A stretch of DNA of 57,069 nt, from positions 1 through 57,069 of the forward strand of contig JALDRC010000013.1 in the NCBI GenBank assembly GCA_031316115.1, written 5' to 3'. Below the pieces are notes generated by a model that did no database searches, had not been told where the DNA came from, and was given only the letters and a program-made list of their open reading frames with translations. Within the stretch, counting starts at the first letter, position 1. Each line of letters begins with the position of its first letter. Positions 1-57,069 of this stretch are shown one piece after another. Source of the stretch: Nitrososphaeraceae archaeon. Its GTDB lineage: Archaea; Thermoproteota; Nitrososphaeria; Nitrososphaerales; Nitrososphaeraceae. The translations under genes were made by a program, and so were the position numbers.

Positions 1-597
1 ATATTTATCAAAAATTGGATGAAAAATATCTCGTATAGTAGAATTGGCAGGATGTTTAGAAGGTGAAGTATACATTGGGATGTGTTCTACAACTAATGTC
101 CAATCTATATTTGGATTTTTTGAGGAATTTTTTAAATCATTTTTAATGAATTGATATTGAGAGGAGCCAGGTCCAAAATCAACATAGGGATCTATAACAA
201 GAAAATGAGCATTATTCTTATCAAAAGAGTAATATGTTTTTGCCAGTTGAAGTGGATTCAAATACTCATTAGTTACGCCTGTTTTACCACCTTTAGTATC
301 TGAATATTCATGGTCACCCAAGGCTATCTTTAATTTTGATTCAAATGGAGAGATAATATTTTGCCAACAATCACCTTGTCCTTTGTAACTTAAATCTCCT
401 GCTGCAATTACTATTTCGGGATTTTTATCTTGAATATTTTCTGATGTTCTTTTAGTATCTTCATTACAACCCCAATCCGCTGCAACTGCAATATTGAAAT
501 TAGAGTTTATTAAATTGGTATTATTCCCAGAGACCTCTGCATAAACATTTATCAAATTTAGAATTAAGATAGACATTACAAAAAACAGATATAACAA
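1..597 (-). CDS. Secreted metallophosphoesterase, 3' end beyond window
   Basis: The reading frame is open on the minus strand from a TTG at 597-595 to the window edge, so the C-terminus is missing. The N-terminus (MLYLFFVMSILILNLINVYA) is a signal peptide; a shorter ATG start lies at 576-574. The mature part shows calcineurin-like phosphoesterase motifs in order: a metal-binding Asp in AVAADWGCNE, AAGDLSYKG, LGDHEY (the family usually has GNHE/D, here Asp replaces Asn) and VVEHIPMYTS with a metal-ligand His. The expected role is hydrolysis of phosphomonoesters or diesters outside the membrane; the substrate is unknown. The family call is firm, the exact start less so. Confidence 0.82.
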   Translation of the reverse strand, partial: MLYLFFVMSILILNLINVYAEVSGNNTNLINSNFNIAVAADWGCNEDTKRTSENIQDKNPEIVIAAGDLSYKGQGDCWQNIISPFESKLKIALGDHEYSDTKGGKTGVTNEYLNPLQLAKTYYSFDKNNAHFLVIDPYVDFGPGSSQYQFIKNDLKNSSKNPNIDWTLVVEHIPMYTSPSKHPANSTIRDIFHPIFDKY

Positions 598-1248
598 TAA
601 TCATATTTTTCATCTATTCTCTCACTTTCTACAATTTTATTAGTTGAAGATTGGATAACGTATTGTTTTTGCTTTTAGAATATAATTTTTGTTTTTGGCA
701 TAATTTTTGGTATGGATTAATCTTCATACGCTATTATATGGATAAACTATCTTTAAAAGAATGTGGTACAATCATATATTTTTCATTATATTTGTTATAT
801 GAAATAGAATTATATTTCTATAGACATGTACTATTACACAATTTTAGTAGAGAAGATTTATAATTTAGTAAAGTTTTCTAGACAAATAAATTTTAATAGA
901 GTGCTATTTTTTCCTAGCCATACAATATTCACAGTAACTTACCAAAAGTAAATATTATTATTTCAAATTTGAACATAATAATAAATAATAACAATCATAT
1001 CTATCTATATATGTACCATAAATGTTTTAGAACTCCTTAATGTCTATTATATTCTTTGATTTATTATTCTATTGATCTCAATTTAAAAGGTTTATTATTT
1101 GTAGTTGGAAATTGCAACAAATAACCTTAGATTTTCTATATAGGCACAGATAAAAATCAAGCGATATATTAAAAAGAAAAGCTAAAATAAAAAAAAATAG
1201 TTGTATGGGAATTGTCTGTTTCTTTAGTAACTATATCTATTTTGTATT
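598..1248. other. Intergenic, AT-rich, nothing recognised
   Basis: Only short chance reading frames without coding character are present. The region lies between the 5' ends of the metallophosphoesterase (minus) and the 3' end of the next minus-strand gene, so promoters for the phosphoesterase should lie near 600-660, but I cannot name a clear TATA box. Confidence 0.6.
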
Positions 1249-2046
1249 TTAATAATAGTTGTTGCCGTATGATCTATCTTTTTGATCATATTGCTGATAT
1301 TTGTTATGTTCGGGGTATAGATATACGTATCTTCCATTGTTATCATGTGGTTTTTCATGTGGATATGGTTTTTTGTTGTCATCGTGAAAATCATGCTCAC
1401 CTATGATCAGAGAGCTACGTTCTTGAGGGTCTAAGGATCTAATATCCACTACACAAATGGCGAAATTATTAGAATCATTTGGATCTTCTCTATATTCTAA
1501 TTGAAAAGATGCTGCGACTTGAATATCGGTGCCAGGTTCAAAGACCAGAGCTGGATCAAAATTTCCACCAGTTACTGACTCTGGAAGATTTTTTAATATT
1601 GCTTCATTTTGCTTTACAAATATTTTACCTGGCGATTCAAATGTAAGGTCTGAAATAAATGGATTTGATCCACACAATCCCCCCGCATCTTCATCTAACA
1701 ATGCATAATGATTATGGGTTATATCATTTGTTGGATCACCATTTTGTAATTCACTATCTGCAATTGGAATATCGGGATGAGATGTTGTTGCAATAACATT
1801 TGTTTGTCCTAATGTATCAATTGTGACAATTCCATATCCCCAATTGATTCCAGGATTATGTATAGGAATTTTTCCTTGTGCTTTAAAGATAATATCTGTT
1901 ATCACTTGATCATTTATGTCAACTACTGCTTTTTTTAGATCTAGAAAATTTCCTTGCTGGTTTGGAAAAGCTGATGCACCAATTGGTGAAAAAATCACTG
2001 CTACAACCAACAAAGTCATTGGTAGAACTAGAGTCTTATTCGACAT
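1249..2046 (-). CDS. Secreted protein of unknown function
   Basis: This is 265 residues from an ATG. A classical signal peptide (about residues 1-26, ending GASA-FPNQQ) leads into a mature domain with alternating beta-strand character, including IVTIDTLGQTNVIATTSHPD and a His/Asn segment THNHYALLDEDAGGLCGSNP. The last 45 residues are hydrophilic and rich in His, Tyr, Asp, Asn and Lys (HDFHDDNKKPYPHEKPHD), which could bind metal or cell-wall polymer. The two internal cysteines may form a disulfide. It resembles the secreted hypothetical proteins common in Nitrosocosmicus-type archaea; I do not recognise a named domain. Confidence 0.72.
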   Translation of the reverse strand: MSNKTLVLPMTLLVVAVIFSPIGASAFPNQQGNFLDLKKAVVDINDQVITDIIFKAQGKIPIHNPGINWGYGIVTIDTLGQTNVIATTSHPDIPIADSELQNGDPTNDITHNHYALLDEDAGGLCGSNPFISDLTFESPGKIFVKQNEAILKNLPESVTGGNFDPALVFEPGTDIQVAASFQLEYREDPNDSNNFAICVVDIRSLDPQERSSLIIGEHDFHDDNKKPYPHEKPHDNNGRYVYLYPEHNKYQQYDQKDRSYGNNYY

Positions 2047-2695
2047 ATGTACTAATTTCTTATATTTCTTTTATAAGTATCGTAAGATTATTTGTTACTA
2101 AGATTATACTAGATCATTTAATAAGAAAATTAGAAAATCTTATTTCTAATAATAATAGTCAAATTGTTAAGAAATATAATATCATTAATTAACTTGTAAA
2201 AATATTTACTAAACTTTGAAGATAATAAAGTTATAATACTAAATAATGATTCTATTTTTCGTAACAAAATTAAATGAAATAATGGAAAATTTCTTAACTT
2301 TTTTAAAAAATAAATCAATGCAAAATCACCATCAACATTAGTAAATCTAAAGATGCTGGTTACCACTCTATTAACAAATTACAGATATTTTTATTTCTGT
2401 TGTTGAAGCTGAATTCTATTTCTTTTAGATATAGATGAAATTACTGTTTTGCCACTCCTCTATAGGCAACAAGACAGACCGGTTCATTTGTTATATTATA
2501 GAGTTTATTTTTTTAAATCAACCTTGAACTATAAAATGATAAAGAGTAATCTAAAAATTTACAATAAACTCCCTTTAGTTTTATTTTGCTATAAATTTAT
2601 TAATATGAATTTGCTAATTATTACTTTGCTAGAATTCATAAATAATTGTCTAACATACTGTAAATAAATTTAATTGACATTCAATTTAAATATAA
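2047..2695. other. Intergenic between divergent genes, AT-rich
   Basis: The gap separates two divergently transcribed genes and must hold both promoters. The reading frames on either strand (for example 2130-2366 and 2449-2667) are rich in Ile, Leu, Phe, Lys and Asn in the way chance AT-rich frames are, and I do not call them genes. Confidence 0.55.
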
Positions 2696-4510
2696 ATGGC
2701 AAAAGTTCATGAAAGTGAATCAGAAAATGCTGAAAAAACAAGTTATTTTGATAGTAAGTTAACCAGAAGAGACTTTTTGAAACTTATAAGCTTTGGAGCT
2801 ATTTCTGTAGGAATAGCTAACGTGATTGGTATTGAAAAATTGATTCCAAAGTCATTTTCCATAAAAGATGATTATAGTAATCAATATTATTCTGAAAATA
2901 CCATACCTCGAGGAGATAGAAAAAAACAGGCATTTTATATCCGTCATAATGCTGCAAAGTTTGAAAGGGATATTTCCAGTATCCCTAACTATAATAATGG
3001 TGATGAATATCTTTACAAAAATAAAATTGCTAGTTTTTCTAAGACCCTTCCACATAACAATCTTGGAGAAGTCGATCTAAAAGCATATTCTAAATTTATT
3101 CATGCTCTAGAGACAAAGGATTTTTATTCTTTTGAGAAAATCCCTATTGGAGGATTAGCTCAATCATTTGATCTCAGAACCTTTGGAGCTAAATCCAATC
3201 ATTCAAATAATATATCATCATTTGAATATAAAAGCAGTAATCCATCTGGAAGCAATAATTATCTAAAATTAATCAATCCAATGGCGGCATTTTCTTTTGA
3301 ATTGATTGGACCTGATTCTCATAATTTATTTTTAAAACCTCCTCCGAAATTTGATGATCCAGAGACAGCAGGTGAAATAGGAGAAATATATTGGCAGGCA
3401 TTGTTAAGAGAAATTCCTTTTACGCATTATCACAATAATAATTTGGTAAAACAAGCATCTCAAGATCTTTCCAGTTTTACCAGATTTTACGGACCTAAAG
3501 ATAATGGAATAGTCACTCCAGAAACTATCTTTAGAGGAAATACAATAGGAGATATAAGAGGACCATATCTTTCTCAGTTTCTTTTAAAACCAATATCATA
3601 TGGTGCTACAAAAATAGAACAAAAGTATGCTGTGAGCTTACCTGAAAGAGATTATATGGCATCCTACCAGGCATGGTTAGCTGTACAGAATGGTATTGTA
3701 ACTGAAACAGAAAATTTGGATCCTGTTCCAAGATATATAAGAAATGGACGTGATCTGGCAGAATATGTCCACAAAGATTTCCCTTTTCAAGCCTACCTTA
3801 ATGCCTGTTTGATTTTGTTAGATTCTAAATCTCCATTTGATTTAGGTAATGTCTATTCACATTCTAAAACTCAAATTGGATTTTCAACTTTTGGAGCTCC
3901 ACATGCTATGTATCTTGTTTCAGCGGTAGCAAATTTAGCATTAAAGGCTGCATGGTTTCAAAAGTGGTTAGTCCATAGGAGATTGAGACCAGAAAAATTT
4001 GGTGGATGTATACATAACAATTTTGTTGGAAAAACATCATATCCTATTTGTAAAGAGATTTTAGACTCACCAGTATTGAATCTGATTTTTAATAAAAATA
4101 GTAGTTATTTGTTACCGTCTGCATATCCTGAAGGTTGTCCGCCTCATCCTGCATACCCGGCAGGACATGCCACTATGGCAGGTGCATGTATAACTGTGTT
4201 AAAGGCATTTTTTGATGAAAATGCAGAAATTGATAATCCGGTTATTCCTTCAACAGACGGTCAAAAACTACTATCTTATCAGGGATCAGAGAATTTGACT
4301 GTTGGCGAGGAGCTTAATAAATTGGGTTCCAATATTGGAATAGGGAGAGACTTTGCAGGCGTACATTGGAGATCTGACTGTATTGAAGGAATGAATTTAG
4401 GTGAGGAATTGGCAATAAGATTTCTAATGGAGCAAAATGATTTATTTTATGAGAGATCTACATTCAGATTGACAAAATTTAATGGGACTGTAGTTGAAAT
4501 AAAGATGTAA
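2696..4510 (+). CDS. Tat-exported vanadium-dependent haloperoxidase / PAP2-family protein
   Basis: This is 604 residues from an ATG. The N-terminus has a twin-arginine signal (LTRRDFLKLISFGAISVG, about residues 22-40), which points to export of a folded, cofactor-loaded enzyme. The C-terminal half carries the three PAP2/vanadium-haloperoxidase motifs in order: KWLVHRRLRPEKFGG (about 423-437), YPAGHATMAGA (about 486-497, catalytic His) and GRDFAGVHWRSD (about 550-561, vanadate- or phosphate-binding Arg and His). The length and the extended all-helical N-terminal part fit the haloperoxidase branch better than small PAP2 phosphatases. Family members oxidise halides with peroxide or act as acid phosphatases; sequence alone does not decide between these. 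Confidence 0.88.
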   Translation: MAKVHESESENAEKTSYFDSKLTRRDFLKLISFGAISVGIANVIGIEKLIPKSFSIKDDYSNQYYSENTIPRGDRKKQAFYIRHNAAKFERDISSIPNYNNGDEYLYKNKIASFSKTLPHNNLGEVDLKAYSKFIHALETKDFYSFEKIPIGGLAQSFDLRTFGAKSNHSNNISSFEYKSSNPSGSNNYLKLINPMAAFSFELIGPDSHNLFLKPPPKFDDPETAGEIGEIYWQALLREIPFTHYHNNNLVKQASQDLSSFTRFYGPKDNGIVTPETIFRGNTIGDIRGPYLSQFLLKPISYGATKIEQKYAVSLPERDYMASYQAWLAVQNGIVTETENLDPVPRYIRNGRDLAEYVHKDFPFQAYLNACLILLDSKSPFDLGNVYSHSKTQIGFSTFGAPHAMYLVSAVANLALKAAWFQKWLVHRRLRPEKFGGCIHNNFVGKTSYPICKEILDSPVLNLIFNKNSSYLLPSAYPEGCPPHPAYPAGHATMAGACITVLKAFFDENAEIDNPVIPSTDGQKLLSYQGSENLTVGEELNKLGSNIGIGRDFAGVHWRSDCIEGMNLGEELAIRFLMEQNDLFYERSTFRLTKFNGTVVEIKM

Positions 4511-4997
4511 TTTTAAGGAATATTGATGTAATTTTAAGGAATGATAAATAGTAAAATGGAAAACACAATGTAGTATAATTATAGAAATTAATTTAAAATG
4601 TATTTGTTCTAAAACAAAAAATTAAAATTATTATAATAATTATTATACAAAACAAATGTGACTAAAATATATTTAACCTATACTAAGTAATATAAAATAA
4701 TATTATCTTATTTAATAGATATCTTTTAAATTAGTTCTAATTACTAGAGATATTAAAAGATTTGATTAATAATATAAATTTGAAATTAAAGTTTAAATAA
4801 AATTAACTCAAGCAATATAAATAATTTCTATAACATTGAATTATTAAAAGTAATTAGTTAAATTTATTATTCAATTATTAGTATCAAATATAAAGATACA
4901 CAGTTTTGTTTAAATTGAACAGATCAAGTTAAGATAAAGGACTAGAAGAAAGAACTATCGAACGTTAGATATCCCAAATTGAAAGGATAATAATAAC
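4511..4997. other. Intergenic; short direct repeat at gene end
   Basis: Immediately at the stop codon of the haloperoxidase gene the 18-mer GATGTAATTTTAAGGAAT occurs twice (4504-4521 and 4525-4542), so the stop codon and its surroundings were duplicated with a 3-base spacer. The rest is very AT-rich. A purine-rich stretch GAAAGGATAATAATAAC (4981-4997) sits just before the next start and may serve as its ribosome binding site. Confidence 0.6.
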
Positions 4998-6773
4998 ATG
5001 CTACCAAATAATAGTGATAGCAATAACAGGAAAGAAAATACTTTCAAAAAGAGAATAAATCTTTTTTCTTTGATTTATGTTTCCCTTTTTGGGTTTATAT
5101 TCTTATCCGGAAGCATATTGAGTAATCCTATGTTTTCTCAAGGATATTCTGCAATAACATCCTCCTCCACAACAACCACAGGAATTCAAGATGTCTATGC
5201 ACAACAGGCATACTATCCACCTCCACAACCAAAAAGTTATGGTAACGATTATGGATACGCACCATCATATGATAAAGGTCAATACGACAGTAACTCTTAT
5301 GATAGTGGCAATGACTATGGCAAGAGTTATGGTAACTCCTATGGTAACTCCTATGGTTATGACTATGAGAAGAAAAACTATGCACAAATTGAAAAAAATG
5401 ACAATAAACTATTCATCTGTGATAATGGTATAGTAGTTGATGACAGAATAAACTGTCCACAAAAATGTCCGTTTAACACACCACTTGAAGGCGTTTACGT
5501 AATGGACCTAGATGTATGTAACATACAACCAGGTGTCGGTGTAACATGTCCACTTGATACAGATCTACCAGGTGTTGTTGTATTAAACGAAGCAAATTGT
5601 AACATTTTTGAGATTTGTGATGCATCGTCTACCCCTCTTGGACAAGCATTAGGCCAAGATGTCAAAGTAGCTGATTCAGCATTATGTCAACTATCCAATG
5701 TACCAAACTTACAAGTATGTCCACCAGGAAGTCTATTTGAAGGATTTGCTGTAAACGATGCAGACTCTTGTGATCTCTTTGAAGGAGTACAAGTTTGTGG
5801 TCCAACAACAGATCTACCAGGTGTTTTAACAACTGATGCAGCTACATGCAATGTCTTTGAAACTTGTGATCTAAACACTCCATTAGGTGCATCATTAGGA
5901 ACAGATGTTGATGTTGTAGATGCAGATATTTGTCAATTAAAGATTGCAACATGTGATTCTGATTCCGGATTAGCAAATGCTCTAGGTCTTACCGGTACTA
6001 TCATGGTTACAGATGAACAACTCTGTGAACTCGAAGTAACTTCTCATACAACTACATGTCCAGCAGGTTCTGACTTGGCAGGCGTTGTAGTATTAGAAGA
6101 CCAAGCAAACGTAATATGTAACATAGAGATACCACCAACCTTTACATGTCCAGCAGACTCTAATCTACCAGGAGCAATTGTAACCGATGAACGAATATGT
6201 AACCTAAACCAAGTTCCATTAGTTGAATGTGCAGCCGGTACAAACAATGCAGGTGCAGTGGTTACTGATGAAAGGTTATGTCAAGCACCAAATGACCAAA
6301 ATAAATGTCCATTAAACACTGATCTTGCAAATGTGTATGTAATGAATCCAGATACGGATTGTAACATATTTGAATCATGTGTAGCAGGCGATCCAATATT
6401 CAATGCATTGCCAGCAGGTTCAAGTGAATTCCAAGTAGTAGATGATACCATATGTCAACTTCAAGTACCAGAAGAAATAGAATTGATTGAATGTCAAGCA
6501 GGTAGTATCCTTGGCGCAGGTGCCCTTGTTACAGATGAACAATTATGTAATGCAGCAACGCCAGCAGAGCAATGTCCAGCAGATTCATTAGCAGGAATTT
6601 GGGTAGATCCACAGGATGCAGAGACAGCATGTAACCCTGAAGGGGTAAATACATTTACGTGTCCAGACGACTCACAAATACCAGGTGCAGTAGTGACTGA
6701 TTTAGAACTTTGTAAACTTAGTCACAGAAGAAAACAAAGAATGTCAGATTATACTGTATTCACCAAATGCTAG
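4998..6773 (+). CDS. Large secreted protein with about 15 cysteine-paired repeats; 3' end frameshifted
   Basis: The intact frame gives 591 residues from an ATG. After a hydrophobic export segment (about 22-45) comes a Tyr/Gly/Ser/Asn-rich linker (about 70-130, with SYGNSYGNSYGYDY). From about residue 140 onward the protein is a series of about 15 loops, each beginning with Cys (often CPxxxDLPG) and ending with Cys 17-25 residues later (VVTDERLCQ, VLNEANCNI and similar). Such regular Cys pairing suggests a disulfide-braced extracellular fibre or surface layer component. The last 17 residues (SHRRKQRMSDYTVFTKC) do not fit the repeat and follow a frame change near 6720; the true reading continues in other frames to about 7210. 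Confidence 0.75.
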   Translation: MLPNNSDSNNRKENTFKKRINLFSLIYVSLFGFIFLSGSILSNPMFSQGYSAITSSSTTTTGIQDVYAQQAYYPPPQPKSYGNDYGYAPSYDKGQYDSNSYDSGNDYGKSYGNSYGNSYGYDYEKKNYAQIEKNDNKLFICDNGIVVDDRINCPQKCPFNTPLEGVYVMDLDVCNIQPGVGVTCPLDTDLPGVVVLNEANCNIFEICDASSTPLGQALGQDVKVADSALCQLSNVPNLQVCPPGSLFEGFAVNDADSCDLFEGVQVCGPTTDLPGVLTTDAATCNVFETCDLNTPLGASLGTDVDVVDADICQLKIATCDSDSGLANALGLTGTIMVTDEQLCELEVTSHTTTCPAGSDLAGVVVLEDQANVICNIEIPPTFTCPADSNLPGAIVTDERICNLNQVPLVECAAGTNNAGAVVTDERLCQAPNDQNKCPLNTDLANVYVMNPDTDCNIFESCVAGDPIFNALPAGSSEFQVVDDTICQLQVPEEIELIECQAGSILGAGALVTDEQLCNAATPAEQCPADSLAGIWVDPQDAETACNPEGVNTFTCPDDSQIPGAVVTDLELCKLSHRRKQRMSDYTVFTKC

Positions 6774-7210
6774 ACTCGCTGGTGATAATGGATTAGATGT
6801 CGCACAGGCAATAAACGCATTTGAAAATGAAGATAATGCAAAACTAGGTGTATCCGGAATCTAATGCCAGAAGATCCAGTAGCAACATATGGACAAGTAC
6901 CAAGTATTATCCCCACCCAGTGATCTTTACCAGGATATCAATGCAATCTTCGAAAATTGCAGATGCAGCAAATGGAAGTAATGGAGTATTAGATGAACTG
7001 GTTGCTGGAAACAGCTTACCAATGTCCTCGAATACTGAACAAGATAGTTCAGAACAACAACCAAAACCATCAATGGCAGAAAATGAAATACAGCAGCCAA
7101 TAGTTCAAAAACAACAACCAGAGAGCCAAATCAAAACATCTGATGAAAAAGTAACCGAGTCCAAATCACCACAATCTAATTCACAATTAGAACAACTGCA
7201 AGCACTATAG
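6774..7210 (+). pseudogene. Out-of-frame 3' part of the cysteine-repeat gene
   Basis: Protein-like sequence continues past the stop at 6773 but jumps between frames. A one-base skip near 6720 gives VTEENKECQIILYSPNARL through about 6861. A further shift gives MPEDPVATYGQVPSIIP (6864-6914), another gives PSDLYQDINAIFENC (about 6917-6961), and the last frame runs KIADAANGSNGVLDEL to a Gln/Ser/Pro-rich tail ending at 7210. Four shifts in about 240 bases are needed to restore one protein of roughly 730 residues. This is either true decay of the gene end or a locally poor consensus. Confidence 0.6.
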
Positions 7211-7265
7211 AAACTAAAATCTCAACTCTGGGGTAACTAAAACAAGCAAAGTAGAATATAAACAA

Positions 7266-7312
7266 GATCCCGGATTCGTTTTTCAGGATCAAACCCTTAA
7301 CCTCTTTTTTTT
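7266..7312 (+). terminator. Hairpin plus T-run after the cysteine-repeat gene
   Basis: GATCC (7266-7270) can pair with GGATC (7286-7290), and a run of nine T follows at 7304-7312. Archaeal transcription ends mainly on T-runs, so the T-run is the stronger part of this call. Confidence 0.45.
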
Positions 7313-8548
7313 AATATTTACTAGTTTTATAACACAATCAAATCTTTGACTTTTTTAAATAGATATAATCACAAATATAATATTAGACTTAAAAATCCTA
7401 TTGTTAGCCTATCATCACACTCTAAAAAGAACAACCAATCTAAAGGTTCAATTTATCTAGTATCATTTAATACAAAGGAATTTCTTGATTTAATCATATC
7501 TAAAATCCTTGGGGTTGATTTTCTATTTGCGTTATTTATGTTTAGTTTCATCCTAATGCATTAGAATCAGTTGAACATAAGATTGGCATCTCATCTTTGG
7601 CCAATCACCAAAAGATCTAAGATACTTACTTACAGCATAATAACAAATTATCTCTTGTTTCATAGTCGTAATTGGCATAACATCTTTTCTTTAGATTTCT
7701 GTTTACTTTTGTTTCAACATTATTCATAAATGCTAATGTGTTGGTAGATAAAGACATTTAGCGATCATGATTGTCTTTCTATAAAACTGTTTTGCCTTTT
7801 TACTGACATGAAATAATACGTTGTCAATAAATAGAATGAATCTCTTGATATTGCTTTTTCTGACATACATGTTTATGCTTTAGATGATAAATGAAACTAT
7901 GATTATTTCTTGTTTTGCTTGTATTGAATTTGATACCATTTATAGGATAAAGAAGAGTAATGAATACATTGATTTTATCATTAGATCCTTTATTAATTAT
8001 CTTTTGCTGTTCTTCATGTCTGCTCTGCTGGGGTTGCATAAACCATGTTTCAACTTTAAAACCCAGTAGAACATTTTTTTAAAGAGCAGATGATACCTTT
8101 GTATCTGTCTATCTTTCAGTTAAAGTTTTGGCTGTTTGTAAATAAATACCCAAATCTTGAATTGTTTTCCAAGTTTACATAGGACTGACATTCTTTTCCA
8201 GTTGTTAAGGAAGATAATGTAAATAATTTGATACTCCAGGTATTTTTGCATACTAAAGCTACTAGAATTGTCTAAATATTATGTCTTACCATCTCTTTAT
8301 TTTTGTCGTAGGATATTACTGGTTTTTTCTGCATTAATTTGCTTTGTTTCAACTCTAAATTTAATTTTTCTATATCTGTAGGTGAACCCTACTTATAGTG
8401 TGTGGAATCTGAATAAGATTATTTTTATAACTAACTGGTATAATTACTTATTAGATATAATTATATAATTTGTATTTTATGTGAAGATATTAAAAATTAT
8501 AACTATTATAAAAAATATCAGAATGGTAGTTCAAATCAGGCTTATTGA
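7313..8548. other. 1.2 kb gap with a degenerate coding relic on the minus strand
   Basis: No intact gene is visible. On the minus strand, stretches between stops read like decayed protein: LSTNTLAFMNNVETKVNRNL and KRCYANYDYETRDNLLL (about 7620-7760), preceded by a frame at 7824-8039 with HSFIYHLKHKHVCQKKQYQE. The Lys/Arg/Tyr-rich style resembles transposases elsewhere in the window, but I cannot assign a family. A plus-strand frame at 7346-7564 has no convincing features. Confidence 0.35.
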
Positions 8549-9439
8549 TCATAGTTTCCATAATGTATCAAGATTACATTCTGTTTTAACCTTATTTAAC
8601 AATCTATCCATATTTTGATCAATAATATCACTATATAAATCTGGTTCTACACCATTTTCATTTAATACATGTTCATTTTCAGCTATATCGCCATTAGGAT
8701 CACCATCCGGGACTATTGATAATAACTGATCCCATGTTATCAGAGCAAGAGCAAGATCATCACATATAACTTGTACATTATCGGTTCCAACATCTATTGA
8801 TTCTATTACCTCAATAGGATTAATAAATATCCATTTTGCCTCATCAAAAGATATTTCTACTACCAATTTATATTCTTGTAAAACTATATTACCAGGAATA
8901 GAAAATCCAAAGTTAGCACAGTCTTCTATAGCAAGATTACCACAATCATTACTACCAAGTTGTAAGATAGGGATAGAATTTTCTGCAATGTTAATATCAG
9001 GAGTAGAAATAGGTGTTAAATAGATACTTACTCTCTCAGGAGCTAAACTTGTACCGCATCTGTCGTTAGGATCACAATGTAATTCAAGAGATAACGTATT
9101 ATCATTTTTATCCAATCTCATATTTGCAACAGATATGGCATTAACATCATGTTCAATTACTGTAAGACCACCATAATCAAGAGAGTAGTCTGCTCCGATT
9201 TGATAGTTACCTCCTTGTGAGTTTACTATTAAAAGTGGTATTTCATCAAATGGCACAGGATTAAATTGATTCTGTCCACCTAAGGTTTGATTCCCACCAG
9301 TAACATTAGTGGTATTAGTACTACTCTGATTCTGTCCATCAACTGTAAATGTTATATTACTTGTTATTAACAAGGGTATACCAAATACAATACCTACTAT
9401 GTATAAATAATTAAATTTGGTCACAAGCAAATTTTCCAA
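8549..9439 (-). CDS. Secreted protein of unknown function
   Basis: This is 296 residues from a TTG start. A hydrophobic N-terminal segment (about residues 10-30, YIVGIVFGIPLLITSNITF) acts as signal or anchor. It is followed by a Thr/Asn/Gln-rich linker and a mature domain of predicted beta strands with four Cys (DPNDRCGTS, LGSNDCGNLAIEDC) likely paired outside the cell, and a helical C-terminus with a further Cys. No catalytic motif is visible. It is followed by a 470-base gap before the next genes on the opposite strand. Confidence 0.7.
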   Translation of the reverse strand: MENLLVTKFNYLYIVGIVFGIPLLITSNITFTVDGQNQSSTNTTNVTGGNQTLGGQNQFNPVPFDEIPLLIVNSQGGNYQIGADYSLDYGGLTVIEHDVNAISVANMRLDKNDNTLSLELHCDPNDRCGTSLAPERVSIYLTPISTPDINIAENSIPILQLGSNDCGNLAIEDCANFGFSIPGNIVLQEYKLVVEISFDEAKWIFINPIEVIESIDVGTDNVQVICDDLALALITWDQLLSIVPDGDPNGDIAENEHVLNENGVEPDLYSDIIDQNMDRLLNKVKTECNLDTLWKL

Positions 9440-9639
9440 ATAATAATATAAAAATAAATTGGTCTTCTTTTAATCGAAAGTATTAATCATTTCAATTGAA
9501 AGCCAATAAAAATATAATACAAATATTATTTACTAAAATATTTCATCAATACTATTACTTGTTTATTGTAATCTTTACTTACCAAATAAGATAAATAATT
9601 CTAATACTAAGTAAATATATCAGTGCAAAAGAAATGGGT

Positions 9640-9760
9640 GACTGATAACAGGATGGAACTTATCTGAGCCATTCCAATCACCTTACCATCCTGTTGAGTG
9701 TATTTTATTACGGTAAATTTATTATATATCTAAGGCAAGTTTTTCGGCGTCGAAAAATAA
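9640..9760. ncRNA. Candidate structured RNA or regulatory element
   Basis: Within the gap 9440-9912, AACAGGATGG (9647-9656) pairs perfectly with CCATCCTGTT (9686-9695) across a 29-base loop. The loop itself holds CCATTCC, which could compete for GGATGG, so two foldings are possible. Forty-five bases on, TTTTTCG (9740-9746) and CGAAAAA (9751-9757) form a perfect 7-bp stem with a GCGT loop. The locally higher GC in an AT-rich gap suggests a conserved element. The remainder of the gap shows nothing else. Confidence 0.3.
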
Positions 9761-9912
9761 TTGATTTAACCTAAAATAAATAGAATTATATCAATTTTGA
9801 TAAATATCCAATTATTATATTAATGATGAAATCATTAATATCAATAAAAAACTATTATTGACCTTAAAATAATAGATAAATAAACTTAAAAATGATAATT
9901 AATTTAAAATAT

Positions 9913-10044
9913 ATGGAAAAAAAATATCGCGTATATTTAATAGGAGTCCTTGTATTTTCCATCATATTTCCTCAATTACCAATAAAAAATAAATCACTTT
10001 ACTTAAAAATAAGAAAACAGATACTATATTATAGTGTCAGATGA
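9913..10044 (+). CDS. Possible 43-residue membrane peptide overlapping the next gene
   Basis: An ATG frame encodes a basic start (MEKKYRVY), one hydrophobic segment (LIGVLVFSIIFPQLPI) and a basic tail. It ends 11 bases inside the following gene, in another frame. The layout would allow translational coupling, but such a short AT-rich frame may be chance. Confidence 0.25.
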   Translation: MEKKYRVYLIGVLVFSIIFPQLPIKNKSLYLKIRKQILYYSVR

Positions 10045-10916
10045 TACGACAGCTCAAAATAATATTAAGTATTTAATAGAAAAATTTGCCAGGTTTGGAC
10101 CACAAACTGATCTTGATATTGTTGATCAAATTTTATCAAGAAAAAATGAAGCATTACCGTATATTGCTAAAATCGCCCAAGATGATGAATACTGGTATTC
10201 AGAAGATGGAGAATATGCATCATGGACTCCAGTATGTGCTTTACATTTGCTTTCTGTCATAGGTGGTAAAGAAGCAATTAATGCCTTTTTGAACTCTATC
10301 AAAACAAATTATGATGACACAGGAGATTGGATAACAGAGGATATGCCTGCAATCCTTGCTAATTTTGGTATTGAAGGCTTTGATAATATTAAAGAGTTGT
10401 TAATTGATAAAAAAGTAGATCCTTTTGTAAGAGCCGGAGCTGCAAGAGCCTTGTTTTTGATTTCTGAAAAGTACCCTGATGTAAGAGATAGTTCGCTACA
10501 GACATTAAGAGATGCAATATCTTCAGAAAGTAATGATATAACGAGAAGCTGTTTTATGTATGATCTGGTTCATTTTAAAGATCGTGATTCTTTGCCTTTT
10601 ATTGAGTTTTATTTTGAAAATGATATGATAGACGATAGTTTGATGAGTATGGATGAAGTGCTTGAGTATTATTATGGAAAAAGTAGTGAGCTTAATAGTT
10701 TAAACAATATCATGGCAAAAGACTCTAGATATTTTCAAAGATTCACCTAACAACTTTTACAGAAATGACAATCAAGGAAAATACATAACAACTACAAAAA
10801 GTAACCGAGATCAATCAAAATCAAAAAAGACACCAAATAAACAGGCAGGTAGAAATGATCCCTGTCCTTGTGGCAGTGGCAAAAAATATAAAAAATGTTG
10901 TCTTAAAATGGTTTGA
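10034..10916 (+). CDS. DUF1186/HEAT-like protein with SEC-C zinc motif, frameshifted near 10725
   Basis: From a GTG at 10034 the frame gives 238 residues of helical-repeat protein resembling DUF1186 ([57 protein letters not shown]) and stops at 10750. One extra base near 10725 (TCTAGAT) moves the rest out of frame. In the corrected frame it continues [14 protein letters not shown] and ends with a textbook SEC-C motif, [17 protein letters not shown], at 10916. SEC-C motifs bind zinc and are common at the C-terminus of DUF1186 and SecA proteins, which supports the fusion. The restored length is about 293 residues. It is probably a cytoplasmic protein-interaction factor of unknown partner. Confidence 0.75.
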
Positions 10917-11460
10917 ATTTTAGAATGATATTTGCAATTTGTTTTTTCATTGAAATAAATTATAGAACTTGAATTAATAGATCATTTTAACAAATTATTT
11001 TTTGATAGGAATAAAGAATTAATAGTAAACAAAAAATCTTATGAAAAATGTAAGTTAAAATTGTATATATCGTCACAATACCTTAGTGTAGGATAATAGA
11101 ATAAAAAACATTCCTTCTCGAGTCTGAAAGATTTCCGACATGAGAAGCTCTCAAAATTAGACTATCTCACGATGAAACCAAATGTGTCTCAAGTATAATA
11201 AATAATTAAATTTCATAATAAAATATAGTCTAGTACAATTAATTGAACATATAGAATTTGTACTATTATAGAAAACTAATAAAATTATATGCACTTTATC
11301 TCAAATATTTTCAACTTTTGTAGATATGACATGATTAAAAATTATTTACAACATAAAAACAGAATTAATACTAATATTTGTTGAAAAATCATCATAAAAA
11401 ATCACTTATTGTATCGGTCTGCCCAGACGGATATAATTGATGGAGATGATAATTCCATAT
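10917..11460. other. Intergenic, no gene; weak hairpins
   Basis: CTTCTCGAGTC (about 11117-11127) and GACATGAGAAG (about 11138-11148) form an imperfect hairpin, and GTCTGCCCAGAC near 11417-11428 is a short palindrome. Neither has enough support for an RNA call. Confidence 0.4.
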
Positions 11461-11664
11461 TTATATAATTGTAGCACATGGATATTTGTATTCTTTTTGT
11501 ACTTCCATCTGGGTATGGTAATTACTTATACTGAATGAGTTACACCATTTTGGTTTTTCAATAAAACCCTCAACATTATTTTGTTTTGCTGATACTAAAT
11601 CTATAAAAATAATCAAAATCGAGAATACAATATTTATTGCTATAAATAATAATAAAAATTTCAC
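11461..11664 (-). CDS. Small secreted protein
   Basis: This is 67 residues from an ATG. The first half is a strong signal peptide or anchor (MKFLLLFIAINIVFSILIIF, ending DLVSA), and the mature part is about 40 residues with two Cys (KWCNSF and KYPCATII) that could form one disulfide. It is isolated, with large gaps on both sides. I do not recognise a family. Confidence 0.5.
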   Translation of the reverse strand: MKFLLLFIAINIVFSILIIFIDLVSAKQNNVEGFIEKPKWCNSFSISNYHTQMEVQKEYKYPCATII

Positions 11665-12248
11665 TTCAATAAGGATAATCTAATCATTATTATAAACTTT
11701 CAATGTTCTCCTCTCATCGTAAGGAAGATACAGTGCTTTAGTGACAATTTACTCATTGAAGTCATTTTATTATTATTTACCATATTGCAAAAAATCCAGT
11801 GTTACCAAATATGAAAATCGACAACACAAGATAAAATTCTGATAGGAATTATTTAATAAAATAGTTAAGTATATCGTGATGAATTCATATTTTTAATCAA
11901 AATCAATGTTGTTCAATAAGGCTCAAAATGTTTCTTAATCATTTGGTATTCATTCCGGTTAACCGACTTATTTTCTCCTTCATTTTTTTATATCACCTAG
12001 TTATATGACATTTATTTTACATATCTATATTCTACCTGTTCTCCATAAGTATTGAAAGTTTTTTAAATGACAGAATCTATCATCTATTTGAATAATTATT
12101 TCTATGAATACATCTATGTTCTATATCTGTAACCAAATAATCACATATTTATTGTATATCATTAAACTAGACACAATTTACGAAATAATTTCTTATAAGA
12201 TTCCAAAATTGAGCAATAATTACCGAATTTAATATTAAAAATATTATT
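11665..12248. other. Intergenic, AT-rich, nothing recognised
   Basis: No coding frame of interest and no strong inverted repeat was seen. The promoter of the small secreted gene should lie just above 11664. Confidence 0.5.
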
Positions 12249-12608
12249 TTAAAGTCCACATATTTTTTTATTAGGTACCGCCTCGATTTCAATAACACCC
12301 TGTCTGTATTGAATTAGTATTTTTATAAATCGTGAATGCAAATACCTTGATTCGTTTATTATATTGCGTTCCATCTTTTCAATACATAATAATTGTTTAG
12401 ATAAAAGCCATCCAACTTTCCTATATGCAGAAGTACGAGGAATATTTTTTTCTACTATGACATCTTCAACTCTTTTTGGTTTATCAATTGTCGCATCTAA
12501 AATTGCTTTAGATGTCTCATCTGCCATAGCTATTAATATAGCTTTTTTCAACTCGTTATTCCTGATATTTATAAAAATAGTATCTTTATTCAATATTCTC
12601 AGCTCCAC
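12249..12608 (-). CDS. Winged-helix (ArsR/HTH-type) transcriptional regulator
   Basis: This is 119 residues from a GTG. The core ADETSKAILDATIDKPKRVE followed by DVIVEKNIPRTSAYRKVGWL is an archaeal helix-turn-helix: a first helix, the KPKRVEDV turn, and a recognition helix around IPRTSAYRKV. A wing-like segment with ELLCIEKM-type strands follows (LLCIEKMERNI). This layout is typical of the many small one-domain regulators in Nitrososphaeria. It lies upstream of a small secreted gene on the same strand, 71 bases away, which may be its partner. No ligand site is visible. Confidence 0.72.
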   Translation of the reverse strand: MELRILNKDTIFINIRNNELKKAILIAMADETSKAILDATIDKPKRVEDVIVEKNIPRTSAYRKVGWLLSKQLLCIEKMERNIINESRYLHSRFIKILIQYRQGVIEIEAVPNKKICGL

Positions 12609-12678
12609 TAAAAAAATAGATATTATGTAAGTTATTCAAGACACTTTAGATTTTAATTGCTTATTTTGTATGATCAAG

Positions 12679-12978
12679 TTAGCCTTGAAAGATGTCATCA
12701 ACTGATATTTTAAATGTGGTTTCTATTCGTTTTTCTGCATTTGTAATACTTGGATTATCATTTATTTTATCCTCCGTTATTGAGTCAACATCAAATAACG
12801 TCTTTTTTACATCTATAACTTGATTTTCCAAAGTTGTAATTGTTTGATTTAGTTGATTTAGCTTATTTGTAAATTTATTTTGTTGAGCATATGTATTAGA
12901 ATTTCTCAATGCAAAAATTGAAAAACTCATCATCACAGTCAACATTAATTCAAATATTTGTGTAGTAATCGATTTCAT
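12679..12978 (-). CDS. Small exported coiled-coil protein
   Basis: This is 99 residues from an ATG. The N-terminal hydrophobic stretch (FELMLTVMMSFSIFAL, cut probably after NTYA) exports it. Residues about 35-60 (FTNKLNQLNQTITTLENQVI) have heptad spacing of Leu, Ile and Val, consistent with a short coiled coil and oligomerisation. The C-terminus is acidic. It is transcribed in the same direction as, and upstream of, the HTH regulator at 12249-12608. Its function is unknown. Confidence 0.55.
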   Translation of the reverse strand: MKSITTQIFELMLTVMMSFSIFALRNSNTYAQQNKFTNKLNQLNQTITTLENQVIDVKKTLFDVDSITEDKINDNPSITNAEKRIETTFKISVDDIFQG

Positions 12979-13096
12979 AATCAGCTGTAGAATCTATAGA
13001 TGGTATAAAAAGATAAAGCAACTTGGTTAATACAGACTGTAAATTTATTATATCAGTATTTTTATTAAATTTTATTCACTTCGATTAAAGAAAGAA

Positions 13097-13459
13097 ATGA
13101 GAATTAATTTAAATCATATTCTAGTATTGGAACTTTGGGCAATAACACTAGCGAGTTCAATAATATATTTTATTTTAGCTTCAAATGAATATACACATTT
13201 AATTGAGTTTGCTGCAACAGGGTTAGAGGGTGAAATTTCGTAACTTCAAAGTCTACCTCACGTATTTTTAATAATAGTTTCTACTATATTAATAATTACA
13301 TATGCCTTATCGCGCACTGTAGGAGTTCCTGAAATAGGTATAGAATTCTATATATGTAAATATGATATCATTACAAAAATACTTCAAGGTATCATAGTGG
13401 CTATCTCTGGATATTTAATATACAGGATTAAGATGGAAAGTATTCCTTTGATAAAATGA
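13097..13459 (+). pseudogene. Three-TM membrane protein gene split by an in-frame TAA
   Basis: The frame from ATG 13097 runs 121 codons to TGA 13459 with one internal stop, TAA at 13241-13243. The first part (48 residues) has a membrane helix ELWAITLASSIIYFILAS. After the stop the same frame continues LQSLPHVFLIIVSTILIITY and a third helix IITKILQGIIVAISGYLIY. Continuity of frame and topology across the stop shows a once-single gene. TAA would arise from the Gln codon CAA by one C-to-T change. Readthrough seems unlikely; a reference error is possible. Confidence 0.6.
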
Positions 13460-13570
13460 AAAAAACGCAAAAGACAAAGTAATGGTTTATTCAAATTTTC
13501 TTAAAAATAGGCCCTGACCATATGAAAATCTTTAAGGGATACCAATTCCTTTTCTATACAGTTTAGATTA

Positions 13571-13665
13571 AAGTTCACATACTCCGTATGAGAGTGAGGC
13601 TTTGACTGAACCAATACCAGAGCGGACATACTACCACATCTAAAGTAGTTGGTGTCTTGCCGTCT
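13571..13665. ncRNA. Candidate structured RNA upstream of a secreted-protein gene
   Basis: In the gap 13460-13810 two hairpins stand out from AT-rich surroundings. CATAC/GTATG (13578-13582 and 13586-13590) has a 3-base loop. A longer one pairs CGG and ACA then ACTAC (13623-13634) with GTAGT (13645-13649), TGT and CCG (13653-13662), with small bulges. The element ends about 150 bases before the TTG start of the next gene, so it could be a leader or an independent RNA; the strand is not decided. Confidence 0.28.
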
Positions 13666-13810
13666 TGATCATTTAATTTTCTATATAAAAATCCACTAAA
13701 GATTAAATGATATATAATTCCTGAAGATTTAAACAAAATACTTTATATTTTAAAAAACCTTAAAAATTATTCATATCTGAAATAAATCTAAAATTATTTT
13801 ATTACTCTGA

Positions 13811-15223
13811 TTGAGTAATAATATATTTACAAAACCTTTAGCCATATATATTTCAACTGTATCGAGTATAGGTATGCTTTTACTATTGTCATCTATTATA
13901 TCATCATTTGCTTTTTCAGAAGATCAAGAATATAATTTATATCAAAAATACAAAAAAAACGAACAAAACACAAATACAGAATCTATACAATGTGATAATA
14001 ATAACATTAACTTAAATATTAAAAAAATTAGCAACTATGTACCAAATAAAGAAATACCATTGATTAAAAAATCTATTGACAACAAAAAATCTGATAATAG
14101 GGTTGGTCTAAATACCCCTGTAAATATTTGTTTTAATATTAATATTAATAAAGAATCAGATAATTTAGATAAAGATAGTAAACCCGAAAATTTATTTGTG
14201 AAAAAAATGAGTAGGATAGAAAAAGCAGACGATATCTACTATAATTATAATGATGAATATGTAAATGATTATGAAAAAGATTATTTTGAAAAAAATCAAC
14301 TAAAAATTAATGAAATAAATAACAAAGTGATGGAAAACAACAAGAAAATTAAAAAACAAGACTTTGAAGAAGTATTATCAAGTGACTTGGCAGGACTAGA
14401 ATCAACAAAACTGAACATAGCATTCATTTTACCTACTTTTACGATGGCTGCTTATGACAATTCTTTTTATAACTTTTTTAGATTGTATCCTGACATTCAA
14501 AAAGATGAATTTGTATCCACAGATATTGATCTTTTATCAAATACGGTTCCAACAGGAATAAATGCTTTGAATAACTATAAATCAAATGGATTACATATAC
14601 TTAAAGGTCATCTCTCTGAAGTACTACCTTTATCTAATTTTGAATTCTTGGATGATAAAATGGTTCATGATGGAGTGATATTTGGATCGCAGCTGCAGCA
14701 AAACAAATATGATATTATTATCCTAGCTCATTCAGAATATGTAACTCAAGATGAATATACTAATTTGAAAAGATTTGTACAGAATGGAGGTATACTGTTC
14801 TTACTGGATTCGAACACTTTCTATGCAGAGGTTAAATATGATAATTTTAATAATGAAATTACTTTTATTAAAGGACACTATTGGGGATCGGATGGGGAAA
14901 AGGCCTGGCGGGATGTAAAAGAGAGATGGTCTGATGAAACGACCGAATGGGTAGGAAGTAATTTTGGATGTTCTAGTTGTGTTATAAATTTTCAAAATAA
15001 TCCATTTTCATATGTTCATCACGAAGAAAATTATGTTACAAATCCAAACGTAAAAATCTTAATAGACTATAAGGCAAAATCTGAATTTGATTATTTGATC
15101 TCTGCTTATGAATTGCTTTTTGGCAAGGGAAAAGTTATAAGTCTTGGGTTATTTGGAGATGATGTAGTACATAATCAGAATTTTTTAAAATTTTTTGATA
15201 GTTTGATAATTTCCAATATATAA
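13811..15223 (+). CDS. Secreted protein with a glutamine-amidotransferase-like domain (N,N-dimethylformamidase-like)
   Basis: This is 470 residues from a TTG. A signal peptide (about 10-36, ending SSFAFS) is followed by a low-complexity Asn/Lys/Asp-rich half. That half includes a module with Cys and alternating Asn/Ile (SIQCDNNNINLNIKKI and PVNICFNININ) that recurs in two other secreted proteins of this window. From about residue 195 comes a globular alpha/beta domain: NIAFILPTFTMAAYDNSFYN, DIIILAHSEYVTQDEYTNLK, FVQNGGILFLLDSNTFYAEV, and a Trp/Gly-rich KGHYWGSDGEKAWRD. These features resemble the amidotransferase-like C-terminal region of N,N-dimethylformamidase large subunits. No amidase activity can be claimed. 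Similarity is at motif level only. Confidence 0.6.
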   Translation: MSNNIFTKPLAIYISTVSSIGMLLLLSSIISSFAFSEDQEYNLYQKYKKNEQNTNTESIQCDNNNINLNIKKISNYVPNKEIPLIKKSIDNKKSDNRVGLNTPVNICFNININKESDNLDKDSKPENLFVKKMSRIEKADDIYYNYNDEYVNDYEKDYFEKNQLKINEINNKVMENNKKIKKQDFEEVLSSDLAGLESTKLNIAFILPTFTMAAYDNSFYNFFRLYPDIQKDEFVSTDIDLLSNTVPTGINALNNYKSNGLHILKGHLSEVLPLSNFEFLDDKMVHDGVIFGSQLQQNKYDIIILAHSEYVTQDEYTNLKRFVQNGGILFLLDSNTFYAEVKYDNFNNEITFIKGHYWGSDGEKAWRDVKERWSDETTEWVGSNFGCSSCVINFQNNPFSYVHHEENYVTNPNVKILIDYKAKSEFDYLISAYELLFGKGKVISLGLFGDDVVHNQNFLKFFDSLIISNI

Positions 15224-16277
15224 ATAACTACTTTTATGAATATAAGAGTGTTGATACATTAGAAACATAAAAGAGGTTTAGAAAATAAAAGAATATATTG
15301 TATAAGACATAAATTAAATACATTGAAAGTAAATATAACTAATAACAGTATGCTTATGTAGGATGAGTCTGTACAGATACAAGCAGAGGAACAAAAAAGA
15401 AGGATTTATGGGGTATATTATAGATTTAACGAGCCATATATAATTAATGGAATAGAGAAAGTAAAGAACAGAATTGACCACCATTAAGAAACACCATTGC
15501 TGACCAAACAAGATACTTGGAACTTTTGGAAAATAATTTACTTAAAGATTTGGATATATGATTGTTTACAGATTCTTGGTGCAGAAGTAAACTTAACATT
15601 CATCCTCTTGGCAATTCCAGAAATAAAAGAATATACATAGGACTTGGATTTTAATTTCCAGATGAATGAGGCAGTCTGACCTAAAATCGATAGAAAAAAA
15701 AGGAAACCGTTTGATATCTATTTTTGATTATAGCATAGATATGTATTACTGTCAAACAAATGTACAAGATACATCAGAAAATGTCAATAGTCATTTAAAA
15801 CATACAATTAAAGAGCATGCAAAACCTTTTCACTTATTATAAGACCAATATTCACAGTTTCACAATTTTTATTCGAAGATGCGATCTTATTTTGATACTT
15901 TCTGAGAGGAATATGATATACAATTTGTTATCGATAAAACAAGAAAACCTAGTGAACTTGTAAAAATAGCTAAATGGTATCGTATATATAACAAATAAAG
16001 ACCAAGAATCAAAAATATGGACACTTAATTAAATATTAAAATATCAAAAGACCACATATGTTCTTGAACTATATGAAAACAAAACGAAAATATAATAGAA
16101 ATATAGCAATTGTTGTAGGATAAACTTTTGATATTATCAATTTTTATTATAAAACAATAATTGCTAATCATTTAATATTCTCTAATTCCTAAAAACATTA
16201 TACTACTACTTTATATTCAAACAGTCCCTAATGTTTGTTCGTACTCTACATATATCTTATTTGATTCTAATTGAACA
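15224..16277. other. 1 kb gap with a decayed transposase-like relic (plus strand)
   Basis: Between stops the plus strand reads NVNSHLKHTIKEHAKPFHLL (about 15777-15840) then QFHNFYSKMRSYFDTF and VIDKTRKPSELVKIAKWYR (about 15855-15990). This Lys/His/Tyr-rich style with short catalytic-like helices resembles the C-terminus of transposases. Upstream (15340-15700) further fragments are too damaged to read. No inverted ends were found. Confidence 0.35.
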
Positions 16278-16979
16278 ATGAATGGTAAAATAAAAAAATG
16301 CTCTTCGTTCTTATTGGCAGCAGTATTAATTGCAGGCACTATATCTATGACTATTTCATCTATATTCGCACAACCATATACCCAAGATTTGTCGAAAGAT
16401 CGATATGGTAAAGATCCATTTGTATCAGAATCCTATGCTTTTGATGATCCAAAGACTAGAGATCACAAAGATGCTAAAAACCTAAACGTACAGAAAATTA
16501 ACTGTTACAATAGTAATGTAAACGTTAACGGTGTAGATGTCAACCATTTACTAGATCAAAATGAGATTGCAACGACGGAGGCACAACAACTTGACGATGG
16601 AAAAGTTCGAAATGATGGCGGAAATGGATTGTTTGGTGGTGGTCTCAATATAGACAAAAATCTAGCAAATATATGTCTAAATGTTAACTTTAATGATCAA
16701 AGAGAAAATGAAAATGGACAAACATGTGAAGGTTGCTTTACAGATAATTTAGACGAGCAACAACTAGAGAATTTATTGAAAATCTTGAAATTCCTAAAGA
16801 TTGATAATGGATTAGAAGGATTATGTCAATTATTAACAGAAACAGAAAACGGTCCAGAAGAAACTGCAATTCTATTCGTAGCGCTAAAACTTTTAAAAGT
16901 TTCTACTGAAAAGACCATAACCATATTAAAATGCTTAGAAAACCTTGGAATAATAGAAATACCTCAAGAACAATTATAG
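16278..16979 (+). CDS. Secreted protein of the shared-signal family, with paired-Cys Asn-rich module
   Basis: This is 233 residues from an ATG. The signal peptide (FLLAAVLIAGTISMTISSIF, cut before AQPY) is nearly the same as those of the genes at 18937, 22227, 52682 and 53468. The mature module KINCYNSNVNVNGVDVNHLL then NGLFGGGLNIDKNLANICLN matches closely the gene at 22227. The C-terminal third is helical, with ICxLLTE and LKCLENLG Cys residues. The region before the start has an AT-rich TATA-like stretch (about 16250-16262). It is probably a surface protein; its function is unknown. Confidence 0.72.
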   Translation: MNGKIKKCSSFLLAAVLIAGTISMTISSIFAQPYTQDLSKDRYGKDPFVSESYAFDDPKTRDHKDAKNLNVQKINCYNSNVNVNGVDVNHLLDQNEIATTEAQQLDDGKVRNDGGNGLFGGGLNIDKNLANICLNVNFNDQRENENGQTCEGCFTDNLDEQQLENLLKILKFLKIDNGLEGLCQLLTETENGPEETAILFVALKLLKVSTEKTITILKCLENLGIIEIPQEQL

Positions 16980-17139
16980 ATCCTCTCTAAAAACTCTCCT
17001 ATTTTATTTATCTGGTGCATACAGTAAAAATATGATCATTTCCACCATCTTCATTTTTTATAATTGGATATTGTTAATCTAGTAAATAACCAACAATCTG
17101 ACTGAAAAAATAAAAAAAAAGCTTCTATTTTTACTATCA

Positions 17140-17349
17140 TATCCAATAATGCTCCTATGTAAATGTCTCCCCTAATTCTATTCTTTTATCTAAATATTCC
17201 TTTCCTAGTGTAGTGTCATGTTTGATATTATGAATTTATCTTTCAGTAGGATACAGTAATAATCTATCAACCTTCGTCACTTTTGCATCTTCTTAAGTTT
17301 TATCCTCCGTTAGAGAATCATCTAAATTTATTTTAGCAAAATCCTTATC
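17140..17349 (-). pseudogene. Gene fragment with three nonsense codons, all possible former Gln codons
   Basis: In the gap 16980-17497 one minus-strand frame reads as plausible protein for 70 codons: DKDFAKINLDDSLTEDKT, stop, EDAKVTKVDRLLLYPTER, stop, IHNIKHDTTLGKEYLDKRI then ELGETFT, stop, EHYWI. The stops are TAA, TAA and TAG, each one C-to-T step from CAA or CAG. Neither end of the parent gene is preserved. I cannot assign a family. The rest of the gap shows nothing. Confidence 0.42.
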
Positions 17350-17497
17350 TTTTGTTTGATTTTAGTTTTTAAGAAATCAATTCAATTAGATGAATTGATA
17401 GGATTTGAATTTTTTGAGGCCTAGTTTTATTCATTTTTTAGTAAAGTTCTCTTTACCGAGTTGTAATGTTAAAAAGACTTGTTAATTTTTAAGAATC

Positions 17498-18679
17498 TTG
17501 ATTCATTTGAGTTGTGTGAGAACCATCTTTTCAGTAGTAATGTTATTTGTAACAGTTTTGACATTTTCTATTGTTACAATTGATGTAAATGCTCAGTGGA
17601 CATTACCATCAACCACCGAGCAACAGGGAATTCAATATACAACATTTGAAAATAGTGACTCTAGTATCAAGTTGGACTATCCTGAAGGTTGGACATTTGC
17701 AGAAAATTCACCTTCCGATATAATATTTCATCCATCAGATGATAACAGCAAAAATACAATAATTAAACTCCAAGTCATGCCATTACAATCCAAGGTTTTG
17801 TCTTTGCAGCCCATTGTAGATGCAACCTTAAAGAACAAGGCAGAGACATTGAATAACTTTATCTTACTGGATTCAGCTCCTATTCCTAATGAAAAGATTT
17901 CAACCCATAAATTATTATACACCTATACTGATGCTAACAATTCGCGCATCAATCAACTTGATTTTGGAACGCTCAACAATGATAAACTTTACATTTTGTC
18001 TTATATAGCTGACTCTAAAAAATTCTATGATTATGTAGATGTAGCCGATACAATGATGTTTTCTTTAAGCAAGAATTTAGAACAAGCCGCTCTATCTAAA
18101 TTTATACCAGAATTATTAAAACCAGTTTCAGATATTGCACAACCGCTAGGGGATCCAAATGCTGATATAACATTAGTAGAATTTGCAGATTATAGATGTC
18201 CTTTCTGTCATAAATTCCATGAAGAATCTTTTGATAAAATAAAATCCAATTTTGTAGACACTGGAAAAGTAAAATACTTGTTTAAAGACTTTGTAGTGAA
18301 CGATCGTGGAGAATACAAAGGATCGGCTCAGGCATCAATGGCATCATATTGTGCAGCCGAACAAGGAAAATATTGGGACTTTTTAAAGGAAACATATAAA
18401 AATTTCAAGCCAGAACCTCAACATTGGGTGACTCTTGAATCTCTTACACAATTTGCAAATAATATAAAGATACAAGATATTGAAAAATTCAAAAATTGTG
18501 TAGAAACTAAAAAATATGAAGATATAATTGAGAAAAATAAATTGCTTGCTACTAGTCTTGGTTTGACTGGAACACCATCCTTTGCAATATTGAAAGGAGA
18601 TCACCTACAAACGCTAATGCCTGGTGCGATTCCATATCAAGTCTTCGAAAGTACATTTGCTGCATTACAATCCCAATAA
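17498..18679 (+). CDS. Exported DsbA-like thiol oxidoreductase with N-terminal PsbP-like domain
   Basis: This is 393 residues from TTG 17498; a GTG at codon 7 is an alternative start. The signal peptide (about 8-32, ending IDVNAQ) exports it. Residues about 45-195 resemble a PsbP/lipoprotein fold (IKLDYPEGWTFAENSPSDII). Residues about 205-390 are a thioredoxin/DsbA domain: DITLVEFADYRCPFCHKFH with the CPFC redox centre (about 234-237), a helical insertion with Cys at YCAAEQ, and the cis-Pro loop GLTGTPSFAIL (about 353-363). It should form or shuffle disulfides outside the membrane, which fits the many Cys-paired secreted proteins around it. A T-run (18682-18689) follows the stop. Confidence 0.85.
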   Translation: MIHLSCVRTIFSVVMLFVTVLTFSIVTIDVNAQWTLPSTTEQQGIQYTTFENSDSSIKLDYPEGWTFAENSPSDIIFHPSDDNSKNTIIKLQVMPLQSKVLSLQPIVDATLKNKAETLNNFILLDSAPIPNEKISTHKLLYTYTDANNSRINQLDFGTLNNDKLYILSYIADSKKFYDYVDVADTMMFSLSKNLEQAALSKFIPELLKPVSDIAQPLGDPNADITLVEFADYRCPFCHKFHEESFDKIKSNFVDTGKVKYLFKDFVVNDRGEYKGSAQASMASYCAAEQGKYWDFLKETYKNFKPEPQHWVTLESLTQFANNIKIQDIEKFKNCVETKKYEDIIEKNKLLATSLGLTGTPSFAILKGDHLQTLMPGAIPYQVFESTFAALQSQ

Positions 18680-18936
18680 TTTTTTTTAATTTTATTAATG
18701 CATACATAACGATACAATTTAAGAAAAATAGTATTTTCTAGAAACAGAAGAATTCTTTTAGAAGTATTTAGTTTAAATTAAATATATTACAATTTCTTAT
18801 ATGTAACTATTACTATAATATTATTAAATTGTGTTTCTTTTATCTTACTATATAAATAACTATAAGAGACTAGAATTTGAAAGAGCTGTTATAATTCTTC
18901 CAATCGCTGAAATATTAAATCGTAAATCATTATTTC

Positions 18937-20449
18937 ATGGTAAAGGGAAAAATATCAGCCATGTTTTTAGCCCTAGTCTTAATAACTGGAACTATTACTC
19001 TTATAGTTCCCGCCGTTACAGAAGATGTTTTGGCATATAGTGACAAAAAGCACAAGGACAAAGATTGTAAGAAAGACTGTAAAGACAATAAAGGTAAGAA
19101 AAAAAATGATGATAAAGAACGATATTCATATGATCATTATAATAAATATAATCCCTACAAAGACAAGTCAGACAATTACAATAAAGACTATGATTTATAT
19201 TCAATCGAGCCATATCAGATGAAGGATCCATATGCACAACCACAACCACAACCATATCAGATGAAGGATCCATATGCACAACCACAACCACAACCATATC
19301 AGATGAAGGATCCATATGCACAACCACAACCACAACCATATCAGATGAAGGATCCATATGCACAACCACAACCACAACCATATCAGATGAAGGATCCATA
19401 TGCACAACCACAACCACAACCATATCAGATGAAGGATCCATATGCACAACCACAACCACAACCATATCGAGATGAAGGATCCATATGCACAACCACAACC
19501 ACAACCATATCAGATGAAGGATCCATATGCACAACCACAACCATATCCTATGAAGAATGATTATGGAAAGAGAGATCAATATGCACCAGAACCATATCCT
19601 ATGAAGAATGATTATGGAAAGAGAGATCAATATGCACCAGAACCATATCCTATGAAGAATGATTATGGAAAGAGAGATCAATATGCACCAGAACCATATC
19701 CTATGAAGAATGATTATGGAAAGAGAGATCAATATGCACCAGAACCATATCCTATGAAGAATGATTATGGAAAGAGAGATCAATATGCACCAGAACCATA
19801 TCCTATGAAGAATGATTATGGAAAGAGAGATCAATATGCACCAGAACCATATCCTATGAAGAATGATTATGGAAAGAGAGATCAATATGCACCAGAACCA
19901 TATCCTATGAAGAATGATTATGGAAAGAGAGATCAATATGCACCAGAACCATATCCTATGAAGAATGATTATGGAAAGAGAGATCAATATGCACCAGAAC
20001 CATATCCTATGAAGAATGATTATGGAAAAGAGATCAATATACCAGAACCATATCCTATGAAGAATGATTATGGAAAGAGAGATCAATATGCACCAGAACC
20101 ATATCCTATGAAGAATGATTATGGAAAGAGAGATCAATATGCACCAGAACCATATCCTATGAAGAATGATTATGGAAAGAGAGATTACCAAAAATCAATA
20201 AAGGAAGGGAATTATGACTTGAAAAATTACAAAAACCCACAAAAAAATCAGATTCAATCTTTAAATGAGAATTCCGATAATCCTATTTCGTACGATCTAA
20301 AAGATTATCTAAAAGGAGACAAAAAATCACAAATAGCAAATAACATGATATCTGACAAAAAGGTAAAGAACAATATGAGTCCAGATATACATACTAACAA
20401 TATTCCTTCACTATTAGGCTTACCTGTAGGATCGACAATAGTACCGTAA
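18937..20449 (+). CDS. Secreted tandem-repeat protein, frameshifted at 19469
   Basis: The ATG frame starts with a family signal peptide (MVKGKISAMFLALVLITGTI) and a Lys/Asp-rich segment with CKKDCKD. Then come repeats of PYQMKDPYAQPQPQ (42 bp, eight copies) and PYPMKNDYGKRDQYAPE (51 bp, twelve copies plus a partial). An extra G at 19469 in repeat 7 breaks the frame, so the first frame stops at 19560 while the second (open from about 19442) carries on to 20449. Removing the G gives one protein of about 503 residues. In copy ten of the second set (20000-20047) a one-base and a two-base loss cancel out and keep the frame. The repeats are Tyr/Pro/Gln/Lys-rich and look like an extended surface or matrix protein. 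Confidence 0.75.
19210..19540 (+). repeat. Eight tandem 42-bp units
   Basis: Units begin CCATATCAGATGAAGGATCC at 19210 and every 42 bases to 19461; unit 7 (19462-19504) is 43 bp because of the inserted G at 19469, and unit 8 (19505-19540) is 36 bp, lacking one CAACCA. Copies are essentially identical, so expansion or homogenisation is recent. Confidence 0.93.
19541..20185 (+). repeat. Twelve tandem 51-bp units plus a partial
   Basis: Units start CCATATCCTATGAAGAATGA at 19541 and repeat every 51 bases for nine copies. Copy ten (20000-20047) is 48 bp with two small deletions, copies eleven and twelve are full, and the partial thirteenth runs 20150-20185. The reading frame is kept throughout. 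Confidence 0.93.
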
Positions 20450-20471
20450 TAACCACAATTTCCTAAATCAA

Positions 20472-20488
20472 TTTTTTTATTTTTTTTT
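20472..20488 (+). terminator. T-rich terminator after the repeat protein gene
   Basis: Seven T, one A, then nine T occur 22 bases after the stop codon, as expected for archaeal T-tract termination. Confidence 0.5.
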
Positions 20489-20819
20489 ACAAATACGGTA
20501 TAATGATAAATCCCAAAGAAAATACACTATCGTCCAATATTGTAATGTATTATATCAATTTTTGTTGTTATAGTTAACTAATATTTCTAATCCTTTTCAT
20601 ATATTTATGAGTTAAAGAATATGTGTCTTTATGAAGTAGGATTCAAAGATACGGTTTATGTCTAATTCATGAAAAGAAATGAATAGCCATTTGTATAATT
20701 AATAAAACAAATATTTCAAGCTGTATTCAACAATTCTTATTATAGTGAAGATACTAAGCGAATCAACATATCTTTTATATGTTATGCATTCAAAGAAAAT
20801 ACTTTATATTGCAATATAG

Positions 20820-21600
20820 TTACTTTCTTTCTCTTTCAAGCATTTCAATATAATTAACAATCACCTGAATCTTTTCATCCATGATCGTGTTCTCAAATAT
20901 CAACCTTTTTGCCACATATTGTGGCATATTTCTTCTTTTCTCCGTTGTCTTTGTTGCCTTTATTTGATTGTTATTCTATTTTTCTATACATACATACCCT
21001 AACCATCTTCAATTCGATTCCATCAGGAATGTCATAATCCTTGTCAAAACAGATATTTTGTTGGTCGGTAAATGCTGTAGCTGACTGTGGGGATATACTG
21101 ACTTACAAAAGTTCGCTTACTGATTATTTACCCTGAATATGTTAATTGTCCTTAAAACTTAGATTTTTTGAAAGTAGAAAATATGCAAATTTATGTTATA
21201 TAGTCTAATTAGGTCGGCTGCAAACGACTGTACTCTGAATAGTTGTATTTGTTACTTTCATATAAGTAAATGAACATCATTAATTACCTATCGACTATAG
21301 TAATATTATCTTTAGGAATTCCAAGAGTTATACCTTTATCCTCTAACAAGAGACAAGGAATAATACCTTATTTCCTATTGTTTTTGGGATTGATTTTTGT
21401 ACTTTTCCCTTAACGTCCCTAGATGTGCTTCTGGTATTAAATCATCCAGTAATTGTCATTTATAATTGATATTAACTTCATCATTGTATTTTTTTAAAAC
21501 TCCGATCCATTTGTTTTAATATATCATCTTTTTTATGTTCCTGAAATCTATCATCTATGGTATTGAAAACTCCAATACTTTGTGGTAGTGCTTTTCACTC
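20820..21600 (-). pseudogene. Decayed coding sequence in a 1.8 kb gap (20450-22226)
   Basis: The minus strand carries several protein-like pieces in different frames. KKIQ-ending KALPQSIGVFNTIDDRFQEH lies near 21485-21600, LEDKGITLGIPKDNITIVDR at 21284-21346, and AFTDQQNICFDKDYDIPDGI with ELKMVRVCMYR at about 20980-21085. The last piece is RRNMPQYVAKRLIFENTIMD to IEMLERERK, ending at 20820. The pieces are ordered as parts of one or two genes broken by shifts and stops. Family unknown. The rest of the gap, 21600-22226, shows no coding character. Confidence 0.42.
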
Positions 21601-22226
21601 ACATCCATTACCTGTTATATAAAAGATAGTAATCTTTAATGTTTATCATATATTCGTGGACTTTGCTTTTCTTCTTTTTTTTCTTCGGTGTTAATGTACA
21701 AGAAAGAAGAGAGAAGATATGATTTCAAAATACATCAGGAATTTCGTAAGATAGAGATATTACAGAAATTTTAGATATCAAACTATTTTCTGGTACAGAG
21801 TAGTGTGAAGATACTCGATAAATTTATTGTACCAAAAATTATAATATTATAAAATACTATTTGGATAGACTCTAAAAACGTATGAAATCGGTCAAGTGTT
21901 TTATATGAAATATATATCTCAAAAGATGGAAAAATTCTTGTTGTTGAAAAATTTATCAGATTCTTTGTTTTCAAATACAAAGTAGATGTTAATTAAATAT
22001 ATAGATATACATTATATGTTGTTTGAATACCAATAATGATAGTGAAATTGATTCTACCTCACACAAAAGAGCACAATACTGATGATAGTTTTAAAAAATA
22101 TTTCAATTTAGAAATACACAAAATCAACAACGAAATCTTCATCAATATTTTAATATTTTTATACGTTTTTTAGAATATGAAATATAAAAAAAAGAATATA
22201 TTATTTCGTTGAAATTCAAACGAAAT

Positions 22227-23051
22227 TTATTTTAACGATTCACTTAATTTTTGTGTTTGTAGTTCTTGTAGTTTATTTAGTTGATTCAATTGTGAATTAA
22301 CTTGTTCTGTACTTGAACTTGTATTCATTGGAAGAGTCTGTTCTACTTGTGAATTAACTTGTTCTGTACTTGAACTTGTATTCATTGGAAGAGTCTGTTC
22401 TACTTGTGAATTAACTTGTTCTGTACTTGAACTTGTATTCATTGGAAGAGTCTGTTCTACTTGTTGAGATATATTTTCTTCACCTATTGTTTCTGTTTCT
22501 TCTTCACCTACTGTTTCTGTTTCTTCTTCACCTATTGTTTCTGTTTCTTCTTCACCTATTGTTTCTGTTTCTTCTTCACCTATTGTTTCACTATCAAGAC
22601 CATATGCTTCTTCTTGTTCGTTATAATTAAAGTTCACACAGATATTTACTAGGTTTCTGTCGACGTTAAGACCGCTATCGCCAAACAATCCATTTCTATT
22701 ATTCTCTGCTAAACCATCGTCTTGGAATGCATCCGTTGTGGCTGCATCATTCTCAAATACTCTAGGTGTTTTCTTAACTTCAATTCCATTTATATTGATA
22801 TTACTATTTACACATTTTATCTTTTGAATACTTACACCTTTAGGATCTTTGTTAAATTCTTTTCCAAATGGAAATTTCTTTTCATGTTGATTACCGTAAC
22901 TCTTGTAGTCTTTTCCAGATGGATCTTTGTAATCCTGTTCTCCAGAGTATGGTTGTGCAAATGATGCTGGAACAGTCATAGAAATGGTTCCTGCAACAAG
23001 GATTGCAGCTAACAAGAACATTGTACCTGTTCCGATTTTTGAATTGTGCAT
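22227..23051 (-). CDS. Secreted protein of the shared-signal family with two internal repeat sets
   Basis: This is 274 residues from an ATG. The signal peptide FLLAAILVAGTISMTVPASF-AQPY is almost identical to that of the 16278 gene. The mature module IQKIKCVNSNININGIEVKK, then NGLFGDSGLNVDRNLVNICVN, is also shared. After that come five copies of an 8-residue acidic repeat (ETIGEEET, 24 bp) and three copies of a 19-residue repeat (QVEQTLPMNTSSSTEQVNS, 57 bp), and a Leu/Gln-rich end. The repeats keep frame. It is a likely cell-surface protein; the acidic repeat could bind cations. Function unknown. Confidence 0.75.
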   Translation of the reverse strand: MHNSKIGTGTMFLLAAILVAGTISMTVPASFAQPYSGEQDYKDPSGKDYKSYGNQHEKKFPFGKEFNKDPKGVSIQKIKCVNSNININGIEVKKTPRVFENDAATTDAFQDDGLAENNRNGLFGDSGLNVDRNLVNICVNFNYNEQEEAYGLDSETIGEEETETIGEEETETIGEEETETVGEEETETIGEENISQQVEQTLPMNTSSSTEQVNSQVEQTLPMNTSSSTEQVNSQVEQTLPMNTSSSTEQVNSQLNQLNKLQELQTQKLSESLK

Positions 23052-23490
23052 GTGTATCTTTAATTCAACAATATATTTGTGAGGTATGAGGGATCATTAT
23101 CTACATTTTCTATATAATATATTTGTATTAGATAATTAAAAATCAATGTTAATTTGATAATTAGATAATTTTATTATAAAACTAAAGTATCCTAATTTAT
23201 ATAACTAATTATTTCTCTATCTAGATTTCAAAAATAAGAATATAGTACAATTGTGAAAGGATGTTATTTAATTTTTTCACATTAATATTATCTCGCAAAA
23301 TTTCTTATATTATAAATATAAAGATCTATTATATTAATCCAAAACTTCTCTAAATGGATATCCAGTCATATTCCTGAATTAATATTTTATTTGTCATATT
23401 ATTTCAAAATATTTTAATAAATAATGTCGATTTGATAATAGTGGATTTTATCAGTTTATTTAAGAAACTTCTTATCTATTAAATAAAAAT

Positions 23491-23721
23491 TGATCTTGAC
23501 CTATTAAAAACGAGAACACATTGTCATGAAGACTTTTTTACTACTAACAGTGTTATTAGAGGGGGGTCAGACAGATGCATAGTATTAATAAAAACAATAA
23601 CCACATGATCTGTACCCATTAAAAATGAGAACACTTTGTAATAGAGACTTTTTTACTCCTAATAGTATTAATAGAATACGAGGTCAGGAAGATGCAAGAT
23701 GATAGTAAAAACAATAACCAC
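23491..23721 (+). repeat. Tandem imperfect duplication of about 115 bp
   Basis: 23491-23604 (TGATCTTGACCTATTAAAAA...) and 23606-23721 (TGATCTGTACCCATTAAAAA...) align along their length, both ending AAAAACAATAACCAC. The second copy leads directly into an IS3-type OrfA relic, so the repeat is probably a doubled end of that element. Confidence 0.65.
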
Positions 23722-24400
23722 AACAGCAATACTAAGAGTAGAAGATAGACATCAGGAGACAAGACAAGGATCGTAATGGAATCACTTACTACAAACACAG
23801 TAGCCCAACTATGTTGAAAGTACAATCTAAATCCAAATGTGTTATATAACTGGAAACAGAAATTCATAGAAGATGGTAAGAGTGCATTGTCCGGTTCCAG
23901 TAAAGATAACCTCACGAGGATCTAGAAACAGAAAATGAAATAGCTATAAATGCTTTTAAAAAATTTTTGAAATAGGGAGAAAAAGTTAGTTTTAAGTACA
24001 ATAGCAAATAAAAAAACAATACCAAAAGAGTTAGTATTAGAAAGACGTTGAAACATTTAGGTTGTAATAAAAAAATATGCTACGGACACAAAGAACACAG
24101 ATATCATATTGTTGTAGTAACTGCATATGTTCATATTGCCTATGAAATATCTAATTTGATTGGAAAACATAATTCTATTCACACAGTAACAAAGAGTAGG
24201 TGAAGGAAAATATCCACATTAATTGAATTGAAGAAAAATTCTTACGTTATGCTAAGACATCGTTGTATCATTATAACGGTATACCAAGATAATATTTTCA
24301 TCTGTATCTAAAAAAGATAAAATTAAGATTCAATAACAGAAACCCTAATTTGTATCCAATCGTATCAAAATGCTTGTAAAAACTGTTTCAGATCTCTATG
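23606..24400 (+). mobile_element. Decayed IS3-family element
   Basis: From ATG 23692 a plus-strand frame reads MQDDSKNNNHNSNTKSRR, stop, then TRIVMESLTTNTVAQLC, stop, KYNLNPNVLYNWKQKFIEDG and KSALSGSSKDN. This is the helix-turn-helix OrfA of IS3-type transposases (AQLCxKYxLxPNxLYxWKxKF). The two stops, TAG and TGA, are single C-to-T steps from CAG and CGA. Beyond about 23940 only scraps of OrfB-like coding remain (YVHIAYEISNLIGKHNSIHT near 24128). No intact right end could be defined. The element is dead. Confidence 0.6.
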
Positions 24401-24414
24401 TATTATCTAATAAA

Positions 24415-24963
24415 TTAATTCATTTTTGTTTTAATCAATGCATTACTAGATTTATTATGTACAGCCATGGTAGAAGTAGAAGTAGAAGTAGTAATTTGAT
24501 CTTGATTGAAATTTTCTAAATTATGATTATTAATCAAATTATTTATTATTATGTCTAAATATTTACTTACCGAGTTTAACTGATCTTGATTTATTCCCTT
24601 GGTAGCAGATTTGATTATTGAAAGACCGCATTCATACATTGTTTCATAAAGTTTTTCTGCCCTCTTTGTAAGATATATTCTATTAATTCTTCTATCTTTT
24701 GGATCTGATCTTCGTTCAACTAATTCCAAATTTTGTAATTTATCTAATATAGGAATAAGTGATGGAGCTTCTAATTCTAGTCTATCTGCAATTTCTTTTT
24801 GAGTTATACCATTAAAAGATACCAGAACATTAAGTACTCTCCACTGACTAAGAGTAAGGCCTAATTGATCTCGTAATTCTTGATCAAATGCTTTTTGAAA
24901 AGCTCTAGATGTTCTATATACTTTATAGGCTATACTATTATCAAAATTATATTGTTTAATCAT
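24415..24963 (-). CDS. MarR-family transcriptional regulator
   Basis: This is 182 residues from an ATG. The sequence shows the MarR layout: N-terminal dimer helix, LGLTLSQWRVLNVLVSFNGI, HTH with ITQKEIADRLELEAPSLIPI as recognition region, then the wing LVERRSDPKDRRINRIYLT with the diagnostic DxRxxR. A Ser/Thr-rich tail (TTSTSTSTMAVHN) is extra. It lies beside, and reads away from, an MFS exporter gene at 25835, the classic arrangement for a repressor of a drug-efflux gene. The ligand is unknown. Confidence 0.88.
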   Translation of the reverse strand: MIKQYNFDNSIAYKVYRTSRAFQKAFDQELRDQLGLTLSQWRVLNVLVSFNGITQKEIADRLELEAPSLIPILDKLQNLELVERRSDPKDRRINRIYLTKRAEKLYETMYECGLSIIKSATKGINQDQLNSVSKYLDIIINNLINNHNLENFNQDQITTSTSTSTMAVHNKSSNALIKTKMN

Positions 24964-25081
24964 AAGTTTCTAATGATAATATAAATTAATAAAATATAAA
25001 CCTTCTATCTATTTTTATCAATATGATTAGAAGGCTTATTATTAGTATACATATAAATACAATCAAGGCAAATAAAATACA

Positions 25082-25607
25082 ATGAATTTCATTATTTCAT
25101 TAGAAAAGAGGTTTTTCCCTTTTAATTCTTATAAGGATATGAAATATAAATATCCAATTCCTTATCCCACAGAAATTTATACTTACTGTACTTTTAGATA
25201 TCAAGTAGTACACAAAATCTTGTTTAACTTTAAGAATTTTTTAACCGATTTTAAAAAATATGTTTTAAATGATGGTCAAAAGACTATTTCATCAATATTT
25301 GATTCTAATTTAAATATATCTAATTCTCCTCAGTACAAATATTTAATAAATTCAAATGCTATGACATTTAATCCAAAAAATATAACGAAATTAGAATCAA
25401 AAATAGAAAAAAGTAGACAAGCTCTTTTGAATAACGGCTCATTTAGAAAGATTACAGGCTCAGCTTGAATTGCAAAATATTCTAAACTATACAAGTGATA
25501 TTAAATTGACAGAACCATCAAAGTCATTAAATGTAATGGATAGATTTACATTATATGGCATTGGAAATTTACTAATAACCTTTAAAAAGGTAAACCAAGT
25601 AATTTGA
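25082..25607 (+). CDS. Unknown protein, frameshifted near 25425
   Basis: The ATG frame stops at 25468 after 128 residues (KIEKSRQALLNNGSFRKITG). Shifting by one base near 25425 continues a clearly coding frame, ITAHLERLQAQLELQNILNY then MDRFTLYGIGNLLITFKKVN, to TGA 25607, giving about 174 residues. The middle has coiled-coil character (RQALLN..HLERLQAQLELQ). It sits between a MarR regulator and an MFS exporter and may belong to their unit. No family recognised. Confidence 0.45.
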
Positions 25608-25834
25608 TCAGATCAAAGCCTAACAAATTTTATAATGTGATTCCTAATGCTATATTTTGTTGACTTTTGCATATTTAATAGTTCAAAAATAAATATGACT
25701 AATTATAATATACTATTATTTTTACAAAAAGAAATAATCAAGAATTATTGTCTAAAACATGCTTTTGCTAATGCTAAAATACATTTTATTACAAATTTCA
25801 GATCTGCCACAATCTATTAGGAGTAAAATAAATA

Positions 25835-27346
25835 TTGAAAGATACTAGAGAAAAAGACAATAACATTCAACAAAAAAAAGAAGATATAAAGATATCTTCT
25901 TATGCTTGGAAAATTTTGTCCTTACTTGGTGTAATAGCTATCATGGTAATGTATTCAGAAACCATGTTAATACCTGCTATTCCGGATATTATAACAGATC
26001 TTAATATTTCATTTGGAACATCTTCTTGGATTCTAACAGCATATTTAATTTCAGGAGCAGTAATGACTCCTATATGTGCTAATTTATCCGATATATATGG
26101 TAAAAAGAAAATTTTATTAATAGTTGTATTCATATACTTAATTGGCACCATAACTGCATATTTCGTTTCTGATATAGTATCCTTTGTTATTGCTAGAGTA
26201 ATTCAAGGAATAGGAATTTCAATGTTTCCAATCGCCTTCAGTATAATTAGGGATTGTTTTCCTCGCGAAAAAGTATCCATAGGTCAAGGTGTTATTACGT
26301 CTATGTTTGCTACAGGAGCGGCTATAGGGTTTTCTATCGGAGGATTAATTGTCCAAACTTATGGATGGCACTTTACTTTTCTAACATTAATACCACCTAC
26401 AATTATTTTTATTCTACTTGTATGGAAATATCTTGACATCACCAAAATTTCAGAATATAAACAATTGAATTACGATACAAATAAATATAATGTTCAAAGT
26501 TTAACTACCAAAGTTGATATAAAAGGTGCCCTGTTTCTTTCAATATCTATTAGTTGTTTTCTATTGGCATTAACTTTATTAGAAAATAATCCTTCGGATT
26601 CCAAAATTCAAATTATAATAATGTTATTATTCATAATATCTCTGTCAACTTTAGCAACCTTTGTTATAATTGAGAGGAGAACAGACCAACCCTTAATAAA
26701 CTTTAAACTATTTACGAATAAAACAATACTTTCTGCTAATTTAATAATATTGATTATTGGATTCACACATTTTATGATTTTTCAGTCTATACCAATATTA
26801 GCAAGAAATCCTGAACCTTTAGGTTTTGGTCTTGATGCTGCTAGTACAGGAAACATCCAATTACCATTTGCGATAATCTTTGCTATATTTGGACCGGCGT
26901 CAGGTATAATAATATCAAGAATGGGTTCAATCAAGCCATTAACTCTAGGAGCCATCATTTCTAGCAGTAGCTTCCTTTTTATGTTATTTTTTCATACACA
27001 AGAATACTATGTTTCCGCAGCTTTGGCAGTATTTGCAACAGGATTATCATTTACTGCAATAGGGGCAATGAACATAATTATACTTTTTACTCCTCCAGGT
27101 TATATTGGAACATCAACTGGATTAAGTGTCCTAATAAGAATATTAGGAAGCTCAATAGGACCTGTAATCGCTGCATTATATATGCAGTTTAACCCATCTC
27201 ATATTGCTATGAATGAATCATATTTTTATCCATCATCTTATTCATTTGATCTTATATTTTTAACTGTAACAGTGGCATCTCTATGTTTAATAATTTTAGC
27301 TTTGTATTTGAAGAAGATAACAAAGGAATATTCTATTTTGGATTAA
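25835..27346 (+). CDS. MFS multidrug transporter, DHA2 (EmrB/QacA) type
   Basis: This is 503 residues from a TTG; about 13-14 membrane helices are visible, as in the 14-helix DHA2 group. Helix 1 has SETMLIPAIPDIITDL and the motif ANLSDIYGKKKIL follows helix 2 (MFS motif A). RVIQGIGISMFPIAFSIIRD in helices 4-5 is the family RxxQGxG motif, and TGAAIGFSIGGLIVQTYGWH is the antiporter-type motif C region. Such proteins export drugs or lipophilic compounds by proton antiport in the membrane. The divergent MarR gene 0.9 kb upstream is the likely repressor. Confidence 0.88.
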   Translation: MKDTREKDNNIQQKKEDIKISSYAWKILSLLGVIAIMVMYSETMLIPAIPDIITDLNISFGTSSWILTAYLISGAVMTPICANLSDIYGKKKILLIVVFIYLIGTITAYFVSDIVSFVIARVIQGIGISMFPIAFSIIRDCFPREKVSIGQGVITSMFATGAAIGFSIGGLIVQTYGWHFTFLTLIPPTIIFILLVWKYLDITKISEYKQLNYDTNKYNVQSLTTKVDIKGALFLSISISCFLLALTLLENNPSDSKIQIIIMLLFIISLSTLATFVIIERRTDQPLINFKLFTNKTILSANLIILIIGFTHFMIFQSIPILARNPEPLGFGLDAASTGNIQLPFAIIFAIFGPASGIIISRMGSIKPLTLGAIISSSSFLFMLFFHTQEYYVSAALAVFATGLSFTAIGAMNIIILFTPPGYIGTSTGLSVLIRILGSSIGPVIAALYMQFNPSHIAMNESYFYPSSYSFDLIFLTVTVASLCLIILALYLKKITKEYSILD

Positions 27347-27614
27347 ATATAAAAAATCTGAACATGAATCTACCCAGTCTCATTTAATTAAATTCTAAAG
27401 AAAATGATTTTGCTGCTAATTCTAATACTGATCTATATAGATGCTAGAATTTTACCCCCGATGTATTTGCTTAGTTGTTGTTTTCGCTTACTAGTAGGAG
27501 TGGCAGTAGTATTAGTAGATTCATTTCCATGTCTATTGGATTTTCCTTCTCTTTTCTACAACCAATAAATAGAATAATTACCATATTATTATACCGCAAA
27601 TCTAGAAATTCATT

Positions 27615-28622
27615 CTGGAGGGTGGGATAATAGTACGCAGATTAAACCTAATTCTATATCTTACACTCCAGTTTTTGACTCTGATAACTACTTACTGCTC
27701 ATGATAAATCTCAGAAATTTTAACATTATACAAAGTACAACGATCTATTATATTCTAAGAGATAACACTCGAACACATATCATATCAACAAACCTCAAGG
27801 AGTGGATGGAAGGATTCTTATGTACACAATATCTCCAATCATAAGATTGTTTCTACCCACTCCATTTTATCGTATTTCTAGAAAAGAATCTATTCTTTTT
27901 TGTTTTTAACTAATATAGAATATGATAATTACGTAAATATACCATATAATATAATTACAAAGTCATACCAGAAGAATATAATTTCTAATAATCTTAACAA
28001 TAATTTGTACACATGTCAATCTATAATACAATAATTAACTCACACTCGCAAATCTAAAAGCCAGAATAAGAGAAAGAATGGAAGAAAACCTTCATGATGA
28101 GAGTAGGGGCTACTAAAATTTTAGTCAACAGAACTCATTTTCTACTCTTATCAGTTTTGATTATGTAGAATTGATATGATTAATTGGTCCTCATGCTAAC
28201 AAAGATTTAACTCAAGTTTTTAAATATTGAACTAATTATAAGTAATAAATCCCAAAAACAATCACAGTGGCCTACTACTGAATAAATAAAAAGTAGGATT
28301 GAACTCGGGCAATGTATTCGGAGAGTAGAAACAGATATTCCTTTTATCACCAATCGGTTCACTTCTACTCTCAGGTTTTTATCTTAAATTATATGATAAA
28401 TATCATAATTCCCATTTTATAATAGCATATATGAGATTTTGGAAAGTATTTGAGTAGAATTCAAATTAGTTCAACTTCTACTATATTACTTTTCAATTTT
28501 TAATAACTTTTAACCTCAAGTGCTAAATAATATGAATTTCATAATTTCATACCGTACAGTGTTTCCTAGCATTGAGAGTCTTATGGTAGAACTGAATCTG
28601 AAATAAACTTCCTGTTTCTACC
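27615..28622. repeat. Series of six related hairpins in a 1.4 kb non-coding gap (27347-28748)
   Basis: The gap has no convincing coding frame but holds regularly spaced inverted repeats. (0) CTGGAGGGTGGGATA 27615-27629 with TATCTTACACTCCAG 27657-27671. (1) 24-base arms 27799-27822 and 27840-27863 (GGAGTGGATGG... with ...CTACCCACTCC). (2) TGATGAGAGTAG 28095-28106 with CTACTCTTATCA 28142-28153, enclosing the palindrome ACTAAAATTTTAGT. (3) GAGAGTAGAA 28321-28330 with TTCTACTCTC 28363-28372. (4) AGTAGAA 28453-28459 with TTCTACT 28476-28482. (5) GGTAGAAC 28585-28592 with TTTCTACC 28615-28622. Left arms share GAG-GTAGAA, right arms TTCTAC-CTC. Function unknown. Confidence 0.6.
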
Positions 28623-28748
28623 TACTCCCAATTTCTTTACTATCATATAGTGTTTTAGACTAGAGACTATAGAAACAAAAAAGTATCTAGAATTATTTGA
28701 CTAATTGATTAGTTAATTTTTGCTGCTAATATTTACTATCTCCATATA

Positions 28749-28885
28749 CTACTTTTCTAGTCTTTGTTCTTCCTTATCCCACGAACAGAAAATACAGTTT
28801 CCAGATTCATCCCATGGAGTAATTAATTCACACTTTTTGCAATATTTCGAGGTTCAAGATAGTTTTTGTTAAATGTAGTATTCAT
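28749..28885 (-). CDS. Tiny zinc-ribbon protein, frameshifted
   Basis: An ATG at 28885-28883 overlaps the stop of the upstream zinc-finger gene (ATGA), suggesting translational coupling. The frame starts MNTTFNKNYLEPR. After one missing base near 28843 it continues KYCKKCELITPWDESGNCIF then CSWDKEEQRLEK to TAG 28749, about 45 residues. The two CxxC pairs (CKKC and CIFC) form a zinc ribbon. As given, the first frame would stop after 20 residues. It probably partners the C2H2 protein just upstream. Confidence 0.45.
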
Positions 28886-29088
28886 TTCCATGGATTCCCT
28901 TTTGCTTCAATGTCATAACCCCATTTATCTCGCATTATTCGTATCATACCTAAATTGGGTTGTTTTAATTCTTCTGGATGAATTCCTGAATTATGAATCC
29001 AGTATTGGTCTTCATTATCAAACTCCTTATCACAATAATAACACTTAAATGATAATTTTCTAATATTTTTATTATTATCTTTTTTCAT
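28882..29088 (-). CDS. Small C2H2-type zinc-finger protein
   Basis: This is 68 residues from ATG 29088; a GTG at 29112 would add eight residues that are not needed. FKCYYCDKEFDNEDQYWIHN then GIHPEELKQP is a single C2H2 finger (C-x2-C-x12-H-x4-H) followed by a basic/aromatic tail (MIRIMRDKWGYDIEAKGNPW). Short one-finger proteins of this kind are common in Nitrososphaeria and may bind DNA, RNA or protein. The stop codon overlaps the start of the downstream zinc-ribbon gene by four bases. Confidence 0.65.
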   Translation of the reverse strand: MKKDNNKNIRKLSFKCYYCDKEFDNEDQYWIHNSGIHPEELKQPNLGMIRIMRDKWGYDIEAKGNPWK

Positions 29089-29228
29089 ATCTATAATTCC
29101 TAGTACAAACACTATAATTAATCATTGGGAAAATCTGCTTCCTTCCGAGTAATGGGTGGAAGTCATTTATCTAATTGAAGACCATCTATTTCTATAATTT
29201 AGTATTAGTAATAAAATAGCAGGTAGTA

Positions 29229-29382
29229 ACATCAACCCATACCCAGAAAGGGCGAGAAGTAGACCCTGTGGGTATGTCTTGGATATGGGCTGAGTGAACC
29301 ATGCTATTACATGATTGTTGATGCGATACCTTGGATCTTTAGGAAAGAGGCCTTACATCTTTCTCTTCAAGTCCTTCAAGGT
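29229..29382. ncRNA. Candidate structured RNA with nested and alternative stems
   Basis: A locally GC-richer block in the gap 29113-29440. CATCAAC (29230-29236) pairs with GTTGATG (29317-29323). Inside, CATACCCA (29238-29245) pairs with TGGGTATG (29269-29276), extended by AGGG/CCCT (29249-29252, 29264-29267). CCCATA (29236-29241) could instead pair with TATGGG (29284-29289), so two folds compete. A second hairpin follows: ACCTTG (29328-29333) with CAAGGT (29377-29382) around GAAAGA/TCTTTC (29343-29348, 29358-29363). It lies beside an integrase relic. Strand and identity are not known. Confidence 0.42.
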
Positions 29383-29440
29383 CAAAACCATTTACCTACC
29401 TTTTATTTAACTATGTTGGAACTTGGTTAACTTCTAATTA

Positions 29441-29890
29441 CTATTGAATTTCTTGTTCTACTATTTTTCTTCTTAATCTATTTTCTTCATTTACTGTTAA
29501 TGCATCTACAGCTTTAAGATATTCTTGCAATAACTTGTTTTCTATTGGCCTGTAATAGTGAATATCAAGACCTAAAGATACTTTATCGCCCATTAACATT
29601 TCTTTGACGTAGTGATTCATTCCTGCTTCAATGCATTTTGAATTGAACATTTTTCTTAAGACGTGAGAATGGGGAACGGGTTGTATCGCCTTGCCGTGTG
29701 GGGTTATATGATCTTTTGAGAATATACCTGCTTTAGCTTTCTCTCGCTTTTTACATTGATTTTGGATCTATAAAAGGTTCCATTAATCGTTTGGTCAGAT
29801 GAGACTCAACCGATATCTGAGCGGTATTAATAATACGTCTTTTTGAAATGTAATCCAAACATACTATAGAGGAATTATTTTCATTTTTTT
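29441..29890 (-). pseudogene. C-terminal relic of an archaeal tyrosine recombinase (integrase)
   Basis: Reading the minus strand from about 29890: SSIVCLDYISKRRIINTAQ, ISVESHLTKRLMEPFIDPKS, then a one-base shift near 29763, IQNQCKKREKAKAGIFSKDH, ITPHGKAIQPVPHSHVLRKM. The open frame 29650-29441 follows: NHYVKEMLMGDKVSLGLDIH, YYRPIENKLLQEYLKAVDAL, TVNEENRLRRK. HVLRK is the HxxR box and HYYRP holds the nucleophilic Tyr. The N-terminal half is absent. The combination is characteristic of integrases of archaeal integrated elements. Confidence 0.7.
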
Positions 29891-29990
29891 ATTAATTATT
29901 CTAAATCATTTGTAAATTTAATTTTCTAATATACTGACTAACTAAACTTAGATATATTTTTAGCTAACCGATATCCTACACATATCATAA

Positions 29991-30347
29991 TTGCGTCATT
30001 ATACTAAACTAGATAAGATTTACAACCATGAATCTAATGTAGACATTAAAGAAAGAATACAACTTGTAAGACGTATTACACTAGATAAACAACACATAGA
30101 AGATGTAGCAAAAGAATTACACAGATGTATAGCATGGGCTTACAAATGGTACAAAAGATACAACGAAAATGGATTAGAAGGATTGCAAGACCAGCAAAGA
30201 ACAGGTAGACCTCCAGATGTACCAAAAGATGTAATGGTAAAAATAAGACAAGAATTGGCAGAAAGCGATACAGGATGGGATTTTAGACAAGTGATGGATC
30301 TTATCTACAAAAAGACAGGAGTAAGATATCATGAAGTACATATATAA
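29991..30347 (+). pseudogene. IS630-type transposase, N-terminal DNA-binding part only
   Basis: This is 118 residues from a TTG: a double helix-turn-helix with HIEDVAKELHRCIAWAYKWY, KRYNENGLEGLQDQQRTGRP and a winged part RQVMDLIYKKTGVRYHEVHI, all typical of IS630/Tc1-mariner transposases. The catalytic DDE half (DEAG..., about 200 residues) is missing. The frame breaks up after 30347 (possible remnant KISCMIRKLK) and an IS5-like transposase starts at 30415. This looks like a truncated copy. Confidence 0.68.
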
Positions 30348-30414
30348 AAGATCTCTTGCATGATTAGAAAGCTTAAAGCTATATTCCTCATTTTAACACC
30401 TATTCTCTATAAAT

Positions 30415-31326
30415 TTGCTAAATTATTCCAGATTATCCAAGAAACCATTACTATTCAGATCATTTACTGGACTAGAACTATCTGAATTTGATTCCATTTG
30501 TAAACAAGTAGAATCAAGATATCCACAATATGAGATTAAACGACTATCTAAAAGGAAGAGAAAAAGAAACACAGGTGCAGGAAATCATTTCAAACTACAG
30601 ATAAGAGACAGATTTCTAATGCTTTTAGTATACTACAAACTATACATAACACATACACTTGCTGGTTTTCTGTTTGAACTAGATCAAAGCAATATACATA
30701 GAGATATACGATATATGGAACCTGTAGTTGAAAGTTGTATTCCATTACCTTCAAAGTTGTACAATATTACTAGAAGATTAAGAAATGTACAGGAAGTAGA
30801 ACTATATTTTCCAGGTTTTAAAGCATTTATCGATTGTACAGAACAGGAGATACAAAGACCCAAAAATAAAAGAAAAAGAAAAAACTATTACTCCGGCAAG
30901 AAGAAAAAAAATACAGTAAAGACACAATATATGGTCAATAAAAAAGGAGAAATACTGCATAAATCAAATAAGCACAAGAAAGGAAAACAACATGACTATT
31001 CTGTCTACAAAGACGAACATCCAATAACACCATCACAAGTAGAAAATTATTATGATCTTGGATATTATGGAATTGAAAAGGATTTTCCTGATCTTAAAGC
31101 AGTATTACCAGTAAAGAAGAAACGTAATATTGAACTTACCAAAATAGAAAAGAGATACAACAAAAAACATAGTAAACAAAGAGTAATTGTAGAACATACT
31201 ATCTGTAGGATAAAGAAATTTGATATTATGGGAAGCAGATACAGGAACAGACTAGAGAGATATGATGGAATATCTGATATTGTTTCTGGTTTGATTAATT
31301 ATAGAATAATACACAGGAAAAGATAA
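30415..31326 (+). CDS. IS5-like DDE transposase
   Basis: This is 303 residues from a TTG. The N-terminal part is a helix-turn-helix (RDRFLMLLVYYKLYITHTLA, FLFELDQSNIHRDIRYME). The DDE core follows, with first Asp in GFKAFIDCTEQEI, second Asp in YYDLGYYGIEKDF and Glu in RVIVEHTICRIKKFD, typical of the IS5/DDE_Tnp_4 group. A Lys/Arg-rich loop (RPKNKRKRKNYYSGKKKKN) binds DNA. The frame is intact, so it may be active. I could not define terminal inverted repeats. A decayed piece of a related copy lies at 42955-43035. Confidence 0.82.
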   Translation: MLNYSRLSKKPLLFRSFTGLELSEFDSICKQVESRYPQYEIKRLSKRKRKRNTGAGNHFKLQIRDRFLMLLVYYKLYITHTLAGFLFELDQSNIHRDIRYMEPVVESCIPLPSKLYNITRRLRNVQEVELYFPGFKAFIDCTEQEIQRPKNKRKRKNYYSGKKKKNTVKTQYMVNKKGEILHKSNKHKKGKQHDYSVYKDEHPITPSQVENYYDLGYYGIEKDFPDLKAVLPVKKKRNIELTKIEKRYNKKHSKQRVIVEHTICRIKKFDIMGSRYRNRLERYDGISDIVSGLINYRIIHRKR

Positions 31327-31645
31327 TAACTGTAATTGATTGGAATGAAAAGATAGTGTAGATTTTATCTAATTGCGCAAAACATCTAATATATGAAAAT
31401 TAATATTATTTTATATAATACTATATAACTATATTAACATAATATTACTCCTTATACTATATAGATATTTTAAGAAACTATTACCAGGGTATCATTTGTC
31501 ATAAATTATCAGGAGTAGAAACGAATGAATTACAGCTGTAAAAAAATAAAATTATATTAAGAGTACTCAAAATATAGTTTTAATATTTTCTATCTTGGCT
31601 ACATTAATATACATGCATTTTTCATTAGATATTGTCAAGATAATA
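31327..31645. other. Intergenic, downstream of IS5-like transposase
   Basis: It contains AT-rich sequence and must hold the right end of the element and the promoter of the DUF308 gene; I could not mark either with confidence. Confidence 0.4.
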
Positions 31646-32206
31646 ATGCAAACTGAAACAACTCCTCCTTGGTTGAGGATGTTACAGATAGTGATAGGAT
31701 CTATTTCTGTCTTGTTATCTGCTATTATTTTGATTCTTCCTTATGCAGGAATTGCTACCATAATAATCCTGCTTTCAGTAGTTTTACTAATTTTAGGAAT
31801 AGAAAGAATTGGTTTTGGAGCGATAGTCCGATTCCAGAGCAATTCAGCTAGGATTACAAATATAACATTGGGTGTTGCAGTAATAGCGATAGCAATTTTT
31901 CTTTTGGAATTCCCGATATTCACAGTAGGGTTATTGATAACGTTGGCTGCCATCGCTCTTCTAGTTGCAGGAATTGCTCGTATAGTACATAGTATTAGGA
32001 TTTATGATTCGAAAAAAAGCAGAACTATTTCTATATCTATAGGAATCTTTTGTGTAGCTATATCTAGTTTTATAATTGCAAATCCTATAGATTTTGGGGT
32101 AATGTTGCTCATCCTTGTGCTTTCAGCTGGATTATTGATCGTTGGAATAAGTATGGTAATAAGAGGAATTAAACCAGAAAGATATGAGATTAATGAGTTG
32201 ACATGA
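31646..32206 (+). CDS. DUF308 (HdeD-like) membrane protein
   Basis: This is 186 residues from ATG 31646. An upstream TTG (31595) would add 17 residues, but alignment with the paralogue at 39750-40307 (PPWLRMLQIVIGSISVLLS against PMWVRLSQIGIGSLAIILS) supports the ATG. Six membrane helices are visible in three pairs, the DUF308/HdeD pattern (for example ILLSVVLLILGIERIGFGAI). HdeD was linked to acid resistance in enterobacteria; the archaeal role is unknown. A perfect 18-bp palindrome follows 24 bases after the stop. Confidence 0.82.
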   Translation: MQTETTPPWLRMLQIVIGSISVLLSAIILILPYAGIATIIILLSVVLLILGIERIGFGAIVRFQSNSARITNITLGVAVIAIAIFLLEFPIFTVGLLITLAAIALLVAGIARIVHSIRIYDSKKSRTISISIGIFCVAISSFIIANPIDFGVMLLILVLSAGLLIVGISMVIRGIKPERYEINELT

Positions 32207-32815
32207 TGATGATGAATCGAGTGATAACTTGAAATATCATGATATTTCTGAACAAAGATAATTTAATCTGGATTGTTCTATATGAAATAGAGACTTCGAA
32301 TATCAGGATAGAGAAAAGTTCTACCAATTTGATGTCTATTTGTCCTCGCTAATTTCTTTGTGATTGAATAATTCAAATATTCCATCAGAATATGATCATG
32401 CTCACATTCTATGAATGGTTAATTATTTTCATAGTATCTATTAGAGCTTATAGGAACAAGGTTATTGTAGAATAATAATAATACAAACTAAAAATACTCA
32501 TAAATGCACTAATAAAATACCAATAGTTCTTTCCCGGTATAATATAATATCCAATATTCAACCTCATAGAATTCAGTGGAATATACAATCCAAGTTTACT
32601 ATATCTCATATTACATTAGAATATAAACAAAATATTTATTGATGTATTGAACAAGCCTTCAAGAGAGTATCCACATTATTTTCTCTAAAAGTGGGATCTA
32701 ATAGCATCATTATTCTAATATCTTTTTTAATTGTAAAAATAAACAAAAAGAATTAAAAATAAAAGAGATGAATACACATATTATTTTTTAGGATATACTT
32801 TTAATCATTTTGGAT
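32207..32815. other. Intergenic; perfect 18-bp palindrome at 32231-32248
   Basis: GAAATATCATGATATTTC at 32231-32248 is a perfect palindrome just after the DUF308 gene and could be a terminator hairpin or an operator. The rest of the gap is AT-rich with no gene. Confidence 0.5.
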
Positions 32816-33304
32816 TTATTTCGCTAGTTCCAATCTAAAGTTTTCTACTTTAGTTCCAAGATCTATTAAAATTGTGCCAAAATGGTCCAAAATATTTCGA
32901 GTGCTTATATTCATTGTAATTGTACTATTATCAGCTATTGAAACAAACTCTTTACCTGTATTGACAATTCTGATGCTAGCATTATGCCATTCTGCATTAG
33001 CCTTTTCTATTTCAGATAACCCCTCAGCATTGTTGGCATTCGCGAAATGTTGAAATGCTAATGAAATATGTGACTCAATGGAGTCGAGTTCAAGTTGAGA
33101 TTCTATTACATTGAGTAATTGTTTAAAGTTAGTTTGTACTGCCTTTCTCTCTGCGTCTAGCCCTTGTTTGTATTTTTTTGGTAAATCTGAAGAAGCAGTT
33201 GAATCATTTGGTTGACCTAATGTAGAAAAAAGATTAAAATCAAATAAAGAAGCGAGTATGAATGTCATAGTAACTATTAGAATAATACCAGATATTCCTT
33301 TCAT
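32816..33304 (-). CDS. Exported helical protein of unknown function
   Basis: This is 162 residues from an ATG. The signal segment is GISGIILIVTMTFILASLF, followed by a short linker with Gln/Pro/Ser/Thr. The mature part is mostly helical with heptad-like spacing (LDAERKAVQTNFKQLLNVIE, SQLELDSIESHISLAFQHFA), suggesting a four-helix bundle. No cysteine is present. It stands alone, 343 bases from the next gene on the same strand; that gap shows nothing of note. No family recognised. Confidence 0.62.
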   Translation of the reverse strand: MKGISGIILIVTMTFILASLFDFNLFSTLGQPNDSTASSDLPKKYKQGLDAERKAVQTNFKQLLNVIESQLELDSIESHISLAFQHFANANNAEGLSEIEKANAEWHNASIRIVNTGKEFVSIADNSTITMNISTRNILDHFGTILIDLGTKVENFRLELAK

Positions 33305-33647
33305 ATTCTTTAGTCATCTATCTTTAGATAATACCGGTTATTTAAGCAATATTATTTATGATAATTTTTATAAAATAAAGCAATAAAAAATGTTAAAAAT
33401 AACTTTGTTATTCATAATTGTTTTGAAACTTAAAGATGTATTGACCTTAATTAAGAGTCCTTAAAATTTCTCAATTCTTGAATTTGCCGTAAAAGGTCAT
33501 TTATGTTGATAGAATAAAAGTCAATAACAAAGTCAACATTGGAAGAGCTTCAAAAGATCTAAAATAACGGATTTATTATTGGGTTTTGCTTAGATTATTT
33601 CAATCACATTTTAGATTGATTTAGTTGATAGTAAGTTTACTCACAAT

Positions 33648-34196
33648 TTATTTTTTATCCCTGAATTTTTCATGGACGTAAATTAAACTCAATAAAGCAG
33701 CTACTGGTATCATATATAATATTGCTATTATAACAAACGGATCTTCTACTGCATCACCATACCCAATCCATACGTCAAAGATACTTCCAATTAAGAATTC
33801 GACAAGAATAAATGTCACAGGAAGAACAAGAGCAAGCATTAATATCAGATAATACTTTGACAACAATGGTGGGAGTTTTTGGGACATCCTTAAACCAAAA
33901 AGCACTAAAGATATACCAACTAAAAATGCAATCGTACCCACGAAAACCCCGGCAATGGATTTTTCGCCAGAGTCCTCTAATATTTGGATGATCCGTGCTG
34001 TTTGCACCGAAATATTTTTTGCAATCTCTTTTATCTCTTCTATATTGCTAGTTGTTAAATTAAAATTCTGATCATTTGTTTTTATAATAGAATTACTTGA
34101 ATGGTTATCGAGTTGTTGGCCGAATAATTCTGGATAATCAAATCCAGGAAAAAATAGAAAAGATATAATCAAAAAAATAATTACAATTCTAAGCAA
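33648..34196 (-). CDS. Membrane protein with signal and three TM helices
   Basis: This is 182 residues from a TTG. The N-terminus is a signal or anchor (IVIIFLIISFLFFPGF). A hydrophilic, Asn-rich outside part with coiled-coil propensity (NIEEIKEIAKNISVQTARII) follows, then three membrane helices (AGVFVGTIAFLVGISLVLFG, LILMLALVLPVTFILVEFL, FVIIAILYMIPVAALLSLIY). The layout suggests a small sensor or channel-like protein. I recognise no family. Confidence 0.65.
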   Translation of the reverse strand: MLRIVIIFLIISFLFFPGFDYPELFGQQLDNHSSNSIIKTNDQNFNLTTSNIEEIKEIAKNISVQTARIIQILEDSGEKSIAGVFVGTIAFLVGISLVLFGLRMSQKLPPLLSKYYLILMLALVLPVTFILVEFLIGSIFDVWIGYGDAVEDPFVIIAILYMIPVAALLSLIYVHEKFRDKK

Positions 34197-34444
34197 TGTT
34201 ATTTGAAAAATAGAATAATAATCGTATCAATAAAAATATTTTCATTGTAAATTATGAAATTTTCTATTTCAATTAACATTTTATATTACAAGTGGCGATA
34301 TGAGTTATTTCTCAAAAATTATAGTATGTATGAATCAAGATCTGAATAGAAATACCAAGTATTTTAGATTTTATTTAAAAGAACTTTAGGTTTTAAATGA
34401 ATGTTTTAATAATTAATCACAAAGAATTGTCTTAAAAAATAAAA

Positions 34445-35101
34445 TTATGGAAGTTCAGCTAGTTCTTTTGCTGACTGAGTTAAATTCTCTACTTGCTTTA
34501 AAGATTTCAGTTTGTCTACGTCTATTCCTGACTTTTGTAGAGATTCAGAGAATTTTTTTGCAAATTCAGCTAATTTACCGTCTGGTTTGAATTTTTCAAG
34601 AAGAACAGTAACATTTTCTCCTGGCTTTAATGTAAGTTCAGATGCATTGATACCTAATTGATCTAGTAGATTTGAAAATTTATCAGCAACTATTTTGGAG
34701 TTATTACCGAGTCTTTCAGATAACATCTTTCCATCTTGTATTTTTAAATCTGTGAGATTTCTTGATTGAACTAAGGACTTTAGTTTGTCTACGTCAATTC
34801 CTAACGCCTTGGAAGATTCAGTGAATTTTTGTTCAAATTCAGCTAATTTACCATCTGATTTTAACTTTTGAAGGATAACAGTAACATTTTCTCCTGGCTT
34901 TAATGTAAGTTCAGATGCATTGATACCTAATTGATTTAACAGATTTTCAAATTTTTGTGCAACATCTCTTAGTCCTGATTTTTCAGGATCGAATTGTTGT
35001 GCAGAAACTGGTATTTGGGAAGCAGATACTCCTAGAATTAATATAGAAGATAAGAAAACAAGTGAGAATATCTTTAGTTGTTTTGTGTTTATGATTTTCA
35101 T
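34445..35101 (-). CDS. Secreted protein made of two tandem copies of one domain
   Basis: This is 218 residues from an ATG with a signal peptide (about 1-34, ending VSAQQF). Residues about 45-120 and 135-210 are clear duplicates: both contain LLNQLGINASELTLKPGENV (second copy LLDQLGINASELTLKPGENV) and LKSDGKLAEF / FKPDGKLAEF and GIDVDKLKSL. Mostly helical. No Cys. It lies 46 bases downstream of the gene at 35148-35594 on the same strand, so the two are probably co-transcribed. Function unknown. Confidence 0.72.
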   Translation of the reverse strand: MKIINTKQLKIFSLVFLSSILILGVSASQIPVSAQQFDPEKSGLRDVAQKFENLLNQLGINASELTLKPGENVTVILQKLKSDGKLAEFEQKFTESSKALGIDVDKLKSLVQSRNLTDLKIQDGKMLSERLGNNSKIVADKFSNLLDQLGINASELTLKPGENVTVLLEKFKPDGKLAEFAKKFSESLQKSGIDVDKLKSLKQVENLTQSAKELAELP

Positions 35102-35147
35102 TGTTTTATCATTACCTCTGAAGTGTTAATATATCTTTCATAAATCA

Positions 35148-35594
35148 CTACTTTCCAAATGGCTCTATGAGTTCTGTAGTTCCTACAATATTGCTTTTAT
35201 CTGGTCGTGGATCAAGATCGTTTTTGGGTTCTGATGTTATCTCTAAATGTGTGTATGTATAGGGATTTATTAAATGTTCATTATAGTTCAAAGTACCGTT
35301 TTCATTAATTGTTCCTAAATTAAGGTAATAGGCAGAACCTCCACGCTTATCATCTACCAACCATGCCTCAAATTCTTTATCAGGATCAGGAGCATAGGGT
35401 GTAGAAATTTCTACGGAAAGATTTTTTCCGTCAGATACTACATCAGCTAGCCCACCAACCAATCCATCAACAGTTATAATTGCGAGTGTTCCCTGATTCA
35501 GCTTGCCTTGTTGTGCAAATACAGTGCCTCCACTAATCAATGATATTGAGCTCACTAACATAGCGGACAGTGCAATTGTTGCTATATATTTCAT
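35148..35594 (-). CDS. Secreted anti-sigma-K (RskA) domain-like protein
   Basis: This is 148 residues from an ATG with a signal peptide ending TVFAQQ. The mature part shows the pattern of the extracytoplasmic RskA-type domain: DKEFEAWLVDDKRGGSAYYL, NLGTINENGTLNYNEHLIN, YTYTHLEITSEPKNDLDPRP and ending VGTTELIEPFGK. Archaea have no sigma factors, so here it is likely a stand-alone sensory or adhesive domain on the surface. First gene of a probable two-gene unit with 34445-35101. Confidence 0.62.
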   Translation of the reverse strand: MKYIATIALSAMLVSSISLISGGTVFAQQGKLNQGTLAIITVDGLVGGLADVVSDGKNLSVEISTPYAPDPDKEFEAWLVDDKRGGSAYYLNLGTINENGTLNYNEHLINPYTYTHLEITSEPKNDLDPRPDKSNIVGTTELIEPFGK

Positions 35595-36231
35595 AATTTC
35601 AAATAGAAAAATGTTAGTATAAAAACCTTAAGTTTTTTTTGTTTTTCAAAATAATAAAAAATTTCTTAATTTATTGTGATTTCTGTTTTAAAACTCTATT
35701 TTTGTCTATTCTCATTTTTATGAGTAAAGATCTTGTTGAACGAAGTATACAACAAACGAGATAAGGACTTAAATGAATACGTGTGTTATGTACAAGATAT
35801 ACGGCTAAGTAATAATTGACAAACGTTCCAACTTTATAATTTTAATTTACTAGTTGGTTTTAGTAGAATTCTATTACAAAAAATGAAGAAAAAAGAAAAT
35901 TGAAAAAAATAAGGGCAGTAAATATGCTTATGTTTTAATATATATTAAAAAGAAAAAATCAATCTGTATGTACTAGTTATAACTCGGTCTTAATTAAAAG
36001 GAATAAAAAATACTAATACATTAGATTAACTGCCGTATCGATATTCCAAATGTATATATTTAGGAAAACTCATTATTTCGATCTAATTTAGTAATAAATT
36101 CTAAAAATAAAAAAATCATTTATCATCAAATGAAAACTTTTCAAACAACATTATCGAGATGTTTTAAAAACCTAGAAAAAAATTAAGAAAAAATTTAAAA
36201 TCCTTCGTAGTATTTATTCTCTTGTATTAAT
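35595..36231. other. Intergenic between divergent genes, AT-rich
   Basis: The gap holds the promoters of the RskA-like gene (minus) and the patatin gene (plus). I saw no coding frame or strong repeat. Confidence 0.5.
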
Positions 36232-37776
36232 ATGGAAAACGAAGATAATATTCAGCGAGTATTGATATTTCAGGGCGGTGGTGCTTTAGGCGCGTATGAA
36301 GCTGGCGTATACAAAGGGTTATACGAATGGTTTATAGAATTGGATAAAAAGTACGATCGAGATAATAAACCTCTATTTGATATAGTTGCTGGAACTTCAA
36401 TTGGATCAATAAATGCAGCCATTCTAACAAGTTATGTCAAGGAAAATAAAACATTTGAAGGGTCAGCTGAACATTTAATTAATTTTTGGAAGTATTTGAG
36501 TACTGAATCAAGCATTGATAAAAATTCCTTCTTTTATAATTGGTGGAGTTATGTGTCTTCGATTAATAAAAAAATATCTTCTGCTGAATCTGCAAGAAGA
36601 TATTATACTACAAAAGAATTTATTTTTACTGGAGTACCTAATGTCTTTAAACCTCCAAAACCACAATTCGATTATAAATTTTTAGACGCAATGAACATAT
36701 TATATCAGTGTGATAATAAACCACTTAAGGAAAGCTTAGAAAAATTTGCAAAATTTCCAATCGCTACCTCTTTTGATAACAATGAACCAAGATTGATTTT
36801 GTTAAGTGTAGATGTTCAGGAAGGAATTCCTATTGTGTTTGATAGTTATGAAACAGAAGATGGTACGAGAAAATCAGAATATGTATACTTTGGAAAGAAT
36901 GTGAAATTTAATAAACAAGAGAAACACGAATATGTTGTCAGATATGATGATGGAGTTAAATCCGATTTCGTTATGGCAAGTAGCTCTTATCCAATTAATT
37001 TTCCTTATACAGAATTAGAAGTAGAAGAACGAATCACTGCAATAGACAATTCATTAAAAGAAAAATCTACTCAATCTACACCTCAAAAAATCAGAAAAAT
37101 AACAAAATATTTTTGGGATGGTGGAATTATGATAAATACACCTTTAAAAGAAGTTTTAGTTTTACATGGTCGTTATTGGAGCAGAGTCAAAAAATCCCAT
37201 GATATTCCTCCCCTGAGAATTTGCATTGTTAATTTACATCCCATCAATCATGATTCAGTTCCCTTTGACATGGATGGTATTATAGAAAGAAAAAATGATC
37301 TGCTATACCATGACAAAACTGAATTCGACGAGCTTGCGTCACTCTTAATATCTGATTATGTTACTCTATCTCAATATTTTATCGATCTTGCAGAAAAAAA
37401 TGGTATCTCACGTGATCTAATTGAGATCTTGTTAGCGCAAAAATGTCGAAGTTTACAATGGATTGGAAATCAACAAAATTTAACATATGGAGATCTTCTT
37501 AAAGGAAAACCAAAGATCGATTTTATAACTAGAATTCAGAGAAAGAATGACCCCGATGAAATTGCTAATAAGGTGTTTGATTTCTCCATAAAGACCTTGA
37601 CCAAGTTGATAAATGATGGATATAAAGAAACAATGGAACAAACTCCAGGCATTGAAAAAGAATTTCTTGAACAATTAAATGAAGTTAAGAAACAAAGGGA
37701 AGAATTTAATAAAAGAGAAGAGGATGTAAGGAAAAAACTATTGGGAAAAGGAAAGAATAATCAAACTACCATTTAA
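36232..37776 (+). CDS. Patatin-like phospholipase
   Basis: This is 514 residues from an ATG, with no signal peptide, so it should act in the cytoplasm or at the inner membrane face. The patatin motifs are complete: glycine-rich oxyanion loop FQGGGALGAYEAGVYKG (about 12-28), nucleophile elbow DIVAGTSIGSINAAI (Ser about 57) and catalytic Asp in YFWDGGIMINTPL (about 293-306). Patatins hydrolyse acyl esters of lipids with a Ser-Asp dyad. The C-terminus is a charged coiled coil (EEFNKREEDVRKKLLGKG). It converges on the GH5-like gene 37800-39605 with only 23 bases between stops. Its natural substrate in an ether-lipid archaeon is unclear. Confidence 0.88.
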   Translation: MENEDNIQRVLIFQGGGALGAYEAGVYKGLYEWFIELDKKYDRDNKPLFDIVAGTSIGSINAAILTSYVKENKTFEGSAEHLINFWKYLSTESSIDKNSFFYNWWSYVSSINKKISSAESARRYYTTKEFIFTGVPNVFKPPKPQFDYKFLDAMNILYQCDNKPLKESLEKFAKFPIATSFDNNEPRLILLSVDVQEGIPIVFDSYETEDGTRKSEYVYFGKNVKFNKQEKHEYVVRYDDGVKSDFVMASSSYPINFPYTELEVEERITAIDNSLKEKSTQSTPQKIRKITKYFWDGGIMINTPLKEVLVLHGRYWSRVKKSHDIPPLRICIVNLHPINHDSVPFDMDGIIERKNDLLYHDKTEFDELASLLISDYVTLSQYFIDLAEKNGISRDLIEILLAQKCRSLQWIGNQQNLTYGDLLKGKPKIDFITRIQRKNDPDEIANKVFDFSIKTLTKLINDGYKETMEQTPGIEKEFLEQLNEVKKQREEFNKREEDVRKKLLGKGKNNQTTI

Positions 37777-37799
37777 TTATCATCTTTGTTACAATTTAA

Positions 37800-39605
37800 T
37801 TATTTTCTTGGAAATGTTGTAATAAATTCAGTTTTACTTAGGAGATCCGCATCTCTGGACGGTTTTGGAAGATTTTTTTCATCTAATTCAAAACCATCTT
37901 TTTTAGCAGTAGTTATAATAATTTGATTTTTATTATATTCTTTTTTCGGAAACCAGGACAATAATTTTTCCTTTTCGTTCCACTCTATTTTATCACTAGT
38001 TGCCCATACAGAAAATCCAGATTTATAATGAATATGATCTGGAATGAATATTATCGTCGGTTCATCTACAACCTTTCCTTCTATGATGATCGCTGTATAT
38101 TTTGAAGTATTATCAAAATATAATAGAGATGGTTTGGCTGAGCTTAACATTGGATATGGTCTTGATATGACATCTAGATGACGGGGTGTTCTATTTGGAC
38201 CCAGAATGGAAAAGTTTTCAAGATTCCAGTTATCATTTTTATCTTTTGTGTTGTACAAATCATAATTCCAATATGTAGAGTTTAAGAGTACCGATTCTAG
38301 TTGCTCATAAGAGATATCAATATACTCTCTAACTCTTTCAGAGTCATGAGTTCCTCCAAACTCTGTTAAAAATGGTATAAGATCCCGATCATATGCAGCT
38401 TGTACTAACTGTTTAAATAAATTTGGCCACTCCTGTTTATAACTAGAAATGTTATCCGGTATTTTCAAGATGGCATGCATTATTGATCGTGTATCGTAAA
38501 AATGAAATGAAAATACTCCTCGATCAGTTATCTCTGAGGGAAGATTCTTAGGTAAATACGTAGTAATGTTTTTAGGAAGTTCCATTAAGCTTCGTTGTGT
38601 GATGTTTGTGTCCAATGGAGTTTTTATCAAAGACATATCTCCTATTTTTAAAAACCTCCTCAAGTCAAATTTTGAAAGTTTTTTTTCTATAGTATCAGGT
38701 TCATCTATAGCCTCAGAAGAAAATACATCCCAATCCACTCTTGGTTGTATAAACAGGAAAATCTTATCATCATATCTTCTGATTTCTTTATTTACATTAA
38801 AATAATATTCTTTAAGTAACTCAGACTCAAATTTTATTTTGTTTAATCCTACAGGATGTGGTTCGTTAAATGGGTCTACACCTATTATAGCAGAAAAACA
38901 TTTTTCATCCTCATTTTTCAAGGATTTAAAAAATTTAATAGTCTGACCTATTGTTTTTTCTAGATGTGTCCTAACCGGGTAATCCTTTAAACCTGCATTT
39001 TCGTTTGTAAGTTTGTTGTTATAAAATGATTGCAGGGTTTTTTTAACCAATTTGTTCAATTGATAATAAGTTTGCCATCTTCTATTGTCTCTTACCGGTA
39101 TCTCTGGTAGAGTTGTTTCTTTATCAATTGCTAATGCCCAGTCTGGAAAACCGTCACCTCCAAGAATTTCATGTGCTATATCCTGATGAAAATCAAGAAG
39201 TATCATTATTCCTCTCGAATAAAGTTCTTTGATGATCTCCTTAAGGAGGGATAAATATTCTATTCCTTGAGGCATAAGTTTATCAAGATCATTGTTAGGT
39301 TCAGGTTCTAATGCTTTCCATAAAACTAATAATCTAACTATATTAAATCCAGATTCTTTCAGCAAATCTAGTTGTGTGGAGCAAGATGCTATCTCTTTTT
39401 TCAATTCTGAAATAGAAATAGCTTTCTTATCTAATGGTGTTAAAGGAATATAGGGAGATAATTTACTTCTAGATCCAAAGTTGACACCTCTGAAAAGTAC
39501 ATATCTACCATCTTTAATTTGACTTTTATCCATATCGGAATTTTCAATAATAAACCAACTTCCTTTTTTTGCCAGATCACGTCCATTAAGATGAATAGAA
39601 CTCAT
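37800..39605 (-). CDS. GH5 glycoside hydrolase, endoglycoceramidase-like
   Basis: This is 601 residues from an ATG, no signal peptide. A TIM-barrel cellulase-type (GH5) domain is recognised by YVLFRGVNFGSRSKL, SGFNIVRLLVLWKALEPEPN, SRGIMILLDFHQDIAHEILG, the acid/base Glu in GVDPFNEPHPVG (about 241-252) and the nucleophile Glu in FLTEFGGTHDSE (about 412-423). The LLDFHQD and NEPHP patterns and the C-terminal beta domain (about 510-600) fit the endoglycoceramidase branch, which cuts glycans from glycolipids. The neighbouring patatin-like lipase hints at glycolipid handling, an inference from position only. Confidence 0.82.
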   Translation of the reverse strand: MSSIHLNGRDLAKKGSWFIIENSDMDKSQIKDGRYVLFRGVNFGSRSKLSPYIPLTPLDKKAISISELKKEIASCSTQLDLLKESGFNIVRLLVLWKALEPEPNNDLDKLMPQGIEYLSLLKEIIKELYSRGIMILLDFHQDIAHEILGGDGFPDWALAIDKETTLPEIPVRDNRRWQTYYQLNKLVKKTLQSFYNNKLTNENAGLKDYPVRTHLEKTIGQTIKFFKSLKNEDEKCFSAIIGVDPFNEPHPVGLNKIKFESELLKEYYFNVNKEIRRYDDKIFLFIQPRVDWDVFSSEAIDEPDTIEKKLSKFDLRRFLKIGDMSLIKTPLDTNITQRSLMELPKNITTYLPKNLPSEITDRGVFSFHFYDTRSIMHAILKIPDNISSYKQEWPNLFKQLVQAAYDRDLIPFLTEFGGTHDSERVREYIDISYEQLESVLLNSTYWNYDLYNTKDKNDNWNLENFSILGPNRTPRHLDVISRPYPMLSSAKPSLLYFDNTSKYTAIIIEGKVVDEPTIIFIPDHIHYKSGFSVWATSDKIEWNEKEKLLSWFPKKEYNKNQIIITTAKKDGFELDEKNLPKPSRDADLLSKTEFITTFPRK

Positions 39606-39749
39606 ATAACCATCAACCTGGGGACATTCATATAAACATTTTAGATCATACTGAATTCATATTAACAGATAAAAAATATTTTTTTATAAATCTCAGTTAC
39701 CGTGGTAACATTAGTAAAGGTAATTCTCTCTTTTTTAACTCTTAAAATT

Positions 39750-40307
39750 TTATTTTTTGAAAAGGCCCATTCGCTTGCCTTTTATTCCTCCTATTATGAG
39801 CTCTATTCCTTGAATTATAAGAGCAACTACTATGACTATAACTAGTATTGCAAATCCTATTTGTGGAACTGCCAGAACAATTATTCCTAATACTATTGAA
39901 ATTATACCAGTCATTAACTGAAATTTGAAAGTTTTATTTCTTTCTTCCTTTGATCGGCTTCTGATTATTCTAACTGCACCATTGATCAGAAGGGCTATAG
40001 CCACAATGAAAAGCATAAAGTTAACACTTTTATCAGGATTTGCTATAGTGAATATTCCAAAACCGAGAATAACAAGTCCTAGTGCGATACTGATAATACG
40101 GGATTTTTTAGATAAAGAGGGTGTAGCAAAACCTGTGATAATAGCTTCAATACCAACTATGGATAAGGTAACAGCAACAAGTACAATGGCCATAACAGGT
40201 CCTATTGCTGGTATTGCAACGGCCAGAATTGATAATATTATTGCTAAACTACCTATACCTATCTGACTTAACCTGACCCACATTGGCACTTCGATTTCTT
40301 GTGACAT
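39750..40307 (-). CDS. DUF308 (HdeD-like) membrane protein, paralogue
   Basis: This is 185 residues from an ATG. Six membrane helices in three pairs, matching the gene at 31646-32206 (IGIGSLAIILSILAVAIPAI, VALIIQGIELIIGGIKGKRM). The short cytoplasmic loop SRSKEERNKTFKF is basic. Role unknown; a membrane-stress function has been proposed for HdeD relatives. A gap with an IS6 relic follows upstream. Confidence 0.84.
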   Translation of the reverse strand: MSQEIEVPMWVRLSQIGIGSLAIILSILAVAIPAIGPVMAIVLVAVTLSIVGIEAIITGFATPSLSKKSRIISIALGLVILGFGIFTIANPDKSVNFMLFIVAIALLINGAVRIIRSRSKEERNKTFKFQLMTGIISIVLGIIVLAVPQIGFAILVIVIVVALIIQGIELIIGGIKGKRMGLFKK

Positions 40308-40524
40308 AAACGAATTTTCCTGTGTACTTTTTAGGAATTAGACTTATATATATTTCATGTTAGGATTATGTTATTCAAGTATTTTTTATTTCTTTTCTTT
40401 TTTCTTTCACATGATATTATTTGATTGAAATATTATCGAAAAGTAAATATGAATAATGGCTTAAATTAAGCCCATATTTTTATCGAAATTAGTAAATATG
40501 AATATTCCAAGCATTAGACTGGCT

Positions 40525-41250
40525 TACTGGAAGAACTAACGTAACAATAGATCTCTATCTGTGAATATTATATTCTATAAAGATATGTTGTTTAAATTTG
40601 TCAGAGATAGAACATCTAATATTGTTATAATGTATTCACTGTACTTAGATTTGGTTTGACTTTAAGATACTTCCAAGGCACTAGAATTGTACAAGCATCA
40701 AAGAAGAATCTTTTTTGCGGTTTAGAAGTTGATTCAAATGTTTGGATCCTTACAATTTGATAACAAGAATAGAAGAGTTTTTGCATTCATAACAGATGGA
40801 ACTATAATTCAGATCGGTAACTAACATTCAGGTTATGGATATGTCTTGAACCTGTTTACAGAACCATACTTGGTACCTACATTTCGTAATTTAGAACCCT
40901 TTTCGTAGCAGAAAATTTAATCAAAACTCTTGTATCAAAGTATGGGGGAAATATCGTGCAAAAATATTGGTTTTAGGTTGGATCCACTAACACATAATTC
41001 ACTGCACATAATCCAAAGACTACATATTATTTTGGCTAAACCTGATTGAAAGAATATGCAGTATTTCAAAGATAGAACAGAATGTTTTGATGATTACTAT
41101 CCTTGTATCAAAATGGGTGATAACAATTGTGATCTATCATATGAAAACAATTGGATTAAACTATTCATTTATCTATAAATTACAAGAATTAGAAACACAA
41201 TTCCATTCAGAATTGGAGGCGAATTAGTCGTCAGTTAAAAGAACAGGTTT
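40525..41250 (+). mobile_element. Decayed IS6-like element, copy A
   Basis: Plus-strand fragments match the IS6-like transposase of the intact copy at 48559-49279: NRRVFAFITDGTIIQIGN, then NMQYFKDRTECFDDYYPC, and KLFIYL with IRNTIPFRIGGEL near the end. Several shifts and stops make it dead. The ends are too worn to fix exactly; limits are approximate. The remaining parts of the gap 40308-41473 show nothing. Confidence 0.65.
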
Positions 41251-41473
41251 ACTTCTATAATATTAATACTATTTTAATTGTTTTTTCTTAAAATAATATT
41301 ATAGCAATATTAGGTTATCTTATAATTAAAATATACATATTATAATAATCCACATATACCCAATTCAATTACCATTAACAGATAATCAAATCAACTACTC
41401 ATTTTTTTCTGTGTAATAGATATAAAAAAATATTTAAAGTAAATATAGATGTAATCCACTAGATGGATAAGAA

Positions 41474-41842
41474 TTGGCTGTAGAAACAATGCAGAGTTCA
41501 TTCCCTACATTTGAAGGTGCTGTAAACCTAATAATAGACTTCACTCTAGTTGTAATAGATTTCGTAGCTGTAATTATAATAGGAGTCGCGATTTTTTTAA
41601 CCCTAATTTATTTTCTAAAGCACTTTAAAAAAATATTAGATTCAAACGCTCCTGAAACTAAAACTATAAGGATAAGATTGGGAAAGATGTTGTTAATAGG
41701 ACTTGATGTTCTAATAGCTGCAGATGTCTTGAAAACCATTGTACATCATGGCCTACTTGATTTACTTGTACTGGCGGTAATAGTAGGTATACGAATTGCT
41801 ATAACTTGGATTTTGTCAAAGGAAACAGGTTCAGAGTTTTAG
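41474..41842 (+). CDS. DUF1622 family membrane protein
   Basis: This is 122 residues from a TTG. Three membrane helices: LIIDFTLVVIDFVAVIIIGV, GKMLLIGLDVLIAADVLKTI and LLDLLVLAVIVGIRIAITWI. The central LEFLIAADILKT-like segment (here LDVLIAADVLKTIVHH) is the signature of DUF1622. These are small integral membrane proteins of unknown role, widespread in bacteria and archaea. It stands alone between IS relics. Confidence 0.82.
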   Translation: MAVETMQSSFPTFEGAVNLIIDFTLVVIDFVAVIIIGVAIFLTLIYFLKHFKKILDSNAPETKTIRIRLGKMLLIGLDVLIAADVLKTIVHHGLLDLLVLAVIVGIRIAITWILSKETGSEF

Positions 41843-41941
41843 CAAAAATTCAATTTTTATCGTTAAAGGTTTTTCAAAATCAGAATTTTAACTAAATTCT
41901 TTTCCTAATTTTTTTATAATGTACACTGAAAGATCAAAGAG

Positions 41942-42019
41942 GTGGAAATATTACCAAAATGGAGTGTTGAGATGGTTTTCGCAGTAGTATTGTTATTTTT
42001 TTTAATAATTGCTTCTTAA
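41942..42019 (+). CDS. Possible 25-residue single-TM peptide
   Basis: A GTG frame preceded by AAAGAGGTG reads MEILPKWSVEMVFAVVLLFF then LIIAS: a short polar start and one membrane helix. It could be a real micropeptide, but the frame is very short. The gap on to 42377 shows nothing else. Confidence 0.22.
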   Translation: MEILPKWSVEMVFAVVLLFFLIIAS

Positions 42020-42377
42020 TAGACATCTTTATCAATTTACATTTCATAAACAATATTAATTAAACATTGATCTTATTGATTTCTGATCCTAAAGAACAAC
42101 GATATATTAAAGAGTGTCTTTGCAAAATATATTCGAGTCGAGTATAATAAATTAAATATCTAAAGAAGTATAGAAATAACCCATTTGAGATATTGTGTGT
42201 TGTATTAAATATTAACAGAAAATTGTTTTAACTTAAAATCTTAGATGAACGAGGAAGAAAATATAACTATAAAAAAATTCTTTTTTCTTATTTTAAATAG
42301 TTACACTTTTAATATTTTATTTTTTGGTTACATATAAAAAGAAAAATGAATATTGATTTCATCATCTTCTAATGTGA

Positions 42378-42806
42378 TCAGTATTTGTGATATTTCTTAT
42401 TGTATTTGTAGTGTTTATCATCTTTGTAATATTTGTGGTCTTTGTAGTGTTTATCATCATGTTTGTCATAACATTTGTACTTATGGTGTTTATCTTTATG
42501 CTTATGATGTTTGTCCTTATACTTGTAATAATGTTTGTCATAACATTTGTACTTATGGTGTTTATCTTTATGCTTGTCATGTTTGTACTTATGGTGTTTA
42601 TCTTTATGCTTGTCATGTTTGTACTTGTAATGTTTATCTTTGTGTTTTTTATCGTATTGTATTTTCACATTTTCCTTTTTTAGAAATTTTGAATCTGACT
42701 CTGCATATATTTTAGAAACCACAGGTGCAGTTATCATGCCGCCTATCAAAAAAGTCGCTGAGAATATGACCAACAAGTAAAAACTCGTATTCTTATTTTG
42801 AAACAT
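42378..42806 (-). CDS. Secreted His/Lys/Tyr-rich repeat protein
   Basis: This is 142 residues from an ATG. A signal peptide (about 8-36, LLVIFSATFLIGGMITAPVV) is followed by a mature part of almost only His, Lys, Asp and Tyr in 6-9 residue repeats (KHDKHKDKHHKYK, DKHHKYKCYDKH), with two Cys. Such His-rich segments can bind metals (Cu, Ni, Zn). The strong positive charge also suits binding to acidic surface polymers. Copper is central to ammonia oxidisers, but a copper role is only an idea here. Confidence 0.68.
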   Translation of the reverse strand: MFQNKNTSFYLLVIFSATFLIGGMITAPVVSKIYAESDSKFLKKENVKIQYDKKHKDKHYKYKHDKHKDKHHKYKHDKHKDKHHKYKCYDKHYYKYKDKHHKHKDKHHKYKCYDKHDDKHYKDHKYYKDDKHYKYNKKYHKY

Positions 42807-42954
42807 CTTTACTTAATTACTTACTTGTCATTTCTTTCTAAAAGACTTTCTAATTCTTATTTCTATAACATAATAATGTAATAAAAATCAAAAAATTTTT
42901 CGATTTTATTTATATTCAATAAAAAATATATTATTTAAAGAATAAAGAGATTTT

Positions 42955-43040
42955 GTATTACAGGCACACAATACAGAAATAGACTGAAATGATCTAGCGA
43001 ATATCTGATATTGTTTGGGGTCTAGTAAATTATAGTAATT
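42955..43040 (+). mobile_element. Relic of an IS5-like transposase 3' end
   Basis: The DNA at 42963-43035 matches the end of the transposase gene at 30415-31326: ATACAGAAATAGACTGAAAT against ATACAGGAACAGACTAGAGA, then GAATATCTGATATTGTTT in common, then TAAATTATAG against TTAATTATAG. Only about 75 bases remain. The nucleotidyltransferase gene on the other strand ends inside this relic. Confidence 0.6.
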
Positions 43041-43812
43041 TCATTTGAAGCATGATTTTTTCGATTATCCTATTGTTTCTTTCTGCATAAACAGGGGATT
43101 GTATATCTATCCAATTCTGATCTTTATTGAGCATATAAGAAAACAATTTACCATCAGATTTTGGAATAGAAGTCAAAATATCATGGGATAAATCAAATTT
43201 TTCTTTCTTAACTACTTTCTTCTGATTTAGATACTTAAAGATCTGTGATGTAAATAAATAAATTCCCAATCCTTCTGGTAAATCGAGGCGAATAGTTGGT
43301 TTTTCAATAAATTCCTTAATCTCATTCCCATTCTCTTCATCAATTGTCAATCTCCCAGTTTCTTCATATCTATATTTTCTGGACACAACTATTCCAACTA
43401 AAGGTGAAGTTTTTTTTATTGAATTTCTTAATATGTTATAGTATTTGACCATATCTTCTATGTTTAATGCACATAGATTATCTGAAAACCAGACTAGGAA
43501 ATATTCATCCTTGTTAATTATTTGTTGAGTTTTTAGAAGAGCCCCTCCAGTTCCATTTTTTTTGTCTTCGATGAAAGTAATTTCTTTATTATATATATTT
43601 TGTTTCCCTTCAAAATAATTAATAATCTGTTTTCCCCATAAATCAAATTCGCATACAATCACGATTTTGGTAATCAATGAGGATCGAGCAAGATATCTCA
43701 CAATATGATCTATAATTGGTCTTCCTTTGACAGGTATCAATGATTTCGGTATATAATCACTAAAAGGTTTTGCTCGTTGCCCTTTGCCCCCAGCCAACAA
43801 AACTGCTTTCAC
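43030..43812 (-). CDS. Sugar-phosphate nucleotidyltransferase (NTP_transferase family)
   Basis: This is 260 residues from a GTG. MKAVLLAGGKGQRAKPFSDY followed by IPKSLIPVKGRPIIDHIVRY is the nucleotide-binding signature of glucose-1-phosphate thymidylyl/uridylyl transferases, with the catalytic-loop Lys in PKSL. NGTGGALLKTQQII and EYFLVWFSDNLCALNI (metal-binding Asp) follow, then IKEFIEKPTI and the final DQNWIDIQSPVYAERN. It activates a sugar for surface glycan synthesis. The last few codons and the stop lie in an IS5 relic, so the C-terminus may be slightly altered. Orphan location; no other glycan genes nearby. Confidence 0.85.
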   Translation of the reverse strand: MKAVLLAGGKGQRAKPFSDYIPKSLIPVKGRPIIDHIVRYLARSSLITKIVIVCEFDLWGKQIINYFEGKQNIYNKEITFIEDKKNGTGGALLKTQQIINKDEYFLVWFSDNLCALNIEDMVKYYNILRNSIKKTSPLVGIVVSRKYRYEETGRLTIDEENGNEIKEFIEKPTIRLDLPEGLGIYLFTSQIFKYLNQKKVVKKEKFDLSHDILTSIPKSDGKLFSYMLNKDQNWIDIQSPVYAERNNRIIEKIMLQMKLL

Positions 43813-44055
43813 AATTTATCGGTATTATTTTAAAATATGATAGTTTATCAACTTTTTCATATTCTTCTTAAATGGTATAAAGTCAGATAAAATTGTATTT
43901 AAATCATATGATCTTTAGAATGATAAAAAAATAGATAATCAGATGGGAAACAGGAAAAGAAAAAGCTCGGTTTTAGCTTATTGCGCAAAAGATCTATTAT
44001 TAATAAAATTTTTTTGTGTAAAACTTCATAATGTCCTGTATATTTTATACTTATA

Positions 44056-45753
44056 TTGGCTGGATCAAATATTTCACTGATACAGATCATTTCAACTCTT
44101 ATTGGAAGTACACTCACTTTATTTCTACTAAACAATCTTGCTTCTGAAATAAATCAACCTCAAATTAATTTGAATGTTATAACTGATGACATTGATCCAG
44201 CTTTGAATAACAACTTTACTAATGATAATAATGACAATAATAAAAATTCGATAACTTCTACAAAATTCGAAACTTTTGTTAAAAATAATGGAGAATCTGC
44301 TGCTACTAATCTTTTGCTTAGTTTGTTATATCCTAATGGTAATATAACTGATTTCGGTATTAGCTTTCAGAGTGAAAATATTAACATAACTAAAAAAACA
44401 GATAGATTATTGGTAGCAGAATTAAAAAGATTATCTACTGACTCATCTGTTGCTATAACAACTATAGTAGAATGTAATGCTAATACTAGCAGTAGTAGTA
44501 TTAACGGCCACATATATTCAGATAATCAAAATCTAATTAGTTCTACTTGTTTTCAACCTACTCATTATATTGCCACTGTTTCATACGATCAGGGTAGTAC
44601 ATTTCTCTCAAATATTGATTCTTCTATTCTTTATACGTATGGATTTGATATTGCTCATTATAAGCATCATATTTGGATTTTTGCAATAACTGTGGCTGTA
44701 ATTTCTTTCATGATTGCATTATTATATAAGCGATTAAACAACTTTAGGAAAAGATTAAGCAAACCTAAATTTGTATTTGATATTGTTAAAGAAATTATTA
44801 CTGTAAAAGAAACGCTAGAATCAGATAATTTTTCAAAGCGTATCTTTCCAATAGAAAAATGGTATTCTAAAGATCTATACGAAAAAAGAAAGATATTTGA
44901 TGATTATGAGGACTATTATTATATTGAAGATTTTTATTCAAAGTTAAAGAATAGAGATGATATAGTATCAAATAGAATATCTGCGTCTTCTCACTCCTCT
45001 TCCTCTTCTTCTGAAAAAGAAGAAATAACAAAAAAACCTGCAGATAAAATCAACAATAAAGAGAATTCTAATAAAACTCTTGATATGAATAATAATAATG
45101 ATAACAACGATAACTACAATGATAATGGAAATAAAAACGATAAATTAAACAATAATAATCAACTTTATATTAAAAGACTCAATGATCAGTGTCTTTTTTT
45201 AGCTAATAATGCAATTAAAAATATAAGTTGGTCACACTACCAGGATATTGGAGACAGGATTTACTATCTCCCATTAATCATTTCAATTACTATCATCAGT
45301 GGTCTAGTGATATCCTATACTTTTGAATATTATAGGCTTTTATTCTTTCAATTTTTTAATTTAGAATCTGTAAACTTTCAAACTATTATAGACTATATAT
45401 TGATAACAATTCTTCGATCAATCGTTTTTTTTCTTCTAGCAAAAGAAATAATAAATTTTAAAACACTATTTGCTTATGAAATAGGGGTAAAAAATAATAT
45501 TTTATCATTTTTTGTATTTGATAGAAGAGCACAATTAAAATTATTTTTATTATCTTTTATTATAGCAGGAATTCCATCTTTTTTGCTCTTTTTATTATAT
45601 GACATTAATGAAATCCAATACCTCCCGTTTGATTTTTCTAAAGAATATACAATGCGTATGACGGTTTCTCTAGTTGATACATTAAGATTGGCGATATTGG
45701 CTTTAATCATACCTAAATTTATAGTTAGAGACAAAGTAAAACTAACAAAATAA
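44056..45753 (+). CDS. Large membrane protein of unknown function
   Basis: This is 565 residues from a TTG. An N-terminal membrane helix (IISTLIGSTLTLFLLNNLA) is followed by a beta-rich extracellular domain (about 40-205), a second helix (HIWIFAITVAVISFMIALLY) and a cytoplasmic segment with basic and aromatic residues and a long Ser/Asn/Asp linker (about 310-370). Four C-terminal helices follow (YLPLIISITIISGLVISYTF, TIIDYILITILRSIVFFLLA, LKLFLLSFIIAGIPSFLLFL, RLAILALIIPKFIV). The split into an outside sensor-like domain and a membrane bundle suggests signalling or transport. I recognise no family. Confidence 0.68.
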   Translation: MAGSNISLIQIISTLIGSTLTLFLLNNLASEINQPQINLNVITDDIDPALNNNFTNDNNDNNKNSITSTKFETFVKNNGESAATNLLLSLLYPNGNITDFGISFQSENINITKKTDRLLVAELKRLSTDSSVAITTIVECNANTSSSSINGHIYSDNQNLISSTCFQPTHYIATVSYDQGSTFLSNIDSSILYTYGFDIAHYKHHIWIFAITVAVISFMIALLYKRLNNFRKRLSKPKFVFDIVKEIITVKETLESDNFSKRIFPIEKWYSKDLYEKRKIFDDYEDYYYIEDFYSKLKNRDDIVSNRISASSHSSSSSSEKEEITKKPADKINNKENSNKTLDMNNNNDNNDNYNDNGNKNDKLNNNNQLYIKRLNDQCLFLANNAIKNISWSHYQDIGDRIYYLPLIISITIISGLVISYTFEYYRLLFFQFFNLESVNFQTIIDYILITILRSIVFFLLAKEIINFKTLFAYEIGVKNNILSFFVFDRRAQLKLFLLSFIIAGIPSFLLFLLYDINEIQYLPFDFSKEYTMRMTVSLVDTLRLAILALIIPKFIVRDKVKLTK

Positions 45754-45791
45754 TAATGTTTTAAAAATAATTCATGAATCTATAAGATTTA

Positions 45792-46508
45792 AGCTATGTT
45801 AACTTGCAGAAACAGCTATAGCTGAGAACATTCTATTTATAATATGAATCAAATCAAATTTGAAAGAAATATAACATATAACTATATTGCAATGTATTCT
45901 CTTTATCTGTACTTCCTTGGTTTGAGTTTACGTAATACATCTAAAGCATTAGTAATATTTAGAGATGAAAAGCGAAGTCATGTTTCTGTTTGGAATTGGA
46001 TACAAAGATTTGGTTCTTGTCGGATCCACAAAAGAAAAAGAATAACTGCTTTTATTATAGATGAAACAATTATTCAGATAGGACAGAAACATTTCTGGTT
46101 ATAGGTTTGTATTGAACCTGTTTACAGTTCTGTGCTTTGAATCGATCTCTGTGAAGATAGAAACATGCTTGTAGCTGAAAAATTCATCAGTTCTCTTGTA
46201 TCAAAATATGGGAAACATACCATCTATACAGATGGCGGTACCTGGTATGATCAAGCATGCAACACAATAGGATTAAAACACTATTTGCATTCTTCAATAG
46301 AGAAAAGTTTGATGGAAAGAGTAAACCAGTACCTGAAAGATCGTACAGAAAGTTTTGATGATTACTATCCATGTAGACAACAGGAATGTAATCTATTTTA
46401 AGTACATAACTGGATACAATTCTTTATTTCTATGTACAGCCATACTATAGCAAATAATAATCATTTTGAGTTAGAAAAGGAGGTGAGTATTATCTTAAAT
46501 TAGAGCCA
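45792..46508 (+). mobile_element. Decayed IS6-like element, copy B
   Basis: Two frames (45844-46104 and 46165-46401) make one transposase broken by stops: MNQIKFERN, LYFLGLSLRNTSKALVIFRD, AFIIDETIIQIGQKHFWL, stop, VCIEPVYSSVL, stop, KFISSLVSKYGKHTIYTDGG, YLKDRTESFDDYYPC. All three catalytic residues can be seen (Asp in FIIDE, Asp in YTDGG, Glu in MERVNQ). Both ends match the intact copy weakly (GCTATGTTAACTT against GCTGTTAAGTTAA). Not active. Confidence 0.7.
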
Positions 46509-46578
46509 GTAAAACTAACGAAATTAAGACTATTTGGAGTTGAGAAAAGGATTGAAGATTCTCTTTATAGATTACATA

Positions 46579-47286
46579 TTATGTAACTAATGGATCAATT
46601 CTTATAGTTATTGTTGCTGGATCTGAATCTAATGTACCATCATTGACCTTAAAGGTGAAACTATCAGTATCAGGTCCTACAATATTTGTATTTGGAGTGT
46701 AGGTTACAACTCCTGCCTCTCTATTTATCTCACTTAATTGACCTTTGGAAGGTTGATTAACAATCTCAAGTCGTAATATATCATCAGGATTATTATCTGT
46801 GGCAGTTAATTGGATAACCACTGATTTTCCCTGTACAACAGTAGCATTACCATCATGAGCTACTGGTGGACTATATCTTGGTTCAGTACCTACTAGGATA
46901 ATATGACCTGTGGGATATAGATGACCATATTTTAGATAATTTGTAAAAATGTATGATTCAGGATGGTATATTGCTATTTCATTTTGTGGGATGTCAAAAT
47001 TAGCAACAGAACCCGTAAACCTAGATTGATCCTTGTTACCATATTTAACATATTCAGATATGGAATTTGAAAACTTGTTTATTAAATCATTAGATATATC
47101 ACTGTGTGCTAAGTTCGACTGTAGATTAAAATTAATTCGATAATCAAGATATTGATATTCACCATATGATCGGGATCCCGATGCTTTTAACAAATTAATA
47201 TCGTTTAATAATATATATAATATGAACATATTAGCACATAAAATCAGGAACAGAAAAATTATGTTATTTTTTTCGAATTTTCTCAT
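46579..47286 (-). CDS. Secreted or anchored protein with a cadherin-like (Big_9) domain
   Basis: This is 235 residues from an ATG. An N-terminal membrane segment (IIFLFLILCANMFILYILLN) is followed by a linker region of about 110 residues. The C-terminal domain starts PPVAHDGNATVVQGKSVVIQ and continues LTATDNNPDDILRLEIVNQP, VVTYTPNTNIVGPDTDSFTF, KVNDGTLDSDPATITIRI. This is the cadherin-like Ig fold found in tandem in many adhesins (SFTFKVNDGxxxSxPATVTI). Only one copy is present. It probably binds calcium or a surface partner. Confidence 0.8.
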   Translation of the reverse strand: MRKFEKNNIIFLFLILCANMFILYILLNDINLLKASGSRSYGEYQYLDYRINFNLQSNLAHSDISNDLINKFSNSISEYVKYGNKDQSRFTGSVANFDIPQNEIAIYHPESYIFTNYLKYGHLYPTGHIILVGTEPRYSPPVAHDGNATVVQGKSVVIQLTATDNNPDDILRLEIVNQPSKGQLSEINREAGVVTYTPNTNIVGPDTDSFTFKVNDGTLDSDPATITIRIDPLVT

Positions 47287-47757
47287 TTGTTTTTTTCATA
47301 ATGTATACACATCTAATAAACATTGTTAATAGTAATTTTGAATTCTTACAATCAAATCATTTGGTCGTAGTGACTTAACAACCTTATTACTCAATCTAAT
47401 CATTTTGTTTTGACCTATTCTGAAGTTTATTTTTCATCCGTGCTGATTGGCAATTCCTAGTAAAAATACATAAGGTTTGATATACCTATGTTATGTAGTG
47501 TATTCAACTTTAGCTAATTATGAAATGTAAATGAATGACTGTACTTTAAATAAATTAAATTAATTAATATAGGATGCTTGAATCATCATTTTTTAGTAAA
47601 TTCAATTTGTTGACAAGATATTTGATTTAGTTTAATAGTTCAAAGTATTAAAGATTCTGTATGTTATTTATTTTCAAAAAACTAATTTGTATTTTGTCCT
47701 ATCCATCATTTTATTTTCCACTGGCTTAATATATTAGATATCCAAACAAATAATATT
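47287..47757. other. Intergenic between divergent genes
   Basis: AT-rich, with no coding frame of note. It should contain the promoters of the cadherin-like gene (minus) and of the CBS gene (plus). Confidence 0.5.
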
Positions 47758-48147
47758 ATGAATTCAGGATTAGCCAGCGTAAAACAGGTAATGAATAAAA
47801 GTATTATTTCTGTAGAAAAAAATGATGCGATAAGAACAGCAATTAAAAAGATGGTAATAGGTGATATAGGTTCTCTTCTTGTTACTTCAGAAGGCGTTCC
47901 AACAGGAATAATCACTGAAAGAGATATCTTAAGATCTTTTGCTACTGAAAAATTAGAACCAGAAAATAAAGTAGAAACCATAATGAGCAGTCCTTTGATT
48001 TCAGTAGATTCAAATGCAAGTCTTAATGAAGCTGCAGAAATCATGCTGACCAACAATGTACGTAGGCTGATGGTAAAAGAAAATGATAAATACGTAGGAT
48101 TAATTTCGCAGAGAGAATTACAACGGTTCATAGTAGAGTCAAGATAG
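47758..48147 (+). CDS. CBS-domain pair protein
   Basis: This is 129 residues from an ATG and consists of two CBS motifs, a Bateman module. CBS1: VKQVMNKSIISVEKNDAIRT, GDIGSLLVTSEGVPTGIITE with RDILRSF. CBS2: VETIMSSPLISVDSNASLNE, AAEIMLTNNVRRLMVKENDK with YVGLISQRELQRF. Such pairs bind adenine nucleotides (AMP, ATP, SAM) and control partner proteins. Stand-alone pairs are common in Nitrososphaeria. No partner is adjacent. Confidence 0.9.
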   Translation: MNSGLASVKQVMNKSIISVEKNDAIRTAIKKMVIGDIGSLLVTSEGVPTGIITERDILRSFATEKLEPENKVETIMSSPLISVDSNASLNEAAEIMLTNNVRRLMVKENDKYVGLISQRELQRFIVESR

Positions 48148-48558
48148 ATTCGTTCTTGTATTTCAGTTCAATCACTTATCCCAATGCAATATGAAATACT
48201 TGTAAATCGATAGATATTCTTTTACGCCTACTAATCTATATCCTGAATAATTATACATACAAAATTTAAAATAATCCTTTTCAAATTTTCGAGGGGAATC
48301 CCTTACAAGTTTTTACATGTAACATTTTGTCGGTTGTGTATGACAAATTTTTTTATTTCTGTATTTAATTTTTACATTTCAAACTATTCAAATCAAATAT
48401 TTTAAATCACCTGGTTATGGGTTTAGTATTTTAATATCATAATCTTTAAAGACCTCAACATGAACTTAAAACTTGTAAATTGAAAAACCATTGTTATATG
48501 AGTTTAATCATAGTTCTCCTATAGGAAGGATTATTAGATAAAAAATAAAATTAAAAAC
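48148..48558. other. Intergenic upstream of IS6-like insertion
   Basis: No gene and no strong repeat seen. The 8-bp target sequence TTAAAAAC at 48551-48558 is the left target duplication of the neighbouring element. Confidence 0.5.
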
Positions 48559-49279
48559 GGTGCTGTTAAGTTAAGGGTATTTCACCTCCAATTTTGGAAA
48601 AAATAATATTTCTAACTTTTGAATTATATAGATAAACAAACAATTTCATCCAATTGTATACATGGTGAAGATCACATTTTATACCATTATTCTTGGTACA
48701 CGGATAGTAATCATCAAAACCTTCTGTTCTGTCCTTAAAATACTGCATCACTCTTTCAATCAGACTTTTCTCAAAAGGTGAATGTAATCTATGTTTTAGG
48801 TGTAAAAAGTTACATGCTTGTGGATACCATGTACCTCCATCAGTGTAAATTGTATGTCTACCATATTTGGATACAAGAGAACTGATAAAATTCTCTGCTA
48901 CAAACATGTTTCTCTCTTTGGATATATGGATTCCAAGCACAGATCTCTGAACTGGTTCAATACAAATCCATAACCAAAAATGCTGATCACCAATCTGAAT
49001 AATTGTTTCATCTATAATAAAAGCAGTTACTCTTTTTCTTAAAAATCTGGTAATGAACCAAAACGTTGAATCCACTCCCAAATTGCAACATAACTTCTTT
49101 TTTGATCCTTGAACAGTTCCAATGCTTTAGACGTATTTCGTAGACTGAGACCAAGAAAGTACAAATACAAAGAATACATTACTATACATGTGGATGTTCT
49201 GTTTCTTTCAAATAATCTAATGACCATCGATTAGAAATAGAACATTCACAGCAGCTTCTTTCGTTAACTTAACAGCACC
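48559..49279 (-). mobile_element. IS6-like element with perfect ends and target duplication
   Basis: A 721-bp element. The left end GGTGCTGTTAAGTTAA (48559-48574) is the exact reverse complement of the right end TTAACTTAACAGCACC (49264-49279). It is flanked by an 8-bp direct repeat TTAAAAAC (48551-48558 and 49280-49287), the duplication size made by the IS6 family. This is the youngest of five copies between 40.5 and 52.3 kb. Confidence 0.9.
48566..49227 (-). pseudogene. IS6-like transposase, shifted by one base near 49050
   Basis: The first frame (ATG 49227) reads CIVMYSLYLYFLGLSLRNTS, KALELFKDQKRSYVAIWEWI, QRFGSLPDF and stops. After a one-base shift the rest reads RKRVTAFIIDETIIQIGDQH, LVSKYGRHTIYTDGGTWYPQ, IERVMQYFKDRTEGFDDYYP to a TAA inside the left terminal repeat. 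DDE residues are present (FIIDE, YTDGG, IERV). Compared with copy B one base is missing in the 39-base stretch around 49050. The shift sits at GATTTTTAAG, a T5 run, so slippage could rescue it, or it is a simple defect. Confidence 0.72.
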
Positions 49280-49316
49280 TTAAAAACCTAAAATTATTTA
49301 AAAATTAATACAAATA

Positions 49317-49835
49317 TTAGTCTGTACTAATTCTTGAGGCAAGTCCAAGATCTACTACAAGTGTGGATTCACCAAACTTGCTTGGTAGATCAATAGAAGT
49401 TGTATTGTCTCGAATCATATAATAGGTTAATGTATTTTTATTAGAATTATATATCGGGTTGAACAATTCACTTAATACTTCATTTTGTTTTCCCTCTAAT
49501 TTATTTATAAACAAAAACGTGCTAGATTTATCAACCGCAGGATCTTTTGTTTCAAGAGTCCAATTCCCTATAAATTCAGGTGTAGTAACAAATGTGACAA
49601 TTAACTCTGGTTGATCTGAAAACAATATTGTTTTGTTTGATATATCGTTTAATACTAAAAGAAAAGTAGTTTCATTAATCTCAGAAATTGAACCAGAATT
49701 GGCATGTCGTAATGCAAAGAATCTAGAATCTTCTGAATTAGTACCATTTTCTTGTGCATAAACAACATTGGTAGATATCATCAGAGCAGGAACAATTACT
49801 GTTATGATCATGAATAAGCAGAATATTTTATTCAT
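49317..49835 (-). CDS. Secreted protein of unknown function
   Basis: This is 172 residues from an ATG with a signal peptide (FCLFMIITVIVPALMISTNV, cut after VYAQE). The mature domain is beta-rich (ETTFLLVLNDISNKTILFSD, LIVTFVTTPEFIGNWTLETK, TSIDLPSKFGESTLVVDLGL) without Cys. The style resembles the small secreted proteins of Nitrososphaeria in which a single beta sandwich is displayed. It starts close to the right end of the IS6 element, in its own frame. Confidence 0.68.
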   Translation of the reverse strand: MNKIFCLFMIITVIVPALMISTNVVYAQENGTNSEDSRFFALRHANSGSISEINETTFLLVLNDISNKTILFSDQPELIVTFVTTPEFIGNWTLETKDPAVDKSSTFLFINKLEGKQNEVLSELFNPIYNSNKNTLTYYMIRDNTTSIDLPSKFGESTLVVDLGLASRISTD

Positions 49836-50349
49836 TGATTATTTTATGTTACGAGTTTATTTTAATATTTACTTTATTTACTATTTATAAGAGCATTTGA
49901 TATTTTTATATAGTTATAAAAAAGAATTTTACTAAATTATTTTGATAAAGGATTTTAATATATTTTTTATATTGGCATTATAAATTAAGCAGATCTTAAA
50001 TATTAAATACATATCTATTCAGAGTTTGAAGCAAACAGAAATTATCATGGTAATTGACATTGAATAAGAACAAGAAATCTGATATCGATTATAATGATTA
50101 ACACAACTTTATTTCATATCGATAACCTTGGAAAATTAACTATTTTCAAGGATAAAAAATGTTCTGTGTTCTAAATAATTTGCAATCCAAGTAATATTCA
50201 TAATTATAGATAAGGAAATTTTTAATAAATTTCAAACTAAGATTTTGATGAAGACCACGTTAAAAACAGAAAAACTTTAGATCACACAAACGATCCCGCT
50301 AATTTAATTAATGCAACTAAGGTTTTAGATTGAACAATTTTGGTCCCTG
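49836..50349. other. Intergenic, AT-rich, nothing recognised
   Basis: No coding frame. A weak inverted repeat around ATATCGAT (about 50082-50123) is the only structure noted. Confidence 0.45.
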
Positions 50350-51065
50350 TGTTAGTAGGTTAATCTAATTAAATACCATTTCGGCTCCAATAGTAGATAG
50401 TAATTTCTTTCCCATTTTAACCAAATAAAGATATATGAATAATCTGATCCAATTGTATGAATTTTTTAGATCAAATCATATACCCATATTTTTAATGCAT
50501 AGATAGTAAAAATCAGAAATTTCTATTCTATCATTTGAATACTTCTTTAATCTTTCAATCAGGTTTTTGCTAAAAGAATATGTAATCTATGTAATATGTA
50601 CAGTAAATTATATGCTTGCGGATCCCACCTAAAACCTATATTTTTGTACCGTATTTCAATCATAGTTTGATATAATAGATCTGATAAACTTTGGTACAAA
50701 CATATTCCTTCAGATGCATATTGATTACAAACACAAAATCTATGAATCGGTTCAAGTTCTACAATCAGAAATGGTGATTACCAATAATAAATACAGTTTT
50801 ATTTCTTTATTAAGAATGCTGATGAACATGTTCTCAAAATCTGCAATTCCTAAACCTTTGTATCCATCAGTTACTACATGACTTCTATTCTAGGTCTTTA
50901 GAAGTTCCAATGATAGATGTATTTCGTAAACCCGGACAAATAAAATACAAATCTAAATAATACCTAACTATTCATACGGTTGTTCTGTATCTTCTAAATA
51001 ATCTTATTATCACATATTAGAAATAGAACATCCACAGCTAAATGTCTTTATTTAGCTCGAAAGTG
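50350..51065 (-). mobile_element. Heavily decayed IS6-like element, copy D
   Basis: The minus strand still shows the leader GATGTTCTATTTCTAATATG, as in the intact copy, and coding scraps for FGLRNTS-type and DDE regions, but with many stops and shifts. Limits are approximate. The gap from 51066 to 51717 is AT-rich with no gene. Confidence 0.55.
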
Positions 51066-51717
51066 GATCATATGGTGTTATTTACAATTTGTAACAAAAT
51101 TATAAGATTTTGTTAATTCTAATAATAGTAAGATTACAGGCTCTATACGTAATGACTTTGAAAGGATCTGTATAGATTCTTTTTTTTATTTCAAGAGTAT
51201 GAATAATTGAAAATATCATCCTATAAATTGAAATTTTTTAATATACTATTATATCTTTTACTTCCAAAGAATGAATTTAGCCCCAAAATTATCATATATC
51301 ATTTTATTTTTTATTATTACTAGATGTTTTAATATTCTGTTCAAATTTTAAAATAGAATAACAAGAAGTAACAATTGGAAAAAACTATATTGAGATTATA
51401 GAAAGAGTAAAAAAACCAATAATTGAATTTCTAATAAAAAAATATTTTCGTGTTATTTTAGAATATTAGTAATTTAATTTAAAAAAAATACTAAATAATT
51501 TTTTTAATCATAAAAATGCAGAGTATTCTTAATACTAAAAATTATTTGTGCGGTCCAAAATATTAAAAAACATCATATTGGTAAGCTTTGAGGTGCATAA
51601 ACTTTACTATCTAGATTGATCTAGATTTAGAAAATTCTTTAAATTGACAGATACAAACAAAAAAATATGTTCAATCGTCTGTTGATAGATAAAAAAAGTT
51701 GAAAAACAGAGTCATTG

Positions 51718-51934
51718 TTACCTTTTTACACAATAATGGTTGATACAAACAAAAAAGAACTGTTACCTTTTTACACAATAATGGTTGATACAAACAAAAA
51801 AGAACTGTTACCTTTTTACACAATAATGGTTGATACAAACAAAAAAGAACTGTTACCTTTTTACACAATAATGGTTGATACAAACAAAAAAGAACTGTTA
51901 CCTTTTTACACAATAATGGTTGATACAAACAAAA
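51718..51934. repeat. 45-bp tandem repeat, 4.8 copies
   Basis: The unit starts TTACCTTTTTACACAATAAT at 51718, 51763, 51808, 51853 and (partial, 37 bp) 51898. The copies are identical. A lone GATACAAACAAAAAAA at 51650-51665 resembles the unit end. Because 45 is a multiple of three, frames are open on both strands (plus LLPFYTIMVDTNKKE, minus YQPLLCKKVTVLFCL per unit), but no signal, start context or outside coding supports a gene. Confidence 0.9.
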
Positions 51935-52059
51935 TCAATTTAATTAAATAATTAACTAAAATCATCTCATCTCCGATTTAATACTTTTCTCTCAAAAAGG
52001 GAAGGAAAATATTGTAAGGACAAATGAAAAGTCTTTTGTATATTTCTCGAAATGTTGTG

Positions 52060-52240
52060 ATGTTAAAATAAGCTGCTCAAAATGTAGCTAAGTTTCTTTT
52101 ATTTATGCTATGAATAAAATTAAATTTGCAAGAAATAAGATCTATCTATATGGTAATGTACTCTCGTTATCTATGTTTTCTTGGTTGAAGTTGAAGTCAT
52201 ATATCTTCTGCATTATATATATCCTGACAGTACTGTTCGT
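52060..52240 (+). mobile_element. IS6-like fragment, copy E (5' end only)
   Basis: MNKIKFARNKIYLYGNVLSL from ATG 52110 matches the transposase start MNQIKFERN of copy B, and the leader AATAAGCTGCTCAAAATG resembles the other copies. The frame soon loses similarity; the open frame to 52364 is not a gene. The stretch up to 52681 shows no further gene. Confidence 0.5.
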
Positions 52241-52681
52241 CATACATTTATCTATTATCGAATGGGATTATAGATATATAGTGAGTATATTTTTGAAGCT
52301 TAAATGGACATTAAATTATAAATCTAAAAATCCGAAAATTACTTATATCAGAGGAAATCGTTGAAAAAATTTCCATTCATAGATTCACTAGTATTCATTT
52401 CAAAAGCAATGAACTATTATTAGAGTATTTGTGTTTATGGTATTTTGATGGTTATAGTTTCTATTGGAATTAAATATTTATATTTATTTGGAGAAAGTAA
52501 TTTAAGTTACCAATATTTTATTATCAATTTTTAATAAAAATTTGGTAGCCATCTATCTATTTATCAAACAATAGATGGCTACGTGTGAATTTCTGGTATT
52601 TTTTATGTTGGAATATCTTTTGATATCCGGTTTGAGGTTTATATTATTTTATTTTATTTTTTGAACTGTTATATTTTTGTT

Positions 52682-53089
52682 TTAACAGTCATATCCATAT
52701 TCGCAGTATGGATATTCTTCTTCATATTGTGGTTCATAATTTTTGTATTCTTTTTTATAGTTATCATATCCGTCTTCATAATTTTTATTATATGGTTTGA
52801 CATTGTCTTCATATTCAGCATATGAATTATAGTTATCATATCTATCATGTTTCTTGTATTCTTTGTCGTCATAACTATCATATCTATCATGTTTCTTGTA
52901 TTCTTTGTCGTCATAACTATCATATCTATCATGTTTCTTGTATTCTTTGTCATAATCATCATATCTATCGTGTTTGTATTTCTTTCCTGTTGCATCAGCA
53001 TCATTTATAAAATATGGTGATGCTATAGTGATTGCTCCTGCAACTAGAACTGCTGCAAGAAATATAGAGGCTATCTCTTTTGTAACCAT
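52682..53089 (-). CDS. Secreted Tyr/Asp/Lys repeat protein of the shared-signal family
   Basis: This is 135 residues from ATG 53089; an earlier ATG (53134) would add 15 residues in front of the signal and is less likely. The signal is MVTKEIASIFLAAVLVAGAI, as in the family genes at 16278, 18937, 22227 and 53468. The mature part has repeats of 14 residues (YKKHDRYDSYDDKE, 42 bp, about three copies over 52839-52980) and an acidic Tyr-rich end with two Cys (YPCEYGYDC-like, YCEYGYDC). It probably lies on the surface or in a matrix. Confidence 0.7.
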   Translation of the reverse strand: MVTKEIASIFLAAVLVAGAITIASPYFINDADATGKKYKHDRYDDYDKEYKKHDRYDSYDDKEYKKHDRYDSYDDKEYKKHDRYDNYNSYAEYEDNVKPYNKNYEDGYDNYKKEYKNYEPQYEEEYPYCEYGYDC

Positions 53090-53467
53090 ATTTAGGTATA
53101 TGGAGTTTATTATATTTGAATTGCTTCTAATCATGCTCTATTAACATACCTAAAAAAATTACAAAATATTATTTATAAATATAAAATAGAAGTATTGTAT
53201 CTAAAATTAGAATATAAAATAAATCATCAAAGAAGTTAATGAAAAAAAAAGTCGAATTTCTGTTTTTTTATTTTTTTTTAGAAGTTGGGCAAAAAAAGGA
53301 ATATAAATTCAACCAGTTTTTTCTTATCGGAATATCCTATTAAACAATCTCTTCTAAATTTCCAATTATAATTATTTGGTTATAATACTATAAAAATAAA
53401 ATTAAATTTAAAATCTATTGAAAATTTTTGCGTATAAGAGATATAACTTACAGTTTTATTTTTAACA

Positions 53468-53938
53468 TTGGGCAATAGGATAACAAAAAATAGTGTAATA
53501 TTTTTGGCAATAGTGTTAGTTGCAGGAACTTCTATTTCTATAATTATTCCAATATCTTTTGCTGAACAATATGGAGAAAGACAATATTCTGAAGAGGGAT
53601 ATGGTAAAGACAATGTAAAAGAGAACCATTACAAGGAGAGTCCGCCTTCTAGTGAAGATGGTGTTGGAGTAACAGCAGATAATATATATCAAGTTGGTGG
53701 ACCACAACAATTTGGAGATAGTGAGGGACATGGTGCTGGATCTATAGCACATTGTCATGATGGCGATTTTGTCATTTCTGGAGGTTACACTTTAATCCAA
53801 GACGATTCAGAAACACTTGATCTAGAATACATACAAGATGTTCCTACTATTGATGGGACAGGGTGGAATGTTGCTTTTATAGGTGGGACTGAGGAAACAG
53901 GCATACAAGCAATTGCCATTTGCTATGATACTCAATAA
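53468..53938 (+). CDS. Secreted protein of the shared-signal family with a compact C-terminal domain
   Basis: This is 156 residues from a TTG. The signal (VIFLAIVLVAGTSISIIIPI, cut before AEQYGE) belongs to the family described at 16278. After a short Tyr/Gly/Glu linker the mature part is a compact domain: AHCHDGDFVISGGYTLIQDD, DLEYIQDVPTIDGTGWNVAF, GGTEETGIQAIAICYDTQ. Cys near both ends could pair. The GD(F/T)VISGGY...W.V...A.AxC pattern is seen in small extracellular beta domains of several archaea and bacteria. It is divergent from the 52682 gene. Confidence 0.72.
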   Translation: MGNRITKNSVIFLAIVLVAGTSISIIIPISFAEQYGERQYSEEGYGKDNVKENHYKESPPSSEDGVGVTADNIYQVGGPQQFGDSEGHGAGSIAHCHDGDFVISGGYTLIQDDSETLDLEYIQDVPTIDGTGWNVAFIGGTEETGIQAIAICYDTQ

Positions 53939-54780
53939 CACCTCCATTAATTTTCTTTTTATTTTAGTTTAATGATTATTACTTAGTTACTAAACTAATG
54001 ATACTTAAACTCAAATTACAAGGCAAATGTAGGTTCGTGTTGTTACCGGTATTGTAACCTTTAAACCCATATTATTTTATGAGGTCATACAGTATATTAA
54101 GGTCTAAAAAGTACAATAATATAATTCTCCAAATCCATAATATATTAGACGTTACAAAGATTGGTAAATTTGTTAAGAAGGTTGCATTATAAACTATCGA
54201 AATACAAATCTAGATAAATTATTTTCTTAATTTTTATTTATAATATGATTTCAAGTATTTATCAGATATGATGCCGTTTTTGTCCTAGCCATCCAAAGAA
54301 TTTAAGGTAAATAATTTTTTGCCAGAATTCTTAATCGATGTTTTAGTAATTGTAATAGCTTATATTCAAATTTATTACTTTCACAATCAACTTTTAAAAT
54401 TATAAATCTTTTTTTTCTATCCTTATCAATAAGATTCTCCAGAGTAAATGAGATATCGACAAACAATTTGCTATAGAAAAAATAAATGATAACAAAAAAA
54501 ATCAAATCATATTTTGGAGTCAGATAATGTAGTGAATATTTCTAGATGATAAGCATATAATACCCATAGTGTTATGATAAATAGATTCTCTTCAATTGTA
54601 TTACTGTATGGTTCATATCTATACTTGGTTTAAAATATATATTTATGATCCTTGTATATTTATTCTGATGGTAAATAGTGTTATGTGTCTATCTATTGCT
54701 AGATACTACATTTTGGATGAAACATCTGAGGATTATTCAATTTATAATTCCATCCAATTATTAATTGATGTACTTACACA
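53939..54780. other. 0.8 kb gap before the IS481-like element
   Basis: A T-rich stretch follows the stop of the secreted gene. Frames at 54302-54505 (minus) and 54596-54805 (plus) have no recognisable features, and the second runs into the element. A small hairpin GTTAC/GTAAC lies near 54042-54058. I see no gene. Confidence 0.4.
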
Positions 54781-55800
54781 CATAGGTTACAATTTCATTT
54801 ACTGACATGGGTAACACTCTCTAGCTCTGCTAGGAAGTTTATAGGAAATAGATTTACAAACAAAATATAATTTACTTCATGAAAAAGAATGGCCTGGAGA
54901 TACTGTAATTGATATCTGTATTAGATATCAGATATCTAGAAAGATATACTACAAGTGGAAAAACAGGTACCTAAAGTATGGAATAGAAGGTTTACATGAT
55001 AAAAGTACAAAACCTCATAATATCCAACCTGGAAAAGTAACAAAAGAGATAGAACAGGAAATACTAAATTTACGTACAACAAAAAGATTTGGATGCAATC
55101 GTATAAAATTCAGATTAAAAAGACTAAAGGAGGTATCACTAAGTACCAGAACCATATACAATATACTGAAAAGACATGGTTTGAATATCTTTTCATGTAA
55201 AATCAGACACAGAAAATACAAAAGATTTGCAATGAAAAAACCTAATCAAATGGTACAGATGGACATTTTAGGACCATTTTACATAGAGAATTGTGCTCAA
55301 AAGAACTATGTTATCAGTTGTGAAGATGATTGTTCAAGAAAGATAGCAAGTGAATGGACTGAGAGAAAAAGGAGTGTAGATGTAATAGATGTACTGGAAG
55401 ACTACATAGTAGATAATGGTAAACCAGAAAAGGTAATGCATGATAATGGTAAACAGTTTACATCCAAGATATTCAGACGTTTTCTACGACGTAACAATAT
55501 AAAAGATAAATCCATACCTGCTAGATATCCACAATTACAGGGAAAAATTGAAGCATATAACAAGATTGTAAAGAATGAGTTTCTAGCAGTAGAAAATATT
55601 CCTAATGTAGAAGAAGGTAAGCGAATGTATTCCATGTTTGTCAAAGCATACAATGAAGAAAGAGAACATGGTGGTATAGGTGGTCATACACCATCTGAAA
55701 TGTTTCTTATAAAAGGAAGATTAAATAGTTATAATGGTAACAAGAAAATCAAGCAGATAAAAAGTGTTACCCATGTTGGTAAGTGAATCTGTTACCTATG
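54781..55800 (+). mobile_element. IS481-like element with 38-bp imperfect inverted ends
   Basis: Left end 54781-54818 (CATAGGTTACA...) and right end 55763-55800 pair at 32 of 38 positions; the inner 14 bases (ACATGGGTAACACT) are perfect. Beyond these ends TACTT occurs on both sides in inverted order, so the true ends may be longer. No clear target duplication was seen. The element carries one rve-type transposase gene. Confidence 0.75.
54845..55786 (+). CDS. IS481-type (rve integrase core) transposase, normal start missing
   Basis: One frame is open from 54845 (after TAG 54842) to TGA 55786, about 313 residues. The N-terminal HTH reads VIDICIRYQISRKIYYKWKN, RYLKYGIEGLHDKSTKPHNI and RFGCNRIKFRLKRLKE. 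The rve core has Asp in MVQMDILGPF, Asp in KVMHDNGKQFTS and Glu in QGKIEAYNKIV. There is no ATG, GTG or TTG before 55181, and starting there would delete the whole HTH. ATA at 54848 is where a start would be expected, so an ATG-to-ATA change may have silenced it. Otherwise the gene looks whole. Confidence 0.75.
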   Translation, partial: EIDLQTKYNLLHEKEWPGDTVIDICIRYQISRKIYYKWKNRYLKYGIEGLHDKSTKPHNIQPGKVTKEIEQEILNLRTTKRFGCNRIKFRLKRLKEVSLSTRTIYNILKRHGLNIFSCKIRHRKYKRFAMKKPNQMVQMDILGPFYIENCAQKNYVISCEDDCSRKIASEWTERKRSVDVIDVLEDYIVDNGKPEKVMHDNGKQFTSKIFRRFLRRNNIKDKSIPARYPQLQGKIEAYNKIVKNEFLAVENIPNVEEGKRMYSMFVKAYNEEREHGGIGGHTPSEMFLIKGRLNSYNGNKKIKQIKSVTHVGK

Positions 55801-56018
55801 TATACAAGTACAACAATTAATATAAGTTTATCTATAATAATTGCATATTGTGTTGGATAACTACTTTGGAGCAACAGGAATTCTGTAAATAAGGAACATT
55901 TTCCCATCCAATCTTTTTTATTAGTTATCTCTTCATACCTTAACCATGAGTTCTGACCATTGAAAGTAGCATAATCATTTTGTTCAAGTATTTCATTAAT
56001 AGAACAATCAGAAATCAC
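55801..56018 (-). pseudogene. Possible gene fragment cut by the IS481-like element
   Basis: A GTG frame from 56018 reads NDYATFNGQNSWLRYEEITN, KKDWMGKCSLFTEFLLLQSS and then runs through hydrophobic sequence into the right end of the element (GNRFTYQHG), stopping at 55767. The first half looks like real protein, the last part is from the element. Family unknown. No matching piece was found on the other side. Confidence 0.3.
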
Positions 56019-56208
56019 TTTTTATTATAAATCTAGACTAATTTAGATATCATTATAAACCTTTATGTTGATATCATTTTCAAATACCTCATTAATCTTA
56101 AAATTAAAATTTTTTAGAATCTTTTTATTAGATCATACAGAACATAATATAAAAAGAAAACCTCCATCTATGTATGTTAAATTTGTTGATCTCTTGATAT
56201 GAATGTGA

Positions 56209-56631
56209 CTATATATATCGTCTTTCTGATTCTTGAATAGGGTAGTCATTAGCACTCATATCTCGTATAAGCATCAATCCATCATCATTAAATTCCCAAT
56301 GCTCATTACCATGGGTTCTCATCCATTGTTTTGGATTATCCGCATCTCTCCATTCATATTCAAATCTTACTGAGATACGATTTCCATTATAACACCACAA
56401 CTCTTTCATTAGACGATATTCGAGTTCTTTAGCCCATTTGCGCTTTAGGAATGATATTATCTCTTCTCTACCTTGAAAAAACTCGATACGATTACGCCAT
56501 CGAGAATCTTTCGTATATGCTTGTGCTACGAGTTCTGGGTTACGAGTATTCCAAGCATCTTGAGCTACCTTAACTTTAGCTCTTGCTGTTTTTTCAGAAA
56601 AAGGAGGCTTGATATCTGTTGGTTTTCCCAT
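56209..56631 (-). CDS. DUF1348 / NTF2-like (SnoaL fold) protein
   Basis: This is 140 residues from an ATG. The sequence matches the DUF1348 pattern along its length: FSEKTARAKVKVAQDAWNTR, NPELVAQAYTKDSRWRNRIE, FFQGREEIISFLKRKWAKEL, RISVRFEYEWRDADNPKQWM, RTHGNEHWEFNDDGLMLIRD. The cone-shaped NTF2-like fold forms a hydrophobic pocket; catalytic roles are unproven for this branch. Codon use and identity to bacterial members suggest horizontal acquisition is possible. Cytoplasmic. Confidence 0.88.
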   Translation of the reverse strand: MGKPTDIKPPFSEKTARAKVKVAQDAWNTRNPELVAQAYTKDSRWRNRIEFFQGREEIISFLKRKWAKELEYRLMKELWCYNGNRISVRFEYEWRDADNPKQWMRTHGNEHWEFNDDGLMLIRDMSANDYPIQESERRYI

Positions 56632-57069
56632 ATGTTTTATGTAGAGATCATATATCTAATCGTTTCTAGCATAATTATCGTAATATTGCTAAAAGTTCTC
56701 TTTATCTTTGTTATTTTAAAGTTGATAATAAATATATGATATATAAGAAAATATAGTTTTTTGAAAAGAAATCTACACCTAAAGGAACAGCAATTGTGAT
56801 GATGAGGATCTGGAAAATATTGAATATTAATTAGTTACATCTTTACGGATTAGTTATTGCATTCGCATGTTAGAAACCAGAATCATGAACTTAAGATGGG
56901 ACTCGAATCCATAAGGTACACCTCGGGGTTCTTATTATTATAATTTTTATTAATCATCAAATGTACAACTATTAAATCTGGATGCAGATAACTGAAAGTT
57001 ATGATAGATTTTACCTCGACAATTTGAGATATAATTAGCTTAGAGTTAATGGAATCACAATCTCTTACA
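56632..57069. other. Intergenic at window end
   Basis: No gene. A T-arm-like hairpin (56896-56912) was seen and not accepted as a tRNA. The rest is AT-rich. Confidence 0.45.

Follow-up and report, generated by a model that had tools for sequence, protein, structure and literature searches.

The window analysed here, a 57,069 nt stretch of DNA, comprises all of contig C5 in the 3.16 Mb, 20-contig genome of a Nitrososphaerales archaeon. Six related hairpins lie between positions 27615 and 28632, with 121 to 296 bp between successive starts, and no open reading frame of at least 80 aa was found between 27346 and 29991. In the region from 27560 to 28700, four stems had a score of at least 24, compared with a mean of 0.42 in dinucleotide shuffles, and none of 60 shuffles reached four. 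Thus, the proposal of the earlier note that six related hairpins are spaced through a non-coding kilobase was borne out, also by the shuffled-sequence control that it had called for. The sixth hairpin is weak and folds no better than shuffles. The features of the array are the following (folding z values are relative to shuffles; L numbers denote individual loci):

27561 to 27597, plus strand: promoter-like block of unit 1 (ACCAATAAATAGAATAATTACCATATTATTATACCGC), position weight score 36.7; match of the covariance model R1 at 27561-27680 with E 2.5e-10 in the own genome (a training sequence)
27615 to 27671, plus strand: hairpin 1, CTGGAGGGTGGGATA / TATCTTACACTCCAG, followed by TTTTT; folding z -2.5
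27799 to 27863, plus strand: hairpin 2, GGAGTGGATGGAAGGATTCTTATG / CATAAGATTGTTTCTACCCACTCC; folding z -4.9
28095 to 28153, plus strand: hairpin 3, of the "last-in-array" type, TGATGAGAGTAGGGG / TTTCTACTCTTATCA, with ACTCGCAAA upstream as in other arrays; folding z -2.0; the type also adjoins the zinc-ribbon gene in L009, L012 and L035
28230 to 28270, plus strand: variant promoter-like block of unit 4 (TTATAAGTAATAAATCCCAAAAACAATCACAGT), by sequence comparison also present in L009 and L013
28318 to 28375, plus strand: hairpin 4, TCGGAGAGTAGAA / TTCTACTCTCAGG, followed by TTTTT; folding z -2.6
28392 to 28428, plus strand: promoter-like block of unit 5, weight score 32.6; R1 match at 28392-28505, E 1.4e-6
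28439 to 28496, plus strand: hairpin 5, TTGGAAAGTA...GAGTAGAA / TTCTACTATATTACTTTTCAA, followed by TTTTT; folding z -4.1
28519 to 28555, plus strand: promoter-like block of unit 6, weight score 26.5; R1 match at 28519-28641, E 5.1e-8
28571 to 28632, plus strand: hairpin 6, the weakest, ATTGAGAGT...GGTAGAA / TTCTACCTACTCCCAAT; folding z -0.6

With Rfam 15, no family reached the gathering threshold in the window or in six array loci, and no match had E <= 1 in the window array or in loci of the three other stem families described below. ARAGORN recognised no tRNA or tmRNA in the region. A CRISPR array was rejected, as identical direct repeats of 24-37 nt, separated by unique spacers of similar length, are absent from the region. 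Another imperfect inverted repeat lies immediately upstream of the array, at 27405-27514; it is longer, with arms of 29 nt and a loop of 52 nt, and its sequence is unrelated to the six hairpins.

Two parts that the earlier note had missed define the repeated unit, namely a conserved 37-nt TATA-like block upstream of the hairpin and a T-run after it. The unit spans about 120-150 bp and consists of the TATA-like box, 25-40 nt, the hairpin and the T-run. In the aligned units of this genome, a 37-nt block of the type ACTGATAAATATTATAATTACCATAATATAATACCGC is followed, after about 15-25 nt, by the hairpin CTGGAGAGTAAGATAGTA-loop-TACTATCTTACTCTCCAG and the T-run, and the loop varies between units. 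Altogether, the unit is present about 30 times at 11-12 loci of the genome. The covariance model had 32 matches, on contigs C1, C3, C5, C12, C14 and C17, of which 24 were the units used for its training. These 24 aligned units replaced a looser collection of the GGAGAGTA family (534 "units"), which was dropped; exact k-mer detection of common arms was too strict. Within an array, nearly all model matches have the same orientation, and arrays run to nine hairpins in a row. A run of at least four T within 10 nt after the hairpin was observed for 14 of the 24 units and TTT for 18, whereas AAA was observed for none. In three families, the position of the TATA-like box peaks 50-79 nt upstream of the hairpins. 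The 37-nt block resembles the region around an archaeal TATA box, and words of the TTAAATA and TATAAAT types are weakly enriched upstream of protein genes of the same genome (9 vs 1 and 8 vs 1).

The outer 7-10 bp of the stem are common to all units of one lineage and wholly different between lineages, whereas the inner stem and the loop vary from unit to unit. Representative units fold with z values of -4 to -6. The units of this genome are not near-identical (67-89% identity over short parts); those inside one array are of distinct types, and the same order of types is seen again in other arrays. The leader word CGCAAA occurs after the TATA-like block in units of this genome (ATACCGCAAA, ACTCGCAAA) and in some units of a further genus, g6 (AACGCAAAACTCA), despite their unrelated stems. 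About 3 kb from one array, a gene for a long RTX-like protein with GNEGND repeats (~1000 aa) was found (L092, 9697-12840).

Most arrays of this genome lie directly downstream of, and convergent with, a zinc-ribbon gene (~152 aa) and a terminase (TerL) gene (~540 aa) of an integrated element. The order in this element is a tyrosine recombinase, an Arc-like RHH regulator gene adjoining the array, the array itself, the convergent zinc-ribbon gene, the TerL-like gene, which has weak PHROG matches to the terminase large subunit, a small-terminase-like gene, and further genes. The zinc-ribbon gene is present at ten places in the genome, with hairpins beside nearly all of them; none were found at C1:182 kb, and the copy on C20 has intact genes and one hairpin only. 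In the window, the array adjoins remnants of two further genes of the element:

28924 to 29046, minus strand: C-terminal zinc-finger end of the replication-like protein of the element, present as a remnant (tblastn, 41% over 41 aa, E 1.4e-5)
29456 to 29668, minus strand: tyrosine recombinase of the element, likewise a remnant (tblastn, 39% over 77 aa, E 7.9e-9)

Many arrays of this genome, including that of the window, are sited in decayed elements and may be dead. Copies of the multicopy element with genes for TerL and a TerS-like protein, the zinc-ribbon gene and the tyrosine recombinase are found at L012 (4465-6989), L034 (3553-5547), L035 (7075-8623) and L036 (7914-9311). There are at least ten copies, mostly decayed, and the parts examined contained no recognisable capsid gene. 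Beside the element remnant in the window, at 29991-31326, there are transposase fragments (HTH_32; DDE_Tnp_4 with HTH_Tnp_4), the first of which shares its family with an insertion at 2913-3161 inside the L012 element. Homologues of the TerL of this element type were present in 12 of 41 relatives. No TerL relatives were found in IMG/VR, genome_contigs or phage records, and the 18-nt unit motif was not found in IMG/VR. In the G+C-richer genomes G016, G023 and G008, no hairpin arrays were seen beside TerL, as judged by stem density only. The nearest described element is NitKor-E1 of Nitrosopumilus koreensis AR1, an integrated thaumarchaeal element with a tyrosine integrase, in which TerL and TerS are the only tailed-virus genes (PMC6563490). 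It resembles the array element in this combination of TerL/TerS and tyrosine integrase, a comparison made by description only, and the words "hairpin" and "non-coding" are absent from the main text of the paper (PMC6563490).

The homologues that the earlier note had expected in related genomes were found for the design of the unit, but not for its stem. A covariance model of the GGAGAGTA stem had no matches in 69 other genomes of the family, whereas the same design occurs, in addition to the many loci of the own genome, dozens of times in soil archaea related to it, and the stem sequence differs by lineage. In the congener G002 (JANWKP01, "Nitrososphaerales archaeon CRAIB_MAG96"), five hairpins with the stem CATAGCC/GGCTATG follow homologous TerL and zinc-ribbon genes, the latter again convergent with the array, as for nearly every array of the own genome. 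The CATAGCC stem is present on many contigs in all five congeners and in none of the 64 genomes from other genera of the archaeal family; a CATAGCC query of the own genome had no match. For most CATAGCC units, the TATA-like box is 47-68 nt upstream. A third stem, AATGAGGT/ACCTCATT, surfaced in an unbiased scan of 400 kb of the genome G024 and is present in two genomes of another genus, at three loci each; in G024, which is a complete genome, these are at 54780, 1002859 and 1554862. The fourth, CTGGTGGG/CCCACCAG, forms arrays downstream of the zinc-ribbon gene in genus g6, for example six hairpins within 850 bp at L171. This position had been predicted before the respective DNA was fetched, and the prediction was confirmed. 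The CTGGTGGG pattern was found in 12 of 12 g6 genomes, up to about 15 times in each, and once each in two of 58 others, while a reversed control pattern had no matches. For most arrays of the congeners and of the AATGAGGT genomes, genes of the element are missing from the neighbourhood. Some CATAGCC units (L083 3490-3530, L071, L108) have an additional hairpin in their leader, small and conserved (CAATCTTATA...TATAAGATTG), which lies between the TATA-like box and the main one, and in the congener G001 a gene for a collagen-like GPPG repeat protein adjoins a CATAGCC array (L083 / L075, ~2500).

Compensatory change, which the earlier note had read from the six stems, is real when measured over related units. 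For the 24 units of the own genome and 18 pairs, the covariation score was 0.288, compared with 0.202 after shuffling (0 of 500; as the units are related to one another, the shuffle numbers given here are not probabilities), and every slid register was far worse. The outer nine positions had 161 Watson-Crick cells, compared with 138 in shuffles (0 of 1000). For 63 units of the CATAGCC family, the arms of which were picked by motif and box position only, the numbers were 555 and 498 (z 5.4), and for their inner six pairs, which were unused for selection, 155 and 122. Three inner pairs of the CTGGTGGG family yielded 83 compared with 51 (0 of 2000). Double changes keep pairing in all three families tested. 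In summary, homologues and covariation are present and shuffles do not match the stems, the opposite of the three outcomes that the earlier note had named as refuting it. A preference for G-U over A-C on the plus strand was weak or missing; in the own genome, G-U cells (23 vs 28.8 shuffled) and A-C cells (17 vs 22.5) were both below shuffle. Because G-U is not clearly favoured over A-C, the pairing does not prove an RNA strand.

Small RNA genes are the simplest reading of the succession of box, hairpin and T-run, the single orientation within an array and the covariation. Archaeal small RNA genes are expected to have a promoter element at a fixed distance and a terminator, both of which the units have at the level of the consensus, as well as base-pair covariation, which is present. 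We therefore consider it probable, at roughly 60%, that small non-coding RNA genes are arrayed here in tandem, as a leftover of an integrated mobile element whose copy has decayed. More generally, the best reading is that the arrays consist of lineage-specific small hairpin RNA genes, carried by a mobile element and dispersed in chromosomes, for which we infer transcription and function. Among the three possibilities of the earlier note, the small RNA array is thus favoured, a decayed MITE is not, and sites at which a protein would recognise and bind the stem survive as the first of the alternatives.

According to this first alternative, a protein would bind the inverted repeats in their double-stranded or cruciform state, to serve replication, partition, packaging or repression, and the repeats would not be expressed. 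The depletion of both G-U and A-C in the own genome would be expected of a strand-symmetric palindrome, and RHH regulator and terminase genes neighbour the arrays. However, the loop of about 10 to 60 nt means that the spacing of the arms is not fixed, unlike the need of a dimeric site; the T-runs are one-sided; the TATA-like block at its near-fixed distance is left without a role; and the other families include arrays that have neither terminase nor RHH genes. We therefore regard unexpressed DNA sites as unlikely, while binding of a protein to the stem may contribute to the action of the RNA.

Stacked transcription terminators or insulators would fit the location of the element-copy arrays between the convergent RHH and zinc-ribbon/TerL genes, and the T-run that closes each hairpin. 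But a terminator needs neither an internal promoter-like box nor a lineage-shared stem nor a variable loop of 15-45 nt, and up to nine in succession are far beyond need, so that this explanation is improbable.

Slightly less probable still is a dispersed palindrome similar to MITEs or REPs, spread by a transposase and without a function for the cell. REP and BIME palindromes and MITEs are likewise short, dispersed, intergenic and clustered, the present units are multicopy, dispersed and genus-specific, and template switching can match the arms of quasi-palindromes without selection. In contrast to such repeats, the units have an upstream promoter-like block, so that conservation reaches 40-60 nt beyond the hairpin, and a downstream T-run; they lack near-identical copies in the own genome; distinct types recur in the same order; and in two genera with unrelated stems the arrays keep a fixed place beside one and the same gene. 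Among the families shared by the array neighbourhoods, none was recognised as Y1-type, the type of the RAYT transposases that accompany REP palindromes. A MITE was rejected because the terminal inverted repeats do not bound the copy, with the 37-nt block outside the arms and the unit continuing past them, and a decayed MITE is not favoured because units of one array differ strongly and the place of the array is fixed in an element that owns a recombinase.

Integron-like recombination sites, which fold as single strands, are very improbable: as in attC arrays, a regularly spaced row of hairpins lies near a tyrosine recombinase gene, here that of the element, but the nearly perfect stems of the own genome lack the RYYYAAC/GTTRRRY core boxes (unit alignments read by eye), the spacers contain promoter-like blocks instead of cassettes, and no recombinase is near the arrays of the other families, or at most loci.

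If the units are small RNA genes, each would be transcribed from its own TATA-like box, with a start about 25 nt downstream, and the transcript would comprise a leader of about 20-40 nt and the hairpin and end at the T-run, resulting in an RNA of about 80-100 nt. Both initiation and termination are deduced here from sequence motifs, and the positions of the transcript ends are a guess, because the unit of the best model includes loosely conserved leaders. As the outer stem is constant per lineage and the inner part unit-specific, the former could be a handle for a lineage-specific RNA-binding partner, possibly of the host, and the latter could confer the specificity of the unit; this division of function is speculative. 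Loops resembling an anti-Shine-Dalgarno sequence (CCTC) were rejected as a common function, since they are absent from the CATAGCC family. In G002, the element copy bears the stem found in the relatives of G002, not the stem of the homologous element in the own genome. On the basis of this one copy and the genus-wide distribution, the stem seems to track the lineage of the host and not the element, as would be consistent with a partner from the host; alternatively, element clades may have co-diverged. A wider proposal, that hairpin RNAs are encoded throughout this archaeal family as tandem single-hairpin genes, with the outer stem as a password for a lineage-specific partner and elements always bearing the stem of their present host, is tentative and to be regarded as doubtful. 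According to this proposal, the stem would be replaced wholesale between genera and even within a genus, and the promoter layout, the hairpin architecture and the place by the element with packaging genes would be kept.

In bacteria, small regulatory RNA genes also occur in tandem or multiple copies, for example those of the Qrr RNAs, and CsrB-type sponges contain multiple hairpins. They share with the arrays that several short structured RNAs are related, or that elements with a conserved motif are repeated. Here, however, the units are archaeal, the outer stem is conserved and not a loop motif, each unit has a promoter-like box, and the stem is swapped wholesale between lineages. A described counterpart of the arrays was found neither in Rfam nor in the literature searched, which excluded most subscription journals and preprints. 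We therefore call the arrays categorically new, as a class of sequence feature only. The same design at dozens of places, with lineage-specific stems, looks like an undescribed class of small RNA genes.

If transcribed, the arrays would amount to a large and hitherto undescribed group of small RNA genes, with up to tens in a single genome, in an archaeal family that includes soil ammonia oxidisers and for which, in the literature searched, small RNAs are almost undescribed. The exchange of the stem by lineage, with design and position kept, is unusual for any RNA family; it masks the arrays from homology searches and points to a co-adapting partner. The arrays would also link host-wide RNA arrays, again if they are transcribed, to an element that has terminase genes and no recognised capsid gene.
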